This document shows, one piece after another, positions 1 to 64,000 of a DNA stretch of 64,000 nt. Origin of the DNA: Burkholderia sp. GAS332 (GTDB lineage: Bacteria; Pseudomonadota; Gammaproteobacteria; Burkholderiales; Burkholderiaceae); contig FSRV01000001.1 of NCBI GenBank assembly GCA_900142905.1, positions 62,001-126,000 on the forward strand, given 5' to 3'. The translations under genes were made by a program, and so were the position numbers. Within the stretch, counting starts at the first letter, position 1. Every line of letters starts with the position of its first letter. Below the pieces are notes generated by a model, which made no database searches, was not told the origin of the DNA, and saw only the letters and a program-made list of their open reading frames with translations.

Positions 1-2
1 CT

Positions 3-287
3 GTTCAGGCGCAAGACTCCATGGTCAAGCCGCAGCAAACGATCCAGTTCAAGGCCAATGCGTATGGCTGCCTGTCGAAGGATAAACTCGACGCTGCCGA
101 TCAACATGCGCAAGCCGGCGAACAGCAAAAGATGCAGGAATTCTTCTCCGGATATCAATGCGTCTCCACGCCGGAGAACTCCAGTTTCCGCGTTGTGCGC
201 GTGGTCGGCCATGATGTCGAATTTGTGAATTCCGCCAATAGCGACACGCAAGGCCTCTGGGCAAACGATCGATTTATTAAGCAATAA
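3..287 (+). CDS. Secreted hypothetical protein, 5' end outside window
   Basis: The frame is open from the left edge, so the ATG at 21 is probably internal. The residues before it read VQAQDS, which looks like the end of a signal peptide (cleavage after AQA). The mature part is about 90 residues with two cysteines (YGCLS and YQCVS), which could form a disulphide in the periplasm. I do not recognise the family. A Rho-independent terminator follows about 100 bases after the stop. Coding is likely because the frame carries a signal-peptide-like junction and normal codon use, but the function is unknown. Confidence 0.6.
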   Translation, partial: VQAQDSMVKPQQTIQFKANAYGCLSKDKLDAADQHAQAGEQQKMQEFFSGYQCVSTPENSSFRVVRVVGHDVEFVNSANSDTQGLWANDRFIKQ

Positions 288-390
288 GCTAAACGCCAAC
301 GTTCCGGCTAAACGCCGGGGCGTCTGATTTTCTGCATAAACCCACCGACTTTTAAAGCCGGTGGGGCTGTGAACCTGCGAGTTATAAAGC

Positions 391-419
391 GGCTGGGCAT
401 TGCGTGCCCGGCCGTTTTT
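391..419 (+). terminator. Rho-independent terminator of the first gene
   Basis: The stem GGCTGGGC/GCCCGGCC encloses a 7-base loop and is followed by GTTTTTA on the + strand. It ends the rightward transcript that enters from the left edge. Confidence 0.6.
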
Positions 420-454
420 ATTTGTGCCCATTTTTTCGATGAAATGAAACCGAT

Positions 455-489
455 AAAAAAGCCGATGCGGGCTGTCGATCCGCATCGGC
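455..489 (-). terminator. Rho-independent terminator of the ara operon
   Basis: A perfect 10-bp stem (GCCGATGCGG/CCGCATCGGC) is followed, read on the minus strand, by a run of six T. It lies about 50 bases beyond the stop of the dehydratase gene, so it probably closes the araFGH-dehydratase transcript. Confidence 0.75.
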
Positions 490-542
490 AATACGCCTTC
501 TCGCAAAGCGCAGGGAGAAACACCTAGCCGTTCAAACGGCGA

Positions 543-2276
543 TCAATGCGAATCGCGCGGCACCGGCGCGCCGCTCGATCCGACCAGGAAGTCGAGGTCG
601 GCGCCCTGGTCCGCTTGCAGCACGTGTTCGACGTAGAGCTTGTAGTAGCCGCGCGTGGGCGGCGCAGGCGGCTGCCAGGCCGCGCGGCGACGCGCGAGTT
701 CTTCGTCGGTGACGTCCAGATGCAGACGGCGCGCGTCGACGTCGAGTTCGATCATGTCGCCGGTTTGCACGAACGCGAGCGGCCCACCTGCGGCCGCTTC
801 CGGCGATACATGCAGCACCACCGAGCCGTAGGCCGTGCCGCTCATGCGGCCGTCCGAAATGCGCACCATGTCCGTGATGCCTTTTTGCAGCACCTTCTTC
901 GGCAGCGGCATGTTGCCGACTTCCGCAAAGCCCGGATAGCCCTTCGGCCCCGCGCCCTTGAGCACCATGACGCAGTGTTCGTCGATATCGAGCGATTCGT
1001 CGTCGATCTTCGCGTGCAATTCCTCGATGGTCTCGAACACCACGGCGCGGCCGCGATGCTTCAGCAGCTGCGGCGTCGCGGCCGACGGCTTGATCACCGC
1101 GCCGTTCGGCGCCAGGTTGCCCTTGAGCACCGCAATGCCGGCCTTCGGCTTGAACGGTTCGGCGAACGTCGTGATGACCTTCTCGTCGTAATTCGACGCG
1201 TTGCGCACGTTGTCCCAGATCGTCTTGCCGTTCACCGTCAGCGCTTCACGATGCAGAAGGCCTTGTTCGCCGAGTTGCTTGAGCACCGCAGGCAAACCGC
1301 CCGCGTAGTAAAAGTCTTCCATCAGGTATTCGCCTGACGGTTGCAGATTCACCAGGCACGGCACGTTCGAGCCGAGCTCCCAGTCTTCCAGCGAAAGCTC
1401 AACGCCGATGCGTTTGGCCAGCGCGATCAGATGCACGACCGCATTGGTCGAGCCGCCGATCGCCGCATTGGTGCGGATCGCGTTTTCGAACGCCTCGCGC
1501 GTAAGGATCTTGTCCATCGTCAGATCCTCGCGGACCATGTCGACGATGCGCCGCCCAGCGAGATGCGCGAGCACCTGCCGGCGGGCGTCGACGGCGGGAA
1601 TCGCCGCGTTGTGCGGCAAGCCCATGCCGAGCGATTCAACCATCGAGGCCATTGTCGATGCCGTACCCATCGTCATGCAATGGCCGCGCGAGCGGTTCAT
1701 GCACGACTCGGCTTCGGTGAATTCTTCCTGCGTCATGGTCCCGGCGCGCACTTCCTCTGACATCTGCCAGACGCCCGTTCCAGAGCCAATGTTCTTGCCG
1801 CGAAACCGTCCGTTGAGCATCGGCCCGCCGGACACCGCCAGTGCGGGCAGGTTGCACGACGCCGCGCCCATCAGCAGCGCGGGCGTGGTCTTGTCGCAAC
1901 CCACCAGCAGGATCACGCCGTCCATCGGATTGCCGCGAATCGACTCCTCGACGTCCATCGAAGCGAGGTTGCGGAATAGCATGGCGGTCGGCCGCAAATT
2001 GGTTTCGCCGAGCGACATCACCGGAAACTCGAGTGGCAAGCCGCCCGCTTCGTGCACGCCCTTTTTTACATACTCGGCGAGCTCGCGAAAATGCGCATTG
2101 CACGGTGTCAGTTCGGACCAGGTATTGCAGATGCCGATCACCGGGCGTCCGTCGAATTCGTCGTGTGGAATACCCTGGTTTTTCATCCACGAGCGATGCA
2201 GAAAACCGTCGCGGTCCTTGAGGCCAAACCACGCCTGGCTGCGCAGCGGCTTTTTAGTCTGGTTGGAATCAGCCAT
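543..2276 (-). CDS. IlvD/Edd-family sugar-acid dehydratase (probable L-arabinonate dehydratase)
   Basis: 577 residues, the usual size for the family. Members are Fe-S, Mg-dependent dehydratases. The cysteines expected to hold the cluster are visible in SELTPCN (about residue 55), VGCDKTTPA (about 125) and ESCMNRSRGHC (about 195). The ATG at 2276 has AGGAGA six bases upstream; a TTG 18 bases further out also keeps the frame open but is less likely. It is the last gene of a leftward operon behind an arabinose-type ABC importer, so dehydration of L-arabinonate in the non-phosphorylative arabinose pathway is the best guess. Other pentonates or hexonates cannot be excluded. In Burkholderia this enzyme is sometimes called AraC, not to be confused with the regulator. 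Confidence 0.85.
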   Translation of the reverse strand: MADSNQTKKPLRSQAWFGLKDRDGFLHRSWMKNQGIPHDEFDGRPVIGICNTWSELTPCNAHFRELAEYVKKGVHEAGGLPLEFPVMSLGETNLRPTAMLFRNLASMDVEESIRGNPMDGVILLVGCDKTTPALLMGAASCNLPALAVSGGPMLNGRFRGKNIGSGTGVWQMSEEVRAGTMTQEEFTEAESCMNRSRGHCMTMGTASTMASMVESLGMGLPHNAAIPAVDARRQVLAHLAGRRIVDMVREDLTMDKILTREAFENAIRTNAAIGGSTNAVVHLIALAKRIGVELSLEDWELGSNVPCLVNLQPSGEYLMEDFYYAGGLPAVLKQLGEQGLLHREALTVNGKTIWDNVRNASNYDEKVITTFAEPFKPKAGIAVLKGNLAPNGAVIKPSAATPQLLKHRGRAVVFETIEELHAKIDDESLDIDEHCVMVLKGAGPKGYPGFAEVGNMPLPKKVLQKGITDMVRISDGRMSGTAYGSVVLHVSPEAAAGGPLAFVQTGDMIELDVDARRLHLDVTDEELARRRAAWQPPAPPTRGYYKLYVEHVLQADQGADLDFLVGSSGAPVPRDSH

Positions 2277-2321
2277 GAAATCTCCTGTTGGCAAGCATGT
2301 GGGGCGGGGCGTGCGTCAGCG

Positions 2322-3326
2322 TCAGTGCACGCGCTTGCTGCGGCGGTACTGGTCGAACAGCACCGCGAGCAGCAGAATCCCGCCGCGAATCAGGTATTGG
2401 TAGAAGGTCGGCACATTCATCAGGCTCATTGCGTCCTGCACGGAGCCCATGATCAGTACGCCGACCAGCACACCGGAAATCGTCGCGACACCACCCGTCA
2501 GCGAGACGCCGCCGAGCACGCACGCGGAGATCACGCCGAGTTCGAGACCCACCGACGTTTTCGGGTCGCCGAGACTCATGCGTGACGCCAGCATCACGCC
2601 CGCAAAACCCGTTACGAGGCCCTGCAATACGAACACTGTGATCTTGATCCGCGTGACGGGCAAGCCCGCGAGCAAAGCGGCCTCGCTACTGCCGCCGACC
2701 GCCAGCACGTTCTTACCGAACACGGTTTTCTTCAGCAGAAAACCGAACAGCACGAAGCCGACGATGTTGCTCCAGATCGGATACGAAATGCCGAGGAAGG
2801 CACCGCCGCCGAGGTCGAAGAAACGCTCCTCCGAAATCATCACCGCGTCGCCGTTCGACGTGATGTAGGCGAGGCCGCGCACGACTTCCATCATCGCGAG
2901 CGTGACGATCAGCGAGTTGATCTTGTAGCGCGCGACCAGCACACCATTGACCAGTCCGACCGCGCCACCCGCGAGCACGCCAGCGGCGATGCCAAGCGTC
3001 ACGCTATGCGTCGCCGTGATCAGCGTGGACGCCACCACGCCCGCGAACGCAACGATCGACGCCACCGACAAGTCCACCTCGCCCAGCGCGAGCACGAACG
3101 TCATTGTTACGGATATCGAACCAATTAGCGTGACGGAGAGCAGCAGGCCCTGGATGTTCCGCGAGCTTAGAAAATCCGGCACGGTGAACGACAAAACCGC
3201 GAACAGGATGACGAACACCATCACGATGCCGGATTTGTTGATCAGGTCCCAGATGCGCGCGGCGCGCGCGCCCAGGCCCGCGGAAGCGACGGCTGGCGGA
3301 GAGGAGTCGGTGGAGGGTGTGTGCAT
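2322..3326 (-). CDS. araH: Sugar ABC transporter permease, AraH-like
   Basis: 334 residues with many hydrophobic helices and the RbsC/AraH family signature near the C-terminus (SACVLGGVSLTGG), so it is the inner-membrane channel of the importer. The ATG at 3326 (MHTPSTD) is preferred; a TTG at 3359 gives 11 more residues but neither has a strong ribosome site. It lies 75 bases after araG and 45 bases before the dehydratase in one operon. Substrate assignment follows the AraF-like binding protein. Confidence 0.85.
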   Translation of the reverse strand: MHTPSTDSSPPAVASAGLGARAARIWDLINKSGIVMVFVILFAVLSFTVPDFLSSRNIQGLLLSVTLIGSISVTMTFVLALGEVDLSVASIVAFAGVVASTLITATHSVTLGIAAGVLAGGAVGLVNGVLVARYKINSLIVTLAMMEVVRGLAYITSNGDAVMISEERFFDLGGGAFLGISYPIWSNIVGFVLFGFLLKKTVFGKNVLAVGGSSEAALLAGLPVTRIKITVFVLQGLVTGFAGVMLASRMSLGDPKTSVGLELGVISACVLGGVSLTGGVATISGVLVGVLIMGSVQDAMSLMNVPTFYQYLIRGGILLLAVLFDQYRRSKRVH

Positions 3327-3401
3327 GGTGTCTATTCCGTTTTCGATGGCGCGATTCAATTGGCTTCGGTTGCCTTCAGTGGCCTGATGAGTGCGGCGTG
3401 C

Positions 3402-4961
3402 CTAGCGAGGCAGCGCGAGCTTGATCAGCGCATCGGGCGTGGCCTGCGCCTTCGGCAGATTGCCGACGATGCAGCCTTCCTTCATCACGACCACGCGATC
3501 CGCCACGCCGATCACTTCGGCCAGATCGCTGGACACGACGATGACCGTGCGGCCAGCTTCAGCGAGCCCATACAGCAGGCCATAAATCTCGCTGCGCGCA
3601 CCGACGTCGATGCCACGCGTGGGTTCGTCCATCAGAAACACATCGATGTCTTCAGCGAGCCAACGCGACAGAATCACCTTCTGCTGATTGCCGCCGGAGA
3701 GCGTGCCGATCGGCGTGTCGCCGTTGCGCGTTTTGATCGAGAGTTTGCTAATGAACTCCTTGGCGGTCTGCGCTTCTTTGCGGCCGTTGAGCACGTTGAA
3801 GCGGCTGAAGTGACGGCGGCAACTGATATTGAGGTTGTCCGACACCGACGCGATCGACACGATGCCTTCCTGTTTGCGATCTTCCGGACACAACGCGACG
3901 CCTGCGCGCACGGCATCGCGCGGCGTGGCGAAGCGCACGCGCTTGCCTTTGAGCACGATCTCGCCGGAAGCCGGTTTGACTGCACCGTAGATGAGCTTCA
4001 TCAGCTCGGAACGTCCCGCGCCGACCAAGCCGAAGAAGCCGAGGATTTCGCCCTTACGTGCCTTAAACGAAGCCGGTTCGCGCAAGCCTCGCCCCATCAA
4101 CTGCCTGACGTCGAGCTGCACGCCACCGAGTTCGCGTGAGCGGTATCCGTACACGTCGGCGATCGAACGGCCCACCATGCAACTGATCAGGCGATCGCGA
4201 TCGAGCCCGTCACCGGCTTCGAACGTATCGATGCGGCGGCCGTCGCGAAACACCGTCACGCGGTCGCACAGTTCGTAGACTTCATCCATCCGATGCGTGA
4301 CGTAAATGATCGCGCGGCCCTCGGCCTTCAACGCGCGGATGATCCGGAACAGTTGCGTGGTTTCGCGCGATGACAACGAACTGGTCGGCTCGTCAAACGC
4401 GATCACGCGCGCGTCGCGCATGAGCGCCTTGCCGATCTCGATCATCTGCCGCTGACCGATCGACAGATTCTTCACCTGCTGCGCAGGATCGATTTTTTCG
4501 CCGAGTCTTTCCAACTCGCGCACCGCACGTGCAAGCAGCGACTTTTCATCGAGCACGCCGAAGCGGTTGGGCAGGGCGCCGAGCATCAGGTTTTCGGCAA
4601 CCGTCAGCTCGGGCACCAGATGCAGTTCCTGATAGATGATCGCAACGCCCGCCGCGATGGCCGCCTTGGTGGTGACGAACTGCTGCTCGACGCCATCGAG
4701 CAGCAAGCTGCCTGCCGCCGGCTGATTCACGCCGGACAGCACTTTGAGCAGCGTCGATTTGCCGGCGCCGTTTTCGCCCATCAAACCGTGTACTTCGCCG
4801 CGTCGTACTTCAAGCGACACCTGGTCGAGCGCGAGCACGCCGGGAAAACGCACGGTGATACCGTCGAGTTGCAGATACGGATCAGTCGACGTAAGCGCAG
4901 GCGAGGGCGCTTGCGCGGGCAGCGCCGCGTGGCCCGTTTCGCCAGTGTGAGAAACCGTCAT
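3402..4961 (-). CDS. araG: Sugar ABC transporter ATP-binding protein, AraG-like
   Basis: 519 residues carrying two fused ABC domains, as in the RbsA/AraG/MglA class. The first domain has Walker [10 protein letters not shown] (about residue 62), signature LSIGQRQ and Walker B VIAFDEP. The second has a degenerate Walker A (GLVGAGRSE), signature LSGGNQQK and Walker B VFLMDEP. This asymmetry is normal for the class. The first domain is preceded by a Pro-rich, Ser/Thr-rich leader of about 25 residues. The ATG at 4961 has an AGAGGC-like site upstream. It energises the AraF/AraH importer. Confidence 0.88.
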
Positions 4962-5066
4962 CGAAAGCCTCTAGCGGGTGGACAAGCTATGCGGGCCGAT
5001 CTCGCGTTGACATGCGTGTGAACGCCAATGTGAAAAAGGCCCGCAGCGTGCAGACTCGAATACCGC

Positions 5067-6071
5067 TTAAATGCCGAGTTCTTTACGCACGTCCTGCCAG
5101 TTGCTGCGCACCATCAGCTTGCCGGTGGTTTGCGTGTCGGCGGGCGGCTGTTTGCCGTCCTTGATCCACTCAACGAGGTTTTCCGTGCTCTCCTTGCCGT
5201 GCATCGTCGAACTCACGGCGATCGTGCCGTAGAAGCCCGTCGGTTCCTTCTTCTGGAACTCGGCAAACGCTTCGCCCGCACCGTTGATGCCGACGCCGAT
5301 CACATCCGCCGCAGGAATGTGCAGTTGTTCCGTCGCGCGAACGCCGCCCAGCACGCTTTCCTCGTTAAGCGCGAAGATCACCCACTTTTTGATGTTGGGA
5401 TGCTGCGCGAGCACCGGCGACGATGCGTTGAAACCGCCTTCGTCATCGGTCGTCTTTTGCGGCGCATCGAAGATGTTTTCCTTCTTGAAACCACCGGCCA
5501 ACAACGTTTCCGTTGCGCCGTCGGTACGCAGTTTGGCGGTCGGCAGTTCGTAGTTCGTGATGCGCAGCGCGCCGACTTCTTCCGGCTTCCAGCCACGGCG
5601 CTTCATCTCTTCGGAGATCGCCGTGCCGACCTGATTGCCGATCTTGAATGCGGACATGCCCAGATGCGGCACGTTCGGCAACGGCTTGCCGGTGGAGTCG
5701 ACCAGTTGATCGTCGACCGTGACGAACTTCATGTTGTAGCGCTTCGCGCGCGCCTGGATCGCCGGTCCGAGTCGCACGTCGGGCGCGCAGATCACGAAGC
5801 CTTGGGCACCTTGCGCGCCGAGGTTGTCGATTGCGGCCAGCACTTTTTCGCCGTCCGGCGTGCCGATATTGACCACCGAGAAGCCGTCCTTCTGCCCGAG
5901 CGCGGTGGCGGCTTTCTGTTCGTTGATGAACCAGGCCTGTTCCGGCATCTTCACGAGGAAGCCGACTTTCAGCGGCTGATCCGCGTGCGCGGAGAATTGA
6001 GCGGCAAAGGGTGCGGCGAGCGCCGCGGCGGCAATTGCGGATAGCGTCAAACGGCGAAGCTTGCTGGTCAT
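5067..6071 (-). CDS. araF: Periplasmic L-arabinose-type binding protein, AraF-like
   Basis: 334 residues with a clear signal peptide (MTSKLRRLTLSAIAAAALAA, cleavage near SAHA|DQ). The mature start PLKVGFLVKMPEQAWF and later blocks such as GFVICAPD, VGINGAGEAF and NEESVLGGVRATE closely follow E. coli AraF. A good GGAGA ribosome site lies eight bases before the ATG. It is the first gene of the leftward operon (araF-araG-araH-dehydratase) and faces a LysR regulator. Specificity for arabinose over galactose or fucose is inferred from similarity only. Confidence 0.87.
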   Translation of the reverse strand: MTSKLRRLTLSAIAAAALAAPFAAQFSAHADQPLKVGFLVKMPEQAWFINEQKAATALGQKDGFSVVNIGTPDGEKVLAAIDNLGAQGAQGFVICAPDVRLGPAIQARAKRYNMKFVTVDDQLVDSTGKPLPNVPHLGMSAFKIGNQVGTAISEEMKRRGWKPEEVGALRITNYELPTAKLRTDGATETLLAGGFKKENIFDAPQKTTDDEGGFNASSPVLAQHPNIKKWVIFALNEESVLGGVRATEQLHIPAADVIGVGINGAGEAFAEFQKKEPTGFYGTIAVSSTMHGKESTENLVEWIKDGKQPPADTQTTGKLMVRSNWQDVRKELGI

Positions 6072-6447
6072 ACCTGTCTCCTAAGATTTAAAGGCTGCGT
6101 TGATTTCGTTTATTTGCAGCGCGGGAACTTACGGCCGGTGTCAGCCGGACGTGGACGAGCGTTGGGGTGGGGCGTGGGTCACGGGAGTCTCCCAACCGTC
6201 ATTGATGTCATGACGGAACGGACGGGTAGCGAGCGAGACGAGCGAATCGCGATTCATCGACGGCAGGGGTGCCAGCTAAGGAAACGGGTGAGGAAGCTCA
6301 GAAAGTCCACGAATGGTATGAGCCGCCCCAATAACTTTCCAATCCCTTTTTAGGCTATCCCGATATCAAATTCGATATGGCATGATGGAGCCTTGACGAC
6401 GGCAAACCGTCCGACAGACGGCTTCAAGCCGCTTAGGGAGACTGGCC
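6072..6447. other. Divergent araF / LysR control region
   Basis: 376 bases without a gene, between oppositely read transcription units. It should hold both promoters and the regulator's binding site. The one dyad I can point to is at 6363-6378. The part near araF is otherwise ordinary GC-rich sequence. Confidence 0.5.
6363..6378. promoter_or_regulatory. Candidate LysR-type operator
   Basis: Perfect inverted repeat ATATC-N6-GATAT in an AT-rich patch, 70 bases before the LysR start and 290 before araF. Spacing and composition fit the T-N11-A class of LysR sites, and its position suggests autoregulation. No experimental support. Confidence 0.4.
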
Positions 6448-7425
6448 ATGACGCGTAGCTACTCGAACTGGTTCGTGCGAGCGCGGCTCAAGACGCGACA
6501 GTTGCAACTGCTCGCGGCGATGGAAGAGGAGGGTAATGTCCGGCGTGCCGCCGACGTGCTCGGCATGACCCAGCCCGCCGCATCACGGCTCCTGAAAGAG
6601 CTGGAGGACATGCTGGAAGTGAGTCTGTTCGACCGCACGCCGCACGGCATGCACGCCACGCTGTATGGCGAAGTGATGATCCGTCACGCGCGGATGGTGC
6701 TCTCGAATCTCAGCCACGCGCACGAGGAAATCTCGGCACTGCGCGCCGGTCTGGCCGGCCAGGTGCGCATCGGCGTAATCGCCGCGGCCGCCGCGACGAT
6801 GGTGCCGCGCGCCATCGCCAGCGTGAAAGAACGTTATCCGCAGTTGCAGATCTGGGCGGAGGTGGAAACATCAGACGTTATGCTGCCGAGGCTCGCCGAA
6901 GGCGAACTGGATATCATGATCGGCCGGGTACTGGAGCGGCAAAACCAGTTCAAGGCCGAGGTCCACTACGAACCGCTCGCCGACGAGCCGCTGTGCGTGG
7001 TGGCGCGCCCCGGCCATCCTCTCGAAAATGAAACAGGTTTGACACTGCGCGGAATCGTCAACGCGAGCTGGGTTTTGCACCCGCCGGGCAGCGTGTTGCG
7101 CCATCGCTTTGATCTGATGTTTTCGCAGATTGGACTGAATCCACCCCAAAACGTGGTGAATACGAACAATTTCCTGGCGATTTCGAGCTTATTGCTTCAA
7201 AGCGACATGTTGGCGGTTTTACCTGATGAAGTGGCGCGTCAGTACCAACAGTACGGTGTTCTCAAGCAGGTACCGATCGATTTACCGTGCAGAATGGATA
7301 CATTCGGTATCATCACGCGCCAGTCGCATCTGCTTTCGCCGGCGGCCTCCATCGTGCTCAAAGCCTTGCGGGAAGCCGCTGCCGAGGTCTATGGCACCGC
7401 TTTCGAGCCGACAGTGGCGCGATAA
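6448..7425 (+). CDS. LysR-family regulator of the ara operon (GbpR-like)
   Basis: 325 residues. The N-terminal winged helix-turn-helix is at about residues 15-75 (LAAMEEEGNVRRAADVLGMT then QPAASRLLKELE), followed by a substrate-binding domain beginning near VRIGVIAAAAATMVPR. Arrangement and sequence resemble GbpR-type regulators that sit divergently to sugar-binding-protein genes. It is read away from araF and very likely controls that operon in response to the sugar or a derivative. The inducer is not deducible. Confidence 0.85.
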   Translation: MTRSYSNWFVRARLKTRQLQLLAAMEEEGNVRRAADVLGMTQPAASRLLKELEDMLEVSLFDRTPHGMHATLYGEVMIRHARMVLSNLSHAHEEISALRAGLAGQVRIGVIAAAAATMVPRAIASVKERYPQLQIWAEVETSDVMLPRLAEGELDIMIGRVLERQNQFKAEVHYEPLADEPLCVVARPGHPLENETGLTLRGIVNASWVLHPPGSVLRHRFDLMFSQIGLNPPQNVVNTNNFLAISSLLLQSDMLAVLPDEVARQYQQYGVLKQVPIDLPCRMDTFGIITRQSHLLSPAASIVLKALREAAAEVYGTAFEPTVAR

Positions 7426-7576
7426 ATGCTTCTCCCAATGCGATAGTCGCATTTGCAGCCGGTCTCCGGCTCGGGAGGGACACGCGATGTACAACACACC
7501 CCGAAAACGGCAACGTGCCGTCGACGATTCTTTTTCTGCTCGCTCCGGTGGAGCGAGCGCCTGGTTTAGTAACGGC

Positions 7577-8131
7577 ATGGCTCTCAAATCGACGATTTAC
7601 AAGGCAGAACTCCAGATCGCCAACATGGACCGGCACTACTACGCCGACCATTCGCTGACGATCGCCCGCCATCCCTCGGAAACCGACGAGCGGATGATGG
7701 TCCGCGTCGCCGCGTTCGCGCTGTTCGCGCAGGAACGCCTTGAATTCTGCAAAGGTTTGTCGGACGTCGACGAACCGGACCTCTGGCAGAAGGACCTCAC
7801 CGGCGCGATTGAAACCTGGATCGAAGTCGGCCAGCCGGACGAACGGCGCATTGCCAAGGCGAGCGGCCGCTCGAACGAGGTGATCGTGATCGCCTATGGC
7901 GGCCGTACGTCGGACATCTGGTGGCAAGGCGTGCGCAGCAAGGTCGAACGCATGCGCAATGTGACGGTATGGTCGCTGGGTGAAGACGTCGCCGCCGCGC
8001 TCAGCAAACTCGCCGAACGGACCATGCGTCTGCAATGCACCGTGCAGGACGGCGAAGCATGGCTCGGCAGCGCCGAGGCCGACGCGGTGAAAATCGAGTG
8101 GACGGTATTGAAGGCGCCCGCCAACGCGTGA
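7577..8131 (+). CDS. yaeQ: YaeQ family protein
   Basis: 184 residues, the expected length for YaeQ. Recognisable blocks are MALKSTIYKAELQIAN, RHYYADHSLTIARHPSETDE and RIAKASGRSNEVIVIAYGG. YaeQ has a PD-(D/E)XK-like fold, and its biochemical role is unsettled. The ATG at 7577 matches the normal family start; the frame remains open upstream into the end of the LysR gene, which I regard as accidental. It is a single gene, 150 bases after the regulator. Confidence 0.88.
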   Translation: MALKSTIYKAELQIANMDRHYYADHSLTIARHPSETDERMMVRVAAFALFAQERLEFCKGLSDVDEPDLWQKDLTGAIETWIEVGQPDERRIAKASGRSNEVIVIAYGGRTSDIWWQGVRSKVERMRNVTVWSLGEDVAAALSKLAERTMRLQCTVQDGEAWLGSAEADAVKIEWTVLKAPANA

Positions 8132-8243
8132 TGCGCCTGAAAGTGCCGATAGCTGCTGCTGCTGGAGTTCGTCTACGCCTGTGGGTGCATGTCTGACTTG
8201 ACGTCTGCGGGTTGCACAGGCTGGGAAGCAGCGGCCACGCCTA

Positions 8244-8669
8244 TTACAGCGACGTCACACGCGACGCTTCGGGCGGCCCTTTGAGCTCGACCATATTGCC
8301 TTCCGGGTCGAATAGATAGATCGACTGCCCAAATCCGTCCGCGCCATAGCGCAAAGCCGCCTCGCCAGGCCTTGCGCCATGTTCGGCCAGATGCGCCGTG
8401 AGCGCCTCGGCGTCGAACGGGTCAACGCGCAAACACACGTGATCCATATTCCGCCCCGCGCCCGGCACACCATTCTCGGGGTGATCGAGCGTCCCGCCGA
8501 CCTTTAACAAGTCGATCAGCGAGCGCCCCGCCCGCAATTGCGTCAGGCCCAGATCGGCCTGCTCCTTCTCGACGCTGCAACCGAGCACCTCGCAATAAAA
8601 GCGCGTCATCTCCGAAACGTTCGACGCCCGAATAACGATGTGATCAATCTCGCGAATGTGGATTCTCAT
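8244..8669 (-). CDS. VOC-superfamily protein (glyoxalase/bleomycin-resistance fold)
   Basis: 141 residues with the paired beta-alpha-beta-beta-beta modules of the vicinal oxygen chelate fold. IDHIVIRASN carries the first metal-ligand His, NMDHVCLRV the second and GNMVELKGP the terminal Glu. The ATG at 8669 has GGGGCG upstream; the open frame extends further but without similarity. Family members are metal-dependent isomerases, dioxygenases or resistance proteins, and nothing in the neighbourhood narrows the substrate. Confidence 0.8.
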   Translation of the reverse strand: MRIHIREIDHIVIRASNVSEMTRFYCEVLGCSVEKEQADLGLTQLRAGRSLIDLLKVGGTLDHPENGVPGAGRNMDHVCLRVDPFDAEALTAHLAEHGARPGEAALRYGADGFGQSIYLFDPEGNMVELKGPPEASRVTSL

Positions 8670-8790
8670 GTCGAACGCCCCTTGGCTGGTTCGCAGAAAG
8701 GATGAACAGCCATCAGTGTAGGAGAAAGAAGGGGGCAGCGAGAGCGGGTGATGAACCCGCCGCGAGGGACAGATCAAAAATGATCAGACG

Positions 8791-8853
8791 AAAAAAAGCC
8801 CGCTCTATGTGGAGCGGGCTGAATCCATATCAGGAGGAGACATGGAGGAGACA
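8791..8853 (-). ncRNA. Candidate small RNA with two anti-Shine-Dalgarno repeats
   Basis: On the minus strand a promoter-like pair (8860-8888) is followed about seven bases later by a ~63-nt stretch. This ends in a 9-bp GC-rich hairpin (AGCCCGCTC/GAGCGGGCT, 8797-8820) and seven T. Just after the predicted 5' end the RNA holds two direct copies of UGUCUCCUCC (plus-strand coordinates 8844-8853 and 8833-8842). UCUCCUCC is complementary to strong ribosome-binding sites. No leftward gene lies upstream that would need this terminator. A name or known family cannot be assigned from sequence alone. Confidence 0.6.
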
Positions 8854-8859
8854 GGTACT

Positions 8860-8888
8860 AATATACACATGGGGTTGGTGCGACGCAA
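8860..8888 (-). promoter_or_regulatory. Sigma-70-like promoter of the candidate sRNA
   Basis: Minus strand: -35 TTGCGT (8883-8888), 17-base spacer, -10 TATATT (8860-8865). The spacing is ideal and the -10 is strong. Predicted start near 8853. Confidence 0.55.
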
Positions 8889-9065
8889 TAACTTTTTAAG
8901 GGAAAACCCGATATCGTGCCAAATTGTCGCAGTTTGAGGCGAAACGAGCGCCTGGCGGGGCCTCAGGTCTACGAGGAAGCGCAATGACAGAGCAAGAACC
9001 GGGGCGTAGTGTGTGGGCATGCGGCCTACATTGATGAGCATCGACACCGCCTTTCCGGGACCATC

Positions 9066-10244
9066 ATGAACCGCACCGACCGTACCGATACCGGCAGCGA
9101 AACCGCCGTCGGCACCCCCCACTGGACCACCGACGCCGAGCGTTGGGAAGCCGTCACCCGCCGCGAGCCGCAGGCCGACGGCGCGTTCTTCTACGCCGTC
9201 AAAACGACGGGGGTGTTCTGCCGCCCGTCGTGCGCGTCGCGCCAGCCGCGCCGCGAAAATGTCGCTTTCTTTACCGACGCAAACGCCGCGCGCGCCGCGG
9301 GCTATCGCGACTGCAAGCGTTGCCAGCCCGGCGGCCTGCCGCGCGAGCTGGAGATCGTCAATCGCGCTTGCGCCGCGCTGGATGCCGATCCGCAGCAACG
9401 CCTCACGCTCGCGCAATTGAGCGACGCGGTGCACGTCAGCCCGTTCCACCTGCAGCGTCTGTTCAAGCGCGTGGTGGGTGTGTCGCCGCGTCAGTATCAG
9501 GCTGCGCAGCGCGGCGCCGCGTTGCGCGATGCACTGCAGAGCGGGTCGGACGTGACGCGCGCAACGCTCGACGCCGGCTTTGGCTCGCCGTCGCGGATGT
9601 ACGACAGCGCCTCGGCGGAATTGGGCATGGCGCCGTCCGCGTTTCGCCGCAAAGGCGCGGGGCTCACCGTGCGCTACGCCAGCGCGCCGACCTCCCTCGG
9701 CTTCGTGCTGGTAGCCGCAACCGACAAAGGCATCTGCAAAATCGGTTTCGGCGACGATGCCGCGATACTCGCCGACGATCTGCGCGGCGAGTTCGCCAAC
9801 GCCGAACTGGTCGAAGACCCAACGCGGCTTGCACCGTTTATCGCCCAGATCGACGCGTATTTGCGCGGTACCCGCCAGGACTTCGATCTGCCTCTGGATA
9901 TCGCCGCCACCGCGTTCCGGCAACGTGTATGGGACGCACTGCGGCGCATTCCCTACGGTGAGACGCGCAGTTATTCCCAGATCGCGGAAGCGGTCGGCTC
10001 CCCCCGCGCCGTGCGCGCGGTGGCGAGCGCGTGCGCGACGAATCCGGTTGCGTTGGCGATTCCCTGTCATCGGGTCGTGCAAAAGGGCGGGGCGCTGGCG
10101 GGGTATCGCTGGGGCCTGCCGCGCAAGGCCGCGCTGCTCGACAACGAAGCCCAGCACGCAGGCGGCGTTTCGCTCGATGAACCCAATCGCCGCGAGCATG
10201 CGGCCATTGCTGCCACCACCACCAACCTGGACCACGCCGCGTGA
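9066..10244 (+). CDS. ada: Ada: bifunctional DNA methyltransferase and transcriptional activator
   Basis: 392 residues, three parts in order. An N-terminal zinc domain holds cysteines in FCRPSC and CKRC (first 100 residues); one of these normally takes methyl from phosphotriesters. A middle AraC-type helix-turn-helix carries SPFHLQRLFKRVVGVSPRQY. The C-terminal O6-alkylguanine transferase has the active-site motif PCHRV (about residue 340). The ATG at 9066 gives the usual N-terminus; an upstream in-frame start adds 19 unconvincing residues. It overlaps alkA by four bases (GTGA), so the two are translated from one transcript, probably autoactivated by methylated Ada. Confidence 0.93.
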   Translation: MNRTDRTDTGSETAVGTPHWTTDAERWEAVTRREPQADGAFFYAVKTTGVFCRPSCASRQPRRENVAFFTDANAARAAGYRDCKRCQPGGLPRELEIVNRACAALDADPQQRLTLAQLSDAVHVSPFHLQRLFKRVVGVSPRQYQAAQRGAALRDALQSGSDVTRATLDAGFGSPSRMYDSASAELGMAPSAFRRKGAGLTVRYASAPTSLGFVLVAATDKGICKIGFGDDAAILADDLRGEFANAELVEDPTRLAPFIAQIDAYLRGTRQDFDLPLDIAATAFRQRVWDALRRIPYGETRSYSQIAEAVGSPRAVRAVASACATNPVALAIPCHRVVQKGGALAGYRWGLPRKAALLDNEAQHAGGVSLDEPNRREHAAIAATTTNLDHAA

Positions 10245-11158
10245 GTACGCTTGACGACGTCGCAACACTCGAACTGCCTTTCAAACCACCCTTCGACTGG
10301 CCGCGCCTGCTGCGCTTTTTCGGTGGACGCGCGACGCCGGGCGTCGAAGCGGTCGAAGACGGCGCCTATCGCCGCGCGATCGATTGGGCCGGCGACAGCG
10401 GCACGCTGACCGTGCGCCTGCATCCGCGCAAGCGCTGCATCGTCGCGAACATCGAAGGTCCTGCGAGCCGCCATGCCGACGCGCTCGCCGCGCCGATCGC
10501 GAGGATGTTCGACCTGCACGCCGATCCGAAGAAGATCGGCCGCGAACTGGCCGCCGACCCATGGCTCGCACCATTGATCGAAGCAGTGCCGGGCTTGCGC
10601 GTGCCGGGCGCGTGGTCCGGCTTCGAACTGGTGGTACGCGCCATCGTCGGCCAGCAGGTCAGCGTGAAGGCGGCGACCACCATCATCGGACGGCTGGTGC
10701 AGCGTGCCGGCGAGCGCATCGAAGGGCATCCACATGAGCACACCGCGTGGCGCTTTCCGACGCCCGCTGCGCTCGCGACTGTGGATCTGGAAAAGATCGG
10801 CATGCCGGGTAAACGCGTAGCAGCATTGCAAGGCTTCGCGCAGGCGGTCGCCTCAGGCGACGTACCGCTCGACAGCGGTGTCGCCGATGCCGACAGCCTG
10901 CGCGCGGCGTTGCTCGCCCTGCCTGGCATTGGTCCATGGACAGTCGAGTACGTGGCGATGCGCGCATGGCGTGACGCCGACGCGTGGCCCGCATGGGACC
11001 TCGTGCTGATGCAGTCGATCTGCGCACGCGACCCGTCTCTCGTGCGGCCCACGCAGCAACGCACGCGCACCGACGCGTGGCGGCCGTGGCGCGCGTATGC
11101 GGCCATGCATCTGTGGAACGAGGTGGCGGATCGGGCAGGAGGCGCGCGCGGCGGCTGA
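10241..11158 (+). CDS. alkA: AlkA: DNA-3-methyladenine glycosylase II
   Basis: 305 residues with a GTG start overlapping the ada stop. The helix-hairpin-helix plus Gly-Pro-Asp motif is visible as LPGIGPWTVEYVAMRAW followed by the catalytic aspartate in AWPAWDLVLMQ (about residue 245). The conserved block VVRAIVGQQVSVKAATTI lies about residue 130. It removes N3- and O2-alkylated bases from DNA. Translational coupling to ada makes this an alkylation-response operon. Confidence 0.92.
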   Translation: MSTLDDVATLELPFKPPFDWPRLLRFFGGRATPGVEAVEDGAYRRAIDWAGDSGTLTVRLHPRKRCIVANIEGPASRHADALAAPIARMFDLHADPKKIGRELAADPWLAPLIEAVPGLRVPGAWSGFELVVRAIVGQQVSVKAATTIIGRLVQRAGERIEGHPHEHTAWRFPTPAALATVDLEKIGMPGKRVAALQGFAQAVASGDVPLDSGVADADSLRAALLALPGIGPWTVEYVAMRAWRDADAWPAWDLVLMQSICARDPSLVRPTQQRTRTDAWRPWRAYAAMHLWNEVADRAGGARGG

Positions 11159-11344
11159 GGTCGTGTGTAACGCGGCGGAGGGCAGACCGTTTCGTCCTGA
11201 AATTAGGCTGGGTTGTCTCGTCCGAGGGCCGGCTGAAGCGGGCTCAAGCAGCCGTTCTGGCGAGATGTTAAAGTGCCCGCTACCCGAAAATTCCGCCGAA
11301 CGTTGTCAACCGCGCAGTGCTGCCTGTATGGAGTGAAGCGGCAC

Positions 11345-12991
11345 ATGGCGGCCGACAACGCCCGACTCGCATCAATGCCAAACACGACACCTTCCCGCAC
11401 GAACGACGCGTTATCGCACCGCCTGTCCGTGCTGACCTCAGGCCCGCAGCGCGACGCGCTGATACGTGGCCTGCGCGGCATCGAAAAGGAAAGCCTGCGC
11501 GTGACGCACGAGGGCAAGCTTGCCATGACGCCGCATTCGCGCGCGCTCGGTTCGGCGCTCACGCATCCGTCGCTCACCACCGACTATTCCGAAGCGCTGA
11601 TCGAACTGATCACGCCGGCTGAGCACGACGTCACGGTCACGCTCGAGAAGCTCGACACGCTGCATCGTTTCGTCTACGCCGAACTCGGCGACGAGATCTT
11701 GTGGAACAACTCGATGCCGGGCCTGCTGCCTGAAACGGACGACGGCATTCCGATCGCGCACTACGGCACATCGAACATCGGCAAATTGAAGTACGTGTAC
11801 CGCATTGGCCTGGCGCTCCGTTACGGCCGCACGATGCAGTGCATTGCGGGCATCCACTACAACTATTCGCTGAACGAAGAAGTATGGCGGGTGTTGCATG
11901 CCGACCAGCAATCCACGGCGAATGCCGTCGATTTCCAGTCCGACCGTTACCTCGCGCTGATCCGCAATTTCCGCCGCACCAACTGGCTGCTGATGTACCT
12001 GTTTGGCGCATCGCCGGCACTGGATCGCCGCTTCCTCCGCGACCGCCAACACACGCTCGAAACCTTCGACGCCGACACGCTGTATCGCCCGTACGCGACG
12101 AGCTTGCGCATGAGCGACCTCGGCTACTCGAACACTACCGCGCAAGCCGCGCTGCAGGCAGACTACAACACCTTGCCGGGCTACCTCGACGCGCTCGCGA
12201 AGGCCGTGAGCCAGCCGTATCCCCCGTACGAGGCAATTGGCACGCAGCGCGACGGCGAGTGGGTGCAGATCAACACGAACGTGCTGCAAATCGAAAACGA
12301 ATTCTATTCGACGATCCGTCCGAAGCGCGTTACGTATCCTGGCGAGCGTCCGCTGCATGCGTTGGCCGCGCGTGGCGTGCAGTATGTCGAAGTACGCTGC
12401 ATGGACATCGATCCGTTCGAGCCGACCGGCATTTCACTGGAGACGTCGCGTTTTCTCGACGCTTACCTGCTGGTCTGCGCGCTCGACGACAGCGCGCTGC
12501 TGCCGCCGGACGCCTATGCGGAGGCGAATCAGAACTTTGGCCGCGTCACGATGGAAGGTCGCAAGCCGGGCCTCGAACTGACGCGCGACGGCAGCCCAAT
12601 TGCGATGACGGACTGGGCAAACGAACTACTCGTCAAGATCGACGCAGCCGCGGCAACGCTCGACGCCTTGCACGGCGGCGACGAACACGCGCGCGCCGTG
12701 GCGGTTCAGCGCGCGAAGTTGGCGGACGCATCGCTGACGCCGTCTGCGCGCGTATTGCAGACGATGCGTGACAAGCAGCAGAGCTTCCTCGCGTTCGGCC
12801 TTGAGCAAAGCGAGGTGCACGCCGCCTATTTCCGCTCGCGTCCGCTGGACGCTGCGCAGACCAAGGAATTCACCGACCTTGCCGCGCAATCGCTTGCAGA
12901 GCAGGCCAAATTGGAGCGGGAAGAGGTGGGTTCATTCGACGCATTCGTCGCGGCATACCGGGCGTACACGTTGAACCGGTTTAGCGTCTAA
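11345..12991 (+). CDS. gshA: Glutamate-cysteine ligase, GshA type
   Basis: About 548 residues, E. coli-type gamma-glutamylcysteine synthetase, the first step of glutathione synthesis. Key blocks are [40 protein letters not shown] and [16 protein letters not shown]. The start is uncertain. The ATG at 11345 has GGAG eleven bases upstream, the ATG at 11375 would also fit, and a GTG at 11273 extends the frame without similarity. A terminator hairpin follows at 13036. A second, unrelated gamma-glutamyl ligase-like gene (ybdK) lies at 40.9 kb. Confidence 0.9.
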
Positions 12992-13035
12992 ACGACGAAC
13001 GTCGTTGCGCCGGAAAAAGCGGCCCTGAGGAAAAA

Positions 13036-13065
13036 TGCCGTTCAGCTAACACTGAACGGCATTTT
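13036..13065 (+). terminator. Rho-independent terminator after gshA
   Basis: Perfect 10-bp stem TGCCGTTCAG/CTGAACGGCA with a 6-base loop and TTTT after it. A run of A precedes the stem, so it could act in both directions. Confidence 0.8.
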
Positions 13066-13265
13066 CATTTGTGAAACGGGAAGAGCCCTTGGAGGGCTGC
13101 TTTTTTATTGTGCACAGGTAACGTCTGCGCAAAGCGATGCTGGCCGCCCAACTGTATCGGCAAAATCTCCACTCGTTTTGGCGATTCGCAAATGGGTATG
13201 AAACACCTGGCCGGGGCTGCGGTCCAACTTAGACGACACGCTCCAGAGAGGGAGGCTTCAACGCG

Positions 13266-13769
13266 ATGAAAAAGGGTCTGTTGGCAGTACTGTGTCTGGC
13301 GGCGGCGGGATGCTCGACGCAAGGGCAGGTCAATCCGGACGTCATGCAGATCGCGACTACGCCGTTGACGTGTTCGAGCAAGGCCGAGTGTGATGTTTGG
13401 TGGCAGCGCGCGCAGACGTGGGTAGCCGGTCATTCGACATACAAGATCGAATCTGCGACTGACACGTTGATCCAGACGGCGGGCCCGGACGGTGGCAAGC
13501 GAGCGCTGGCGTATCAGATTACGCGCACCGCGAACCCGGACGGCACTGCGACGATTGGATTCGCGGCGCATTGTGACGGCTCGATGGGATGCAAACCTAA
13601 CCCATGGGAGGCGGGCGCCGACTTCAAGGAATACGTACGAGGCACAACCGCGGGCGCGCCGCAGGGCGGTGCAAAACCATCGCAACCTGGAGGACCGACG
13701 GCGATGCACCCGGACGCCATGCAGGGCCAGTCGATCCCGGGAACGAGTGGGGAGGCGGTCACGCAGTGA
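13266..13769 (+). CDS. Small lipoprotein of unknown function
   Basis: 167 residues. The N-terminus MKKGLLAVLCLAAAGC is a lipoprotein signal with lipobox LAAAGC, so the product should be lipid-anchored at Cys16. Further cysteines (LTCSSKAEC, HCDGSMGC) suggest disulphides in the periplasm. The C-terminal 35 residues are rich in Gly, Pro and Gln and probably disordered. GAGAGGGAGG lies upstream of the ATG. No relative with known function is recognised, and it stands alone between the gshA terminator and repeat copy A. Confidence 0.75.
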   Translation: MKKGLLAVLCLAAAGCSTQGQVNPDVMQIATTPLTCSSKAECDVWWQRAQTWVAGHSTYKIESATDTLIQTAGPDGGKRALAYQITRTANPDGTATIGFAAHCDGSMGCKPNPWEAGADFKEYVRGTTAGAPQGGAKPSQPGGPTAMHPDAMQGQSIPGTSGEAVTQ

Positions 13770-14004
13770 GGGCGGGGGAAACGGTAATGCAGTCTGCGAG
13801 GAGAAGGTCAAGCCCGAGGCCGCGAAGCGGTGCGCCGGAGGTGCAGGCTTGAGGTTCGCCTCGCCCCCGGAAAACCGTTTGCATGGTCGCGAGTGGACGA
13901 TATCTCCTCTGACATTATCTGGCCGGCCGAGTCCCAGCTAACCCACATGAACCGCGAGTGTGACACTGAGTAACCCACCGCGCAAAAACACGGCAAGTGT
14001 TGTT

Positions 14005-14202
14005 AGAAGTGCGCTTCGGCGCGCGCAGCGCCGCCGGAAGTATGACTGCCTTGTCACTTGCGCTGAATGTGCGGGAACACAGATTCCAGATGCACCACTA
14101 CCGTGGCTGTGCGGGGGACCCGCTTAGCAGGGGGTTCGAGCCGCTTTCTCTTGCTTACTTCTCTTTGCGGCGGCAAAGAGAAGTAAGTGCCGCCCCGCAC
14201 AG
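14005..14202 (+). repeat. Dispersed repeat, copy A, left part
   Basis: First of five copies of one repeat in this window (A 14.0, B 24.2, C 24.9, D 54.3, E 56.6 kb). Order in the family: a GC-rich start (TGCGCTTCGGCGCGCGCAGC), a block ending CAGATGCACCACTACCG, GACCCGCTTAGCAGGGGGTT, the hairpin CTTACTTCTCTTTGC/GCAAAGAGAAGTAAG, then a C/A-rich tail. This copy is interrupted after the hairpin by an IS4-family element, and the last ten bases (CCCCGCACAG) are its target duplication. Between the lipoprotein stop (13769) and here there is about 235 bases with no recognisable feature. Confidence 0.85.
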
Positions 14203-15571
14203 CAATGCTCTCAACTTAAGCCCCATTTCATCAAGCAAGCTTGTACGCGAGATGGTGATGGGGCTTGGCTTTTCTGGGCGGTCGTGGGTAAGAGCGCGAG
14301 GGCTGGATACGACATCGGGCCTGGTGGATGGCCGGCATGACTTTGGGCAGCAGGTTCAGGCAGTGTTCAATCCGTAGCAGGCACGCGCCGAGGATCGGCT
14401 TGAGGGCACCCAGCGCATAAACACGGTCAGGACGGCTGGCAGGTGCGTCATCGTGAGACGCATCGTCGAGATCGCTGAGCAGTGTGCACAGGTTGTCGGC
14501 GACGGTTTTTGCGCCGAAGTCCTGCTGCAGCGCCAGGTAGTCCAGCCCCGTGACGGCCTCCAGCCGCAGCCGGTGCTTGAGCCGTTTGAACGCTTCCTCG
14601 ATGCGCCAGCGCTGATGGTAGAGCGCCCCGAAGGTGGCAGCCGGATAGCGCTGGCGATCGAGCAGCGAGGTCATCAGCACGCGAACACGTCCGCCAGGAG
14701 TGACATCGCGGATCAGGCGCACCGTGGTGGGCGTGCGCACCAGTTCATAGTCAAGGGCGTCCTGTTCATCGGGCGCGGCCAGTGTCACGAAGCGCTCAGC
14801 CTCGCCACTGCGCGCAAAGGCGGTGACGCACGTCCAGGCGCGTGCATCCACGCGTAGACAGAACGGGATCTCGCGCTGTGCCAGGGCGGCTACCATCATG
14901 TTGCCGAGATAGCCGCGATCGAGCAGCAGCAGATCGGTGTGCGGTTGCAGTACGTCCAGCGCTTCGAACAGCATCTGCCGCTCGGAGCCGTCGGCCGGAT
15001 GAAGCGCGGCGTGCAGGGTCAGTTCGGGCCCCGGCAGGAACAGCGCAAATGCGTAGTGGTCGGCGCGCAGATCATGGCCTTCGCGCGTGCCTACCCGCAG
15101 ACGGCTACCGTCGGCTGCGACCAGCCTCAGGCCATTCCAGCGCATCGAATCAATGTAGGGTTGGGCCAGCTCGATCAGGCGCGCGCGGGCCAGTTCGAAC
15201 AGCTCGGCCGACAGGCCGCGGCGCGCCTTGCTGAAGGCCTGTGCACTTACCGCCCGGGTGCGCACCGTTTGCCCGTGCAACGCGCCAAACAGCCCATCGA
15301 GCTCGGCCTGCACGCTCGAGCGCATGCCCGACATCATCAACGCTGCCATGCGTGGCAGCGTCAGGATGCGATTGCGGGTAAAGGCAGTGGGAGAACGGCG
15401 AACACGCTCAGCGAGCGCCGGATCGAACAGGAAATCGGAGAACTCAGCCAGGAGTTGGGAAGACGCTGGTATTTGAGTTCATATCGTTTATTTATCAATC
15501 AGTTATGCGATGAAGTTTACAGGGCAAACGCCCCGTATACAAGCCCTTTCGGGCTTAAGTTGAGAGCATTG
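14203..15571. mobile_element. IS4-family insertion sequence, 1,369 bp
   Basis: Ends are perfect 21-bp inverted repeats (14203-14223 and 15551-15571) beginning CAATGCTCTCAAC. The element is flanked by an exact 10-bp direct repeat CCCCGCACAG (14193-14202 and 15572-15581), a target duplication in the size range of IS4 elements. It carries one leftward transposase gene. The intact duplication and ends imply a fairly recent insertion into repeat copy A. Specific IS name not assigned. Confidence 0.93.
14231..15349 (-). CDS. IS4-family transposase
   Basis: 372 residues from the ATG at 15349. Catalytic residues are visible: first Asp in VAADGSRLR, second in LLLDRGYLG, and the YREK signature of IS4 transposases, YHQRWRIEEAFKRLK (Y-x2-R-x3-E-x6-K). 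Family-like sequence continues upstream of this ATG in the same frame (FLFDPALAERVRRSPTAF) to a stop just before 15473, yet that stretch has no ATG, GTG or TTG. Either a rarer start is used or the 5' end is frameshifted: an ATG at about 15481 opens the neighbouring frame for only 12 codons. Activity is therefore uncertain. Confidence 0.88.
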   Translation of the reverse strand: MAALMMSGMRSSVQAELDGLFGALHGQTVRTRAVSAQAFSKARRGLSAELFELARARLIELAQPYIDSMRWNGLRLVAADGSRLRVGTREGHDLRADHYAFALFLPGPELTLHAALHPADGSERQMLFEALDVLQPHTDLLLLDRGYLGNMMVAALAQREIPFCLRVDARAWTCVTAFARSGEAERFVTLAAPDEQDALDYELVRTPTTVRLIRDVTPGGRVRVLMTSLLDRQRYPAATFGALYHQRWRIEEAFKRLKHRLRLEAVTGLDYLALQQDFGAKTVADNLCTLLSDLDDASHDDAPASRPDRVYALGALKPILGACLLRIEHCLNLLPKVMPAIHQARCRIQPSRSYPRPPRKAKPHHHLAYKLA

Positions 15572-15660
15572 CCCCGCACAGGGGCAACGCTAATAGACCG
15601 ATAAGAAAACAAGGAAAGGCCAACGCCGCAGGCACCCAGCCAACCAAGCGCCGCGCAGGC
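15572..15660 (+). repeat. Dispersed repeat, copy A, right part
   Basis: Continues copy A after the IS4 element: CCCCGCACAGGGGCAACGCT, then the family tail CTAATAGACCGATAAG, GGAAAGGCCAACGCCGCAGG and CGCCGCGCAGGC. It ends about ten bases from the stop of the efflux-pump gene, whose last several hundred bases show the skewed codon use found beside every copy. Confidence 0.85.
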
Positions 15661-15670
15661 AAAAACCCCA

Positions 15671-17233
15671 TCAATGCCCCATAGAAGGCCCCACCCCTTT
15701 CCTGGGCTTAGTCACCCAAACCAGCACAGCCAACACAAGAAACGCCGCACAGGAAATCCGAAAAAAATCATTAGTGGCCATCATATAAGCCTGCGCCGTA
15801 ACAACCTGATTCAACTGAGCAGTAAGGCTATCCCCCGAAAGCCCAAGCCCCGCCAACCCATTGGTATAAGCATTGGTATTAGCCGAATAGACATTGACAG
15901 AATCAGTCAACATCGCATGATGATAAATCGTATCGTTTTCCCAGTAAGTCGTACTAACAGCCGTCCCAATCGCCCCGGACAACGTCCGAAAAAAGTTCGA
16001 CAACCCAGAAGCACTAGCAAGCCGCTCATCCGACACGCTGGACAGCGTAATAGTCGTCATTGGCACAAAGAAACAAGCCACCCCAATCCCTTGCACCAAC
16101 CGCGGCCAGATCACATGATTGAACGGCACATCGAGGGTAAAAGTCGAGTTCCAGAACGACACGAACGCGAACACGATGAATGCAAAACTCGCCACCACGC
16201 GCAGGTTCAACCGATGCATGTTCTTGCCGATCATCGGCGACAAAAACAGCGCAAGAATCCCGACCGGCGCGGTTGCCAAACCAGCAAGCCCCGCGGTGTA
16301 CCCCATCACCGTCTGCAACCAGAGCGGGAAAATCACCACAGACCCAAAGAACGCCATAAATCCGAACGAAATAATCACCACACCAAGCGCGAAATTACGA
16401 TCCTTGAATAGCGAAAGATCGACAACGGGCTCCTTATCCGTCATCTCCCACACCAGCAGGAACGCAATCGACACCACCGCAATAATCGCCAGCGTGATGA
16501 TAAACGTCGAGTTGAACCAGTCGCGATCCTTGCCGAGGTCAAGCACCATCTGCAAACACGACACGCCAATCACAAGCAACGCGAGGCCAATCGCATCGAT
16601 ACGCTGCTTGGTGACCTTGGTCTCGCGGCCACGCAACAGCAGGAACGCGCACACCGCCGAGAACAACCCAATCGGCACATTGATATAAAAGATCCACGGC
16701 CACGTGTAGTTATCGGTGATATACCCGCCCATCACGGGCCCAAAAATCGGCGCGCAAATCACGGTCATCGCCCAAAGACCAAGCGCGAGCCCGCGCTTTT
16801 CCGTTGGGTACGAGCGCATCAGAATCGTCTGCGAAAGCGGGACCATCGGCCCGGAAACTAGCCCCTGCAGAAGCCGGAACGCAATCAGCGACTCGAAATT
16901 GTGCGCGAAGCCGCACAGCGCCGAGGCGATCGTGAAAAGCAGCACCGACAGCGTGAACAACCGCACCTCGCCGACGCGCCGCGCGAGCCAGCCAGTCAAC
17001 GGCACCGCGATCGCCGAGGCCACGGAATACGACGAGATGACCCAGGTGCCCTGACTGGTCGCTACGCCGAGGCTGCCGGAAATGGTCGGCACAGCGACGT
17101 TCGCGATCGACGTGTCGAGCACTTCCATGAACGTACCGAGCGCGAGACCGACGGTGAGCAACGCCAACATCCCGCCCTTGAGCGGGGCAAGTTCAGCGGC
17201 GGGTAGGGCTTCGGCGGTAGCCGTGGCAGCCAT
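15671..17233 (-). CDS. EmrB/QacA-type multidrug efflux transporter (MFS, DHA2)
   Basis: 520 residues with 14 predicted membrane helices, a proton-driven exporter of the inner membrane. Family motifs are LDTSIANVAVPTISG (helix 1), GWLARRVGEVRLF (motif A) and MGGYITDNYTWPWIFYINVP (helix 5/6). A good GAGGAGA site lies before the ATG at 17233. A MarR regulator lies 135 bases upstream on the same strand, and an outer-membrane factor follows 1.5 kb away in the other direction. No EmrA-like adaptor gene is next to it. The 3' end uses many T-ending codons, unlike its 5' half. Confidence 0.9.
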   Translation of the reverse strand: MAATATAEALPAAELAPLKGGMLALLTVGLALGTFMEVLDTSIANVAVPTISGSLGVATSQGTWVISSYSVASAIAVPLTGWLARRVGEVRLFTLSVLLFTIASALCGFAHNFESLIAFRLLQGLVSGPMVPLSQTILMRSYPTEKRGLALGLWAMTVICAPIFGPVMGGYITDNYTWPWIFYINVPIGLFSAVCAFLLLRGRETKVTKQRIDAIGLALLVIGVSCLQMVLDLGKDRDWFNSTFIITLAIIAVVSIAFLLVWEMTDKEPVVDLSLFKDRNFALGVVIISFGFMAFFGSVVIFPLWLQTVMGYTAGLAGLATAPVGILALFLSPMIGKNMHRLNLRVVASFAFIVFAFVSFWNSTFTLDVPFNHVIWPRLVQGIGVACFFVPMTTITLSSVSDERLASASGLSNFFRTLSGAIGTAVSTTYWENDTIYHHAMLTDSVNVYSANTNAYTNGLAGLGLSGDSLTAQLNQVVTAQAYMMATNDFFRISCAAFLVLAVLVWVTKPRKGVGPSMGH

Positions 17234-17368
17234 GTATGTTTCTCCTCAGCTGGGAAAGCTTGTCGCGGCAGCCTTATCGCACCCACCGAATGGCGTGCTT
17301 ACATGCCGGATCACCCTCTGCCCAGACAGACATTTTTAAACAATGGCGCTTTCATAAACGCCTCTTGG

Positions 17369-17911
17369 TTACTGCCCGCCGTGATCTGGCAGCGGCTCTT
17401 CGGGTGAATCTTCCAGCGATTCCTGCGGCGATCCGAGGCTGCAACACGCGCTTGCTCCCTCGCCGATGCCGTTCGCAATGAAGCGGCCGAGCAGATCGAG
17501 CAAGGCCGCGTGGTCCGCGGCGGAAAATCCGCGCAACTGCTCGTTCAGCACGGCTGCGCCCAGACTCGGCAATTGCCGCGCGGCTTCATGGCCCTGCGGC
17601 GTCAGCTCCAGCTTGACCATCCGACGGTCCGCGTCGCTGCGCGTACGCACGATAAAGCCTTTCTTTTCAAGGCGATCGAGCAGGCGCGTCATCGATCCGC
17701 TGTCGTATGACATGACCCGCGACAACTCGAACGGCGTGCTCGCGCGTTGTGCCGACAACACCAGAATCACGCCGATCTGCTGGGCGGTCAGTCCTAACGG
17801 TTTGACCGCACGGTCCATCCGCTCGACAAGCACGTTTCGCGCTTTCGTCAGGTAATAGCCAAGACTCGATTCGAGGTGAATCTCGTCCGCGTTGTAGGGG
17901 CCGTCAGTCAT
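17369..17911 (-). CDS. MarR-family regulator of the efflux pump
   Basis: 180 residues from the ATG at 17911 (MTDGPYNADE); the frame runs further upstream but without similarity. The winged helix-turn-helix lies at about residues 45-105: TAQQIGVILVLSAQ, SYDSGSMTRLLDRLEKKGFI and the wing RTRSDADRRMVKLELT. The C-terminal tail is acidic with two adjacent Cys (SACCSLG), which could sense thiol chemistry, though this is speculation. Same strand as the pump, so likely co-transcribed and autorepressed through the site at 18047-18060. Confidence 0.88.
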   Translation of the reverse strand: MTDGPYNADEIHLESSLGYYLTKARNVLVERMDRAVKPLGLTAQQIGVILVLSAQRASTPFELSRVMSYDSGSMTRLLDRLEKKGFIVRTRSDADRRMVKLELTPQGHEAARQLPSLGAAVLNEQLRGFSAADHAALLDLLGRFIANGIGEGASACCSLGSPQESLEDSPEEPLPDHGGQ

Positions 17912-18030
17912 CGTGTATCCGGGAACATCGTCGAGCAGAACGAATTCTAGCTGCCTAAGCAGACAAGTCAAACTCCGTTCGCGTAGCGCGAACAGCGCAA
18001 AAAACAACACCGCTGCGGCGCGCGGAGCAA

Positions 18031-18060
18031 AGTATCTTGAAATTTAATTGCATAGTCAAT
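18031..18060 (-). promoter_or_regulatory. Promoter and candidate MarR operator upstream of the regulator
   Basis: Minus strand: -35 TTGACT (18054-18059), 17-base spacer, -10 GATACT (18031-18036). An imperfect palindrome ATTGCATAGTCAAT (18047-18060) covers the -35, the expected place for a MarR-type repressor. The region is markedly AT-rich against the background. Confidence 0.5.
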
Positions 18061-18163
18061 ATTATTATAGGCAACGAGTTACGCGCGATCCGCGCCACCC
18101 GAGACCATGTTCTGACCGATTGTCTGCACGCCGCAATGGCGCCGTGCGAAAAGGATTTCCCCG

Positions 18164-18520
18164 ATGCTGTACCTCAAAAACACCCTTGGCGGCTTGAGCC
18201 GCTCCCTGACCGATTCCGCGCTGAGCAGCTTTCAAGGGCCGCATCGCTGGTGGAAACTGGCGTTGTTCGCTGTGCTGTTCGTGCTGCCGGGTGGATCGGT
18301 GGGGGTTGCGGTGTTGGCGTGGGCGGAGCATCGGCGATGGCAGAAGGGGGCTAAGGCGGCCTCAGCGAAATTGGCGGGGTCCGCCATAGCAGCGAGCAGT
18401 GTCGCTACCGCCGCTGACGCAAGCCCGGCGAGCGCGTGTCAGGCACGCTCAGGTGCGCCGTGCCGGGCTGCGGCTGGCAAGCTGGCCCGGCAGACTACGT
18501 CCGCGGATTCGCGGGTTTAA
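18164..18520 (+). CDS. Small single-helix membrane protein
   Basis: 118 residues, unknown function. ATG with AAGGA nine bases upstream. One strongly hydrophobic segment (about residues 32-52, LALFAVLFVLPGGSVGVAVL) is followed by a basic stretch (AEHRRWQKGAKAA). The C-terminal half is Ala/Ser-rich and low-complexity. Placement between MarR and the outer-membrane factor is compatible with a role in the efflux region, but nothing proves it. The last part could be a chance extension. Confidence 0.5.
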   Translation: MLYLKNTLGGLSRSLTDSALSSFQGPHRWWKLALFAVLFVLPGGSVGVAVLAWAEHRRWQKGAKAASAKLAGSAIAASSVATAADASPASACQARSGAPCRAAAGKLARQTTSADSRV

Positions 18521-18775
18521 TTCTCTTCTTGCAGAGCCGGCGTTCGTTGCCTGCGCGGCGTTTTTCCGCCGCCCAAGGCAACGAAGCCGGTGTCGGTAAT
18601 AGCACGTAACCATCCCGCCCCCTTCAGTAACACACCTCCGCCTCCCCCCGCATTACCCTTTCAGTTTCCCGCGTCCAAGCGGTCCCATACGCTAACATTC
18701 CGGCAGAGCCATGATCTCGCCCGGCCAGCAGTGCCGCCATTGGCCGCATTGCGGCGTCCTGAAGGAATCCATTGC

Positions 18776-20344
18776 ATGCAGTTTGAACGAATCTCGCGCG
18801 CGCGGACGCTTGCGCCCCGCGCCCTGACTATCGCAGTCGCTGCGGCCCTCGCCACCCTGCTGGCCGGTTGCGTCGTCGGTCCCGATTACAAACGGCCCGC
18901 GGCCGAGATCCCCGCGTCCTATAAGGAAGCCGCCCCCGGCTGGAAAGTCGCTCAGCCGGCCGATCAGCAAGACCGCGGCGACTGGTGGACCATCTACGAA
19001 GACCCGCAACTCAACGCGCTCGAAGACAAGCTGAACGCGTCGAACCAGACGATCGCCCAATTCGCCGCCGCTTACCGCCAAGCACGGGCGCTGGTTGGCG
19101 AGGCCCGTGCGGCGTATTTCCCGACCATCGGTGCATCGGCAGGCGGCACGCGTTCCGGCTATGGTTCGTCGTCCGGCAACAACACGACGACCACCTCGAG
19201 CCGCTCCGGCATCAGCAACAGCTACAACGTGCAACTCGACGCAAGCTGGGAGCCGGACCTGTGGGGGTCGGTCACCCGCTCGGTGAATTCGCAGAAAGCC
19301 GGTGCGCAGGGCGCCGCCGCCGATCTGGCGAATGCGCGGCTGTCCGCCCAGGGCACGCTCGCGCAAACCTATTTCTCGCTGCGCGCGCTCGACTCCACCC
19401 AGAAGCTGCTCGACGACACCGTCGTGGCCTATCAGAAATCGCTGCAACTCACGCAGAATCAGTACGCGGCGGGCGTCGCCGCGCGGTCGGACGTGATTCA
19501 GGCGCAAACGCAGTTGCAAACGGCGCAAGCGGCCGCCATCGACAACGGTGTGCAGCGCGCGCAGGACGAGCACGCGATCGCTGTGCTCGTCGGCGAGCCG
19601 GCCTCGACCTTCTCGATTCCGCCGATGCCGCTGACCGCCACGCCGCCTGCCGTGCCCGCGCAGATGCCGTCGGCGCTCCTCGAGCGGCGTCCGGATATCG
19701 CATCGGCCGAGCGCAAGGCGGCGGCGGCGAACGAACAGATCGGCGTCGCGATCGCGGCGTTCTTCCCGTCGCTCACCCTGTCGGCCACCGGCGGCTTCCA
19801 AAGTTCGGTGTTTTCGCAACTGCTGACCTTACCGTCGCGCTTCTGGACACTCGGCCCGCAACTCGCCGGCACGATCTTCGACGCCGGCTTGCGCGAGGCC
19901 AAGACCGAAGCGGCGCGCGCGGCGTACGATCAGGATGTCGCCACCTACCGTCAAACGATTCTGGCCGCGTTCCAGGACGTCGAGGACAACCTTGCCTCGC
20001 AGCGCATCCTCGGACAGGAAATCGTCGTGCAGCGGCAAGCGGTGGATTCAGCGCGTCAGGCGCTCACCATCGTCACGAACGAGTACAAGGCCGGCACGGT
20101 CGGCTACGTCAACGTGCTGACCGCACAGACCACGGCCTTCCTGGCTGAGCAAAAGCTGGAGAGCCTCGCGGGGCAGCGGATGGTGTCGTCGGTGGGTCTG
20201 GTGAAGGCGCTCGGCGGCGGCTGGGATGTGTCGCAAATGAACCGCGAAACGGGCGATGTGGCGGCGCCCGCGCCGCTGCCGGCAGCGTCGGCGACGCCTG
20301 TGGCGCAAAGCGGAGCCACGCCGCAACCAGCGCAGAGCAACTAG
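18776..20344 (+). CDS. NodT-family outer-membrane efflux lipoprotein
   Basis: 522 residues, the TolC-like outer-membrane channel of tripartite pumps. Signal peptide with lipobox LLAGC near residue 34, then the family block VVGPDYKRPAAEIPASY. Two outer-membrane-factor repeats follow, with ARAAYFPTIGASAGGT and IGVAIAAFFPSLTLSATGG as matching motifs. The ATG at 18776 has GAAGGA upstream. It probably works with the EmrB-type pump at 15.7 kb. A strong terminator follows and is shared with the convergent gspN. Confidence 0.9.
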   Translation: MQFERISRARTLAPRALTIAVAAALATLLAGCVVGPDYKRPAAEIPASYKEAAPGWKVAQPADQQDRGDWWTIYEDPQLNALEDKLNASNQTIAQFAAAYRQARALVGEARAAYFPTIGASAGGTRSGYGSSSGNNTTTTSSRSGISNSYNVQLDASWEPDLWGSVTRSVNSQKAGAQGAAADLANARLSAQGTLAQTYFSLRALDSTQKLLDDTVVAYQKSLQLTQNQYAAGVAARSDVIQAQTQLQTAQAAAIDNGVQRAQDEHAIAVLVGEPASTFSIPPMPLTATPPAVPAQMPSALLERRPDIASAERKAAAANEQIGVAIAAFFPSLTLSATGGFQSSVFSQLLTLPSRFWTLGPQLAGTIFDAGLREAKTEAARAAYDQDVATYRQTILAAFQDVEDNLASQRILGQEIVVQRQAVDSARQALTIVTNEYKAGTVGYVNVLTAQTTAFLAEQKLESLAGQRMVSSVGLVKALGGGWDVSQMNRETGDVAAPAPLPAASATPVAQSGATPQPAQSN

Positions 20345-20370
20345 GCGCACGATTCGCCAAAGCACAGCAA

Positions 20371-20410
20371 AAGAGGCATGGCCGCGCAATGCGGCCATGC
20401 CTCTTTTTTT
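20371..20410. terminator. Bidirectional terminator between the efflux channel and gspN
   Basis: Perfect 15-bp stem (AAGAGGCATGGCCGC with its complement, 5-base loop) with a T run to the right and an A run to the left. It sits between two convergent genes and can stop both transcripts. Confidence 0.9.
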
Positions 20411-20436
20411 ATCACCCGCGCCTCAATGCACGAACC

Positions 20437-21216
20437 TTAGTGTACGAACGTCAGCGCGACCGTATCCGGTCCGCTTGGCCGGCCCAACAGATTCAGGAGT
20501 CCCGCGAGGTTGTCGCGCGCTTCTGGGGCGGCGCTTGCCGACCCATGAAACGATGTCGAGGCTGACGACACGCTGCCGTTACCGGTCAGCATCAATGGCC
20601 CCTTGAGGGTCGTCAGATCCAGCGTGGACGACGCGCCCTGCGCCTGGAACTGCAGCCGGTAAGAACCCAGCGGCTTGACCAGCGAGACACGCGAACTGAC
20701 ATCGTTCAGGGTCACCGTCAGCTGACCGAACGCTTCCTGATTAAAGCTGCGCCAATCGGACCATGAGAGGCGCACGTCGCCTTGCAGATCGAGCGTATTG
20801 AACGGCGCGCCGAGGCCGCTCAGCAACGAAGCCGGCACCGCCATCGCGCCCGGCGTAACGGTGGCGCTGCGCAGCGTCGCATCGACGGTGATCGGGTCGG
20901 GCATCGCTTCGCTGTGCCGCATGATCATCCGCACGCGGCCGGTGAAAAGCGGCCAGAACGCGGTGCGCCATTCGATCCGTCCCGGCAGCAGGGTCGCCGC
21001 GCTCATATCGGAACCGGCGGCGAGCATCAGCGTGGCCGAGCCGTGCCACAGCGAGCCCGCCGGATCGACGAGATTGACGTGGCCACGGGTCTGTTTGGCG
21101 AACTGCGGAGTAATCCAGGCGGCCGGCAACAAGGTGAGCATCACGGCCGCGCTCGCCAGCACCGCGACCACTAGCCAGGGTAGCGCGACGCGCAGGCGCC
21201 GCATCCAGTAAGTCAT
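20437..21216 (-). CDS. gspN: Type II secretion protein N
   Basis: 259 residues. One N-terminal membrane segment (about residues 12-33) and a periplasmic domain with GHVNLVDPAGSLWHGSATL and GRIEWR, typical of GspN. Last gene of the leftward gsp run, starting 22 bases after gspM. GspN is an inner-membrane-anchored accessory component absent from some systems; its exact role is not established. Confidence 0.85.
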   Translation of the reverse strand: MTYWMRRLRVALPWLVVAVLASAAVMLTLLPAAWITPQFAKQTRGHVNLVDPAGSLWHGSATLMLAAGSDMSAATLLPGRIEWRTAFWPLFTGRVRMIMRHSEAMPDPITVDATLRSATVTPGAMAVPASLLSGLGAPFNTLDLQGDVRLSWSDWRSFNQEAFGQLTVTLNDVSSRVSLVKPLGSYRLQFQAQGASSTLDLTTLKGPLMLTGNGSVSSASTSFHGSASAAPEARDNLAGLLNLLGRPSGPDTVALTFVH

Positions 21217-21238
21217 GCGAAATCCTGTAACGGCGCGG

Positions 21239-21742
21239 TCATTTCGCGGTAGACGGCTGCAACGACGCCATCAGATCCACCTGGCCGTCTTCCTTGAGCG
21301 CGGTCACGTGCGCCTCGGCGACCTGCACCTTGAACTGCTTGCGCGCGTCGTCAACCCAGCTCGTCCACGCCGGGAACGACGCGTTTTTCATCTGGATCTG
21401 CACGGCGTTGCCGATCACCTGCACCTGGGTCGCGGCAAGACCGTGATCGCTGAGCGAGGCGGTGAGCGCGTCCTTGAGCGCAGCGCCGGTCGGTGCGACA
21501 CCTTGAGCCGCCGCGGAGAGCTGGCGCGCTTCATTCGACTGCGCGGTCATCTGCGCCAACTGACGCTGCAAGGTGGGCAGCGATTCACGCAGATGCGCGC
21601 GCCCATCCTGCGCCGGCGCCCACAGCACCGACCACGCGATCACCACGGCCAGCACCCCGCTGCCCCACGCCAGCAGGGTCTTTTCGCGCTCGGTGCGCTG
21701 GTCCCAGAATCCAGCCCAGCTTTGGGCGAGTTCAGCTTTCAT
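21239..21742 (-). CDS. gspM: Type II secretion protein M
   Basis: 167 residues from the ATG at 21742 (MKAELAQSW), which overlaps the gspL stop by four bases and has AGGA upstream. One membrane helix (about residues 32-48) is followed by a coiled-coil-like stretch and a ferredoxin-like periplasmic domain. GspM pairs with GspL in the inner-membrane platform. Confidence 0.87.
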   Translation of the reverse strand: MKAELAQSWAGFWDQRTEREKTLLAWGSGVLAVVIAWSVLWAPAQDGRAHLRESLPTLQRQLAQMTAQSNEARQLSAAAQGVAPTGAALKDALTASLSDHGLAATQVQVIGNAVQIQMKNASFPAWTSWVDDARKQFKVQVAEAHVTALKEDGQVDLMASLQPSTAK

Positions 21743-23148
21743 TGTCCGTTCCTGATGGTCCACTTACCGGTATTGCTGTCGATCGCGCCGGTCAGGCCGT
21801 TGCGCGCAAGGCGCTTGGCGAAATCAGCATCGAGTTTTACTTCAGGCTTGAAGGTCACATCGAGCCGCCGGTCGTGATAGTCGAGCGCGGCGATACCGTT
21901 GACCGGCACCGGCGCCAACGAGCGTGCCAAGCCATCGGCGAGCGACAGAAAATCGTCCGGCGACAGCTCACCCGCCGCCACCCGCAGCTGCTGCAACTGG
22001 CGCGACATCTGGTCGGGCGCGTCGAGCACGACCGTCGTCTTGGGGAAGGTGTTGAGGAGCAGCTCGGTCATCTGCGTGTTGATCGCGTCGCGCTGACGCG
22101 AGAGCATCAGCCACTGCACGTTCGCGCCGACAATCGCGATCACCAGCGCGCCGACCGCCAGCATGACCGGCAGGCGCAGACGCCGCAGCGTCGCGCGGTC
22201 GAGCCGCCACGGCTGCGAGGCGAACTCGAACTGACACAGGTCGAAGCGGCACGTCAGCGCGCGGCGCGCGAGTTGCTCGAACGGCAACGGGCTGGCCCCG
22301 TGCACATAGGCGGCGAGCTTCGCCGGGCTGGTTGCCGCCAGACTCGGCTCATTGCCGGGCACCTCAGTCAGCATGTACAGCGACACCGGCGCGGCGCCGG
22401 CGAGCGCGCTGAGCGTCGCGTTCACGGCGCTAGCCGGCACCGCCAGCCCCTCGCCTTGTACGCCGCGTGCGATCGCCAGTTCGACGCGTGGCGCCACGTT
22501 CACCGCCACGCTTTCGACCGCACCTTCAAGCAGGAACGCGGGTGCGGTCTGGACGACAGCGCCGAGCACGGCCGCCACCATCGGGACGGCGGACGCGACG
22601 CCCGGCGCGATGACCGGCAGCGACGTCGCCACGCTAGCCGAGCCCGCTCCGACTGGCTCGCCCGCGTTGACCATTTCCGCGACTTCGGCGGGCGTATCGA
22701 GCGTGGCGGCTTGCGGCAGGCAGCGCGTGACGGGCACGGCGCGCACGCTGCGGTGGCCGGCGGCGGCAAAGCCTTCGCAGATGAAGCGGAACCAGCCGCG
22801 GTCGATGATCGCGAGCAACTGACGGCCGCCCGCGACCGGTTGCGGGTCGACGGCAATGTGACAGGTTTGCGGGTCCTGGATCAGTTGATCCTCGACGATA
22901 TTCGGCAAGGCCTGGCGCAGCCGCGGGCCACGCAATGGCGGCAGCTTGGCGGGCATCATCAGCAGGTCGCGGGCGGCGACCATCAGCACCGTCGACGAGG
23001 CGCGCGGCAGCAGCGCGAGCGCCGAGCGGCCCGCGCGTTGGGTGCGGCCCGACTTGTCGAGCAGCACGAACGGCAACTCCGGCAGTTGCCATTCCTGCGA
23101 TGGCACCGCCGGATCACGCGGCGGCAATAGGACGATCAGCGTGCTCAA
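21739..23148 (-). CDS. gspL: Type II secretion protein L
   Basis: 469 residues. Start is TTG at 23148, giving MSTLIVLLPPRDPAVPSQEW, the family N-terminus; AGAGAGAG lies upstream and no ATG fits as well. A cytoplasmic actin-like domain (binds GspE) occupies about the first 260 residues. One membrane helix near residue 335 (LPVMLAVGALVIAIVGA) is followed by a periplasmic domain. It links the ATPase to the pseudopilus platform. Confidence 0.88.
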   Translation of the reverse strand: MSTLIVLLPPRDPAVPSQEWQLPELPFVLLDKSGRTQRAGRSALALLPRASSTVLMVAARDLLMMPAKLPPLRGPRLRQALPNIVEDQLIQDPQTCHIAVDPQPVAGGRQLLAIIDRGWFRFICEGFAAAGHRSVRAVPVTRCLPQAATLDTPAEVAEMVNAGEPVGAGSASVATSLPVIAPGVASAVPMVAAVLGAVVQTAPAFLLEGAVESVAVNVAPRVELAIARGVQGEGLAVPASAVNATLSALAGAAPVSLYMLTEVPGNEPSLAATSPAKLAAYVHGASPLPFEQLARRALTCRFDLCQFEFASQPWRLDRATLRRLRLPVMLAVGALVIAIVGANVQWLMLSRQRDAINTQMTELLLNTFPKTTVVLDAPDQMSRQLQQLRVAAGELSPDDFLSLADGLARSLAPVPVNGIAALDYHDRRLDVTFKPEVKLDADFAKRLARNGLTGAIDSNTGKWTIRNGQ

Positions 23149-23176
23149 AGGCCACTCTCTCTGGGAAAGGCGTTAT

Positions 23177-24484
23177 TCATAGTTGGTCTTGTATCCGCAC
23201 GATACGCGTAGTGTGAGTCAATGCGTCACGATAGACGAGGGTCGTGCGGTCCACTACCGCGCGTTCGTGCTGCACGCGGCCGCGGATGAAAAAGTAGCTC
23301 GTGTTGACGTCCATTTCATTCGGATCGATCTGGGCGGACTGTACGCCGGCGCCGCTCAAGGCGAGTTGCACATCGCTGACGTTATGGAAAAACACGGTCT
23401 GCCGGCGCGCGACGAAGGCTTGCGCGGCGGACAGACTCATTCCTGGCACGATTGCCGCGATGACTTCGGCGGGGGCTGTATTCATGTTGACCGCCGATAC
23501 CGTGGGCAGCACGGTGACGAACGGGCGCAAGCGCGCGACCATTTCCGGCGTATAGCCGGGGATATCGAGCAGCGAATCGACGCTGGTCATTTGCAGCGGC
23601 GCGACGGCAGCGTTGTCGTCGCCGTCTTCGATGCCGGGTTTGTCGGTGAAGCTACCGCCGGTGGCGCCGCCGCCTGGGGCGATCGGGGTTGCCGTTGTCC
23701 CGGCGGCGGAAGTGACCGTCTGAAAACGCGTTGCCGATTGAGCGAGGCTCGAGCGGACCTGCACGGCGGTGGTTTTTGCCAGTTGGCTGTTCACGCCGAG
23801 GGAGACCAGCAGGCGCTGGTAGGCATCGACCTGCTCCGCGTTGAGTTGCATGACGCCGGGGGCGGGGCTCGAGACCAGATTGCGGAGGTTGAATTTGGCT
23901 TGGGCGTCTTCGATTGAGCCGGAGAGATAGGTCTCTTGGCCTTGTTCGGCTCTGACTTCACCGATTTGGCCTAGGAAGTCCGACAGACGTGTTTTTGCAA
24001 TGGGGACGCCCCATACCCCGCCTAAGTAGGTGATGCCTGCTGAGGTGTCGCCCTCTGAGCGGAGGATCAGGCGCGTCCAGTCCAGCGCGCCTCGGGCGAC
24101 CCATTGCGCTTGAGAGAGGAGACGTTGGTTTTCTATCCTTCGGATTTGGACTTGCTGGCGCCAGAGGAGGCCCGATACCAGGATCGCTGATAGCGCGACT
24201 ACTAGTAGAGCGCTGATGATGGCTACGCCTTGTTGTTTTGCCTGCGGCAGCTCTCCTGCCTGTGTGCCTGCGGCGTTGGCCTTTCCTTGTTTTCTTATTG
24301 GTTTATTAGCGTTCCCCCTGTGCGGGGGGGCACCTACTTTTCTTTGCCGGCCGCAAAGAAAAGTAGGCAAAAGAAAGCGGCTCCAACCGCTAATTCTTAA
24401 GTGGGTCCCCTGGCTTGGAGGGGGTAGTGGTGCATCTGGAATCTGTGCCCCCACATCCCCAACCCGGAGTGACAAAGCAGTCAT
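23177..24484 (-). CDS. gspK: Type II secretion minor pseudopilin K, 5' end replaced by a repeat
   Basis: Gene-like sequence begins at codon AAA (24238): KQQG|VAIISALLVVALSAILV is the prepilin cleavage site and membrane helix. As usual for GspK there is no Glu at +5. The rest (about 350 residues) is normal, with DVNTSYFFIRGRV near the C-terminus. Upstream of 24238 the frame runs straight into dispersed repeat B and the native start codon is absent. Possible in-frame starts inside the repeat are TTG at 24370 and ATG at 24484, giving leaders of roughly 45-85 residues; the coordinates here use the ATG. Whether GspK is still made and processed is open. Confidence 0.75.
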   Translation of the reverse strand: MTALSLRVGDVGAQIPDAPLPPPSQGTHLRISGWSRFLLPTFLCGRQRKVGAPPHRGNANKPIRKQGKANAAGTQAGELPQAKQQGVAIISALLVVALSAILVSGLLWRQQVQIRRIENQRLLSQAQWVARGALDWTRLILRSEGDTSAGITYLGGVWGVPIAKTRLSDFLGQIGEVRAEQGQETYLSGSIEDAQAKFNLRNLVSSPAPGVMQLNAEQVDAYQRLLVSLGVNSQLAKTTAVQVRSSLAQSATRFQTVTSAAGTTATPIAPGGGATGGSFTDKPGIEDGDDNAAVAPLQMTSVDSLLDIPGYTPEMVARLRPFVTVLPTVSAVNMNTAPAEVIAAIVPGMSLSAAQAFVARRQTVFFHNVSDVQLALSGAGVQSAQIDPNEMDVNTSYFFIRGRVQHERAVVDRTTLVYRDALTHTTRIVRIQDQL

Positions 24485-24525
24485 ACTTCCCGCCTCGCGC
24501 TGCGCGCTCGCCGGAAGGGTCGGCT
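24236..24525 (-). repeat. Dispersed repeat, copy B
   Basis: Inverted relative to copies A, C and E. The C/A-rich tail end abuts gspK at 24236. The hairpin CCTACTTTTCTTTGC/GCAAAGAAAAGTAGG spans about 24332-24366. The other end, at about 24.5 kb, carries the CAGATGCACCACTACC and GTGACAAAGCAGTCAT blocks. Forms a head-to-head pair with copy C around a 39-bp minisatellite. Confidence 0.85.
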
Positions 24526-24715
24526 TTGAACACCATTGGATTCGTTTGAGGTGGAGGGGAGCCGTCGGCTTCGCCTCGGCGATGCGCCCAACCAATTTTT
24601 CTGCTGTTGCCTGTGCGTGAGGACTAGTGCGTACGGCCGAAAGGCGCGTCGCGTCGGAAGAGCCGAATGATGAGAGCGGCGGCGCCGATGAAAGCAGCTG
24701 CGCGTCTGCGCGTGC

Positions 24716-24832
24716 AAAGGTAGCGCCCGCCGGAACGCAGAGGCCAGAAGCACCAAAAGCGGCGCTCACCGGAGCACAGGCATGAGATGCACCAAAGGCG
24801 GCGCCCGCCAAGGCGTAGGGGCCAAGAGCTCC
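24716..24832. repeat. 39-bp tandem repeat (three units) between copies B and C
   Basis: Units start at 24716, 24755 and 24794, each exactly 39 bases, beginning AAAGGYAGCGCCCGCC or close variants, with weaker partial units on both sides. Since 39 is a multiple of three, every frame stays open and would encode a 13-residue repeat rich in Ala and Gly, but I see no reason to think it is translated. Confidence 0.8.
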
Positions 24833-24864
24833 GGCCAGTGCGCAGCCGTCAGAACCATCAAGCG

Positions 24865-25125
24865 GTTTTTGTGATGTACCGCTCGGCGCGCGCAGCGCCG
24901 CCGGAACCGATGACTGCTTTGTCACTGACGCGGAATGTGCGAAGGCACGGATTCCAGATGCACCACTGCCCCCTCCGAGCCAGGGGACCCACTTAGCAGG
25001 GGGTTCGAGCCGCTTTCTTTTGCCTACTTTTCTTTGCGGCGGCAAAGAAAAGTAGGTGCCGCCCCGCACAGGGGCAACGCTAATAGACCGATAAGAAATC
25101 AAGGAAAGGCCAACGCCATAGGCAA
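24865..25125 (+). repeat. Dispersed repeat, copy C
   Basis: Intact copy, same orientation as A and E. Starts near TGATGTACCGCTCGGCG, then CAGATGCACCACTGCC, the hairpin CCTACTTTTCTTTGC/GCAAAGAAAAGTAGG (about 25022-25055), CTAATAGACCGATAAG and the C/A-rich tail, which fades out about 130 bases before the gspJ stop. The stretch 25126-25259 holds a short imperfect repeat (CAGAGCGTCGCG twice) and no gene. Confidence 0.85.
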
Positions 25126-25259
25126 ACGGACAAAACCGCCGAGCAGGCAAAGAACCAAAGAAAAAGCACGCCCACCCACGCCCAACCACAGAGCGTCGCG
25201 AAGACAACAACAACACCAAAGACCCAGAGCGTCGCGGAGACAAAAGAAAATACTTCATT

Positions 25260-25937
25260 TCATTCTCCGACGAGAAAAACCCGCGTAACAGGCTGCGCCA
25301 ACGACTTAGCCCCAACACTCACTTCCAGCCCAGTCACCGACCGCGGCAGCGGCGCATTCCCCAACTGGGGCACCTTCAAATTATTGTCGTTCTCCGTAAT
25401 AGCACTCTGCACATCCTTCATCTGCGTAGTCCAGCCCACCTTCGGCACATAAAGACGAGCAGAAATTGCCCCAACGCCCCCCATCAAAGGTACCGCCGTC
25501 CACCCATCACCCTCACCACCGCGCAACGCGCGCCGCAGATCCCCCACATTCCCCAACGGCGGCGACGCATACCGAATCACACGCCCCTCGGACACGCGGT
25601 ACCTCACCACCTGCAAACGCGGCGCCTCCCCCGGTAACACCATCTCCCGCACGATCTGCAACACACTGCCTGAAACCGATATCGCCGCCTGCCCGGACTC
25701 ATCATCCGACGCGGCCTGCCGCGCATCAATCCGCATCTGATCGAACAACTGCGCAAAAACGCGCTCGTCTTCCATCGCGTTCGTGATCGTCTCCCGGCCA
25801 CGAATGATCTGGTCCAACCCACGCCACGACAACACGGCAATCACCGCCATGATCGCAATCGCGACCAGCAACTCGATCAGCGTGAAACCACGCGCGCGCA
25901 TTCGGCCGCGGCGCTTAGAGCGAACGGTTGTTTTCAT
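25260..25937 (-). CDS. gspJ: Type II secretion minor pseudopilin J
   Basis: 225 residues with prepilin motif RARG|FTLIELLVAIAIMAV (cleavage about residue 17, Glu at +5). The pseudopilin body ends in TRVFLVGE. Starts 23 bases inside the end of gspI, so translation is coupled. GspJ forms the pseudopilus tip with GspI and GspK. The last third, nearest repeat C, uses more T-ending codons than the rest. Confidence 0.9.
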   Translation of the reverse strand: MKTTVRSKRRGRMRARGFTLIELLVAIAIMAVIAVLSWRGLDQIIRGRETITNAMEDERVFAQLFDQMRIDARQAASDDESGQAAISVSGSVLQIVREMVLPGEAPRLQVVRYRVSEGRVIRYASPPLGNVGDLRRALRGGEGDGWTAVPLMGGVGAISARLYVPKVGWTTQMKDVQSAITENDNNLKVPQLGNAPLPRSVTGLEVSVGAKSLAQPVTRVFLVGE

Positions 25938-26331
25938 TCGCGACCACCGTCACCATCTGCGCAAGATTGCCGGAACGCCCAGGCATCGTCACCATCACTT
26001 CGACACGGCGAAACACCGGATTCGGCGTCGCCGTCACTTGCTCGGTACAGATCAACTGCAAATTGCCCTGCGAGCAGTCAAAACTCGTCGAGCCGACGTT
26101 CGGCCAACCATGCGTCAAATGCAATTGCGCCAGCGTATTGTCCGCACTCCATCCCGCCAGCAGACGACGGTGCAAATCCGCTTCGCCGCTCGCCAGACTC
26201 CCCACCGCGCGCATCGATGCCGCCAACGCAATCGCGATAATCGCCAGCGCCACCAGCACTTCAATCATCGTAAAACCACGCTGCGAATCACTCTGCGATA
26301 CGCGCGCGCCTGTGCCCCTGCAACGACGCAT
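25915..26331 (-). CDS. gspI: Type II secretion minor pseudopilin I
   Basis: 138 residues from ATG 26331, one base after the gspH stop. Prepilin motif SQRG|FTMIEVLVALAIIAIAL about residue 20. Body motif GWPNVGSTSFDCSQG. Tip component of the pseudopilus with GspJ and GspK. Further upstream in-frame codons read into gspH and are not family-like. Confidence 0.9.
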   Translation of the reverse strand: MRRCRGTGARVSQSDSQRGFTMIEVLVALAIIAIALAASMRAVGSLASGEADLHRRLLAGWSADNTLAQLHLTHGWPNVGSTSFDCSQGNLQLICTEQVTATPNPVFRRVEVMVTMPGRSGNLAQMVTVVANENNRSL

Positions 26332-26332
26332 C

Positions 26333-26911
26333 TCAGTGCACCTCATAGCGGCCATTGCCGGTGCCGACGATCGTCGCGCTCCCCGCAGCCGAAAACAGTG
26401 TGATCTGCACCGGCACGTCGATCGCTTCAGTGCCGAACACAACACGGCTCGGGTGCGAATCCGATCCCGGGTAATTGATCGTGACGCCGGTCACACCACC
26501 TTCCCAGTTGCGCGGCCCGAGCAGGTCGTCACGCAGCGGACGCCAGCCGTCTTCGGTTCGCAGATCGAAGCGAAAGCCACCATCGAGCGGCTGCCACGCG
26601 ATCGGCCGTGCACGCACCTGAGCTTCGTCACCGGCCGATTCGAACAGCAGCGCGAGACGCTGCGCTTCTTCGTTCAAGTCGGTGCGCGGGTTGCGCGTCA
26701 TCGTCAGCGCGGTCAGCGATACCAGAATGCCCGCGATCACCAGCACCACCATCATTTCCAGCAGCGTGAAACCCGCTGCACGCTTCGGGCCGCCTGCACT
26801 GAAACTACGTGCGCCGCGCTGGCCGCGCACGCGCGCGCCAGCGCACTCCGTGCCCGGCAGGAGTGCCGTACACGGAGTGTCCACAGAGGACTTGCAAGCG
26901 GACAGTCGCAT
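26333..26911 (-). CDS. gspH: Type II secretion pseudopilin H
   Basis: 192 residues from ATG 26911 (MRLSACKSS). The prepilin motif RAAG|FTLLEMMVVLVIAGILV begins near residue 47, so the leader is unusually long (about 47 residues); a shorter start inside the leader was not found. Joins the major pseudopilin GspG to the minor tip complex. No unusual base composition. Confidence 0.87.
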   Translation of the reverse strand: MRLSACKSSVDTPCTALLPGTECAGARVRGQRGARSFSAGGPKRAAGFTLLEMMVVLVIAGILVSLTALTMTRNPRTDLNEEAQRLALLFESAGDEAQVRARPIAWQPLDGGFRFDLRTEDGWRPLRDDLLGPRNWEGGVTGVTINYPGSDSHPSRVVFGTEAIDVPVQITLFSAAGSATIVGTGNGRYEVH

Positions 26912-27046
26912 AGTGCCGGCCACGAACGATCAACTAAAGATCAGAAAAACAATGAGTCGATAAGACGCGCGGTGGATCGCAAAAGAGCAGGGCGATCCGG
27001 CGCGCCTGACAATCAACGGCGCTTAATGAACTACTGAACGACCGGC

Positions 27047-27511
27047 CTACTGCCACGAACCTATGTCGGCATCATTGCCTTCGCCGCCCGGTTTACCATC
27101 GGCGCCATAGCTGAACACGTCGATCTCACCATGCACGCCCGGGTTCAGATACTGGTAGGTATTGCCCCACGGATCGTTCGGCAGGCGTTCGAGATAGCCG
27201 CCGTCCTTCCAATTGTTCGGCACCGGGTCGGTGGTCGGCTTTTCGATCAGCGCGCGCAGGCCCTGCTCCTGAGTCGGATAACGGCCGTTGTCGAGACGGT
27301 AGAGTTTCAGCGCCTGCATCACGGTGCCGATGTCCTGCTTGGCGGCCACGCGCCGCGCTTCGTCCGGACGGCTCATGATTTTCGGCACGATCAACGCGGC
27401 CAGAATGCCCAGAATTGCGATCACGACCATGATTTCAATCAGCGTGAAACCGCGTTGACGACGGCTGCGCGGACCCGCGATTTCGGTACGGCGAGTGGTC
27501 GACAGTTGCAT
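27047..27511 (-). CDS. gspG: Type II secretion major pseudopilin G
   Basis: 154 residues. Prepilin motif [21 protein letters not shown] about residue 20, with Glu at +5. The family C-terminal calcium-loop region reads [20 protein letters not shown]. It polymerises into the pseudopilus that pushes substrates through GspD. First gene of the leftward gspG-N run; the promoter must lie in 27512-27772, shared with the oppositely read gspC. Confidence 0.93.
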
Positions 27512-27772
27512 AGGTTGCTACCTCTTTTCAGGTGAAATTTTCGATCGGGCGGGATTCGCGCGTCAGGCAATCGGGCTGCCATTGAACACGCCCAGCCGGT
27601 CATTTTAATGTCATGGTGTTGAAGGGTTGCGAGAAACCGCCGGGACGCCCCAAGTTTCCGCTCCGCAGGAAGTCCCCTTGGGGGATCGCTCCCCTCGGAG
27701 CCCGGCGCGAAACGCCAGGTTAGGGGCACTTTCCACCAACGCAATTTTCACAATAGTCCGTACAATATGCGT

Positions 27773-28186
27773 ATGAACGCCATCCAAATCCGCCTTCTGT
27801 CGCTCGCGCTGTTCGCCGTGTTCTGCGCGACGCTGACCTACTGGGTCATCACGATCTCCACGACGTCAGGCGCGCCGTTGCCCGCTGCCGCCGCGCATGC
27901 GCCGGTCTCAACCGAACAGGCCGCTACGCTGTTCGGCGGCCAGCTCACCCGCAGCGTCAACCAGGACGTGCATCTGTTCGGCATCCTCGCTTTGCAGCAA
28001 GGTGCCGCGGCCATCGTCAGCGTCGGCGGCGAACCGCCGCATGCGGTGTCGCTCGGCAGCGCGCTCATGCAAGGCGCCAAACTTTCCGAAGTCCGCCCCC
28101 GTTCAATCATCATCGACCGCAATGGCGCGCATTCCGAAGTATTCCTGCCGGCCAATCCGGCAGGTCCTACCATCTACATGCGCTGA
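27773..28186 (+). CDS. gspC: Type II secretion protein C, short form
   Basis: About 137 residues. N-terminal membrane helix (LLSLALFAVFCATLTYWVI) and the GspC homology region (LFGILALQQGAAAIVSVGGEPP), but no C-terminal PDZ domain, so it is about half the size of enterobacterial GspC. It is on the opposite strand to the rest of the locus, as in other Burkholderia. It connects the inner-membrane platform to the secretin GspD. Two ATGs (27767 and 27773) are possible. Confidence 0.82.
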   Translation: MNAIQIRLLSLALFAVFCATLTYWVITISTTSGAPLPAAAAHAPVSTEQAATLFGGQLTRSVNQDVHLFGILALQQGAAAIVSVGGEPPHAVSLGSALMQGAKLSEVRPRSIIIDRNGAHSEVFLPANPAGPTIYMR

Positions 28187-28314
28187 CCCAGGCTTTTCGC
28201 CTGGCTTCAGCTGATTGCGCAGCGGCGGCCGCGTTACATGCGCAAGCCACCGCGGTCATCTGCCGTGGCCCCACATTAACCGCTGCAGCCACGCAATCGA
28301 ATCACTTCTCCGCT

Positions 28315-29532
28315 TTACTGCACCAGGTTGTTCAACTCGATGATCGGCAGCATCACCGCCAGCACGATCACCAGCACCACACCCCCCATCGCCAGAATCA
28401 GCAACGGTTCGAGCAGGCTCGTCAGGAACATCGTGCGACGCTCGAGTTCCGATGATTCGCCTGCCGCCGCGCGGTCGAGCATGGTCGTCACGTCGCCGGT
28501 CGCTTCACCCGAGCGGATCAGGTGAACCAGCACCGGCGGAAACGTCTTCGTATTGCCGAGCGCGCGCGACAAGGATGTGCCTTCGCGCACGCGCACGATC
28601 GCATCGTCGATGTTCTCGCGCATCGCGTTGTTGCTGAGCGTTTCGGCGGCGGCTTGCAGCGCGCGCAGAATCGGCACGCCCGCTGCCGTCAGAATGCCTA
28701 GCGTGCTGGCAAAGCGCACCGTGTTGTAGCCACGCACGAGTTTGCCGAGCAGCGGGGCGGTCAACAGCCACCGGTCGAAGGCAAGCCGCGGGCCGGGCTG
28801 CTTCAGGATCGAGCGCACCAGATACACCAGCACGACCACGCCGATCAGCATCGCCCACCACCAGTGCCGCACGAAACCGGACAGCGCCATCATCATGATG
28901 GTGAGAATCGGCAGTTGCTGTTTGGTGCTGGCGAACACGTTCACCACTTGCGGCACCACGTAGCTCAACAGAAACGTGACGATGCCGAAGGCAATGAGCG
29001 TCACGATCGCCGGGTACGTGAACGCGAGCACGATCTTCTGCTTGAGCGCGTTGCGTTGCTCGATGTAGTCGGCCAGACGCGAGAGCACGAGACCGAGCTT
29101 GCCGGTATGTTCGCCGGCGGCCACAAGCGCGCGATAGATCTCGGGGAAGTCTTTAGGATGCTGCGTCAGCGCATTCGCGAGCGAATGGCCGCCGAGCACT
29201 TCGGCGCGAATCGACGCCATCAGCTCGCGGATGTAGTCGCGCTCCGATTGCTCGGTCAGCACCGCGAGCGCTTCGTCGAGCGGCAAGCCGGCGATCAGCA
29301 GGCTGGCCAGTTGCCGCGTGAGAATCGCCTGCTCGCGCTGCGACAAACGCCGTCCCATCGACAAGCGCTGATTGCGCTCGCCACGTGTGCGCGTCGCGGC
29401 CGGTTCGACGACGAGTGGCGTCAGTCCTTGCGAACGCAGATTGGTCCGCGCACCGCGCGCGCTGTCCGCGTCGAGCACGCCTTTTTGCGCCTTGCCCGCT
29501 GCGTCGATCGCTTCGAAACGAAATGCCGGCAT
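28315..29532 (-). CDS. gspF: Type II secretion protein F
   Basis: 405 residues, the polytopic core of the inner-membrane platform. Two repeated T2SSF domains, with LTRQLASLLIAGLPLDEAL about residue 70 and TLGILTAAGVPILRALQAA about residue 275. Three membrane segments, the last at the C-terminus (GGVVLVIVLAVMLPII). Lies four bases after the gspE stop. Confidence 0.93.
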   Translation of the reverse strand: MPAFRFEAIDAAGKAQKGVLDADSARGARTNLRSQGLTPLVVEPAATRTRGERNQRLSMGRRLSQREQAILTRQLASLLIAGLPLDEALAVLTEQSERDYIRELMASIRAEVLGGHSLANALTQHPKDFPEIYRALVAAGEHTGKLGLVLSRLADYIEQRNALKQKIVLAFTYPAIVTLIAFGIVTFLLSYVVPQVVNVFASTKQQLPILTIMMMALSGFVRHWWWAMLIGVVVLVYLVRSILKQPGPRLAFDRWLLTAPLLGKLVRGYNTVRFASTLGILTAAGVPILRALQAAAETLSNNAMRENIDDAIVRVREGTSLSRALGNTKTFPPVLVHLIRSGEATGDVTTMLDRAAAGESSELERRTMFLTSLLEPLLILAMGGVVLVIVLAVMLPIIELNNLVQ

Positions 29533-29536
29533 GACC

Positions 29537-31105
29537 TTATGCTCCGCCCGTCACGCGGATCACTTCTTCGAGCGACGTCAGCCCGGATGCGAGCCAGCGG
29601 TCCGAATCTTCGCGCAGCGTACGCATGCCTTGCGCGCGGCCCGAAGCAAGAATTTCCGCATCGGATGCATTGCGGTGAACCAGCGTGCGAATTTCGTCGT
29701 CGATCAGCAGCAGTTCGTATACGCCGCGTCGGCCTGCGTAGCCGGACTGACCGCACTTGTCGCAGCCGACCGGATGCCAGCGCACGCTGCCATCCTCTTC
29801 AACGCGCTCTTCACGGCACACCGGGCACAAACGCCGCACCAGCCGCTGCGCCAGCACGCCGAGCAGCGACGACGCCAGCAGATACGGCTCGACGCCCATG
29901 TCGGTCAAACGTGTGACGGCGGATGCCGCATCGTTCGTGTGCAATGTCGCTAAAACCAGGTGACCTGTCAGCGATGCCTGCACCGCGATCTGCGCGGTCT
30001 CCAGGTCGCGGATTTCACCGATCATGATGATGTCCGGGTCCTGCCGCAGAATCGAGCGCAGCGCCCGCGCGAAGGTCATGCCGATCCGCTCGTTGACCTG
30101 CGTCTGGCCGATGCCGGACAGGTCGTATTCGATCGGATCTTCGACCGTCATGATGTTGGTCGTCGCGGTTTCGAGCCGCGACATCGACGCATACAGCGTG
30201 GTCGTCTTACCCGAACCGGTCGGGCCGGTCACCAGCACGATGCCGTGCGGTTTGCCGATCAGCTTGTCGAACTTGACGAGCGTGTCGGGCGCCATGCCGA
30301 GCGCTTCGAGATTCAGGCGCGATGCGTCCTTTTCCAGCAGACGCAGCACGGCGCGTTCACCGTGACCGGTGGGCAGCGTCGAGACCCGCACGTCGACCGG
30401 ACGTCCGCCGACGCGCAACGTGATACGGCCATCTTGCGGCAGACGCTTCTCGGCAATGTCGAGTTGCGCCATGATCTTGATCCGCGAGATCAGCGCACCG
30501 TGCAGCGCTTTCTTCGGCCGCACGACATCGCGCAATGTGCCGTCGACGCGGAAGCGCACGACAGAAGAAGTCTCGAACGGCTCGATGTGAATATCCGAGG
30601 CCTGTTCGCGCGCCGCTTGCGTAAGCAGCGCGTTGATCATGCGGATGATCGGCGCGTCGTCTTCCGACTCGAGCAGATCCTCGACCTCGGGAATGTCTTG
30701 CATCAAACGCGACAGATCGACTTCGCCTTCCACTTCGCCGACCACTTGCGCCGCGCTGCCGTCCTGGCGCGCGTACGCCTGATTGATCGCCTGGGCCAGT
30801 TCGTCAGCCGGCACGCGCACAACGGACAACGCGCCGAAATTGCGCGCAACCTCGGCAAGCGCCGCATCGCTGGTGCGTTCGCTGATCCAGACTTCCAGGC
30901 TATCGGCGTGCTGATGCGCGACCAGAATCTGGCCGCTGCGGGCGAAGCCATAGGGCACGAGCCGCGCGGCAACCGCCGACGGCGCACTACGTTCGGCATG
31001 TTCCGTCACGACTGCGGGCGGAATCGCCGAGGCTTGCGTCGACGCACCGGCTCGCGCCGCTGCCAACGACGCGGAAGCTGACGGCGGCGTGGACGGCGTG
31101 CTCAC
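29537..31105 (-). CDS. gspE: Type II secretion ATPase E
   Basis: 522 residues. GTG start overlapping the gspD stop by four bases (GTGA). Walker A GPTGSGKTTTLYAS (about residue 275), Asp box MTVEDPIEYDL, Walker B region DPDIIMIGEIRD, His box TLHTNDAASAVTRL, and the four-cysteine zinc motif CPVC...CDKC (about residue 430). Cytoplasmic hexameric motor that drives pseudopilus assembly. The N-terminal 40 residues are Ala/Ser-rich and probably unstructured. Confidence 0.94.
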   Translation of the reverse strand: MSTPSTPPSASASLAAARAGASTQASAIPPAVVTEHAERSAPSAVAARLVPYGFARSGQILVAHQHADSLEVWISERTSDAALAEVARNFGALSVVRVPADELAQAINQAYARQDGSAAQVVGEVEGEVDLSRLMQDIPEVEDLLESEDDAPIIRMINALLTQAAREQASDIHIEPFETSSVVRFRVDGTLRDVVRPKKALHGALISRIKIMAQLDIAEKRLPQDGRITLRVGGRPVDVRVSTLPTGHGERAVLRLLEKDASRLNLEALGMAPDTLVKFDKLIGKPHGIVLVTGPTGSGKTTTLYASMSRLETATTNIMTVEDPIEYDLSGIGQTQVNERIGMTFARALRSILRQDPDIIMIGEIRDLETAQIAVQASLTGHLVLATLHTNDAASAVTRLTDMGVEPYLLASSLLGVLAQRLVRRLCPVCREERVEEDGSVRWHPVGCDKCGQSGYAGRRGVYELLLIDDEIRTLVHRNASDAEILASGRAQGMRTLREDSDRWLASGLTSLEEVIRVTGGA

Positions 31106-33510
31106 GGCCGCGCTCCAGGCGACGCGGAGGACGGTACCGGGTTCGTCTGCACAGCGCCGCCATTCGTGACAGGGTTCGTCTGCACAGCGGCGCCGTTCGT
31201 GACAGGGTTCGTCTGCACAGTGCCGCCGTTCGTGATGACAGGGTTCGTCTGCACAGCACCGCCGTTCGTGACCGGTTCCGGAGCAGAAACTGGTGGCGGC
31301 ATCATCTGCTGACGACGCATATTGTTCAGATCGAACAGGTTCAGCGCGGGCGAGCCGCCCTGGCTCGGGCCGATTGGCATCGGCGGCACCACCGGATCGT
31401 CCTTATCCTTGATCAGGTTGTTGTCCGACTTGTACGCGCCCTGCACGCCCTGGATATAGTCGTAACGGTTCGACGTTACGGCCTGCGCGGTATCGCGATC
31501 GTTGATGATCACAGGGCGCAGGAACACCATCAGGTTGGTCTTGTTGCGGGTCTTCTGTTCCGAGCGAAACAACTGGCCGAGCCACGGAATATCGCCCAGC
31601 AGCGGTACCTTGCTGTTGCTGACCTGGTAGTTGTCCTGCATCAGGCCACCCAGCACGATGATCTCGCCGTTATCGGCGAGCACGGTCGACTGGATCGAAC
31701 GCTTGGTGAACTCCGGGCCGGCCGGGTTGGTCGTCGCGTTGGTCGTGCCGTTCACGATCGCCGAGTCTTCCGTGTAGAGCTGCAGCTTGAGAATCCCACC
31801 GTCGGTGATCTGCGGTTTGATGTGCAGCGTCAGGCCGACATCGACACGGTCGTAGGTATTGAACGCCGAGGTCGCGGTGGAGCTCGTGAGGTTCGAATAC
31901 GAACCCGTCTGGATCGGCACGTTCGTACCGACGACGATCTTGGCTTCCTCGTTGTCGAGCGTGATGAGGTTAGGCGTTGACAGCACGTTCGCGTCGGCGC
32001 TCTGCGACAGCGCCTGCAGCAGCGCGCCAAGTCCCTGCACGCCGAAAATGTTGTGCACCCATCCGACATTGAGGCCCTGCTGCAGACCCGTGAGCGCTCC
32101 CGCCAGACCCGCAGGGTTCGTCGCCGTCACCGCCGCCGCCGCGGTCAGATTGATAATGCTGTTGCTGTTGCCGGTCGTCAGATTAGTGCCGGCAAAGGTC
32201 GAACCATTCGCGATCTGCCACTGAATGCCGAGATTGGCATTCGTGGTCGAATTCAACTCGACGATCAGCGCCTCGATATAGACCTGCGCGCGCCGTGCGT
32301 CGAGCTGGTCGATCACCGCCCGCAGGTTGCGGTACACCGGGTCGGACGCGGTGATGATCAGCGAGTTGGTTGCGGCGTCCGCCTGGATCATGCCGCCTGG
32401 CTGGTTGTCGTCGCTCTTGCTCTTGTCGCTGCCGATCAGGTCGCCGGAACCGCTGTTCGAGCCGCCCCCGCTGCCGCCCATCGGCGACGCCGACGAGCTG
32501 CTTCCGAGTCCGCCCGACGGCAGCGGGGGCGTACCCGAGGTGCCCGTCGAATTGCTGCCCAGCCCGCCCCCACTACTGCCGTTCTGGTTGAACGAATTCG
32601 CGTCGTTCGAGCCACCCGACGAGCCCGTGTCGCCGCCTTTGCCGAGCATCCCGCGCAAGGTCTTCGCGAGCCTCGTCGCGTCCGCGTTGCGCAGCGCCAC
32701 GACGTGGATGTTGCCGGGCATGGCGGTCGGCGCGTCGAGTTCCTTTGCCAACTGCTTCGCCGCCGCAAGCCGCCCGGCGTTCGACGCACGAATCAGCAGC
32801 GAGTTGGTGCGCGGGTCCGCGGTAATCGACACCTTCAGGGTCGCGTCGGTACTGCCGATTGCGCCCGGGTCGAGCATCTTGGTCAGTTGCGTGGCGATAT
32901 CGATCGCGTTCGCGTTCTTCAACGGCACCACCGACACCGACTGGCCCGCGGCCGTATCGATCCCCGCGATGATCTGCGCGATACGCCGCACGTTGTCGGC
33001 GTAATCGGTCACGACAATGGTGTTGTTGGCCGGGTAGGCCGCCACGGTATTGTTCGGCGAGATCAGCGGACGCAAGACCGGCAGCAGGTTATTGGCCGAT
33101 TCGTTCTTCAGCACGAATACCTGCGTGACCACCTGATCGCCACGCGCAACGGGCGTATTGCCGACGTAGGTCGGCACGCCTTGCAGCTTGGCATCAGCCT
33201 CGGGCACGACCTTCAGCACGCCGTGGTCCTGCACCAGCGCGAAACCCTGCATCCGCAAAGCGGACTGCAAGGTCTTGAGCGCCTGATCTTCAGGCACTGC
33301 ATTTTCCGACACGAGGTTCAGTTGACCCTTCACGCGCGGATCGACGATGATCGTTTTGCCGGTTGCCGCGCCGATCGCCTTGGCCACCTGGTCGATGTCG
33401 GCGTTCACGAAGTTGAGTGTCACCTGTGCCTGTGCTGTCTGCGCGGTGATCAATCCAGCCACCAGCAGCGCCGTTGCGACGCGACGCAATGCCATACGAT
33501 TTCTTCTCAT
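31102..33510 (-). CDS. gspD: Type II secretion secretin D
   Basis: About 802 residues from ATG 33510 (MRRNRMALRRV); ATG 33495 is equally possible, and codons further out are unlikely. Signal peptide cleaved after TAQA|QV. N0 domain (VTLNFVNADIDQVAKAIG), N1-N3 repeats, a Gly/Ser-rich insert in N3 (about 330-395), and the secretin core (VLGGLMQDNYQVSNSKVPLLGDIPWLG region). The C-terminus carries four imperfect 11-12-residue repeats of the type NGGAVQTNPVT, encoded by a 33-bp tandem repeat. Forms the outer-membrane channel; first gene of the gspDEF run. Confidence 0.93.
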   Translation of the reverse strand: MRRNRMALRRVATALLVAGLITAQTAQAQVTLNFVNADIDQVAKAIGAATGKTIIVDPRVKGQLNLVSENAVPEDQALKTLQSALRMQGFALVQDHGVLKVVPEADAKLQGVPTYVGNTPVARGDQVVTQVFVLKNESANNLLPVLRPLISPNNTVAAYPANNTIVVTDYADNVRRIAQIIAGIDTAAGQSVSVVPLKNANAIDIATQLTKMLDPGAIGSTDATLKVSITADPRTNSLLIRASNAGRLAAAKQLAKELDAPTAMPGNIHVVALRNADATRLAKTLRGMLGKGGDTGSSGGSNDANSFNQNGSSGGGLGSNSTGTSGTPPLPSGGLGSSSSASPMGGSGGGSNSGSGDLIGSDKSKSDDNQPGGMIQADAATNSLIITASDPVYRNLRAVIDQLDARRAQVYIEALIVELNSTTNANLGIQWQIANGSTFAGTNLTTGNSNSIINLTAAAAVTATNPAGLAGALTGLQQGLNVGWVHNIFGVQGLGALLQALSQSADANVLSTPNLITLDNEEAKIVVGTNVPIQTGSYSNLTSSTATSAFNTYDRVDVGLTLHIKPQITDGGILKLQLYTEDSAIVNGTTNATTNPAGPEFTKRSIQSTVLADNGEIIVLGGLMQDNYQVSNSKVPLLGDIPWLGQLFRSEQKTRNKTNLMVFLRPVIINDRDTAQAVTSNRYDYIQGVQGAYKSDNNLIKDKDDPVVPPMPIGPSQGGSPALNLFDLNNMRRQQMMPPPVSAPEPVTNGGAVQTNPVITNGGTVQTNPVTNGAAVQTNPVTNGGAVQTNPVPSSASPGARP
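31141..31278. repeat. 33-bp coding tandem repeat in gspD
   Basis: Units start at 31141, 31174, 31207 and 31243 (33, 33 and 36 bases), each beginning GTTCGTCTGCACAGC on the + strand. Unit lengths are multiples of three, so copy-number change would lengthen or shorten the GspD tail without breaking the frame. Confidence 0.85.
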
Positions 33511-34011
33511 GGAATAAGGTATCGATGCCGACGGCCTCAGCCGTCGACGGTCATGCAGTGCGAACATTTGAGCAAACCGCCGCCCTGTCGGCCTGCCAGC
33601 CGGCCTCACAGGCGGTCAGCGCCCCGGATGCCGGACATCCAATGTCCGAAAAAAATGAACAGTACCAGCTTTTCATGTCGGATTTGTCACAAAACAAACA
33701 GCCCGGTGCGATTACTCTAAAGACCGCCGCAAACTGTCAAGTAATTGAAAGCAAATGAGCTTCTGTGCGGCGGGCCGCAGAAGCGCTTCGTTTTACGCTG
33801 GATTATGTCGGTTAGCCAACTTGACGGGTAGAAGTCTGCCGGTATGATACGAGCCGTTCGGGGTGCAGGTTGCGACTTGCCGACGCGGGTTTTCCCCGAT
33901 GCCCGACAAAGGCCCAGCCCGCGAGCTTTACCGGCTTCCAGCGGCTGAAGTATGGCCGATGCATTGCCTTACCAACCCTTACTCTTGCCATTTGTTTAGT
34001 CGTCTTGACCG
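33511..34011. other. Divergent control region between gspD and the lytic transglycosylase
   Basis: 501 bases without a supported gene. The half near gspD includes an AT-richer stretch (about 33640-33760) that probably contains its promoter. A clear rightward promoter lies at 33821-33848. The ~160-base leader after it is GC-rich with several short stems, but I recognise no riboswitch class. Confidence 0.5.
33821..33848 (+). promoter_or_regulatory. Sigma-70-like promoter of the lytic transglycosylase gene
   Basis: -35 TTGACG (33821-33826), 16-base spacer, -10 TATGAT (33843-33848). Predicted start near 33855, leaving a leader of about 155 bases before the ATG at 34012. Confidence 0.6.
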
Positions 34012-34461
34012 ATGAAACGCACCTTCGTCACCGTCGCCGCAGGACTTGCCGTGCTGATTGCAGCAGGGTCCGCGCGCGCCGATTGCTTTGACGCGGCTGC
34101 GAGCTATCAAAAGGTCAACCCCCTGATTCTGCGCGCAATTGCATGGCAAGAGTCACATAATCGACCGGACGCGTTGCATAAGAACGCCAACGGCTCGACC
34201 GACTACGGCGTCATGCAGATCAACTCGGTTCATCTGCCGATACTCGCCCAGTACGGCATCTCGCAAGGCACGCTGATGGAGCCTTGCAAGAACGTCTACA
34301 TAGCGGCATGGCATCTGCGCCGCCAGATGAACAAGTACGGCAATACCTGGCAGGCGGTCGGCGCGTATCACTCCGAGACGCCGGCACTGCGCGACAAATA
34401 CGCTCAGCAGATCGCCGCGATCCTGCGCCAGTGGCACCTGATGCCGGCGGCTGCCCGCTAA
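34012..34461 (+). CDS. Secreted lytic transglycosylase (IagB/IpgF type)
   Basis: 149 residues. Signal peptide MKRTFVTVAAGLAVLIAAGS cleaved near ARA|DC. The SLT domain follows immediately: catalytic Glu in AIAWQESHNRP (about residue 46), the motif STDYGVMQINSVH and AYHSETP. Two cysteines (DCFDAA and EPCKN) could pair. Small enzymes of this kind open the peptidoglycan for secretion systems or pili. Position next to gspD suggests service to the type II system, which is inference. Confidence 0.87.
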   Translation: MKRTFVTVAAGLAVLIAAGSARADCFDAAASYQKVNPLILRAIAWQESHNRPDALHKNANGSTDYGVMQINSVHLPILAQYGISQGTLMEPCKNVYIAAWHLRRQMNKYGNTWQAVGAYHSETPALRDKYAQQIAAILRQWHLMPAAAR

Positions 34462-34608
34462 GCGGATCCTGCCCGCCACGCGGCCGTTCCCCGTTTGATG
34501 CACAATGCGGCTTCGTGCTGCCGCCGGTGTTCGGCCATCTTCAGGCCCCGGAGTCATACGACCCCAAGCCCGGCACGCCTTCCAATCCTCTTGTCTTTCC
34601 GTACTGCG

Positions 34609-35925
34609 ATGAACCAGCCGCTATTGCCCGTCACCGTGCTCTCCGGTTTTCTGGGCGCTGGCAAGACCACGCTCCTGAACCACATCCTCGCGAATCGCGC
34701 CGGTCTGCGCGTCGCCGTGATCGTCAACGATCTGGCCGCCGTCAATATTGATGCGACCCTCGTGCGCGATGCCGCCGCGCTCTCGCATGTCGAAGAGCAA
34801 CTCGTCGAACTGTCGAATGGCTGCATCTGCTGCACGTTGCGCGACGACTTGCTGGTCGAGATCAAGCGGCTTGCGGGGGAAAAGCGCTTCGATGCGATCC
34901 TGATCGAGTCGACCGGGGTGGCCGAGCCGATGCCGATTGCCGAAACCTTCACCTTCGTCGACGACGACGGCGTGTCGCTGTCCGACGTCGCCCAGCTCGA
35001 TACGATGGTGACAGTGGTCGATGCGTTCAACTTCCTGCGCGACTACGGTTCAGCCGACGCGCTTTCCGAGCGCGGTATCGCCGCGACCGAAGAGGATGAT
35101 CGAACGCTGGTCGAATTGCTGATCGAGCAGATTGAATTCTGCGACGTACTGGTGGTGAACAAGGCCGATCTGGTAAGCGCCGATGAACTCACGCGTTTGC
35201 AGCGCATCCTCGCCCGCATCAATCCGCGTGCGGTGCAGGTGGTGAGCCGTTTCGGCGAAGTGCCGCTTGCCGAGGTGTTGAATACCAGGCGTTTCGATTT
35301 CGACGAGGCATCGAGCGCACCGGGCTGGCTCGCATCGCTTAACCACGAAAATGAGCACGCCCATGGCCATGCCCATCACGGTGAAGCGGACGAATTCGGC
35401 ATCGGCAATTTCATTTACCGCGCACGGCGGCCGTTTCACCCGGAGCGCCTGTGGGCGCTGCTGCATCAGGAGTGGAAGGGCGTCTTGCGCAGCAAAGGCT
35501 TCTTCTGGCTCGCCACGCGTAATGACATCGCCGGTTCGCTGTCACAGGCGGGTGGCGCTTGCCGGCATGGTCCGGCGGGGATGTGGTGGGCCGCTCAGGA
35601 TCGCAGCGAATGGCCGGACGGCGATGATGAGTTGGCCGCCGAAATTGCCGCCGACTGGTACGGCGATCCGGATGATCTCAGCATCGGCGATCGTCGCCAG
35701 GAACTGGTGATGATCGGCGTCGGCATCGACCCGGCTGTCTGGCAAGCGAAGTTCGACGCGTGCCTCGTGACCGATGAAGAATACGCAGCGGGACCGCAAG
35801 CGTGGCAACAATTCGCCGATCCGTTCCCGGCATGGGACTTCGACGAAGACGACCATGACCATGACCACGATGGTCACGATCACGACGCCCACGGCCATGG
35901 CGAAATCGTGCATCGCCACGACTGA
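34609..35925 (+). CDS. COG0523/CobW-family metal-chaperone GTPase
   Basis: 438 residues from ATG 34609. Walker A SGFLGAGKTTLLNH, the metal-binding CxCC motif in NGCICCTLRDDLLVE, the GTP-specificity motif NKAD, and a CobW C-terminal domain. Two histidine-rich segments (ENEHAHGHAHHGEAD about 245, DDHDHDHDGHDHDAHGHG at the end) favour a zinc-related role as in ZigA/YeiR types. No Zur-like operator was identified upstream. Convergent with hupB. Confidence 0.88.
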   Translation: MNQPLLPVTVLSGFLGAGKTTLLNHILANRAGLRVAVIVNDLAAVNIDATLVRDAAALSHVEEQLVELSNGCICCTLRDDLLVEIKRLAGEKRFDAILIESTGVAEPMPIAETFTFVDDDGVSLSDVAQLDTMVTVVDAFNFLRDYGSADALSERGIAATEEDDRTLVELLIEQIEFCDVLVVNKADLVSADELTRLQRILARINPRAVQVVSRFGEVPLAEVLNTRRFDFDEASSAPGWLASLNHENEHAHGHAHHGEADEFGIGNFIYRARRPFHPERLWALLHQEWKGVLRSKGFFWLATRNDIAGSLSQAGGACRHGPAGMWWAAQDRSEWPDGDDELAAEIAADWYGDPDDLSIGDRRQELVMIGVGIDPAVWQAKFDACLVTDEEYAAGPQAWQQFADPFPAWDFDEDDHDHDHDGHDHDAHGHGEIVHRHD

Positions 35926-35949
35926 ACTGCCTTTCCGCCTGATGCAGAT

Positions 35950-35981
35950 GGTTTAGCCGCGACGCCCGTCGCGGCTAAACC
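35950..35981. terminator. Perfect 14-bp hairpin after the COG0523 gene
   Basis: GGTTTAGCCGCGAC and its exact complement separated by GCCC. No U run follows on the + strand, so it may be a weak or Rho-assisted terminator or an mRNA 3'-end stabiliser. Confidence 0.5.
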
Positions 35982-35994
35982 AAAATCGCAGACG

Positions 35995-36018
35995 AAAAAA
36001 AACCCGCCGTTGGCGGGT
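35995..36018 (-). terminator. Rho-independent terminator of hupB
   Basis: Stem ACCCGCC/GGCGGGT with a 3-base loop, followed on the minus strand by eight T. About 25 bases beyond the hupB stop. Confidence 0.85.
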
Positions 36019-36042
36019 GTCAACTGCCAGGCAGTAATCTGC

Positions 36043-36321
36043 TTAGCGCTTGTTGACGGCGTCCTTGAACGCCTTGCCAGCCGTGAACTTGACGGTCTTG
36101 GCTGCCGGGATCTTGATAGTTTCGCCGGTCTTGGGGTTACGACCCGTACGTGCTGCGCGCTTGCCCGAACCGAAGCTGCCGAAGCCGATCAATTGGACCG
36201 CGTCACCCTTCGACACAGACTTCTTGATCACTTCAAGCAACGTGTCCAGCGTCTCACCGGTTTGAGCCTTGCTGGCGCCCGTCTGTCCTGCGACGGCGTC
36301 GATCAGTTCCTGTTTGTTCAT
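36043..36321 (-). CDS. hupB: HU-type histone-like DNA-binding protein
   Basis: 92 residues. [20 protein letters not shown] is the HU dimerisation region and [20 protein letters not shown] the DNA-binding arm. AAGGA precedes the ATG. A strong -10 (TATAAT on the minus strand, 36371-36376) with a TCGACG -35 lies about 50 bases upstream of the ATG. Abundant nucleoid protein that bends DNA. Confidence 0.95.
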
Positions 36322-36735
36322 TAAGGTTCCTTTCTGAGTTTAGGTTGACACGAACAGCGCGAACGCGCCGATTATACGTGCGCGGGCCGCGCCGTCGAGC
36401 AGCTGCGGCGCCGGATCCCCTCCGGACATAGCGCCGGGCAGTTGACTGCCCGTCGGCCGTGCTGCCGCTCCCTTCGCGGCGCTTGCTATGATAGCGCAGC
36501 GCAAACCCAATCAGGACAAGGGTTTCGAAGAATTAAGCGGTTCCGGGGGCAGATATAGAGGGAAACCCTTCCTTTTCCTCTTCCCGGACCTCAATCGAAG
36601 GCTGAAACCCAGTATGGACGGGGCTTAGCGTTGGTTTTTGCCAACGTTGCAGCGCGTCTTTTTCGCCGCCCGGCGAGCTGCGCGCGCTGGCGGTAACGTC
36701 TGATCCGCTCTGTCGAGCGTCATTTTCCGCCCCGC
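36322..36735. other. Divergent control region between hupB and mnmC
   Basis: 414 bases without a gene. Contains the hupB promoter (-10 at 36371-36376, minus strand) and a short stem CGGGCAG/CTGCCCG near 36437. A TATGAT at about 36487 may be the mnmC -10, but I see no convincing -35. Nothing else stands out. Confidence 0.4.
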
Positions 36736-38703
36736 ATGACCGATCCGCTGACCCCCGCCGTCCTCGCGTTTCGCGACAACGGCACGCCTTTTTCGCCACG
36801 CTACGACGACATTTATCACAGTGCTGTCGGCGGTCTTGAACAGGCTGAATACGTCTTCCTTCGCGGTAATGCGCTGCCGCAGCGGTGGCAGGGTCGCCGC
36901 GTCTTCACCGTGCTCGAAACCGGCTTCGGCATGGGCATCAACTTCCTGACGACCTGGGCCGCCTGGCGCGCCGATCCGGCGCGCTGCGAGCGCTTGCACT
37001 TCGTCTCGACCGAGAAGCATCCGTTTACTCAAGCCGATCTGCGCAGCGTCTATGCGACGACGATTTCCGATCCGGAGATCGCCGCGCTGGCGGAAACGCT
37101 GGCCGCTGAATGGCCGATGCTCGTCCCCGGCACGCACCGGCTCGAATTCGAGGGCGGACGAATCACGTTGACACTCGTGTTCGCCGACGCCGCGGAAAGC
37201 TTGCCCGCATTGAGGCTGCGCGCCGATGCGTTCTATCTCGACGGCTTCGCACCGGCGAGGAACCCCGAAATGTGGACGCCCGCGATCTTCAAAGCGCTCG
37301 CTCGGATGGCCGGCGAGGGCGCCACGTTTGCGACCTATAGCAGCGCGGGCGACATCAAACGCGCGTTGACGCAAAACGGCTTTGTGTACCAAAAAGTTGA
37401 CGGCTTCGGCTGGAAACGCGCGATGCTGGTTGGCCATTTCGCGCCACGCTGGCGTGTGCGCCGTTATGAGCCGCCCGCGCCGCTTGAAGTCGATGAACGG
37501 CATGCGATCGTGATCGGCACCGGGCTCGCCGGCTGCGCGGCGATCGAGCGGCTGGCCGCGCGCGGCTGGCGCATCACATCGCTGGAGCGGCACGCGTCGG
37601 TGGCTCAGGACGCCTCGGGCAACCCGGCCGGCGTGTTCCATCCCATGATCTCGCGCGACGACAGCGTCGCTTCGCGCGTCACGCGTGCGGGCTTTCTCTA
37701 CACACTGGGACGCTGGGCAGCGCTCGAGCGGCTGGGTCACCATCCAGTGCGCGGCGCGCCAGGGTTGTTGCAGATCGCCGCGGACGACGAAGAGACCCGC
37801 TCGATGAGCGAGGCCATCGCGGCGTTCGGTTACCCCTCGGAATACGTCACGCCCGTATCGCTCAGCGAAGCACAACGGCTTGCCGGTATGCCGCTCGCGC
37901 GAAGCGGTTGGCTTTTTCCCCATGGCGGCTGGATTGACCCGGCGTCGCTTTGCACCGCGCAGTGCGCAGCGGCGGGCGGGCTGCTCGAGCGCCACTTCGG
38001 CGTGGACGTGGCGCGCCTCGAGCGCGCCGGTAATCAATGGACCGTCTTCAACGCAGCAGGGCAGGCCATCGCGTGCGCGCCGGTGGTCATCATCGCGAGC
38101 GCACACGAAGCCGCACGCATCGCGGGTTTGCAGTACACGCCGACCCGTAGCATCCGCGGTCAGTTGACTGTGCTGCCACCGGGCGCTGTCCCTCCGCTCG
38201 GGATGCCGGTGATCGGCGAAGGCTACGCCGTCCCACTCACCGACGGCGCCACGCTGACCGGCGCGACCTACGAACTCGACGACCCCGACACGTCGCTGCG
38301 GCCGGATGGCCATCTGGAGAACCTCGAACGTGTCGCGCAGATGCTGCCGGCCTTCGACGGCATCGTCGACCCGGCACAGGCGGTGGCTCTCGCCGGGCGC
38401 GTCGCGTTTCGCTGCGTCACGAGCGACCGGATGCCGATGATCGGCAACTTCGCCGACGAAGCCGTCTCAGCCCGCGACGCCCAGCGCCTGCGTGGCGCAT
38501 GGCCGCTCGATCTGCCGCGCGTCGACGGCTTGTACGGCGCGTTCGCTTACGGGTCGCGTGGTCTGGTATGGGCGGCGTTGGGTGCCGAGTTGATCGCCTC
38601 GCAGATTGAAGGTGAGCCATGGCCGCTCGAACGGGAATTGGCCGAAGACATCGATCCTGCTCGCTTCCTCTTACGCGCGTTGCGCCAAGGAACGGTGCGT
38701 TAA
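36736..38703 (+). CDS. mnmC: MnmC: bifunctional tRNA 5-methylaminomethyl-2-thiouridine enzyme
   Basis: 655 residues, two fused enzymes. The N-terminal SAM-dependent methyltransferase (about 1-240) has VLETGFGMGINFLTTW and FYLDGFAPARNPEMW. The C-terminal FAD oxidoreductase (about 250-655) has AIVIGTGLAGCAAIERLAARG as dinucleotide fold and YGSRGLVWAALGAELIASQ near the end. It converts cmnm5 to mnm5 at tRNA wobble uridine in two steps. Single gene; block R1 starts about 30 bases after its stop. Confidence 0.94.
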   Translation: MTDPLTPAVLAFRDNGTPFSPRYDDIYHSAVGGLEQAEYVFLRGNALPQRWQGRRVFTVLETGFGMGINFLTTWAAWRADPARCERLHFVSTEKHPFTQADLRSVYATTISDPEIAALAETLAAEWPMLVPGTHRLEFEGGRITLTLVFADAAESLPALRLRADAFYLDGFAPARNPEMWTPAIFKALARMAGEGATFATYSSAGDIKRALTQNGFVYQKVDGFGWKRAMLVGHFAPRWRVRRYEPPAPLEVDERHAIVIGTGLAGCAAIERLAARGWRITSLERHASVAQDASGNPAGVFHPMISRDDSVASRVTRAGFLYTLGRWAALERLGHHPVRGAPGLLQIAADDEETRSMSEAIAAFGYPSEYVTPVSLSEAQRLAGMPLARSGWLFPHGGWIDPASLCTAQCAAAGGLLERHFGVDVARLERAGNQWTVFNAAGQAIACAPVVIIASAHEAARIAGLQYTPTRSIRGQLTVLPPGAVPPLGMPVIGEGYAVPLTDGATLTGATYELDDPDTSLRPDGHLENLERVAQMLPAFDGIVDPAQAVALAGRVAFRCVTSDRMPMIGNFADEAVSARDAQRLRGAWPLDLPRVDGLYGAFAYGSRGLVWAALGAELIASQIEGEPWPLERELAEDIDPARFLLRALRQGTVR

Positions 38704-38733
38704 CCGCCCCCGCTGAACATCGATGACGAAAAA

Positions 38734-38987
38734 AGTTATCCACTGAAACATGTGGATAACCACGCGGTTTACCGGCGCAACGCATGTGGAACCGTTGTGG
38801 ACGTAAACGGGGTAACTTTGCCGCCGCCGAAAATCCCGAAAAGTTACCCTTGTATACCCGCCGCTGCCGCACACGCTGTGCATCCTGTTATGCGAGCTGC
38901 AACCTCATGAATCGATTCGGTAAACAGAGGTTATCCACAGAAAACGAGGCACCTTGTTAACTGTTACTACGTATACATACAGTAAAC
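38734..38987 (+). repeat. Block R1: DnaA-box-rich intergenic block, inverted partner of R2
   Basis: Inside the 842-base gap 38704-39545. Contains the dyad GTTATCCAC-N8-GTGGATAAC (38735-38760), a second dyad GGGTAACTTT/AAAGTTACCC (38810-38849), and the box TTATCCACA (38931) followed by AG-N12-CTTGTTAACT and then TACTACGT and GTAAAC (to 38987). The same parts in the same order and spacing occur on the other strand at 42339-42099. The boxes match the DnaA consensus TTATNCACA. The rest of the gap (to 39545) is AT-rich and I see no gene in it; a promoter for the antiporter is likely there. Confidence 0.7.
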
Positions 38988-39545
38988 CTGTAAACAGAAG
39001 AACCATCGCGAGATCAACCGCGATCGTCAGATCCCAAACGTCGAAAATCGGTGAAAAACGCCTCCGTTCGTGCCCTGAAAAACACATCTGCCACGTCGAA
39101 TGTGTACCCTATGAGAGCCAGACCCGCTTTTAAAACGGTCGCTTTTTCCTCAACTCACGAAGATAACGTACGTTTTTACCGTTTTACCTGCATGTTCCTG
39201 TGCTTTCGATCAAGTTCGAAAAAGCTATGGCACAATCGCCGTTCTTTTCCGCGTCGTGCCTCGCCTCTGGCGGCACACGCTGCAACGGAACGGTGCCGCT
39301 CAATCAGAATCTGATTCAAAGTCGACGGCATTCTTTCACCGTGCGGGCCGGTTGCTACGGCCGCACCCCAGAATGCGCCGCGCTCCCAGCGGCTGCGGCG
39401 TATTCAGATCATCCGATCGTTGAAAACTCGCAACGCGGGTCACGCGAAGCGATCGCGACAGTGAGCGCCTCAGGCGCCCATCCGCTCGCCGGTGTTTGCG
39501 CCGGTTCGTGTTGTCCGCCGTTGCTGCAAAGGAGAACCCATCACG

Positions 39546-40751
39546 ATGAAGTCGGCGTTTTCATTTTTCCCAGCTTGGCCACTCACCCCCGACGCCATTT
39601 TTTGGGCTGGTCTTGCCTTGCTTGCCGCTGGCCTGTGCGGCGAACTTTGCTATCGCGCGTGGCGTCTGCCGCGCATTTCCGGGTATGCGGTCATCGGTCT
39701 GGTCGCAGGCTCAGCCGGTTTCGGCGTGATTGACGCGGATTCAGCGAGCGCCGCGCGACCCTTGCTTGATGTGGCGCTCGGTTTGTTGTTATTCGAACTG
39801 GGCAGCCGGCTCGATCTGCGCTGGATTCGCCGCAATCCCTGGCTGATTCTGTCGAGCATCGCCGAAGCCACGCTGACATTTGCGCTGGTGTTGCCGGTTT
39901 TGTTGTTCCTGAAGGTGCCGCTGATCGTGGCAACGGTGCTTGCCGCGATTGCCATGGCGACTTCGCCGGCGATGGTGATCCAGCTCAAAACCGAGCTGCG
40001 TGCGGAAGGTCAGGTGACCCAACGGTTATTGACTCTTACCGCGCTGAACAGCATGTATGCGGTCGTGATCGAAAAGCTTGTCTCGAGCTGGTTGCATCAG
40101 GAGGTTTACGGCAACGTCTACGCCACGATTCTGCAGCCGCTGTATCTGCTGGTCGGCTCGCTCGTACTGGCCTATCTGCTGGCGCGCACCTGCACGTTTT
40201 TTTATCGCCGCCTGAACATGCAGGACGAGCATTCGTTCGTCGCGCTGTTCGGCCTCGTGCTGCTGGCCATCGCGGTAGCGCATGTGTTCAAGCTTTCCAC
40301 CATTCTTGCCTTGCTGGCCGCAGGCATCATCGTGAAGAATCTTGAAGCCCGTCCGCAGTTGTGGCCGGAACATTTCGGCACGGCCGGCTGGCTGTTGACG
40401 GTGATTCTGTTCGTGTTGACGCTGACTTCGTTCGAATGGAAAGACATTGCGCTCGGCGGTGTCGCGGCGCTGGGTCTGATTGTTGCGCGTCTGGTGGCGA
40501 AACTGGTGGGCGTGATGGCCTTCGCCAAGCCGAGCGGCTTGAACTGGAAACAGGGGATGGCGCTCGGTTTGTCCTTATCGCCCATGTCGGCGCTCGCGTA
40601 CCTGCTCGTCGACGATACGTACAACCTTTATCCGAATTTCGATCCGCAATTGCGGGCCATCGTGATGTGTTCGATTTTCGTACTGCAGATTCTCGGCCCG
40701 TGGCTCGTGTACCGCAGCCTGGCGCTGGTGTCCGAACGGCGCGAAGAGTAA
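39546..40751 (+). CDS. Kef-type cation:proton antiporter (CPA2 family)
   Basis: 401 residues from ATG 39546, with AAGGAGA ten bases upstream. About 12 membrane helices throughout. The family block SGYAVIGLVAGSAGFGVID is followed by LLDVALGLLLFELGSRLD. No C-terminal RCK/TrkA-N domain, so this is the short form lacking the regulatory half of KefB/KefC. Predicted to exchange K+ or Na+ for H+ in the inner membrane; the ion is not deducible. Confidence 0.85.
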   Translation: MKSAFSFFPAWPLTPDAIFWAGLALLAAGLCGELCYRAWRLPRISGYAVIGLVAGSAGFGVIDADSASAARPLLDVALGLLLFELGSRLDLRWIRRNPWLILSSIAEATLTFALVLPVLLFLKVPLIVATVLAAIAMATSPAMVIQLKTELRAEGQVTQRLLTLTALNSMYAVVIEKLVSSWLHQEVYGNVYATILQPLYLLVGSLVLAYLLARTCTFFYRRLNMQDEHSFVALFGLVLLAIAVAHVFKLSTILALLAAGIIVKNLEARPQLWPEHFGTAGWLLTVILFVLTLTSFEWKDIALGGVAALGLIVARLVAKLVGVMAFAKPSGLNWKQGMALGLSLSPMSALAYLLVDDTYNLYPNFDPQLRAIVMCSIFVLQILGPWLVYRSLALVSERREE

Positions 40752-40820
40752 GCACGCACCGCTGCTCGATTCCTCAGGCGCTTGATTTGCGCGCTTTATC
40801 CAGCTATTCGCTTAAAAAAC

Positions 40821-40858
40821 GGCCGGTGTGTGACACACCCATGTGACACCCACCGGCC
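40821..40858. promoter_or_regulatory. GC-rich hairpin ahead of ybdK
   Basis: Outer arms GGCCGGTG/CACCGGCC enclose a smaller palindrome TGTGTGACACA. It lies between the antiporter stop and the ybdK start without a U run, so it may be an operator, a processing site or a weak terminator. Confidence 0.35.
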
Positions 40859-40878
40859 GACCTGACTCAGGGGACGCC

Positions 40879-41994
40879 ATGTCACTCGAACCCTTCATCG
40901 ATTCGAAACCGTTCACTTTCGGTGTCGAACTCGAAATGCAGATCGTGAATACCCACGACTATGATCTGACCAAAGCCGGCTCGGATCTGATGCGCCTCAT
41001 CAAGGACGAAAAAATTCCGGGCAACATCACGCCGGAAATCACCGAAAGCATGATCGAGCTGTCGACCGGTATCTGCACGACGCATGAACAGGCCGTCACC
41101 GATTTGCGCAAGATCCGCGACACGCTGGTTTCCGCCGCCGATCACCTGAACGTCGGCTTGTGCGGCGGCGGCACGCACGCATTCCAGCAATGGAGCGAGC
41201 GGCAGATCGTCGATACGCCGCGCTTTCAGTATCTTTCGGAGTTGTACGGCTACCTGGCCAAGCAATTTACGGTGTTCGGCCAGCACGTGCACATCGGCTG
41301 TCCGAATCCGAACAGCGCGCTGTATCTGCTGCACTCCATGTCGCGCTTCATTCCGCATTTCATTGCGTTGTCCGCTTCGTCACCGTTCGTGCAAGGCGTC
41401 GACACCGGCTTTCATTCGGCACGCCTGAATTCCGTGTTCGCGTTTCCGCTGTCGGGCCGCGCGCCGTTCGTGTTGACGTGGGACAGCTTCGAAGAATATT
41501 TCTCGAAGATGGTTCACACCGGCGTGGTCAACAGCATGAAGGATTTTTACTGGGACATCCGGCCCAAGCCGGGTTTCGGGACGATCGAAGTGCGCGTGAT
41601 GGATACGCCGTTTTCAGTCGATCGCGCTGCGGCGATTGCTTGCTACATCCAGACGCTGGCACGGCATCTGTTGCTCGACAAGCCGATTACGCCGAAGGAA
41701 GACGATTACCTCGTCTACACGTTCAACCGTTTTGAAGCCTGCCGCTTCGGTCTGGCCGGCAACTGCATCGATCCGCAAACGAGCGAGCGCAAGACGATTT
41801 CCGAAGACATCCTTGAGACGCTGGATCTGATTGCGCCGCACGCCGAAGCATTGGGTTCGGGCAAGGCGCTCGCCGAAATCGGTGCGATCGCGCGTGGTCA
41901 GGTCAATGACGCGACGTGGCTGCGCGGCGTTTTCGAGCAGGAAAAGTCCTTGCACGAGGCTGTCAGGCAGCAGTGTCTGCAGTGGCGAGCCTAA
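40879..41994 (+). CDS. ybdK: YbdK-type carboxylate-amine ligase
   Basis: 371 residues from ATG 40879 (GGGGAC upstream). Glutamate-cysteine ligase family 2: [13 protein letters not shown] at the N-terminus holds the acidic metal site, and HVHIGCPN (about residue 145) and [11 protein letters not shown] (about 235) complete the active site. E. coli YbdK has weak gamma-glutamylcysteine ligase activity; the true substrates are unclear. With gshA at 11.3 kb the organism has both types. A terminator follows at 42032. Confidence 0.88.
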
Positions 41995-42031
41995 GCAGAT
42001 ACAGGATTGCTTACGTTAAACCGTAAGGAAG

Positions 42032-42055
42032 ACCCGCTTCGTGCGGGTTTTTTTT
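42032..42055 (+). terminator. Rho-independent terminator after ybdK
   Basis: Stem ACCCGC/GCGGGT, 5-base loop, followed by a run of eight T. Confidence 0.85.
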
Positions 42056-42098
42056 CGTAAATAAATTTCCAGCTCGCGGGGCTTTAGGTTTTTCTAAA

Positions 42099-42340
42099 GT
42101 TTACGTATACAAACATAGTAGTAGTTAACAAGCATTGCATCTGCCTGTGGACAACTGAATAATTCCCTGAAAAGTCAAAGCGCTAGGTAAACCATAACTG
42201 GGCTGATCCGAGGCGTATCGGTGCCGGTAAACGAGGACAACTTCGGTAGGGGCAGAGGCGGCAAGGTGCTTATCAAGAATCGGCGCACATGCCATCCCCT
42301 GTGTTTTCCCGTGGTTATCCACAGGTTATGTTGGATAACT
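42099..42340 (-). repeat. Block R2: DnaA-box-rich intergenic block, inverted partner of R1
   Basis: Inside the 537-base gap 41995-42531. Read on the minus strand from 42340 it gives AAGTTATCCA, a short variable stretch, TGTGGATAACCACG (both ends as in R1), about 145 variable bases, then TTGTCCACAG-N12-CTTGTTAACT, TACTATGT and GTAAAC at 42099. The N12 spacing and order match R1 exactly. Perfect box TTATCCACA at 42315-42323 (+), one-mismatch box at 42146-42154. Confidence 0.7.
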
Positions 42341-42531
42341 TAGCTGTACGATTGGCCGGTCTCGCATAGAATGTCGTTTTCGCCGCTCTTGGCTTGCAAG
42401 GCGGTAGATTTTTGAGATAGTAGAAACCGTCTCGTCTGCTGTTGGGCGAGGCTACCCCACACAGGCTACGGGCGTGTTCGGCGGCGGTTTGCCGGCATCG
42501 CACAAAGCTTTAAATAAACCAAACGAAGATT

Positions 42532-43170
42532 ATGAGCGAAGGCGTATACGGAGAACAGGCAACCGGGCGAGTGACCCACAGCCTATTGCGATTGAGCACG
42601 GCCATGCGGAGCCAGGCTTGGGAATGGGCGGAAGGCGCAGGCCTGACGCCGACCCAGGGCGAAATCCTGGTCTTGCTCATGCAGCGCAAGGGCCCGATGC
42701 GTCTTGGCGAAATCGCCCGTGAAACGGCGCTAACCGCCGCGACCACCAGCGATGCCGTGAGCACGCTCGAGACCAAGGGTCTGGTCGAAAAGCGCCGTGC
42801 CCTCGACGACGGCCGCGCCCTCGCGGTTCGTCTGACGGCGCGTGGCCGCACCGCCGCCAAGCGCGCTGCGCAATGGCCGGACTTCCTGGCCAAAGCGGTC
42901 GGCACGCTGCGCGAGGAAGAGCAGACGCTGTTCTATCGCACGCTGCTGAAGACCATTCACCAGCTGGAAGCGCAGGGCACGATTCCGCCGCACCGCATGT
43001 GCCTGAGCTGCACGCACTTCGAGCCGAGCAAGAATCCGAAGAAGACGCCGCATCACTGCGCGCTGCTCGACATGAATATGTCGGACACGGATCTGCGTCT
43101 CGATTGCTCGGTGTACGAAGCGGCTGACGTTGCCACCCAGAAGAAGACCTGGAAGATCTTCGCCCAATAA
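42532..43170 (+). CDS. MarR-like regulator with a cysteine-rich C-terminal extension
   Basis: 212 residues. Winged helix domain at about 25-125: TPTQGEILVLLMQRKGPMRL, TAATTSDAVSTLETKGLVEK and wing DDGRALAVRLT. The extension after about residue 145 has MCLSCTHFEP, HHCALLDM and LDCSVYE, four cysteines plus histidines spaced like a metal or redox site, which ordinary MarR proteins lack. Target unknown; block R2 lies in its upstream region, about 190 bases from the ATG. Confidence 0.8.
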   Translation: MSEGVYGEQATGRVTHSLLRLSTAMRSQAWEWAEGAGLTPTQGEILVLLMQRKGPMRLGEIARETALTAATTSDAVSTLETKGLVEKRRALDDGRALAVRLTARGRTAAKRAAQWPDFLAKAVGTLREEEQTLFYRTLLKTIHQLEAQGTIPPHRMCLSCTHFEPSKNPKKTPHHCALLDMNMSDTDLRLDCSVYEAADVATQKKTWKIFAQ

Positions 43171-43291
43171 GGCGACGTCTTCCGGGACAATCCGCTACAC
43201 TGCCAAGCCGTGTTCCGGCGGGCGGCGCTTGCCGGCCGGTTCGCGCCGTGTAGCGGCAAGTCTTTAGTCAACCTGAAGGTGGGGCAGGCTG

Positions 43292-44005
43292 ATGAATCGC
43301 GAAGTTCTGGCCATTCGCCATGTGCACTTCGAGGATCTGGGCAGTTTTGAGCTGGAGCTCGGCGAGCGTGGTCGGCCGGTGCGTTATCTCGATGTCGGCC
43401 TTGGCCGTATCGAAGCGCCGGATCCGGTTGCCGCATCGCTCATGGTGATCCTCGGCGGTCCGATCAGTGCAACCGACGACGCGCGTTACCCAACGCTCGT
43501 CCCATTGCTCTCCATGATCGAAAAGCGCATTGCCGCCGGTTTGCCGACGCTCGGCATCTGTCTCGGCGCACAATTGATCGCCCGTGCACTCGGTGCGCGG
43601 GTCTATCCCGCAGGCCATACCGAAATCGGCTGGACACCGCTGACGCTCACCGATGCGGGCCGTGCTTCGCCGGCGCGTCATCTGGACGGCGCGCACACGT
43701 CGATGCTGCATTGGCACGGCGACACCTTCGAGCTGCCCGACAACGCCACGCGGCTCGCCTCGACGCCCGCGTGCGAAAACCAGGCTTTCGCCTGGGGCGC
43801 TCACGTGCTGGGTCTGCAATGTCATCCGGAGATTCGCGCTGACCGGTTCGAACCCTGGCTAATCGGCAACGCCGGTGAGATCGCCGGCCACGGTATCGAT
43901 GCGCGTCACTTGCGGGCTGAGACCGCGCAGTTCGGTCCGGTGCTGGAAGCCGCCGCGCGCCGGATGTTCGGCGAGTGGCTCGATCAGGTCGAGCCGAAAC
44001 CCTGA
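43292..44005 (+). CDS. Class I glutamine amidotransferase-like protein
   Basis: 237 residues. Catalytic triad visible: Cys in LGICLGAQLIARAL (about residue 92), His and Glu in LGLQCHPEIRADRF (about 182-184). Resembles the stand-alone GuaA-like amidotransferases (YfeJ type) rather than the N-terminal half of a synthetase, since no partner domain is nearby. Acceptor unknown. About 120 bases after the MarR-like gene, possibly with its own promoter. Confidence 0.85.
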   Translation: MNREVLAIRHVHFEDLGSFELELGERGRPVRYLDVGLGRIEAPDPVAASLMVILGGPISATDDARYPTLVPLLSMIEKRIAAGLPTLGICLGAQLIARALGARVYPAGHTEIGWTPLTLTDAGRASPARHLDGAHTSMLHWHGDTFELPDNATRLASTPACENQAFAWGAHVLGLQCHPEIRADRFEPWLIGNAGEIAGHGIDARHLRAETAQFGPVLEAAARRMFGEWLDQVEPKP

Positions 44006-44078
44006 TCTGCGCGAGGCTGCAGACAATCATCCGCGGTGCTATGCTCGTTCGCTCTTGGGTTTTTTCTGGGCGTAATCC

Positions 44079-45191
44079 ATGAGCGCGCTTTTTTCCCCGC
44101 TCACGCTGCGTAGCGTGACGCTTCCCAATCGTATCGTCGTCTCCCCGATGTGCCAGTATTCCGCCGAACGTGGCGAGGCGACGGCGTGGCACATGATCCA
44201 TCTCGGCAGTCTGGCGTTATCGGGCGCCGGCTTGTTGTGCATCGAGGCGACGGCCGTCGAACCGGATGGCCGCATCACGCCGGGCGATCTCGGACTGTGG
44301 GACGACGCCACCGAAGCCGCACTGAAGCCGGTCCTGGCTGCGATCCGCAAGCATTCGCCGATTCGCGTTGCGATGCAGTTGTCGCATGCGGGGCGCAAGG
44401 CGTCGAGTCAGGCGCCTTGGGAAGGCGGCCAACTGATTCCGGTGTCGCAAGGCGGCTGGTTGCCACATGCGCCGTCGGCATTGCCGCACAAAGCGGGTGA
44501 AGAACCGCCGCTTGCCCTCGATACCCCCGCACTGAACCGGATTCGTGAAGCGTTCGCGGCTTCCGCGCGCCGCGCCGCGCGCCTCGGTGTCGATGCGCTG
44601 GAATTGCACGCGGCGCACGGCTATCTGCTGCATCAGTTCCTGTCGCCGATCGCCAATCAACGCAGCGACGACTACGGCGGTTCGCTCGAAAACCGTATGC
44701 GCTTTCCACTCGAAATTTTCGACATCGTGCGCGCGGCGTTTCCGGCCGACAAACCGGTTGGCGTGCGTGTCTCGGCAACCGACTGGGTCGAAGGCGGCTG
44801 GACGCTCGCGGACACGATCGCGTTCGCGCAGGAGTTGAAAAAGCGCGGCTGCGACTGGATCGATGTGTCGTCCGGCGGTGTCTCGCCATTGCAGAAGATT
44901 CCGCTTGAGCCAGGCTACCAGATCCCGTTCGCGAGCGCCGTCAAACATGCAACGGGCCTCACGACCATCGGCGTGGGCCTGATTACCGATCCGCTGCATG
45001 CCGAACAACTGATCGAGAACGGTGACGCTGATCTGATCGCGATGGCCCGCGCGTTGCTGTACAACCCGCGTTGGCCGTGGCACGCCGCGGCGCAGCTCGG
45101 TGCGACGGTCGTAGCGCCGCCGCAGTACTGGCGTTCGCAACCCCGCGAGCAAAAAGCACTGTTTGGCGACATTTCTTTCGGACAACGGTGA
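44079..45191 (+). CDS. NADH:flavin oxidoreductase, old yellow enzyme (YqjM/XenA class)
   Basis: 370 residues, FMN-dependent TIM barrel. VVSPMCQYSAERGEA holds the regulatory Cys of the thermophilic-like class, AAHGYLLHQFLSP the two substrate-binding histidines, and SDDYGGSLENRMRFPLE the family signature. Members reduce activated C=C bonds of enones, nitroesters and quinones, often in stress response. 74 bases after the amidotransferase gene. Confidence 0.93.
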   Translation: MSALFSPLTLRSVTLPNRIVVSPMCQYSAERGEATAWHMIHLGSLALSGAGLLCIEATAVEPDGRITPGDLGLWDDATEAALKPVLAAIRKHSPIRVAMQLSHAGRKASSQAPWEGGQLIPVSQGGWLPHAPSALPHKAGEEPPLALDTPALNRIREAFAASARRAARLGVDALELHAAHGYLLHQFLSPIANQRSDDYGGSLENRMRFPLEIFDIVRAAFPADKPVGVRVSATDWVEGGWTLADTIAFAQELKKRGCDWIDVSSGGVSPLQKIPLEPGYQIPFASAVKHATGLTTIGVGLITDPLHAEQLIENGDADLIAMARALLYNPRWPWHAAAQLGATVVAPPQYWRSQPREQKALFGDISFGQR

Positions 45192-45231
45192 ACCTGCTAA
45201 TGCGCCTTGAGCGCGTACGTCTTATTGACGG

Positions 45232-45261
45232 TTGAACGAAGCCGTCTTGAACGTGTACGAT
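45232..45261 (+). promoter_or_regulatory. Possible promoter of the SET-domain gene
   Basis: -35 TTGAAC (45232-45237), 18-base spacer, -10 TACGAT (45256-45261), about 150 bases before the ATG. Moderate match only. Confidence 0.35.
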
Positions 45262-45411
45262 GCCGGATGTGGCGCATGAGCGTCGCAGGTCGACGCGGCG
45301 CTCGCAAGGCGCCGCGTTTGCTATCCGCGTCAGAAAGAGCAGCGCTTTAGACGCGGGCAATTCTGACGGCTGCCGGATCTTCACCCCCAGTTCTTCACAA
45401 GGATTCATTCA

Positions 45412-45936
45412 ATGAGTTCACGCAGGATCGCCGTGCGCCGTTCGGGTGTGCACGGCAAAGGCGTGTTTGCCATCGAGCCAATTGCGGCCGGCGAGCGGCT
45501 GATCGAATACAAGGGTGAGCGGATCTCCTGGAAGGAAGCGTTGCGCCGTCATCCGCATAATCCGGCCGAGCCGAATCACACGTTCTACTTCGCGCTCGAT
45601 AGCGGCAAGGTGATCGACGGCAAAGTGGACGGCAACAGCGCGCGCTGGATCAACCACTCATGCGCGCCGAACTGCGAAGCCGAAGAGATCGACGGTCACG
45701 TGTACGTGACCGCGCTGCGCGATATCGCCGAGGGTGAGGAAGTCTTTTACGACTACGGCCTCGTCATCGACGCGCGTCAGACCAAGAAGCTCAAGAAGGA
45801 ATACGAATGCCGTTGCGGCACGCGCAAGTGCCGCGGCACGATGCTGGCGCCGCCGGAGAAAGAGAAGGGCGCGTCCGGGTCCGACAAAACGGTGAAGAAG
45901 GCGAAGACGTCGGCGAAAAAAGCGAAGAAGAAATGA
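45412..45936 (+). CDS. SET-domain protein with lysine-rich tail
   Basis: 174 residues. SET motifs in order: GVHGKGVFA, RWINHSCAPNCE (the NHS SAM/lysine-pocket motif, about 83), EVFYDYG (about 120) and a post-SET cysteine cluster CRCGTRKCRG. The set is complete, so methyl transfer from SAM to protein lysine is plausible. The last 25 residues are Lys/Ala-rich (KKAKTSAKKAKKK), like histone H1 tails, suggesting DNA or nucleoid contact. The bacterial target is unknown. Confidence 0.88.
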   Translation: MSSRRIAVRRSGVHGKGVFAIEPIAAGERLIEYKGERISWKEALRRHPHNPAEPNHTFYFALDSGKVIDGKVDGNSARWINHSCAPNCEAEEIDGHVYVTALRDIAEGEEVFYDYGLVIDARQTKKLKKEYECRCGTRKCRGTMLAPPEKEKGASGSDKTVKKAKTSAKKAKKK

Positions 45937-45940
45937 AACG

Positions 45941-45982
45941 CGGGCTGCCTGAGTTGAACGTCTGTTAACTCAATGCAGCCCG
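45941..45982. terminator. Long imperfect hairpin between the SET gene and the sensor kinase
   Basis: Outer stem CGGGCTGC/GCAGCCCG and inner stem GAGTT/AACTC. Located between convergent genes, no U run; probably a shared transcript end. Confidence 0.5.
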
Positions 45983-45998
45983 TTGATCCACTGCAGAG

Positions 45999-47501
45999 TC
46001 ACATATCGATCGGCGCCGAGTGCGCCGATTTTTTTGCTGGGCGCCGTGTCTCGGGGTCGACGTCGTACTGAACGCTGGTCGGCATCAGCGGAATACGCAC
46101 GATAAAGCGCGCCCCGCCTTCCGGTGCATCTTCGTAATGCACACTGCCGTGATGCAGCACCATGATGTCGTGGACAATCGCAAGACCGAGACCGGCACCG
46201 CTATCCACGCCGGCCTCACTCTGACCGTCGCCACGGAAGAACCGTTTGAACAGGTCGGCTTGCTGCGCGAGCGGCACGCCTGGCCCATTGTCTTCCACGA
46301 TGATCTCGGCCATGCGCACCTCGTCGATCACGGTTTGCGACACGGTCACGGTAATGCGGCCGCCATCGAAGCGCGACGGCGGCACATACTTGAGCGCGTT
46401 ATCCAGCAGATTGGCGATCACTTCGTGCAGCAGCACCGGATTGCCGCGCGCCATCAGGGGGTGATCGTTGGCCGGATCGTCGAGGCGCTGGAAGCCGAGG
46501 TCGACGTGGAAAGTCAACGCGCGCGGCACCCATTCCGCACCTGTATCGAAAGCGAGTGCGGCCATATCCACGTTGACGAAACGTGCCGCCTGTTCGCCCG
46601 GCTCCGCGCGCGCAAGCGAAAGCAACTGGTTCGACAGCCGCACGGCGCGATCGGCCGCAGCGCGCAATTCACGGACCGCGTTGAGCGTCTGCTGCGGGTC
46701 GCGTGCGGTTGCGGCTTGCTCTGCATGCAGCTTGACGGCGGTGAGCGGCGTGCGCAGTTGATGCGCCGCGTCGGCGATAAATTTGCGCTGGCCGTCGAGG
46801 GCGGTTTTCAGGCGGTCGAGCAGCGCGTTCAACGCGCCGGTGAGCGGCCGGATCTCAACCGGAACATAGGTTTCGTCGACAGGTTCAAGCGACGTATGCG
46901 TTTGCCTGTTCAATGAATCCGCGAGATCGGTCAGCGGATTGAGCTGTTGATTGACGACCCGCCACACGATCACCCAGCCCGCCAGCAGCAGCAACAGCAG
47001 CGGCATCATGATCGCGACCAGAAACTCGGCGGCGATCTGAAATCGGTGATGTACCGGTTGACCCACTTCGACGACGATTGGATTGCCGGTGGGCTGATCG
47101 ACGCGTACTTGGGCCACGCGCACCGTCACACCCTCGTGCTGCGTTTCGAAAACGTACGCGTAATGCATACGCCGCACGCTGGTGCCCTGCAGCGGCAGAT
47201 TGTGGTCGCCGGCGATTTCGGTGTCGCCGTTGCTGATCCGATAGACAAGTTGTTCGACCGGATCGGAGAACATGGCCTGCGCGAGCGGCGGCACCGTCAC
47301 CTTGGCATCCGGGCCGGCTATCTGGATCTGTTTGGATATCGCGGTGGCGAGATCGGCGAGCGACCGGTCAACCACGTGCTGGGTGTACTGCCACGCCAGC
47401 CAGTAAGCGATCAGGCCGCTCATGAGCGCGAGCAGCGAAAGGGGAGCAGCGAGGCGCCGCAGCAGCGTGCGGCGCAGACTATTGGCGGCCGGCTGGGGCA
47501 T
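45999..47501 (-). CDS. Sensor histidine kinase, TctE-like
   Basis: 500 residues from ATG 47501. Membrane helices at about 20-42 and 170-195 bracket a periplasmic two-component sensor domain. HAMP-like linker, then the H-box ADAAHQLRTPLTAVKLHAEQ (phospho-His about residue 280), and ATPase boxes NLLDNALKYVPP, VEDNGPGVPLAQ and GAGLGLAIVHDI. Pairs with the response regulator 143 bases upstream on the same strand. TctE relatives sense tri- or dicarboxylates; the ligand is not deducible here. Confidence 0.88.
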   Translation of the reverse strand: MPQPAANSLRRTLLRRLAAPLSLLALMSGLIAYWLAWQYTQHVVDRSLADLATAISKQIQIAGPDAKVTVPPLAQAMFSDPVEQLVYRISNGDTEIAGDHNLPLQGTSVRRMHYAYVFETQHEGVTVRVAQVRVDQPTGNPIVVEVGQPVHHRFQIAAEFLVAIMMPLLLLLLAGWVIVWRVVNQQLNPLTDLADSLNRQTHTSLEPVDETYVPVEIRPLTGALNALLDRLKTALDGQRKFIADAAHQLRTPLTAVKLHAEQAATARDPQQTLNAVRELRAAADRAVRLSNQLLSLARAEPGEQAARFVNVDMAALAFDTGAEWVPRALTFHVDLGFQRLDDPANDHPLMARGNPVLLHEVIANLLDNALKYVPPSRFDGGRITVTVSQTVIDEVRMAEIIVEDNGPGVPLAQQADLFKRFFRGDGQSEAGVDSGAGLGLAIVHDIMVLHHGSVHYEDAPEGGARFIVRIPLMPTSVQYDVDPETRRPAKKSAHSAPIDM

Positions 47502-47644
47502 GATCGAACGCGTGGGAAAGAGGCAACGGCGACACGCACCGTGGCGTCGTGAAAATTCGCCGGACGCCGGCGAGTTGCGCACCGAGTGCGCGGCGCCGGC
47601 CCGGCGCCGTCAGGCCGCAACACAGGGTGCGGCCCTTGTGACGA

Positions 47645-48331
47645 TTATGCGGCCTGGCGGATTTCCTGCAACAGGTAACCGAAGCCGCGCACCGTGACGA
47701 TTTCGACACGGCAGTTTTCCAGCTTTTTACGCACCCGGTGCACATAGACTTCGATCGCGGTATCGCCGAGATCGCCGCCGAAGTGCGTCAGATGGTCTTG
47801 CAGCTGAGCCTTGCTGACAACACGGCCGTGGCGCAGCAGCAGCATTTCGAGCACGGCGAATTCACGCGGCGACAGTTCGAGCGGTTTGTCGTCATTGAAA
47901 ATGCGGCGATCGACGCCTGACAGACGCACACCGCCCAGCGACACTTCCGGACGCGGCATATCGCCGTGCGGACCGCTGCGGCGCATGACCGCACGGATGC
48001 GCGCTTCGAGTTCGGTCGGCTCGAACGGCTTCAGCATGTAGTCGTCCGCGCCGGAATTCAGGCCTTGCACGCGGTCGTTCAACTCGTCGCGCGCGGTGAG
48101 GATGATCACCGGCGTGTGACGATTGCTCTGACGGAAGCGCGCGAGCAGCGTCATACCGTCGATACCGGGCAGGCCCAGATCGAGGATCACCAGTTCGTGG
48201 CGGTTTTGGGTGAGGGCCTGTTCGGCGAAAATGCCGTCATGGACCATGTCGACGGTGAAGCCGGCTTGTTCGAGACTGCTTTGGATGCCGCGTGCGATGG
48301 GGCGGTCATCTTCGATCAGAAGGAGTCGCAT
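47645..48331 (-). CDS. OmpR-family response regulator, TctD-like
   Basis: 228 residues. Receiver domain with acidic pocket LIEDD, phospho-acceptor Asp in LVILDLGLPGIDG (about residue 51) and Lys in MLKPFEP. C-terminal winged helix (ELSPREFAVLEMLLLRHGRV to EVYVHRVRKKLE). First gene of the two-component pair. No tctCBA transporter is adjacent, so the regulated genes are elsewhere. Confidence 0.92.
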   Translation of the reverse strand: MRLLLIEDDRPIARGIQSSLEQAGFTVDMVHDGIFAEQALTQNRHELVILDLGLPGIDGMTLLARFRQSNRHTPVIILTARDELNDRVQGLNSGADDYMLKPFEPTELEARIRAVMRRSGPHGDMPRPEVSLGGVRLSGVDRRIFNDDKPLELSPREFAVLEMLLLRHGRVVSKAQLQDHLTHFGGDLGDTAIEVYVHRVRKKLENCRVEIVTVRGFGYLLQEIRQAA

Positions 48332-48493
48332 GGATTTCGCTCAAGTACAATGGGTTTAGGCGTTTGGGCAAGCGGTTCGCCGGAGCGCCTGCTGCACAGG
48401 CAGCGTGCGGCATGGTCATGCCGAACTGGCACGAAGCGACCACGAAGCAGCTATCGAGCAGCGCTAATGCGGCCAACGAGCGATCACGAAGTC

Positions 48494-48718
48494 ATGTCCG
48501 AGATAACGATTCACGAACTGGAAGCCGCGATCAACTTCTGGCGCGCCCGCTCACCTTCAAGCGGCGACGAACTCGTTCTGTGCAAGGAGGCAAGCGCGCT
48601 CTCCAAGCCGTATGCGCTGATGATTGTACAGCGTCAGCAGACGCTATCGCCGGAACGTTTAGACGGGATTGCCAAGCAAGCGTGGGATTCTTACGTGTGC
48701 CTTAATAATAACCTGTAG
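48494..48718 (+). CDS. DUF3717 family protein
   Basis: 74 residues: ITIHELEAAINFWRARSP, GDELVLCKEASALSKPYALM and LDGIAKQAWDSY match the small Burkholderiales DUF3717 family. An ATG at 48467 would add nine residues, and neither start has a good ribosome site. Function unknown. Divergent from the response-regulator gene. Confidence 0.75.
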   Translation: MSEITIHELEAAINFWRARSPSSGDELVLCKEASALSKPYALMIVQRQQTLSPERLDGIAKQAWDSYVCLNNNL

Positions 48719-48813
48719 AACTGAAGGTTTGGGCCACAGATTGCCTGCAATGTCCTTTCATTTTCGCCAAATCGTTCGATACCGGGGTGCATTAGTGCAC
48801 CTGAGCGCTTGTA

Positions 48814-49104
48814 TTACGCGGTAATACTGTCGATAAATCGTGCCAATTTGATGTCCCGCTCGGTCAAACCATTGGCCTCATGCGTCGACAGCGTGATCTC
48901 CACCTTGTTGTACACGTTGAACCATTCCGGGTGGTGGTCCATCTCCTGTGCCTTGATCGCGACACGCGTCATGAAGCCGAACGCTTCGTTGAAGTCGGCG
49001 AATTTGAAGTGGCGCTGGATCGCGTCGCGGCCTGCCACGGCTTGCCAGCCGCGCAGTTCGGCGACCTGCGTGGCGCGTTCTTCGGAAGTCAGTTTGTTAA
49101 TCAT
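48814..49104 (-). CDS. phhB: Pterin-4a-carbinolamine dehydratase
   Basis: 96 residues. The active-site block [20 protein letters not shown] and [14 protein letters not shown] match PhhB/PCD. It recycles the pterin cofactor of phenylalanine hydroxylase and lies about 100 bases after phhA on the same strand. Confidence 0.93.
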
Positions 49105-49207
49105 GGTGCACCCTCGTTGATCTGAACAGGCACGCCGACGGGCGTGCGTATCCGCTATTTTTTCACGGATGCCGACGGCCTGCTGTCGGCCGATTCAGCT
49201 TTGGTTG

Positions 49208-50098
49208 TCAGATATCGCCGTCGGTCTGCCAGCCTTCCTGCGAGCCGCGCGTGATGACGCGATCGTGTCTGAGCACGTCGCCGGCCGCGAACGCCGGTTC
49301 CGCGGCCAGTTTGGCCAGGAGCGGCGCGAAGTCGGTTTGCGCGACGCCGAACAATTGTGTGAAGTCGTCGATCACGAAGTAGGTTTTCTGGAACGTGTCG
49401 ATGCGGTAACGCGTGCGCATCACGCGTTCGAGGTCGAAGCCGAGCCGGTTCGGCGCCGCGCTTTGCTGGCTGTAGAGCGTCTCGCCTTTGCTCGAGACGA
49501 TGCCCGCGCCGTAGATCTTCACACCATTCGGACTCGCCGCGTCGCGGATCAGGCCGAATTCGACTGTGTACCAATAGAGCCGCGCGAGTAGCGGCAGGGC
49601 GCCGGCATCATTGGCGGCGAGCGCGGCGCGGCCGTACGCGTGCATATAGTCCGCAAACACCGGATTGATCAGCAGCGGCACGTGGCCGAACAGATCGTGA
49701 AAGCAGTCCGGTTCCTGCAAATAATCGAGCTGGTCGGGGCGGCGCATCCACCATGTCACCGGAAAGCGGCGGTTCGCCAGATGGTCGAAGAACACCTGGT
49801 CGGGCACGAGTCCGGGCACGGCGACGATTTGCCAGCCGGTCGCGGGCGTCAACTTGGCGTTGATGTCGTCGAAAGAGGGCACGCGGTCGGGCGGCATGCC
49901 GATGCAGTCGACGCCTGCCAGAAACTCATCGCACACGCGGCCCTTGAGCAGTGCGGTCTGGCGTGCATAAAGCTGCTGCCATACAGCGTGGTCGACCGCG
50001 CCATATCGTTCAGTTGGCTGGTCGATGGTGAAATCGGCGCGGGTTTCGAGGCCGGCGTCGAATTGCTCTTTGAGTTTGGCGGTGTTGGCTGTGGACAT
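49208..50098 (-). CDS. phhA: Phenylalanine-4-hydroxylase
   Basis: 296 residues, bacterial monodomain type without the regulatory domain. Iron ligands visible: two His in CFHDLFGHVPLL and Glu in WYTVEFGL. The pterin/Phe pocket block TPATGWQIVAVPGLVPD is present. Converts phenylalanine to tyrosine. Transcribed away from an AsnC-type regulator with a shared 118-base control region. Confidence 0.95.
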   Translation of the reverse strand: MSTANTAKLKEQFDAGLETRADFTIDQPTERYGAVDHAVWQQLYARQTALLKGRVCDEFLAGVDCIGMPPDRVPSFDDINAKLTPATGWQIVAVPGLVPDQVFFDHLANRRFPVTWWMRRPDQLDYLQEPDCFHDLFGHVPLLINPVFADYMHAYGRAALAANDAGALPLLARLYWYTVEFGLIRDAASPNGVKIYGAGIVSSKGETLYSQQSAAPNRLGFDLERVMRTRYRIDTFQKTYFVIDDFTQLFGVAQTDFAPLLAKLAAEPAFAAGDVLRHDRVITRGSQEGWQTDGDI

Positions 50099-50200
50099 GT
50101 CGCTGCGCGTTCTACGGTGACTGCGGGTTGAAACGGTGATGCAAGTGTAGAGCGGCGGGCGCGCGGAAAGGGCGCAATGATGGCGTTACGGAGGATAGAT

Positions 50201-50217
50201 ATGCAATAATCGTGCAT
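50201..50217. promoter_or_regulatory. Candidate Lrp/AsnC operator between phhA and its regulator
   Basis: Inverted repeat ATGCA-N7-TGCAT in an AT-rich patch, 30 bases before the regulator's ATG at 50247 and about 100 before phhA. Suits autoregulation plus control of phhAB. Confidence 0.45.
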
Positions 50218-50246
50218 TGATTACGGATTTGATGCGGATATTGATC

Positions 50247-50738
50247 ATGTTAGAACTCGATCACTTCGATCTCGCGCTGCTGGACGTTCTACAGCGCTTT
50301 GGCCGGGCCACGCATCAGCAATTGGCTGAGCAGGTGCCGCTGTCGCCGTCGCAGATTGGGCGGCGCTTGCAGCGGTTGGAGCAGATCGGTGTGGTGGACG
50401 GCTATCGCGTCGTACTGCGCCAGGAAAAACTCGGGCTCGGCGTGACGGCTTTTACGAGCCTGAAATTGAAGCATCACGGCGACTCGATCATCGAGCAATT
50501 CCAGCAACAGATCGACGTGCTGCCGGAAGTACTGGAATGCCACGCGGTGGTCGGCGACGCCGATTATCTGCTGCGCATCGTCGCGCCCGATCTGAACTAT
50601 CTCTCGACGTTCGTGATGAAGAAGCTGATGCGTGTGCCGGGCGTGGACAGCGTGCGCTCCAATATCGTGTTGACCACGTTCAAGCGCAATGGACCGTTGC
50701 CGCTCGGCCATCTGTCGCCGGGGGCGGCCGCCGCTTGA
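50247..50738 (+). CDS. Lrp/AsnC-family regulator, probably of phhAB
   Basis: 163 residues from ATG 50247 (MLELDHFDLALLDVLQRFGR); starts at 50232 or 50217 are possible. N-terminal helix-turn-helix (ATHQQLAEQVPLSPSQIGRR) and C-terminal RAM ligand domain (CHAVVGDADYLLRIVAPD). Its divergent position suggests that it takes the place of the unrelated PhhR of Pseudomonas, sensing aromatic amino acids. Confidence 0.85.
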   Translation: MLELDHFDLALLDVLQRFGRATHQQLAEQVPLSPSQIGRRLQRLEQIGVVDGYRVVLRQEKLGLGVTAFTSLKLKHHGDSIIEQFQQQIDVLPEVLECHAVVGDADYLLRIVAPDLNYLSTFVMKKLMRVPGVDSVRSNIVLTTFKRNGPLPLGHLSPGAAAA

Positions 50739-50828
50739 TGCGGCGGCTTCGCGGCCTTTCGGGCGTTTCGGGTTTGTGGGGGCCGCTGTTCCCGGATTGA
50801 TTGGGCCGCGATCCGCGATGCTTAAGTT

Positions 50829-51365
50829 TTACGCCGCTTGCTTCGGTTCGCTGTCCGGGCTCAGCAAATCGACGTAGGCCACCGCCACCAGATCCGATTC
50901 CGGCACGCCGAGGGTCGCGAACATCGCGTGCGCTTCGGCGTGGCCGCTTTCTTCGTCGTCGTCCTGAGCTAGCACGACTTCGAGCTCGACGAAGTCGCCG
51001 AGACCGTCGACGCGGTCCAGATGAATCCGCGTACGGCCCGTCAGATAAACGTGACGTTCCTTCGTGACGATGCCGCGCGTGGTCAGCGCCGTGGCGAGCA
51101 ACGAGTGCATCGCTTCAGGGTTGGTCACCGGGCTGCGCGTGTAGTACGAAGCCTTGGGGCCGTCGCGGTCGTCGCGCTGATAGAAGATCAGTTCGGCCGG
51201 TGTGCCGTCGTCGAACTGGCGCAGCTTCAGGCGGCCACGCGGCACATCGTAGAAAAAGTCCTGCTGGCGAAAGATCAGCGGCGCGTCCGGCGCGAGCTTC
51301 GCGGCGCGTTCGCGCAGTTGTTCGAAATGCTGGGCGCGGGCTTTGATTTCAATGTTGCGTGCCAT
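50829..51365 (-). CDS. CYTH-domain protein (class IV cyclase / triphosphatase superfamily)
   Basis: 178 residues from ATG 51365 with AGGAG upstream. The N-terminal motif NIEIKAR replaces the first Glu of the classical ExExK. Tunnel residues follow in DFFYDVPRGRLKLRQ, AELIFYQR and RTRIHLDRVDGLGDFVELE. Related proteins hydrolyse triphosphates (thiamine triphosphate, inorganic triphosphate) or make cAMP; the substrate is undetermined. Confidence 0.85.
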   Translation of the reverse strand: MARNIEIKARAQHFEQLRERAAKLAPDAPLIFRQQDFFYDVPRGRLKLRQFDDGTPAELIFYQRDDRDGPKASYYTRSPVTNPEAMHSLLATALTTRGIVTKERHVYLTGRTRIHLDRVDGLGDFVELEVVLAQDDDEESGHAEAHAMFATLGVPESDLVAVAYVDLLSPDSEPKQAA

Positions 51366-51707
51366 GTCAGGCTCCTGTCGAAGGATGGCGTGGTCGGCGG
51401 CTTCCGGTGTTGCCGGGGCGAAGCTGCCGGGAAGGACAAAAACAGACGGAACAAAACGATGCGGAGCCGGCGCGTGAGCGCGAACCCCCAATCTAACAAA
51501 AAGCGCGTGACGATGTCGTTTCAGATGCCGGGGCCGACGACGATGACCTGTCGATGGGACTCGCGCCGACGACCGCCAGGGGGATCGGCGCGACCGTTCT
51601 GCACGGCACGGCCAGCGAGCATGACCCGCGGCCGCACGCTGGGCGGCTGTCATGAGAGCGGCTCATATCGCTCCCGTTTTGCCCGCAGGCATGCCTTCAT
51701 GCCGCGC
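51366..51707. other. Intergenic region with no recognised feature
   Basis: 342 bases between the CYTH gene and the LysR gene (both leftward). GC-rich, with open frames on both strands that show no similarity or ribosome sites. It should contain the CYTH promoter, but I cannot point to one. Confidence 0.4.
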
Positions 51708-52607
51708 TCATGTCGCCCATTGCTGCTCGATCAGCTTCAACGCTGCGGCAATCGCCGGTTCGTCCTTGCGCGCGGCCAGCGTAATGAAGCTGAGCTGGGT
51801 CGGCACGGTGACGCCTTCCACGATGGTCAACGCGTGCGCATGCGCTTCGGCGATCGCCGTGGCATCGCGCGCGAGCGTCAGACCGACGCCTGATTTGACC
51901 AGATCGAGCATGGACGGCTCCTGATCCACTTCCGCCACCTTAACCGGTTTTACGCCGGCTTCGTCGAAGCAGCGCGACAACAATCTATTGTGGGCGGACG
52001 CAGGCGGCGTCCAGATCCAGGGCAGCGCGGCGAGCGAACGCCAGTCGCGCGCGCCTTTCACGCGGTCTTTCCAGCCGGCTGGCGCCAGCACGCGGTACTG
52101 GAAGTGGGTGAGCGTGAGGGCGTGGAAGGCGGCGACGTCGCGCGTATCGTCGTCGGACGGCAGGCCGATGTAGTAGCCGACATCCAGTTCGCCGGCGCGA
52201 ACCTGCTCCAGCACCCAGCCCGACATGCCGTGGCGCAATGCCGTTTCGATGTGCGGCCAGGTTTCCACCAGTTGCTTGAGAAAGCCGCCGAGGCGCAGAA
52301 AAGCCGGGTCGAGAATCGTACCGATCCGCAATCGACCGCGCACTTCGTGGCGCAGCGCCGCCGCCGCACGCTGCACGTCGCTCGCGGCGCCCAGCGCACG
52401 TTCGGCATGAGGCAGCAGGGCCTGACCGTCGCGTGTCAGCGAAAGCCCGTGCGAGGTCCGCGTGAACAGCGTCACGCCAAGCGTCTCCTGCAAATGTTTG
52501 ATTTGCAGGCTGACGGCGGGTTGGGTCAGGTGAAGCTGCACCGCGGCACGCGTGAGGTTGCCCTCGCGTGCGACGGTGACGAACGCCCGTAGCAGAGTCA
52601 GATCCAT
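51708..52607 (-). CDS. LysR-family regulator next to mmsA
   Basis: 299 residues. Helix-turn-helix at about 1-60 (FVTVAREGNLTRAAVQLHLT, QPAVSLQIKHLQETLG). The effector domain starts near GRLRIGTILDPAFLR. Divergent from mmsA with 133 bases between them, so it probably controls that gene; inducer unknown. Confidence 0.87.
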   Translation of the reverse strand: MDLTLLRAFVTVAREGNLTRAAVQLHLTQPAVSLQIKHLQETLGVTLFTRTSHGLSLTRDGQALLPHAERALGAASDVQRAAAALRHEVRGRLRIGTILDPAFLRLGGFLKQLVETWPHIETALRHGMSGWVLEQVRAGELDVGYYIGLPSDDDTRDVAAFHALTLTHFQYRVLAPAGWKDRVKGARDWRSLAALPWIWTPPASAHNRLLSRCFDEAGVKPVKVAEVDQEPSMLDLVKSGVGLTLARDATAIAEAHAHALTIVEGVTVPTQLSFITLAARKDEPAIAAALKLIEQQWAT

Positions 52608-52740
52608 ATCCTGATATTAGCTCGGCTTATAGCGCAGTTGAGCATTACTCATTGGATTTGTCGCCCCGAAGCGCCGTACGCTTGCGTTCATCACGCCGTG
52701 TGCGGTGGGCGGAAGACATTCATAGGAAGAGGACACGAAG

Positions 52741-54279
52741 ATGAGCGAGACATATCAGGACGAGGCCGTCCGGAACGAGACGAGCGCACGCGCGCTGACG
52801 CATTTCATTAACGGCAAGACGATCGAAGGCACGAGCGGCCGTTTCGGTGACGTCTTCAATCCTGCGCTTGGCAGCGTGAGCGCACGCGTGCCGCTGGCGA
52901 GCGTCGCTGAAGTGGACGCGGCGGTCGCCGCTGCCAATGCTGCGTTTCCTGCGTGGAGCGAGACCGCGCCGATCAAGCGGGCGCGCGTGCTGTTCAAGTT
53001 CAAGGAATTGCTCGACCGTCACCATGACGAACTGGCGGAGTTGATTACACGTGAGCACGGCAAGGTGTTTTCGGATGCGAAGGGCGAGGTGATGCGCGGC
53101 ATCGAGATCGTCGAGTTCGCGTGCGGCATTCCGAATCTGCTGAAGACCGACTTCACTGACCAGATCGGCGGTGGCATTGACAACTGGAATTTGCGTCAGC
53201 CGCTGGGTGTGGTGGCTGGCATTACGCCGTTTAATTTCCCGATGATGGTGCCGTGCTGGATGTTCCCGGTGGCGATCGCATGCGGCAACACGTTCGTGCT
53301 GAAGCCGTCAGAGCGGGATCCGTCCACCGCGAATCGATTGGCTGAGCTGCTGAAAGAAGCCGGATTGCCGGATGGCGTGTTCAACGTTGTGCATGGCGAC
53401 AAGGTGGCGGTGGATGCGTTGCTCGTACATCCCGAGGTGAGTGCGTTGTCGTTTGTTGGTTCGACGCCGATTGCCGAGTACATCTATACGGAAGGCACGA
53501 AGCACGGCAAGCGCGTGCAGGCTTTGGGCGGTGCGAAGAATCACCTCGTGGTGATGCCGGATGCGGATCTCGATCAGGCTGTCGATGCGTTGATTGGTGC
53601 TGCCTACGGTTCCGCTGGCGAGCGGTGTATGGCGATTTCGGTGGCGGTTGCGGTGGGGCATATTGCAGATGAATTGATTGAGCGACTGACGCCGCGGGTG
53701 AAGAGCCTGAAGATTTTGAATGGCATGGAATCGGAAGCCGAGATGGGGCCGTTGGTGACGGCGGCGCATCGCGAGAAAGTGACGGGTTACATTGATGCCG
53801 GCATTGCGGCGGGTGCGAAGCTGGTTGTCGATGGGCGTGGCCATCAGGTGGCCGGGCATGAGAAGGGGTTCTTTCTCGGTGGCACGTTGTTCGACGATGT
53901 CTCGACCGATATGAAGATTTATCGTGAGGAGATTTTTGGTCCGGTGCTGTGTGTTGTGAGGGTGCCGGATTTTGCTTCTGCTGTTGAACTGATTAACGCT
54001 AACGAGTTTGCTAATGGGGTCGCGTTGTTTACCTCCGATGGCGGGGTGGCTCGGGCTTTTTCGCGGCAGATCCAGATTGGGATGGTGGGGATTAATGTGC
54101 CGATTCCTGTGCCGATGGCTTGGCATTCTTTTGGTGGGTGGAAGAGGTCTCTCTTCGGGGATCATCATGCCTACGGCGAAGAGGGGGTTCGGTTTTATAC
54201 GCGGTATAAGAGCATCATGCAGAGGTGGCCCGATAGCATCGGGAAGGGGGCTGAGTTCACTATGCCTGTGGCGAAATAG
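52741..54279 (+). CDS. mmsA: Methylmalonate-semialdehyde dehydrogenase (CoA-acylating)
   Basis: 512 residues, aldehyde-dehydrogenase superfamily. Catalytic Cys in [17 protein letters not shown] (about residue 300), NAD-binding region [18 protein letters not shown], and the MmsA C-terminus [20 protein letters not shown]. Oxidises methylmalonate semialdehyde to propionyl-CoA in valine, thymine or inositol breakdown. The last ~900 bases change from C/G-ending to T/G-ending codons, increasingly toward the stop, which lies about a dozen bases from repeat copy D. The protein itself looks intact. Confidence 0.93.
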
Positions 54280-54291
54280 GTTTTTGGTTTT

Positions 54292-54472
54292 TTGCCTGCG
54301 AGGCGCTTAGTGTCTGTGCTTTTTGGGTTTTGGCGTTTTCTTGAGGTGTTTGGATGGTCAGGGCTTGTTCGGGTGTTTGCCTATGGCGTTGGCCTTTCCT
54401 TGATTTGTTATTGGTCTATTAGCGTTGCCCCTGTGCGGGGCGGCACTTACTTTCTTTGCCGCCGCCCCTCCA
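54292..54472 (-). repeat. Dispersed repeat, copy D, left part
   Basis: Inverted orientation. The tail end (TTGCCTGCGAGGCGCTTAG) starts right after the mmsA stop, then GGCGTTGGCCTTTCCTTG, TTATTGGTCTATTAGCG, and the first arm of the hairpin CTTACTTTCTTTGCCGCCGC. Interrupted there by an IS3-family element; continues at 56117. Confidence 0.8.
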
Positions 54473-54540
54473 TGTCAGGCTAGTTGTCGCCTCACCCGAA
54501 CCGAATGATGTAAAGATGGGGGGCGGACAGCGAATGGAAG

Positions 54541-55041
54541 ATGAAACGCTATTCAGCGGAAACCCGGGAATGGGCAATCAAACAGATGATGCCGCCGTTC
54601 AATCGTGCGGTAATTGAGTTGTCAGGCGCGACGGGCATCACGACAGTGACGCTACGCAGCTGGCGGCAAAGCGCAAGACAGGCAGGGGAATTCATGCCGG
54701 GCAATGGCAAAACGGGCGATCGATGGTCAAGCGCCGACAAGTTCAGGGCGGTGCTGGAGACGGCGCCGCTCAGCGAGATTGAGACTTCACAGTACTGCCG
54801 TAGCAAGGGCATTTATCCTGAGCAGATCCGGCAGTGGCGCGAGGCATGCGAGCAGGCCAACGGCGCGCCTGAGCCGAAGCTGACGGCGGCGCAGCGCAAT
54901 GAAGCGAAGGCTGCCCAAAAACGCATCCGGGAGCTGGAGCGCCAGCTCAAGCGCGCGGATGCTGCACGTGCGGAGGCGGCGGCGTTGCTGAATCTGCGAA
55001 AAAAAGCCGACGCGATCTGGGGCAAGGAAGAGGAAGACTGA
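54541..55041 (+). CDS. IS3-family transposase OrfA
   Basis: 166 residues, DNA-binding helix-turn-helix part (TGITTVTLRSWRQSAR and a second HTH QYCRSKGIYPEQIRQWREAC) with a leucine-zipper-like C-terminus (RIRELERQLKRADAARAE). Near its 3' end a run of seven A (CGAAAAAAAGCC, about 55005) allows a -1 shift into the frame that leads to OrfB. Confidence 0.88.
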   Translation: MKRYSAETREWAIKQMMPPFNRAVIELSGATGITTVTLRSWRQSARQAGEFMPGNGKTGDRWSSADKFRAVLETAPLSEIETSQYCRSKGIYPEQIRQWREACEQANGAPEPKLTAAQRNEAKAAQKRIRELERQLKRADAARAEAAALLNLRKKADAIWGKEEED

Positions 55042-55067
55042 TCAGCAGCCCGGATCGCGATGAAGCC

Positions 55068-56090
55068 ATGCAGTTGATCAATGAAGCGGTGCAGCAGGGG
55101 GCATGCCGTGCGCGTGCGTGCGAGCAACTTGGGGTGAACGTGCGCACGGTGCAGCGCTGGCGCCAGTCACCCCATGACGGGCGCACGCAAACCCTCCGTG
55201 AAGCGCCCCCCAACAAACTGAGTGAGGCGGAGCGTCAGGCCGTGCTTGAAGCGGCCAACCGGCCCGCATTCGCGAGCCTGACGCCGCACCAGATCGTGCC
55301 GAAACTGGCCGACGAAGGGGTTTATCTGGCCAGCGAATCGACGTTCTACCGGATCCTGAAAGCGGCGGGACAGGGCCAGCGCCGCGGTCGTGCGAAGGCG
55401 CCGCAACGACGCCCACTCACGACGCATCGCGCCACTGGTCCGAACCAGGTGTGGTGCTGGGATATTACGTGGATGCCGAGCACGGTCCGGGGCCGGTACT
55501 TTTACTGGTACATGATGAAGGACATCTACAGCCGCAAGCTGGTGATGAACGAGGTGTGGGAGCAGGAGTCGGCTGAGCACGCGAGCGAGCTGCTGCACAA
55601 GGGATGTTTGCGCGAAGGCATCGCCGGGCGTCCGCTGGTGCTGCACTCGGATAACGGCAGTGCGATGAAAGGCGCCACGATGCGCGCGGCCATGATCGAT
55701 CTGGGCGTAGAGCCTTCGTTCAGCCGGCCGCGCGTGAGCAACGACAACGCCTTCGCCGAGGCGCTGTTCCGTACGGCGAAGTACTGTCCGTTATGGCCCG
55801 AGCAGCCGTTCGACACGCTGGAGGAGGCCCGCGCATGGGTACAGCGCTTTGTGCAGTGGTACAACGAGGAGCACTGTCACAGCGGCCTGAAGCATGTCAG
55901 TCCGGGACAACGGCACCGCGGCGAAGCCGGCGACCTTCTGGCCCGCCGGCGTGCGTTGTACGAAGACGCACGCATGCGGAACCCCGCGCGCTGGTCAGGC
56001 GCCATTCGCAACTGGCACCTGGCAGACGTGGTCTATCTGAACCCGGAGCGAACTCACGCGTCGGTCGACATGTATAAGCACGCAGCGTAA
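55068..56090 (+). CDS. IS3-family transposase OrfB (integrase-fold catalytic subunit)
   Basis: 340 residues. DDE residues: Asp in VWCWDITWMP, Asp in LVLHSDNGSAMKG, Glu in NDNAFAEALFRT, plus the usual Lys/Arg downstream. In the -1 frame relative to OrfA, and open upstream through the A7 run, so an OrfAB fusion by frameshifting is likely the active transposase. Appears intact. Confidence 0.92.
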   Translation: MQLINEAVQQGACRARACEQLGVNVRTVQRWRQSPHDGRTQTLREAPPNKLSEAERQAVLEAANRPAFASLTPHQIVPKLADEGVYLASESTFYRILKAAGQGQRRGRAKAPQRRPLTTHRATGPNQVWCWDITWMPSTVRGRYFYWYMMKDIYSRKLVMNEVWEQESAEHASELLHKGCLREGIAGRPLVLHSDNGSAMKGATMRAAMIDLGVEPSFSRPRVSNDNAFAEALFRTAKYCPLWPEQPFDTLEEARAWVQRFVQWYNEEHCHSGLKHVSPGQRHRGEAGDLLARRRALYEDARMRNPARWSGAIRNWHLADVVYLNPERTHASVDMYKHAA

Positions 56091-56116
56091 CGGTTCACGC
56101 GACAACTACCTTGACA

Positions 56117-56290
56117 CACACCGCCGCAAAGAAAGATAAGCAAAGAAAGCGGCTCGACCCCCCTGCTAAGCGGGTCTCCCGCACAGTCGCGGTAGTGGTG
56201 CATCTGGAATCCGTGCCCTCGCGCATTTGACGTTAGTGACAAAGGGCTCATCAGCTCCCACTCCGCACTGCGTGCGTCGCGGATGGGTTT
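56117..56290 (-). repeat. Dispersed repeat, copy D, right part
   Basis: Continues copy D after the IS3 element: second hairpin arm GCAAAGAAAGATAAG, then GCTAAGCGGGTCTCCCGCAC, GGTGCATCTGGAATCCGTGC and GTGACAAAGGGCTCAT. Beyond 56290, CATCGGCTTTGCCTCGGCGA has a counterpart beside copy B (CGTCGGCTTCGCCTCGGCGA), so the family extends into the spacer. Confidence 0.8.
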
Positions 56291-56366
56291 GCCAGGGAAA
56301 CCAGGGGCTTCGGTTGGGGGCGGTAGGGGCCATCGGCTTTGCCTCGGCGAGACGCTTGATTGGTTG

Positions 56367-56610
56367 GTGGCGAGTTGTACCAGCAGATGCGATTGACGGC
56401 GCGCAAGTGTGAATATGGGGTGCTGGGTGAAGTGGTTGGCTGGCGGCAAATGTGAGCAGGAGAGGGTGCCGAGTTAAGCAGTCGACTGGAAGCAAAGGTG
56501 AGTAGATGAGATCATGGAATGAGGCGGTTGGCAGCGGAAAGATGTGAGCGAGAGAGGGTGCTGAGCGAAGTGGTCGACAGCCAGCGTATGTGAACGGAGT
56601 GGGTGCAAGT
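56367..56610. repeat. 46-bp tandem repeat (about five units) between copies D and E
   Basis: Units start at 56418, 56464, 56510, 56556 and 56601 (spacings 46, 46, 46, 45), mostly beginning GGGTGCTGAG or close variants, with a weaker unit upstream from about 56367. No gene is apparent. Confidence 0.8.
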
Positions 56611-56621
56611 GAACCGATGTT

Positions 56622-56965
56622 TTTATGATGTACGCTTCGGCGCGCGTAGCGTCGCCGGAAGTATGACGCCCTTGTCACTCACGCCGAATGTGCGAGGGCA
56701 CGGATTCCAGATGCACCACTACCGTGGCTGTGCGGGGGACCCGCTTAGCAGGGGCTTCTAGCCGCTTTCTTTGCTTATCTTTCTTTGCGGCGGCAAAGAA
56801 AGTAAGTGTGCCCCGCACAGGGGCAACACTAATAGACCGATAAGAAAGCAAGGAAAGGCCAACGCCGCAAGCATACAGACAAAAAAGCGCCCGCACGCAG
56901 ACAAATCAAGGAAAGGCCAACGCCGCAGGCGCACAATCAAAAAGCGCCGCGCAGGCAAAAAAGCT
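56622..56965 (+). repeat. Dispersed repeat, copy E
   Basis: Same orientation as A and C: TGATGTACGCTTCGGCGCGC, CAGATGCACCACTACCG, GACCCGCTTAGCAGGGGC, hairpin CTTATCTTTCTTTGC/GCAAAGAAAGTAAG, CTAATAGACCGATAAG, then the tail. The tail is duplicated in tandem (58-bp units at 56849 and 56907). It ends about 15 bases before the GMC oxidoreductase ATG, so the ribosome site of that gene (AGGAGAC) is practically attached to the repeat. Confidence 0.85.
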
Positions 56966-56979
56966 TAGGAGACGAAACC

Positions 56980-58695
56980 ATGAGCATCACCGAAAAAACA
57001 CCACTGACGCCCCGCCGCCTGGAAGGCGAATTCGACTACATCATAGTAGGCGCCGGCACAGCAGGTTGCGTGCTAGCCAACCGCCTATCGGAAGACCCAG
57101 AAATCCAGGTCCTGCTACTAGAAGCCGGCGGCAAAGACGACTACCACTGGATCCACGTGCCGGTAGGCTACCTCTACTGCATCGGCAACCCCCGCACGGA
57201 CTGGCTCTACAAAACCCAATCAGAACCCGGCCTGAACGGCCGCTCCCTCTCATATCCCCGCGGACGCGTACTAGGCGGCAGCTCATCCATCAACGGCATG
57301 ATCTACATGCGCGGCCAGCGCGAAGACTACGATGAATGGGCCCGCGTCACCAATGACGCCTCCTGGTCCTGGAACGCCGTCCTCCCCATCTTCAAACGCA
57401 GCGAAGATCACCACGCGGGCGCGTCCGAATCGCATGGAGCAGGCGGCCCATGGCGCGTCGAAAAACAACGCCTGAAATGGAAGATCCTCGAAGAGTTTTC
57501 AAAAGCCGCACAACAAGCCGGCATACCCGCCACCGACGACTTCAATCGCGGCGATAACACCGGCGTCGGCTACTTCGACGTCAATCAGAAACGCGGTATC
57601 CGTTGGAATGCGTCGAAAGCCTTCTTGCGTCCAGCGCTCAAGCGCCCGAATCTTACCGTCATCACCGGTGCGCACACGCAGCGCGTCGTGTTCGAAGGAC
57701 GCCGCTGCACCGGCGTCGAATATCGCGGCGACAACACCGACTATCTCGCCAAAGCCCGTTGCGAAGTGATCCTCAGTTCGGGTGCAGTCAACTCGCCGCA
57801 ATTGCTCGAACTCTCGGGTATCGGCAATGGCGCGCGCCTGCAGAATCTCGGCATCGAGGTCATCAAGGATCTGCGCGGCGTCGGCGAAAATTTGCAGGAC
57901 CATCTGCAATTGCGCATGGCCTATAAGGTCGACGGCGTGCGCACACTCAATACAGCCTCCGCCCATTGGTGGGGCAAGCTGATGATCGGCATGCAGTACG
58001 CGCTCTTTCAAAGCGGTCCGATGTCGATGTCGCCGTCGCAACTCGGCGCGTTCGCGAAGTCCGATCCGGATGATCGCTCACTCACACGCCCCGATCTCGA
58101 GTATCACGTGCAGCCGCTCTCGCTCGATCGCTTCGGTGAACCGCTGCATCGCTTCAACGCGTTTACCGCGTCGGTGTGTCAGTTGCGGCCGACTTCGCGC
58201 GGCAGTATTCACATCGGATCGGCCGACGCTTCGGCGCCACCGTTGATCGCGCCGAACTATCTGTCCACCGATTACGACCGGCACGTCGCGGCCAACGCTT
58301 TACGTCTCACGCGCCGCATTGCCGCGGCACCCGCGCTCGCGCCCTATCGGCCGCAAGAGATTCTGCCCGGCATCCAGTACCAGACCGAAGAAGAACTTCA
58401 GCAGGCCGCGGGCGCGGTCGGCACCACCATCTTTCATCCGGTCGGTACCTGCCGTATGGGCACCCCCGATGATCCCGGCGCGGTAGTCGACAACCGGCTA
58501 CGAGTTATCGGTGTTGACGGCTTGCGTGTGGTCGATGCATCAATCATGCCGTCCATCACCTCGGGTAACACCAACTCACCGACGCTGATGATCGCCGAAC
58601 GCGCCAGCGATATGATCCGTGAAGACCGCCGCGCGCGCGTGACCGACAGCGTGCGGGTCCAGACGAGCGCTGCGTCGTCCATGTCCGCTGTGTGA
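56980..58695 (+). CDS. GMC-family oxidoreductase (choline dehydrogenase-like)
   Basis: 571 residues, FAD enzyme. Dinucleotide motif DYIIVGAGTAGCVLANRLSE, GMC signature 1 GRVLGGSSSINGMIYMRG (about 105), signature 2 SSGAVNSPQLLELSGIG (about 265), catalytic His in FHPVGTCRMG and the C-terminal Asn of SGNTNSPTLMIAER. Oxidises an alcohol; substrate unknown. ATG 56980 with AGGAGAC upstream. The first ~500 bases use many A-ending codons (CTA, GTA, TCA), then use becomes normal, as expected beside a repeat end. Confidence 0.9.
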   Translation: MSITEKTPLTPRRLEGEFDYIIVGAGTAGCVLANRLSEDPEIQVLLLEAGGKDDYHWIHVPVGYLYCIGNPRTDWLYKTQSEPGLNGRSLSYPRGRVLGGSSSINGMIYMRGQREDYDEWARVTNDASWSWNAVLPIFKRSEDHHAGASESHGAGGPWRVEKQRLKWKILEEFSKAAQQAGIPATDDFNRGDNTGVGYFDVNQKRGIRWNASKAFLRPALKRPNLTVITGAHTQRVVFEGRRCTGVEYRGDNTDYLAKARCEVILSSGAVNSPQLLELSGIGNGARLQNLGIEVIKDLRGVGENLQDHLQLRMAYKVDGVRTLNTASAHWWGKLMIGMQYALFQSGPMSMSPSQLGAFAKSDPDDRSLTRPDLEYHVQPLSLDRFGEPLHRFNAFTASVCQLRPTSRGSIHIGSADASAPPLIAPNYLSTDYDRHVAANALRLTRRIAAAPALAPYRPQEILPGIQYQTEEELQQAAGAVGTTIFHPVGTCRMGTPDDPGAVVDNRLRVIGVDGLRVVDASIMPSITSGNTNSPTLMIAERASDMIREDRRARVTDSVRVQTSAASSMSAV

Positions 58696-58750
58696 CATGC
58701 CTTGTCACAGCTGGAGCCGAGGTCGCGGCACGTGCCTCGGCCTTCCCTTG

Positions 58751-58893
58751 GCATGCATCGAGCAAGATTAATGTGACGTTGAAGCACGCCCGAGGCATGC
58801 ATCGCGCAAAATTGGTGTGACGTTGAAGGACGCCCCAGGCACGCCCCAAGCATGCATCGAGCAAGATTGATGCAACGCTCAAGCACCTCCACG
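58751..58893. repeat. 44-bp tandem repeat (three units) after the GMC gene
   Basis: Within the 474-base gap 58696-59169. Units start at 58751, 58795 and 58850 with GCATGCATCG; the second is 55 bases because of an extra 11-bp internal duplication (ACGCCCCA-type). Unrelated to the 39- and 46-bp minisatellites. The remaining part of the gap (58894-59169) shows nothing I recognise apart from the promoter that must serve the ABC operon. Confidence 0.8.
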
Positions 58894-59169
58894 CGCGTCC
58901 CGAGCAAAGGCCAGGTACCGCTCGAGCACGCCGGGACTCTGCCTTAGGCTTGCCTAAGCCCTTCGTCATCCACTAAGTGCAAATCCCAATGAATGCGCTG
59001 CATCATTGGCGCGACAATGGCAGCCATGCTGCGTGCCGCCCCATGGATTACCGTCCGGATTGGTGCAGCACGCCAACGAGCGGCACGGGGGTGTCGCCGT
59101 CATCAAACGTCGCGCAGCCGTTGGCGCGGAAGATCGTAGTGCTTCGCCTTACTCCGTATGGAAGGGAAC

Positions 59170-59949
59170 ATGATTCTCGGCGATACGATTCTCGAAACGC
59201 GCGGCCTCACCCGCGAGTTCAAAGGCTTCATCGCCGTGAACGGGGTGAACCTGCGCGTGCGCCGTGGTTCGATCCATGCGCTGATCGGCCCTAATGGGGC
59301 AGGCAAGACCACCTGCTTCAATTTGCTCACCAAATTCCTTGAACCGACTGCGGGCCAGATCGTCTTCAATGGGATCGACATCACCAGTGAACGCCCGGCG
59401 CAAATCGCCCGGCGCGGCATCATCCGTTCGTTCCAGATCTCTGCGGTATTTCCGCATCTGACAGCATTGCAGAACGTGCGTATTGGCTTGCAGCGCGTGC
59501 TCGGCACGGCATTTCATTTCTGGAAGAGCGAACGCACGCTGCGCCAGCTCGACGATCGGGCGATGGACTTGCTCACCCAGGTGGGCTTGACCGATTTCGC
59601 CGATGTATTGACCGTCGAGCTCTCATACGGCCGCAAACGCGCGCTGGAAATCGCTACCACGCTCGCGATGGAGCCCGAGTTGATGCTGCTCGACGAACCG
59701 ACGCAAGGCATGGGCCATGAAGATGTCGATCGCGTGACTGCGTTGATCAAAAAAGTATCGAGCGGCCGTACGATTCTGATGGTCGAGCACAACATGAACG
59801 TAATCGCCGGCATATCCGACACCATCACCGTGCTGCAACGGGGCGAAGTGCTCGCCGAAGGCAGCTATGCCGAGGTGTCCAAGAACCCGCTCGTGATGCA
59901 AGCCTATATGGGCAGCGCCGACGCGGCGCTCGCCGGAGCCCACGCATGA
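59170..59949 (+). CDS. livG: ABC transporter ATPase, LivG-like
   Basis: 259 residues from ATG 59170 with AAGGGA upstream. Walker A GPNGAGKTTCFN (about 40), signature LSYGRKRALEIA and Walker B LMLLDEPTQG. One of two ATPases of a branched-chain-amino-acid (HAAT) type importer. Its stop overlaps the next gene by four bases (ATGA). Substrate unknown. Confidence 0.88.
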   Translation: MILGDTILETRGLTREFKGFIAVNGVNLRVRRGSIHALIGPNGAGKTTCFNLLTKFLEPTAGQIVFNGIDITSERPAQIARRGIIRSFQISAVFPHLTALQNVRIGLQRVLGTAFHFWKSERTLRQLDDRAMDLLTQVGLTDFADVLTVELSYGRKRALEIATTLAMEPELMLLDEPTQGMGHEDVDRVTALIKKVSSGRTILMVEHNMNVIAGISDTITVLQRGEVLAEGSYAEVSKNPLVMQAYMGSADAALAGAHA

Positions 59950-60704
59950 ATACGATTGCCGAGCGGGAAAGCCTCGAGGTGAGCGGCACGACTGGCGGTG
60001 CCCCCGCGCTGGAGATCGCGGGTTTGCAGGCATGGTACGGGGAGTCCCATATCCTGCATGGCGTCGATTTGACGGTGAACCGCGGCGAAGTTGTCACGCT
60101 GCTGGGCCGTAACGGCGCGGGGCGCACCACCACACTGCGCGCGATCATGGGGTTGACCGGCCGGCGCACCGGTTCGATCCGCATCGGCGGACGCGAAACC
60201 ATCAACCTGCCCACGCATCGCATCGCCCATTGCGGTATCGGTTATTGTCCGGAAGAGCGCGGGATTTTTTCGAGCCTCTCATGTGAGGAAAACCTGCTGT
60301 TGCCGCCACCGGTCGGCGACAAGGCGCACATGATGTCGATCGAAGAAATCTATTCGATGTTTCCGAATCTGCAGGAACGCCGCATGAGCCAGGGTACGCG
60401 GCTTTCGGGCGGCGAGCAGCAGATGCTCGCCGTCGCGCGCATTTTGCGCACCGGCGCGAGTTTGCTGCTGCTCGACGAAATCTCGGAAGGCCTGGCGCCT
60501 GTGATCGTGCAAGCGCTCGCGCGCATGATCATGACGCTCAAGGCGCGCGGCTACACGGTCGTGATGGTCGAACAGAATTTCCGCTTTGCCGCGCCACTCG
60601 CGGATCGGTTCTACGTGATGGAACACGGCGGCATCGTCGAACACTTCGGGGCCAGTGAACTCGAAAGCAAGATGCCGGTGTTGCACGACCTACTGGGCGT
60701 ATAA
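59946..60704 (+). CDS. livF: ABC transporter ATPase, LivF-like
   Basis: 252 residues. Signature LSGGEQQMLAVARIL and Walker B LLLLDEISEGLAP are normal, but Walker A reads GRNGAGRTTTL, with Arg in place of the catalytic-loop Lys. The first ~20 residues are an extra leader before ALEIAGLQAWYG. Partner of the LivG-like ATPase; order G-F-binding protein-H-M is conserved for this importer type. Confidence 0.88.
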   Translation: MNTIAERESLEVSGTTGGAPALEIAGLQAWYGESHILHGVDLTVNRGEVVTLLGRNGAGRTTTLRAIMGLTGRRTGSIRIGGRETINLPTHRIAHCGIGYCPEERGIFSSLSCEENLLLPPPVGDKAHMMSIEEIYSMFPNLQERRMSQGTRLSGGEQQMLAVARILRTGASLLLLDEISEGLAPVIVQALARMIMTLKARGYTVVMVEQNFRFAAPLADRFYVMEHGGIVEHFGASELESKMPVLHDLLGV

Positions 60705-60755
60705 AAAACGTCCGATTGCCTCTGATAACCACAAGTGAAGAAACAGGAGACAGGA

Positions 60756-61970
60756 ATGAAAAAGAACCCACTCGCGCGACTTGCCACACTGTGTTTTGCA
60801 GTTGCCGCCGGCGCCGCGTTGACGATGGGCAGCGCGCAAGCGGCTGACGATGCGGTAAAGATCGGCTTCATCACCGATATGTCGGGGCTGTACGCGGATA
60901 TCGACGGCCAGGGCGGTCTTGAGGCGATCCGTATGGCGGTGGCGGACTTCGGCGGCAAGGTCAACGGCAAGCCGATCACGGTGGTTTACGCCGATCACCA
61001 GAACAAGGCCGATATCGCTGCGTCGCGGGCGCGCGAATGGTTCGATCGCGATGGCGTCGATCTGCTGATCGGCGGCACGAATTCGGCAACCGGGCTGTCG
61101 ATGAACACGGTGGCCGGTGAGAAGCACAAGGTCTATATCAGCATCGGCGCGGGCGCCGACACCCTGACCAACGAGCAATGCACGCCGTACACGATCCACT
61201 ATGCGTACGACACGACGGCGCTCGCCAAGGGCACGGGCTCGGCGGTGACGAAGCAGGGCGGCAAGACGTGGTACTTCCTGACGGCTGACTACGCGTTCGG
61301 CAAGGCGCTCGAAAAGAATACCTCGGACGTGGTGAAAGCGAACGGCGGCCAGGTGCTGGGCGCTGTGCGCGCACCGCTGTCGGCGTCTGACTTCTCTTCG
61401 TTCCTGCTGCAGGCGCAGGCCTCGAAGGCGCAGATTCTCGGCTTGGCCAATGCGGGTGGCGACACGATCAACTCGATCAAGGCAGCCAAGGAATTCGGCA
61501 TCACCAAGACGATGAAGCTGGCTGCGTTGCTCATGTTCATCGACGACGTGCACAGCCTGGGTCTGGAAACCACTCAGGGCCTGGTGCTGACCGACAGCTG
61601 GTACTGGAACAAGGACGCCACGACGCGCAAGTGGGCCGAGCGCTACTTCGACAAGATGAAGAAGATGCCGTCGAGCCTGCAGGCCGCCGACTACTCGGCG
61701 ACCATGACCTATCTGAACGCGGTGAAAGCGGTCGGCTCGACAGATAGCGATAAGGTGATGGCGCAACTGAAGAAGACCAAGATCGACGACTTCTACGCGA
61801 AGGGCTACATCCGTCAGGACGGCAGCATGATTCACGACATGTACCTGATGCAGGTGAAGACGCCGGCCGAATCCAAAGAGCCGTGGGACTACTACAAGAT
61901 CACCGCGACGATTCCAGGCGAACAGGCGTTCACGACCAAGGCCGAAACGCGCTGCGCGTTGTGGAAATGA
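60756..61970 (+). CDS. Periplasmic substrate-binding protein of the HAAT importer
   Basis: 404 residues from ATG 60756 (AACAGGAGAC upstream). Signal peptide cleaved at AQA|ADD, then the family start VKIGFITDMSGLYADIDGQGG and GVDLLIGGTNSATGLSMNTV. Leucine-binding-protein fold. The ligand could be a branched-chain amino acid, amide or another small polar compound. Confidence 0.88.
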   Translation: MKKNPLARLATLCFAVAAGAALTMGSAQAADDAVKIGFITDMSGLYADIDGQGGLEAIRMAVADFGGKVNGKPITVVYADHQNKADIAASRAREWFDRDGVDLLIGGTNSATGLSMNTVAGEKHKVYISIGAGADTLTNEQCTPYTIHYAYDTTALAKGTGSAVTKQGGKTWYFLTADYAFGKALEKNTSDVVKANGGQVLGAVRAPLSASDFSSFLLQAQASKAQILGLANAGGDTINSIKAAKEFGITKTMKLAALLMFIDDVHSLGLETTQGLVLTDSWYWNKDATTRKWAERYFDKMKKMPSSLQAADYSATMTYLNAVKAVGSTDSDKVMAQLKKTKIDDFYAKGYIRQDGSMIHDMYLMQVKTPAESKEPWDYYKITATIPGEQAFTTKAETRCALWK

Positions 61971-62162
61971 GCGTGGTTTGATAACCAGATGACTGCCTGT
62001 AAGCCCATCCTGGCGGGTGATGTATCGCGACGGGATGGTACACAGGTAGACGGAAAAGCGCTTAACATGCCGCGTGCGATCGGCCAGGTTACCGATCGCA
62101 CGCCGGCCGGACTGTGCGTAACCGATCTCACCTTGGCGATGGCTTAAGGGATTAAGGCTTCA

Positions 62163-63047
62163 ATGGAAATCTTTGGCGTTCCGCTACCGGCAATGCTGAG
62201 CCAGTTGCTGCTCGGGCTCGTGAACGGCTCGTTCTACGCGATTCTGAGCTTGGGTCTTGCTGTGATCTTCGGCTTGCTCAACGTGATCAACTTCGCGCAT
62301 GGCGCGTTGTTCATGCTCGGCGCGATGCTCGCGTGGATGGGCCTGTCGTATTTCGGTCTGCCGTACTGGGTGATGCTGGTGCTCGCACCGCTGATCGTCG
62401 GCGTATTCGGCATCGTGATCGAACGCTCCATGCTGCGCTGGCTGTACAAGCTCGATCACCTGTATGGGCTGCTGCTCACCTTTGGACTCACGCTGGTTGT
62501 CGAAGGCGTGTTCCGTTCGATCTACGGTTCCTCTGGCCAGCCGTACGATGTGCCGTCGGCACTTTCCGGCGCGACCGATCTCGGCTTCATGTTCCTGCCG
62601 AACTATCGCGCGTGGGTGGTAGTGGCGTCGCTCGTGGTGTGCTTCGCGACGTGGTTCGTGATCGAAAAGACGCGCCTTGGCGCTTATCTGCGCGCGGGCA
62701 CCGAAAACCCGAAACTGGTCGAGGCGTTCGGTGTCAACGTGCCGTTGATGATCACGCTCACGTATGGCTTCGGCGTCGCGCTGGCGGCGTTTGCCGGCGT
62801 GCTCGCCGCGCCGGTGATTCAAGTCTCGCCGTTGATGGGTCAGCCCATGATCATTACGGTGTTTGCGGTGGTCGTGATCGGCGGCATGGGTTCGATCATG
62901 GGCTCGATTCTTACGGGCCTGATGCTTGGCGTGATCGAAGGGCTGACGCGTGTGTTTTACCCGGAAGCGTCGGCGACCGTCGTCTTCGTGATCATGGCGC
63001 TCGTGCTGCTGGTGCGCCCGGCGGGTCTCTTCGGCAAGGAAAAATGA
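62163..63047 (+). CDS. livH: ABC importer permease, LivH-like
   Basis: 294 residues, about eight membrane helices. The LivH signature FGLLNVINFAHGALFMLGA is near residue 37, and GVNVPLMITLTYGFGVALAAFAG near 190. Between the binding-protein gene and this ATG are 192 bases with no gene, perhaps an mRNA processing or weak promoter region. The stop overlaps the next start (ATGA). Confidence 0.9.
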   Translation: MEIFGVPLPAMLSQLLLGLVNGSFYAILSLGLAVIFGLLNVINFAHGALFMLGAMLAWMGLSYFGLPYWVMLVLAPLIVGVFGIVIERSMLRWLYKLDHLYGLLLTFGLTLVVEGVFRSIYGSSGQPYDVPSALSGATDLGFMFLPNYRAWVVVASLVVCFATWFVIEKTRLGAYLRAGTENPKLVEAFGVNVPLMITLTYGFGVALAAFAGVLAAPVIQVSPLMGQPMIITVFAVVVIGGMGSIMGSILTGLMLGVIEGLTRVFYPEASATVVFVIMALVLLVRPAGLFGKEK

Positions 63048-64000
63048 TGCAGAGAAAAGTGCTTTACGGTCTGCTGCTGATCGTGCTTCTCGCGGTGCCT
63101 GTGCTCGGCATCTATCCGCTTTTCGTCATGAAGGTGATGTGCTTCGCGTTGTTCGCGGCGGCCTTCAATCTGCTGATCGGCTACACGGGCTTGCTCTCGT
63201 TCGGTCACGCGATGTTTCTCGCCTCGGCTGGTTACGTCACCGGTTATGCCATGCAGACGCTCGGCTTCTCTCCGGAACTGGGCGTGCTGGCCGGCACCGC
63301 TGCGGCGACGGCGCTCGGGTTGGTGGTCGGTCTGTTTGCGATCCGCCGGCAGGGCATCTACTTTGCGATGGTGACGCTGGCGCTCGCGCAGATGGTCTAC
63401 TTCGTGTTCCTGCAAGCGCCGTTCACGCACGGCGAGGACGGCCTCCAAGGCGTGCCGCGCGGCAAACTGTTCGGCTTGCTGGATCTGTCGTCGGACGTGA
63501 CGTTGTACTTTGTTGTGCTGGCCGTGATGGTGCTGGCGTTTCTGTTGATCGTGCGGATCGTGCATTCACCGTTTGGGCAGGTGTTGGTGGCGATCAAGGA
63601 GAACGAACCGCGTGCCGTGTCGCTGGGTTACGACACCGATCGCTTCAAGCTGTTGGCGTTCATTCTGTCCGCAGGGCTTGCCGGTCTCGCGGGTTCGCTC
63701 AAGGTGCTGGTGCAGGGCTTCGAGACGCTGAGCGACGCGTACTGGACGATGTCCGGCCTCGTGATCCTGATGACGCTGGTCGGCGGCATGGGCACGCTGT
63801 TCGGCCCGCTGCTAGGCGCGGCGTTGATCGTTGCACTCGAAGATCGTCTGGGCGATATCGGCACGGCGCTGGCGTCGACGACTGGCGTCGAATGGTTCCA
63901 GTCGCTGGGCGAATCAGTGACCATTGTCACGGGCGTGATTTTCATTGCCTGTGTGCTGGCGTTCCGGCGCGGCATTGTCGGTGAGATCATCGCGCGAGTG
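63044..64000 (+). CDS. livM: ABC importer permease, LivM-like, cut by window edge
   Basis: Open from ATG 63044 to the right edge (319 codons, no stop). Multiple membrane helices and the LivM blocks NLLIGYTGLLSFGHAMFLA and VAIKENEPRAVSLGYD. Near the end GTLFGPLLGAALIVALEDRL, then GEIIAR at the edge, so only a short C-terminal part is missing. Translationally coupled to livH. Confidence 0.9.
   Translation, partial: MMQRKVLYGLLLIVLLAVPVLGIYPLFVMKVMCFALFAAAFNLLIGYTGLLSFGHAMFLASAGYVTGYAMQTLGFSPELGVLAGTAAATALGLVVGLFAIRRQGIYFAMVTLALAQMVYFVFLQAPFTHGEDGLQGVPRGKLFGLLDLSSDVTLYFVVLAVMVLAFLLIVRIVHSPFGQVLVAIKENEPRAVSLGYDTDRFKLLAFILSAGLAGLAGSLKVLVQGFETLSDAYWTMSGLVILMTLVGGMGTLFGPLLGAALIVALEDRLGDIGTALASTTGVEWFQSLGESVTIVTGVIFIACVLAFRRGIVGEIIARV

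Follow-up and report, generated by a model that had tools for sequence, protein, structure and literature searches.

In Burkholderia sp. GAS332, a non-coding repeat family found at some 60 sites is flanked genome-wide by a footprint of strand-asymmetric mutation, which runs outward from the repeat regardless of the orientation of the adjoining gene. Selection, GC bias or the replication strand are usually held responsible for the base composition and codon usage of bacterial genes. In this genome, whichever gene adjoins the repeat appears to come under a directional mutation regime that the repeat imposes, and does so at about 60 places. The repeat is built of oriented half-units of ~200-280 bp each, mostly paired as outward-facing inverted copies, and the half-unit carries the core GGGGCAACGCTAATAGACC. 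The outward strand is defined as the strand that runs away from the core, and the inward strand as the one that runs 5' to 3' towards it.

In the 1.2 Mb of the genome that was examined, which holds 109 of the 116 cores with at most two mismatches, 109 ends were collected, including 45 paired elements with their cores facing outward (one of 110 ends had more than two core mismatches and was left out). The core is 98% conserved across ends, a value that is partly built in because the ends were found by their core. Ends with too short a flank were set aside, leaving 105 for skew profiles, of which 44 carry extra tail copies in direct outward orientation. The core is also present in 28 of 45 congeners. 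The window analysed here, i.e., a stretch of 64,000 nucleotides of GAS332, contains the paired element D/E, the paired element B/C and the solo half-unit A, with the following features (window coordinates):

52741..54279, + strand: mmsA, aldehyde dehydrogenase family (PF00171), 3' end shifted
53300..54412, + strand: left skewed flank including the mmsA 3' end, G+T excess on the + strand (inner limit approximate)
54343..54456, - strand: outer part of the left half-unit, matching Rfam RF02421 (Bp1_684) at 46.8 bits (gathering score 44)
54413..54431, - strand: core of the left half-unit (repeat D), pointing left
54473..56116, + strand: insertion sequence within the palindrome region of the left half-unit (limits by eye from terminal inverted repeats)
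54541-55041 and 55068-56090: ORFs of this insertion sequence, HTH_Tnp_1 and rve, respectively
56117..56282, - strand: inner arm of the left half-unit, past the insertion sequence
56627..56902, + strand: right half-unit (repeat E), with inner arm, palindrome, GC hairpin (by eye), core and tail
56774-56807: palindrome of the right half-unit, ~34 nt
56796-56902: RF02421 match of the right half-unit, 39.1 bits, under the gathering score of 44
56820..56838, + strand: core of the right half-unit, pointing right
56839..58000, + strand: right skewed flank including the GMC 5' end, A+C excess on the + strand (outer limit approximate)
56849..56925, + strand: tail 19-mer CAAGGAAAGGCCAACGCCG, repeated once more in direct orientation 58 bp further out
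56980..58695, + strand: GMC oxidoreductase gene (PF00732, PF05199), 5' third shifted
24239..25142: full element B/C, cores at 24300 (-) and 25071 (+), flank skews 0.14 and 0.33
14006..15652, + strand: solo half-unit A, core at 15581 (+), split by an insertion sequence at 14231-15349 (DDE_Tnp_1)

Across the 105 ends, the excess of A+C over G+T on the outward strand amounts to +0.41 at 0-50 bp and +0.22 at 400-600 bp, and is about zero beyond 2.5 kb; the footprint reaches ~1-1.5 kb past the outer end of the half-unit, with an exponential scale of ~0.55 kb. Nearly all ends (98%) lie above the 95% limit of a null distribution of 22,956 windows. A check of repeat-flanking genes elsewhere for random or absent skew returned a consistent polarity: at fourfold sites, in genes called with a simple codon-score model, all 64 testable ends (those among the 105 with at least 40 fourfold sites within 600 bp) are positive. 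In the window, a preliminary description made from the DNA letters had noted the same polarity at all five outer ends, and this is borne out by outward skews of +0.28, +0.14, +0.33, +0.31 and +0.22 at 100-600 bp. The weakest of these (core 24300, 0.14) is above the null 95% limit of 0.108 and below the 99% limit of 0.156.

Beside D/E, both adjoining genes are shifted as had been described. In the GMC gene, the 5' end is shifted to A/C, with fourfold sites of A22 C69 G14 T1 in codons 1-200 versus A16 C106 G74 T25 after codon 200 (chi-square p 8e-8). The shift of the mmsA 3' end to G/T is clear against orthologues; the within-gene contrast (A3 C34 G85 T36 in codons 213-512 versus A8 C31 G56 T16 in codons 1-212) is weak, p 0.04, because the G+T excess starts early in the gene. 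The changes are indeed mostly synonymous, although codon positions 1 and 2 also shift near the repeat. The proposal that a single C-to-T process explains both genes holds in part, i.e., inward-strand C to T contributes to the shift but is not the whole of it: the outward strand also loses T and gains C, with A<>C and G>C among the substitutions in excess.

Orthologues were compared over the 30 best loci per search, own genome included. Repeat and skew occur together in nine of the 30 GMC orthologues and seven of the 30 mmsA orthologues, and carriers rank at the top with one tie for GMC (0.37 both in G043, without the repeat, and in G003, with it). The nine GMC carriers form three separate clades in the 30-row tree. 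In most orthologues lacking an adjacent repeat, the skew is weak or absent; the possibility that the repeat inserted where a skew already existed was rejected, as the skew tracks presence of the element among both sets of orthologues. Genome G029, scored as lacking the element despite outer remnants (by eye), has an intermediate skew (GMC 0.34, mmsA 0.25), and the mmsA of G008, of which 46 codons were read, was scored as lacking the repeat.

The fourfold shift at 200-400 bp relative to 6-8 kb is +0.56 for genes reading away from the unit and +0.60 for genes reading towards it. This bears on transcription-coupled asymmetry, by which transcripts that converge and end at the unit would expose the non-template (inward) strand. 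In a transcribed-strand pattern, changes of one class are up and their mirror changes down, and the sign and balance at the repeat match this (A/C-giving changes up, mirror changes down). However, with the shift alike in both orientations, transcripts beside away-reading genes would have to be antisense; gene orientation or transcription was on these grounds rejected as the cause, and we regard the transcriptional account as very improbable. Stalling of replication forks that exposes the lagging strand beside the unit is hardly credible at all. The strand that runs to the unit does have a G+T excess reminiscent of leading-strand skew, but flanks replicated before the unit (0.271 +- 0.009, n=51) and after it (0.261 +- 0.012, n=54; replichore borders placed by eye) are alike, on which ground an effect of fork direction was rejected, and the ordinary replication asymmetry is merely ~1.2-fold (C>T 0.0532 versus G>A 0.0442, leading frame).

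Polarised substitution spectra were obtained for the 34 ends common to three genomes, out of 39 mapped in both relatives, with "near" taken as within 600 bp. On the outward strand, near/far rates (bootstrap 95%) are raised for G>A (1.96 [1.46-2.45]), G>C (2.19 [1.55-3.03]), C>A (3.58 [2.43-5.33]) and A>C (3.31 [2.24-4.76]), and lowered for C>T (0.44 [0.35-0.54]) and A>G (0.64 [0.45-0.88]). For T>C, C>G, G>T, T>G, A>T and T>A, the intervals span 1, such that only part of the substitution types show a firm mirror-image pattern. The preliminary description had inferred cytosine deamination; as the sole cause this does not hold, because A<>C and G>C increase at least as strongly and outward C>T falls under the background, and the spectrum of the footprint is broader than cytosine deamination. 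A narrow, kataegis-like deaminase context was likewise rejected, as inward C>T near the unit is raised 1.2- to 2.0-fold in all four 5' contexts (A 1.38, C 1.41, G 1.22, T 2.02). Polarised fourfold flux at 0-300 bp comprises 24 K>M versus 52 M>K changes, which may reflect polarisation bias or a weakening process. Single-lineage changes at most 2 bp apart are somewhat commoner near the unit.

The spectrum also speaks to selection favouring an outward strand or transcript that is rich in A/C and free of structure (e.g., for Rho loading, or for a RecA-pairing G/T-rich inward strand). The rise of changes to A/C and fall of changes from A/C resemble a fixation bias for transitions (G>A 1.96, C>T 0.44). 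Selection, however, should treat within-class changes as neutral, whereas A<>C is up 2.73-fold and G<>T is down to 0.69 (ratio of ratios 3.98 [2.92-6.16]), which argues for strand-asymmetric mutation and led to the rejection of pure selection for A/C. In addition, selection would have to work through codon choice at about 100 gene ends, whichever way the genes read, and T is depleted on the outward strand, which goes beyond what Rho loading requires. The selective account is considered quite improbable.

The direction of the footprint is set by motif orientation, as follows from the 13 solo half-units, which are skewed on the outward side and on average not on the inner one. The outward side exceeds the inner side at 13/13 (Wilcoxon p 0.00024), with means of 0.282 and 0.022, respectively, and the inner side is above the null limit at two of the 13 (0.21, 0.13); at solo half-unit A, the right flank has a skew of +0.28 and the left side +0.01. 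The earlier suggestion of exposure on both sides of the repeat does not agree with this, the inner side being on average unskewed. One-sidedness likewise speaks against symmetric break resection, by which double-strand breaks at the palindromes of paired elements (SbcCD-type cleavage) would be resected both ways. The elements have the structure for it: the arms of D/E are long and inverted (56121-56251 is 90% complementary to 56663-56793), and the right half-unit has a more stable fold than shuffled sequences (z -2.75; 3/200 shuffles equally stable). Two published findings also count in its favour: inverted repeats led to flanking mutagenesis in yeast (Saini 2013), and human meiotic breaks were flanked by strand-asymmetric mutation (Hinch 2023, PMC7615360). 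At the repeat, strand-asymmetric flanking substitutions are present but a two-sided footprint is on average absent from solo units, and no centred skew was found in element interiors, though homogenised arms could mask one. The plain form of the symmetric break model was rejected on the solo means, and breaks at palindromes are judged improbable overall.

The reading preferred here, to which about an even chance is given, is that a nick, or the processing of an end on one side, is directed by the half-unit, and that the outward strand is then copied anew from the inward one. The excess changes would arise on the inward strand. The outward strand would be nicked or one-sidedly end-processed at or near the core, and the exposed 5' end would be degraded or displaced outward; the outward strand would then be remade with the inward strand as template, such that inward-strand damage and errors (deaminated C, oxidised G, miscopied bases) would be fixed and those of the outward strand erased. 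Over evolutionary time, the outward strand would gain A/C in any gene located there, mostly at synonymous sites. A bolder version, held tentatively, is that half-units are oriented cis-acting rewriting stations, one strand of which is cut or nicked in a large share of generations, with the flanking kilobase remade from the other strand. A single strand would then in effect serve to renew the neighbouring genes, which would have a mutation spectrum of their own and a lasting, directional change of codons. What counts against the preferred reading is the fall of outward C>T to 0.44: to produce it, strand replacement would have to take place in a large fraction of generations, and this does not sit easily with rare events.

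Chi-like control of resection is the nearest competitor, although an unlikely one: a RecBCD-type enzyme coming from inner-side breaks would be switched at the half-unit, leaving the inward strand 3' single-stranded over the next kilobase. Chi action is oriented and one-sided, lying on the 5' side of the strand bearing Chi and fading with distance, and the same oriented one-sided action was found at the 13 solo units; the strand that would be exposed is the inward one, as the spectrum suggests, and fork and gene orientation are irrelevant, as seen. Chi sites, however, are short octamers present in great number, whereas the effect here is tied to a ~200-bp unit present at about 60 sites, and random breaks should be too rare to lower outward C>T. 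We know of no Chi site for the genus of GAS332, nor of a permanent base-composition footprint at Chi. Besides resection control and the preferred one-sided resynthesis, a further candidate considered was mismatch repair directed by nicks, with the outward strand invariably taken for the newly made one. MutH had no match in the own genome and, among 14 control genomes, matched in E. coli only.

If confirmed, the directional mutation regime beside the repeat would allow DNA damage and repair in bacteria to be assayed strand by strand in a natural setting, would caution against taking codon shifts near repeats for selection, and would point to an enzyme or process that acts on an oriented DNA unit. 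A literature search over titles and abstract openings of the top matches found no earlier description of a repeat-directed footprint. Human meiotic breaks are similar in their strand asymmetry over the flanking 2 kb and in several substitution types beyond deamination, but there both sides of breaks at PRDM9 sites are affected (PMC7615360), while the GAS332 footprint is bacterial, lies on one side of the half-unit and is strong enough to alter base composition. Mutagenic break repair in Escherichia coli (Moore 2017, PMC5542668) likewise involves mutagenic repair synthesis and requires oxidised guanine, a requirement that would be consistent with inward G>T and T>G; it is stress-induced at breaks, and the abstract describes neither a repeat family nor strand-asymmetric composition.

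To our knowledge, no flanking mutational footprint has been reported at REPINs, which are among the closest known elements. REP sequences and REPINs with their RAYTs are non-coding palindromes occurring as inverted doublets and singlets with lineage-specific variants (Bertels and Rainey 2011), and the abstract of that paper describes no flanking footprint. Inverted palindromic doublets are found in GAS332 as well, but a cognate RAYT and a short unit are not: the conserved unit spans ~200 bp or more versus ~20-40 bp for REPs (abstract of PMC3733652), and no RAYT is linked by presence. Y1_Tnp does not track the repeat, with at least one match in each of 46 genus genomes, carriers and non-carriers alike, and a carrier-only RAYT (PF01797) was rejected for this reason. 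The own genome has one weak match above the cut-off (C1:440211, 28.7 bits). Among the cores listed (100 of 119), none lies within 100 kb of this match and no RAYT is located beside any unit (profile PF01797). The same profile across the 46 genomes revealed no nuclease or nickase tied to the repeat.

The outer part of each D/E half resembles RF02421 (Bp1_684), a Burkholderia sRNA candidate predicted with SIPHT, in outward orientation, and all 23 candidates scored in the own genome match it at E <= 0.001. Unlike the Rfam entry, RF02421 is in this genome one module of a multicopy inverted element, the RNA itself being predicted. Rfam beyond RF02421, and the literature on Burkholderia repeats and on Cand684, gave no lead for the element. 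In genus g44, the 13 best RF02421 loci have no skew at 100-500 bp (0.008), including the best locus (L221), which lies between two lipoamide-enzyme genes (aceF and lpdA by eye); at this locus, the sole one read, an inner arm was not seen by eye. The elements of genus g42 have a weak skew of short reach; past 100 bp it is nearly nil at one of the five.

Many units occupy identical places in two close relatives. Shared ends were mapped for 56/60 in G017 and 52/60 in G019 (an assembly with a 10% contamination estimate), fractions that do not give the share of elements in common because the G017 and G019 stretches were chosen around their own cores; the remaining GAS332 ends were outside this mapping. 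The GAS332 ends are no more alike among themselves than between genomes (0.792 versus 0.800), and ends look homogenised inside two of the three genomes compared. Homogenised ends and shared sites in relatives are compatible with strand exchange at the ends.

The DNA beside the repeat carries a compositional skew that is oriented, one-sided on average, dependent on the element and accompanied by an asymmetric substitution spectrum. The window spans C1:62001-126000 of the source genome (10.4 Mb, three contigs). In this genome, the conserved core, GGGGCAACGCTAATAGACC, was matched 119 times within 3 mismatches, and its reversed pattern never. The 109 cores with at most 2 mismatches in the 1.2 Mb analysed comprise 45 pairs that face outward, together with tandem and solo copies. 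Each half-unit consists of an inner arm, a palindrome of ~34 nt, a GC hairpin, the core, and a tail; repeats D and E, listed as a pair in the preliminary description, are the two halves of a single element. Among the 109 ends, i.e., outer ends of half-units, the inner arm adjoins the core at 81 and lies away from it, as though an insertion had separated the two, at 25; 3 show no arm landmark. Conservation reaches 98% in the core, partly because the core was the search seed, and 91% directly outside it. Half-unit palindrome regions host two differing insertion-sequence types:

54473-56116: insertion sequence of ~1.6 kb (HTH_Tnp_1 and rve), within the palindrome region of the left half of D/E
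14231-15349: insertion sequence (DDE_Tnp_1), within the palindrome region of a half-unit

The outer module of the repeat (54343-54456; 56796-56902) is the Rfam family RF02421, which is catalogued there under small RNAs.

On the strand running outward from the core, A+C minus G+T is at full strength immediately past the core and decays with an exponential scale of ~555 bp: +0.409 at 0-50 bp, +0.285 at 200-300 bp, +0.221 at 400-600 bp, +0.100 at 800-1000 bp, +0.020 at 1.5-2 kb, and +0.019 at 2-2.5 kb, with no skew farther out (all ends with sufficient flank; n = 106 in the first bin, then 105, and 95 in the last). A null set of 22,956 windows, all over 3.5 kb away from the cores, has a mean of -0.001 (sd 0.066); its 95% limit is passed by 98% of the 105 ends and its 99% limit by 93%, and the smallest value at any end is -0.028. 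Fourfold sites change from A 0.078, C 0.422, G 0.423, and T 0.077 at 6-8 kb to A 0.202, C 0.589, G 0.177, and T 0.031 at 200-400 bp, and their skew is positive at all 64 ends with at least 40 such sites within 600 bp. The direction was resolved by 13 solo half-units (defined by the absence of an opposite arm within 4 kb and of another core within 6.5 kb; the solo unit A of the window included), where the mean skew is 0.282 outward and 0.022 on the inner side, with outward exceeding inner in 13/13 (Wilcoxon p 0.00024); at two of them the inner side lies above the null limit (0.21 at C2:664214 and 0.13 at C1:1390633). The polarity is thus a property of the oriented half-unit rather than of the pair. 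Skew is alike whether a flank is replicated before the unit or after it, and genes reading towards or away from it are shifted equally.

The core is present in 28 of 45 congeners and absent from all 32 genomes searched in other families of the order. The element lies upstream of the GMC gene in nine of its 30 best orthologues, which have the nine highest skews over codons 1-200 (0.37-0.72), versus -0.05 to 0.37 in the 21 without it; at 0.37, G003 (with the element) and G043 (without) tie. Likewise, the seven of the 30 best mmsA orthologues that have the element show the seven highest skews (0.43-0.59), versus 0.00 to 0.29 (mean 0.13) in the other 23. A tree of the later portion of GMC requires three changes in the element label, and well-supported branches force two or more of them; the association therefore does not come down to a single clade. 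In the congener G029, only outer remnants were seen by eye and the skew is intermediate (GMC 0.34, mmsA 0.25), as if a footprint were fading. Its loci (L095, L282) look as if the interior of the element between mmsA and GMC had been deleted naturally and both outer tails kept. In two further congeners, 7/7 ends (five stretches) are positive at 100-600 bp (0.07-0.30). In another genus (g44), the 13 best RF02421 loci have no outward skew (mean 0.008 at 100-500 bp); in the one of these that was inspected (L221), the unit has no inner arm visible by eye and is flanked by two lipoamide-enzyme genes (judged by eye to be aceF and lpdA), and in the source genome a unit also lacking a visible inner arm lies between lpdA and aceF (L238, by eye; skew 0.12). 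A single full element with orthologues in 12 g44 genomes shows a weaker skew of the same sign (0.106 at 300-600 bp; its 24 ends represent one locus and are not independent), and 10 ends in a further genus (g42) average 0.101 at 300-600 bp, with nothing beyond.

In two close relatives, 56/60 and 52/60 mapped ends carry the core at the corresponding position, counts favoured by fetching the relatives' stretches around their own cores. Substitutions were polarised on the outward strand at synonymous third positions of 34 ends common to three genomes. Between sites within 600 bp and those at 2.5-5 kb, ratios with bootstrap intervals excluding 1 were obtained for G>A (1.96), C>T (0.44), A>G (0.64), G>C (2.19), C>A (3.58), and A>C (3.31); intervals included 1 for T>C (1.23), C>G (0.75), G>T (0.74), T>G (0.47), A>T (1.38), and T>A (1.36). 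Further out, at 600-1600 bp, the intervals likewise exclude 1 for G>A (1.36), C>T (0.71), G>T (0.44), and C>G (0.72). If selection favoured A or C, the A<>C and G<>T exchanges would stay unaltered; instead, at fourfold sites in 108 pairwise alignments (74 ends), A<>C is raised 2.73-fold [2.37-3.13] and G<>T is reduced to 0.69 [0.46-0.94], a ratio of ratios of 3.98 [2.92-6.16]. Pure selection for A/C was therefore rejected, and an asymmetric mutation process is required. Since fourfold divergence is only moderately higher near the unit (0.21-0.24 vs 0.185), the partition between strands is altered more than the total rate. Changes into and out of A/C balance at 300-600 bp (82 vs 83), though not at 0-300 bp (24 vs 52). 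From the chemistry, the excess changes would belong to the inward strand; the asymmetry itself is what was observed. Regarding the cytosine deamination proposed in the preliminary description, inward C>T is up 1.2- to 2.0-fold in every 5' context, and no sharp deaminase signature was seen.

The mechanism favoured here is an outward, one-sided replacement of the outward strand from the half-unit. A nick at the half-unit would be the simplest start, the strand would be resynthesised from there outward, and lesions would be the source of the changes. Its main weakness is that outward C>T could drop to 0.44 only if such events were frequent. The nearest alternative to this replacement is Chi-like resection. 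REPINs share the architecture of the repeat, though not its length or a linked RAYT; strand asymmetry also occurs within 2 kb of human meiotic breaks, there on both sides (Hinch 2023, PMC7615360), unlike here; yeast inverted repeats raise mutation up to 8 kb on both sides (Saini 2013); and break-repair mutagenesis in E. coli needs oxidised guanine (Moore 2017, PMC5542668), a requirement that would fit surplus inward G>T and T>G changes. None of these systems involves an oriented repeat acting on one side to reshape the genes next to it; known repair enzymes are expected to carry out the process.

Two further features fit repeated strand processing at the unit. Firstly, ends within the congeners G019 (likeness 0.871) and G017 (0.853, 26 ends) are closer to each other than orthologous ends of the source genome and G019 (0.803, 51 pairs), which in turn barely exceed any two ends of these genomes (0.800), and lineage-fixed bases occur, e.g., an A in 91% of ends in the source genome and 100% in G017 where 91% in G019 have G. 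Within the source genome the likeness is only 0.792, so homogenisation is not supported there. Secondly, extra direct copies of the tail lie on the outward side at 44/105 ends; these 44 windows contain a single reverse copy, and the control windows at 2-2.6 kb together contain a single tail copy. Extra copies of the tail 19-mer, e.g., at 56849-56925, are spaced mostly 56-59 bp apart among the 12 cases listed. Core variants characteristic of a genome were also noted (GGGGCGACG in G019, GGGGGAAAG in G029, GCTAGCAGACC in G001), though many sites of the source genome and G019 are orthologous. Two G019 contigs (L134, L135) have near-duplicate flanks around an element, which may reflect duplication or contamination.
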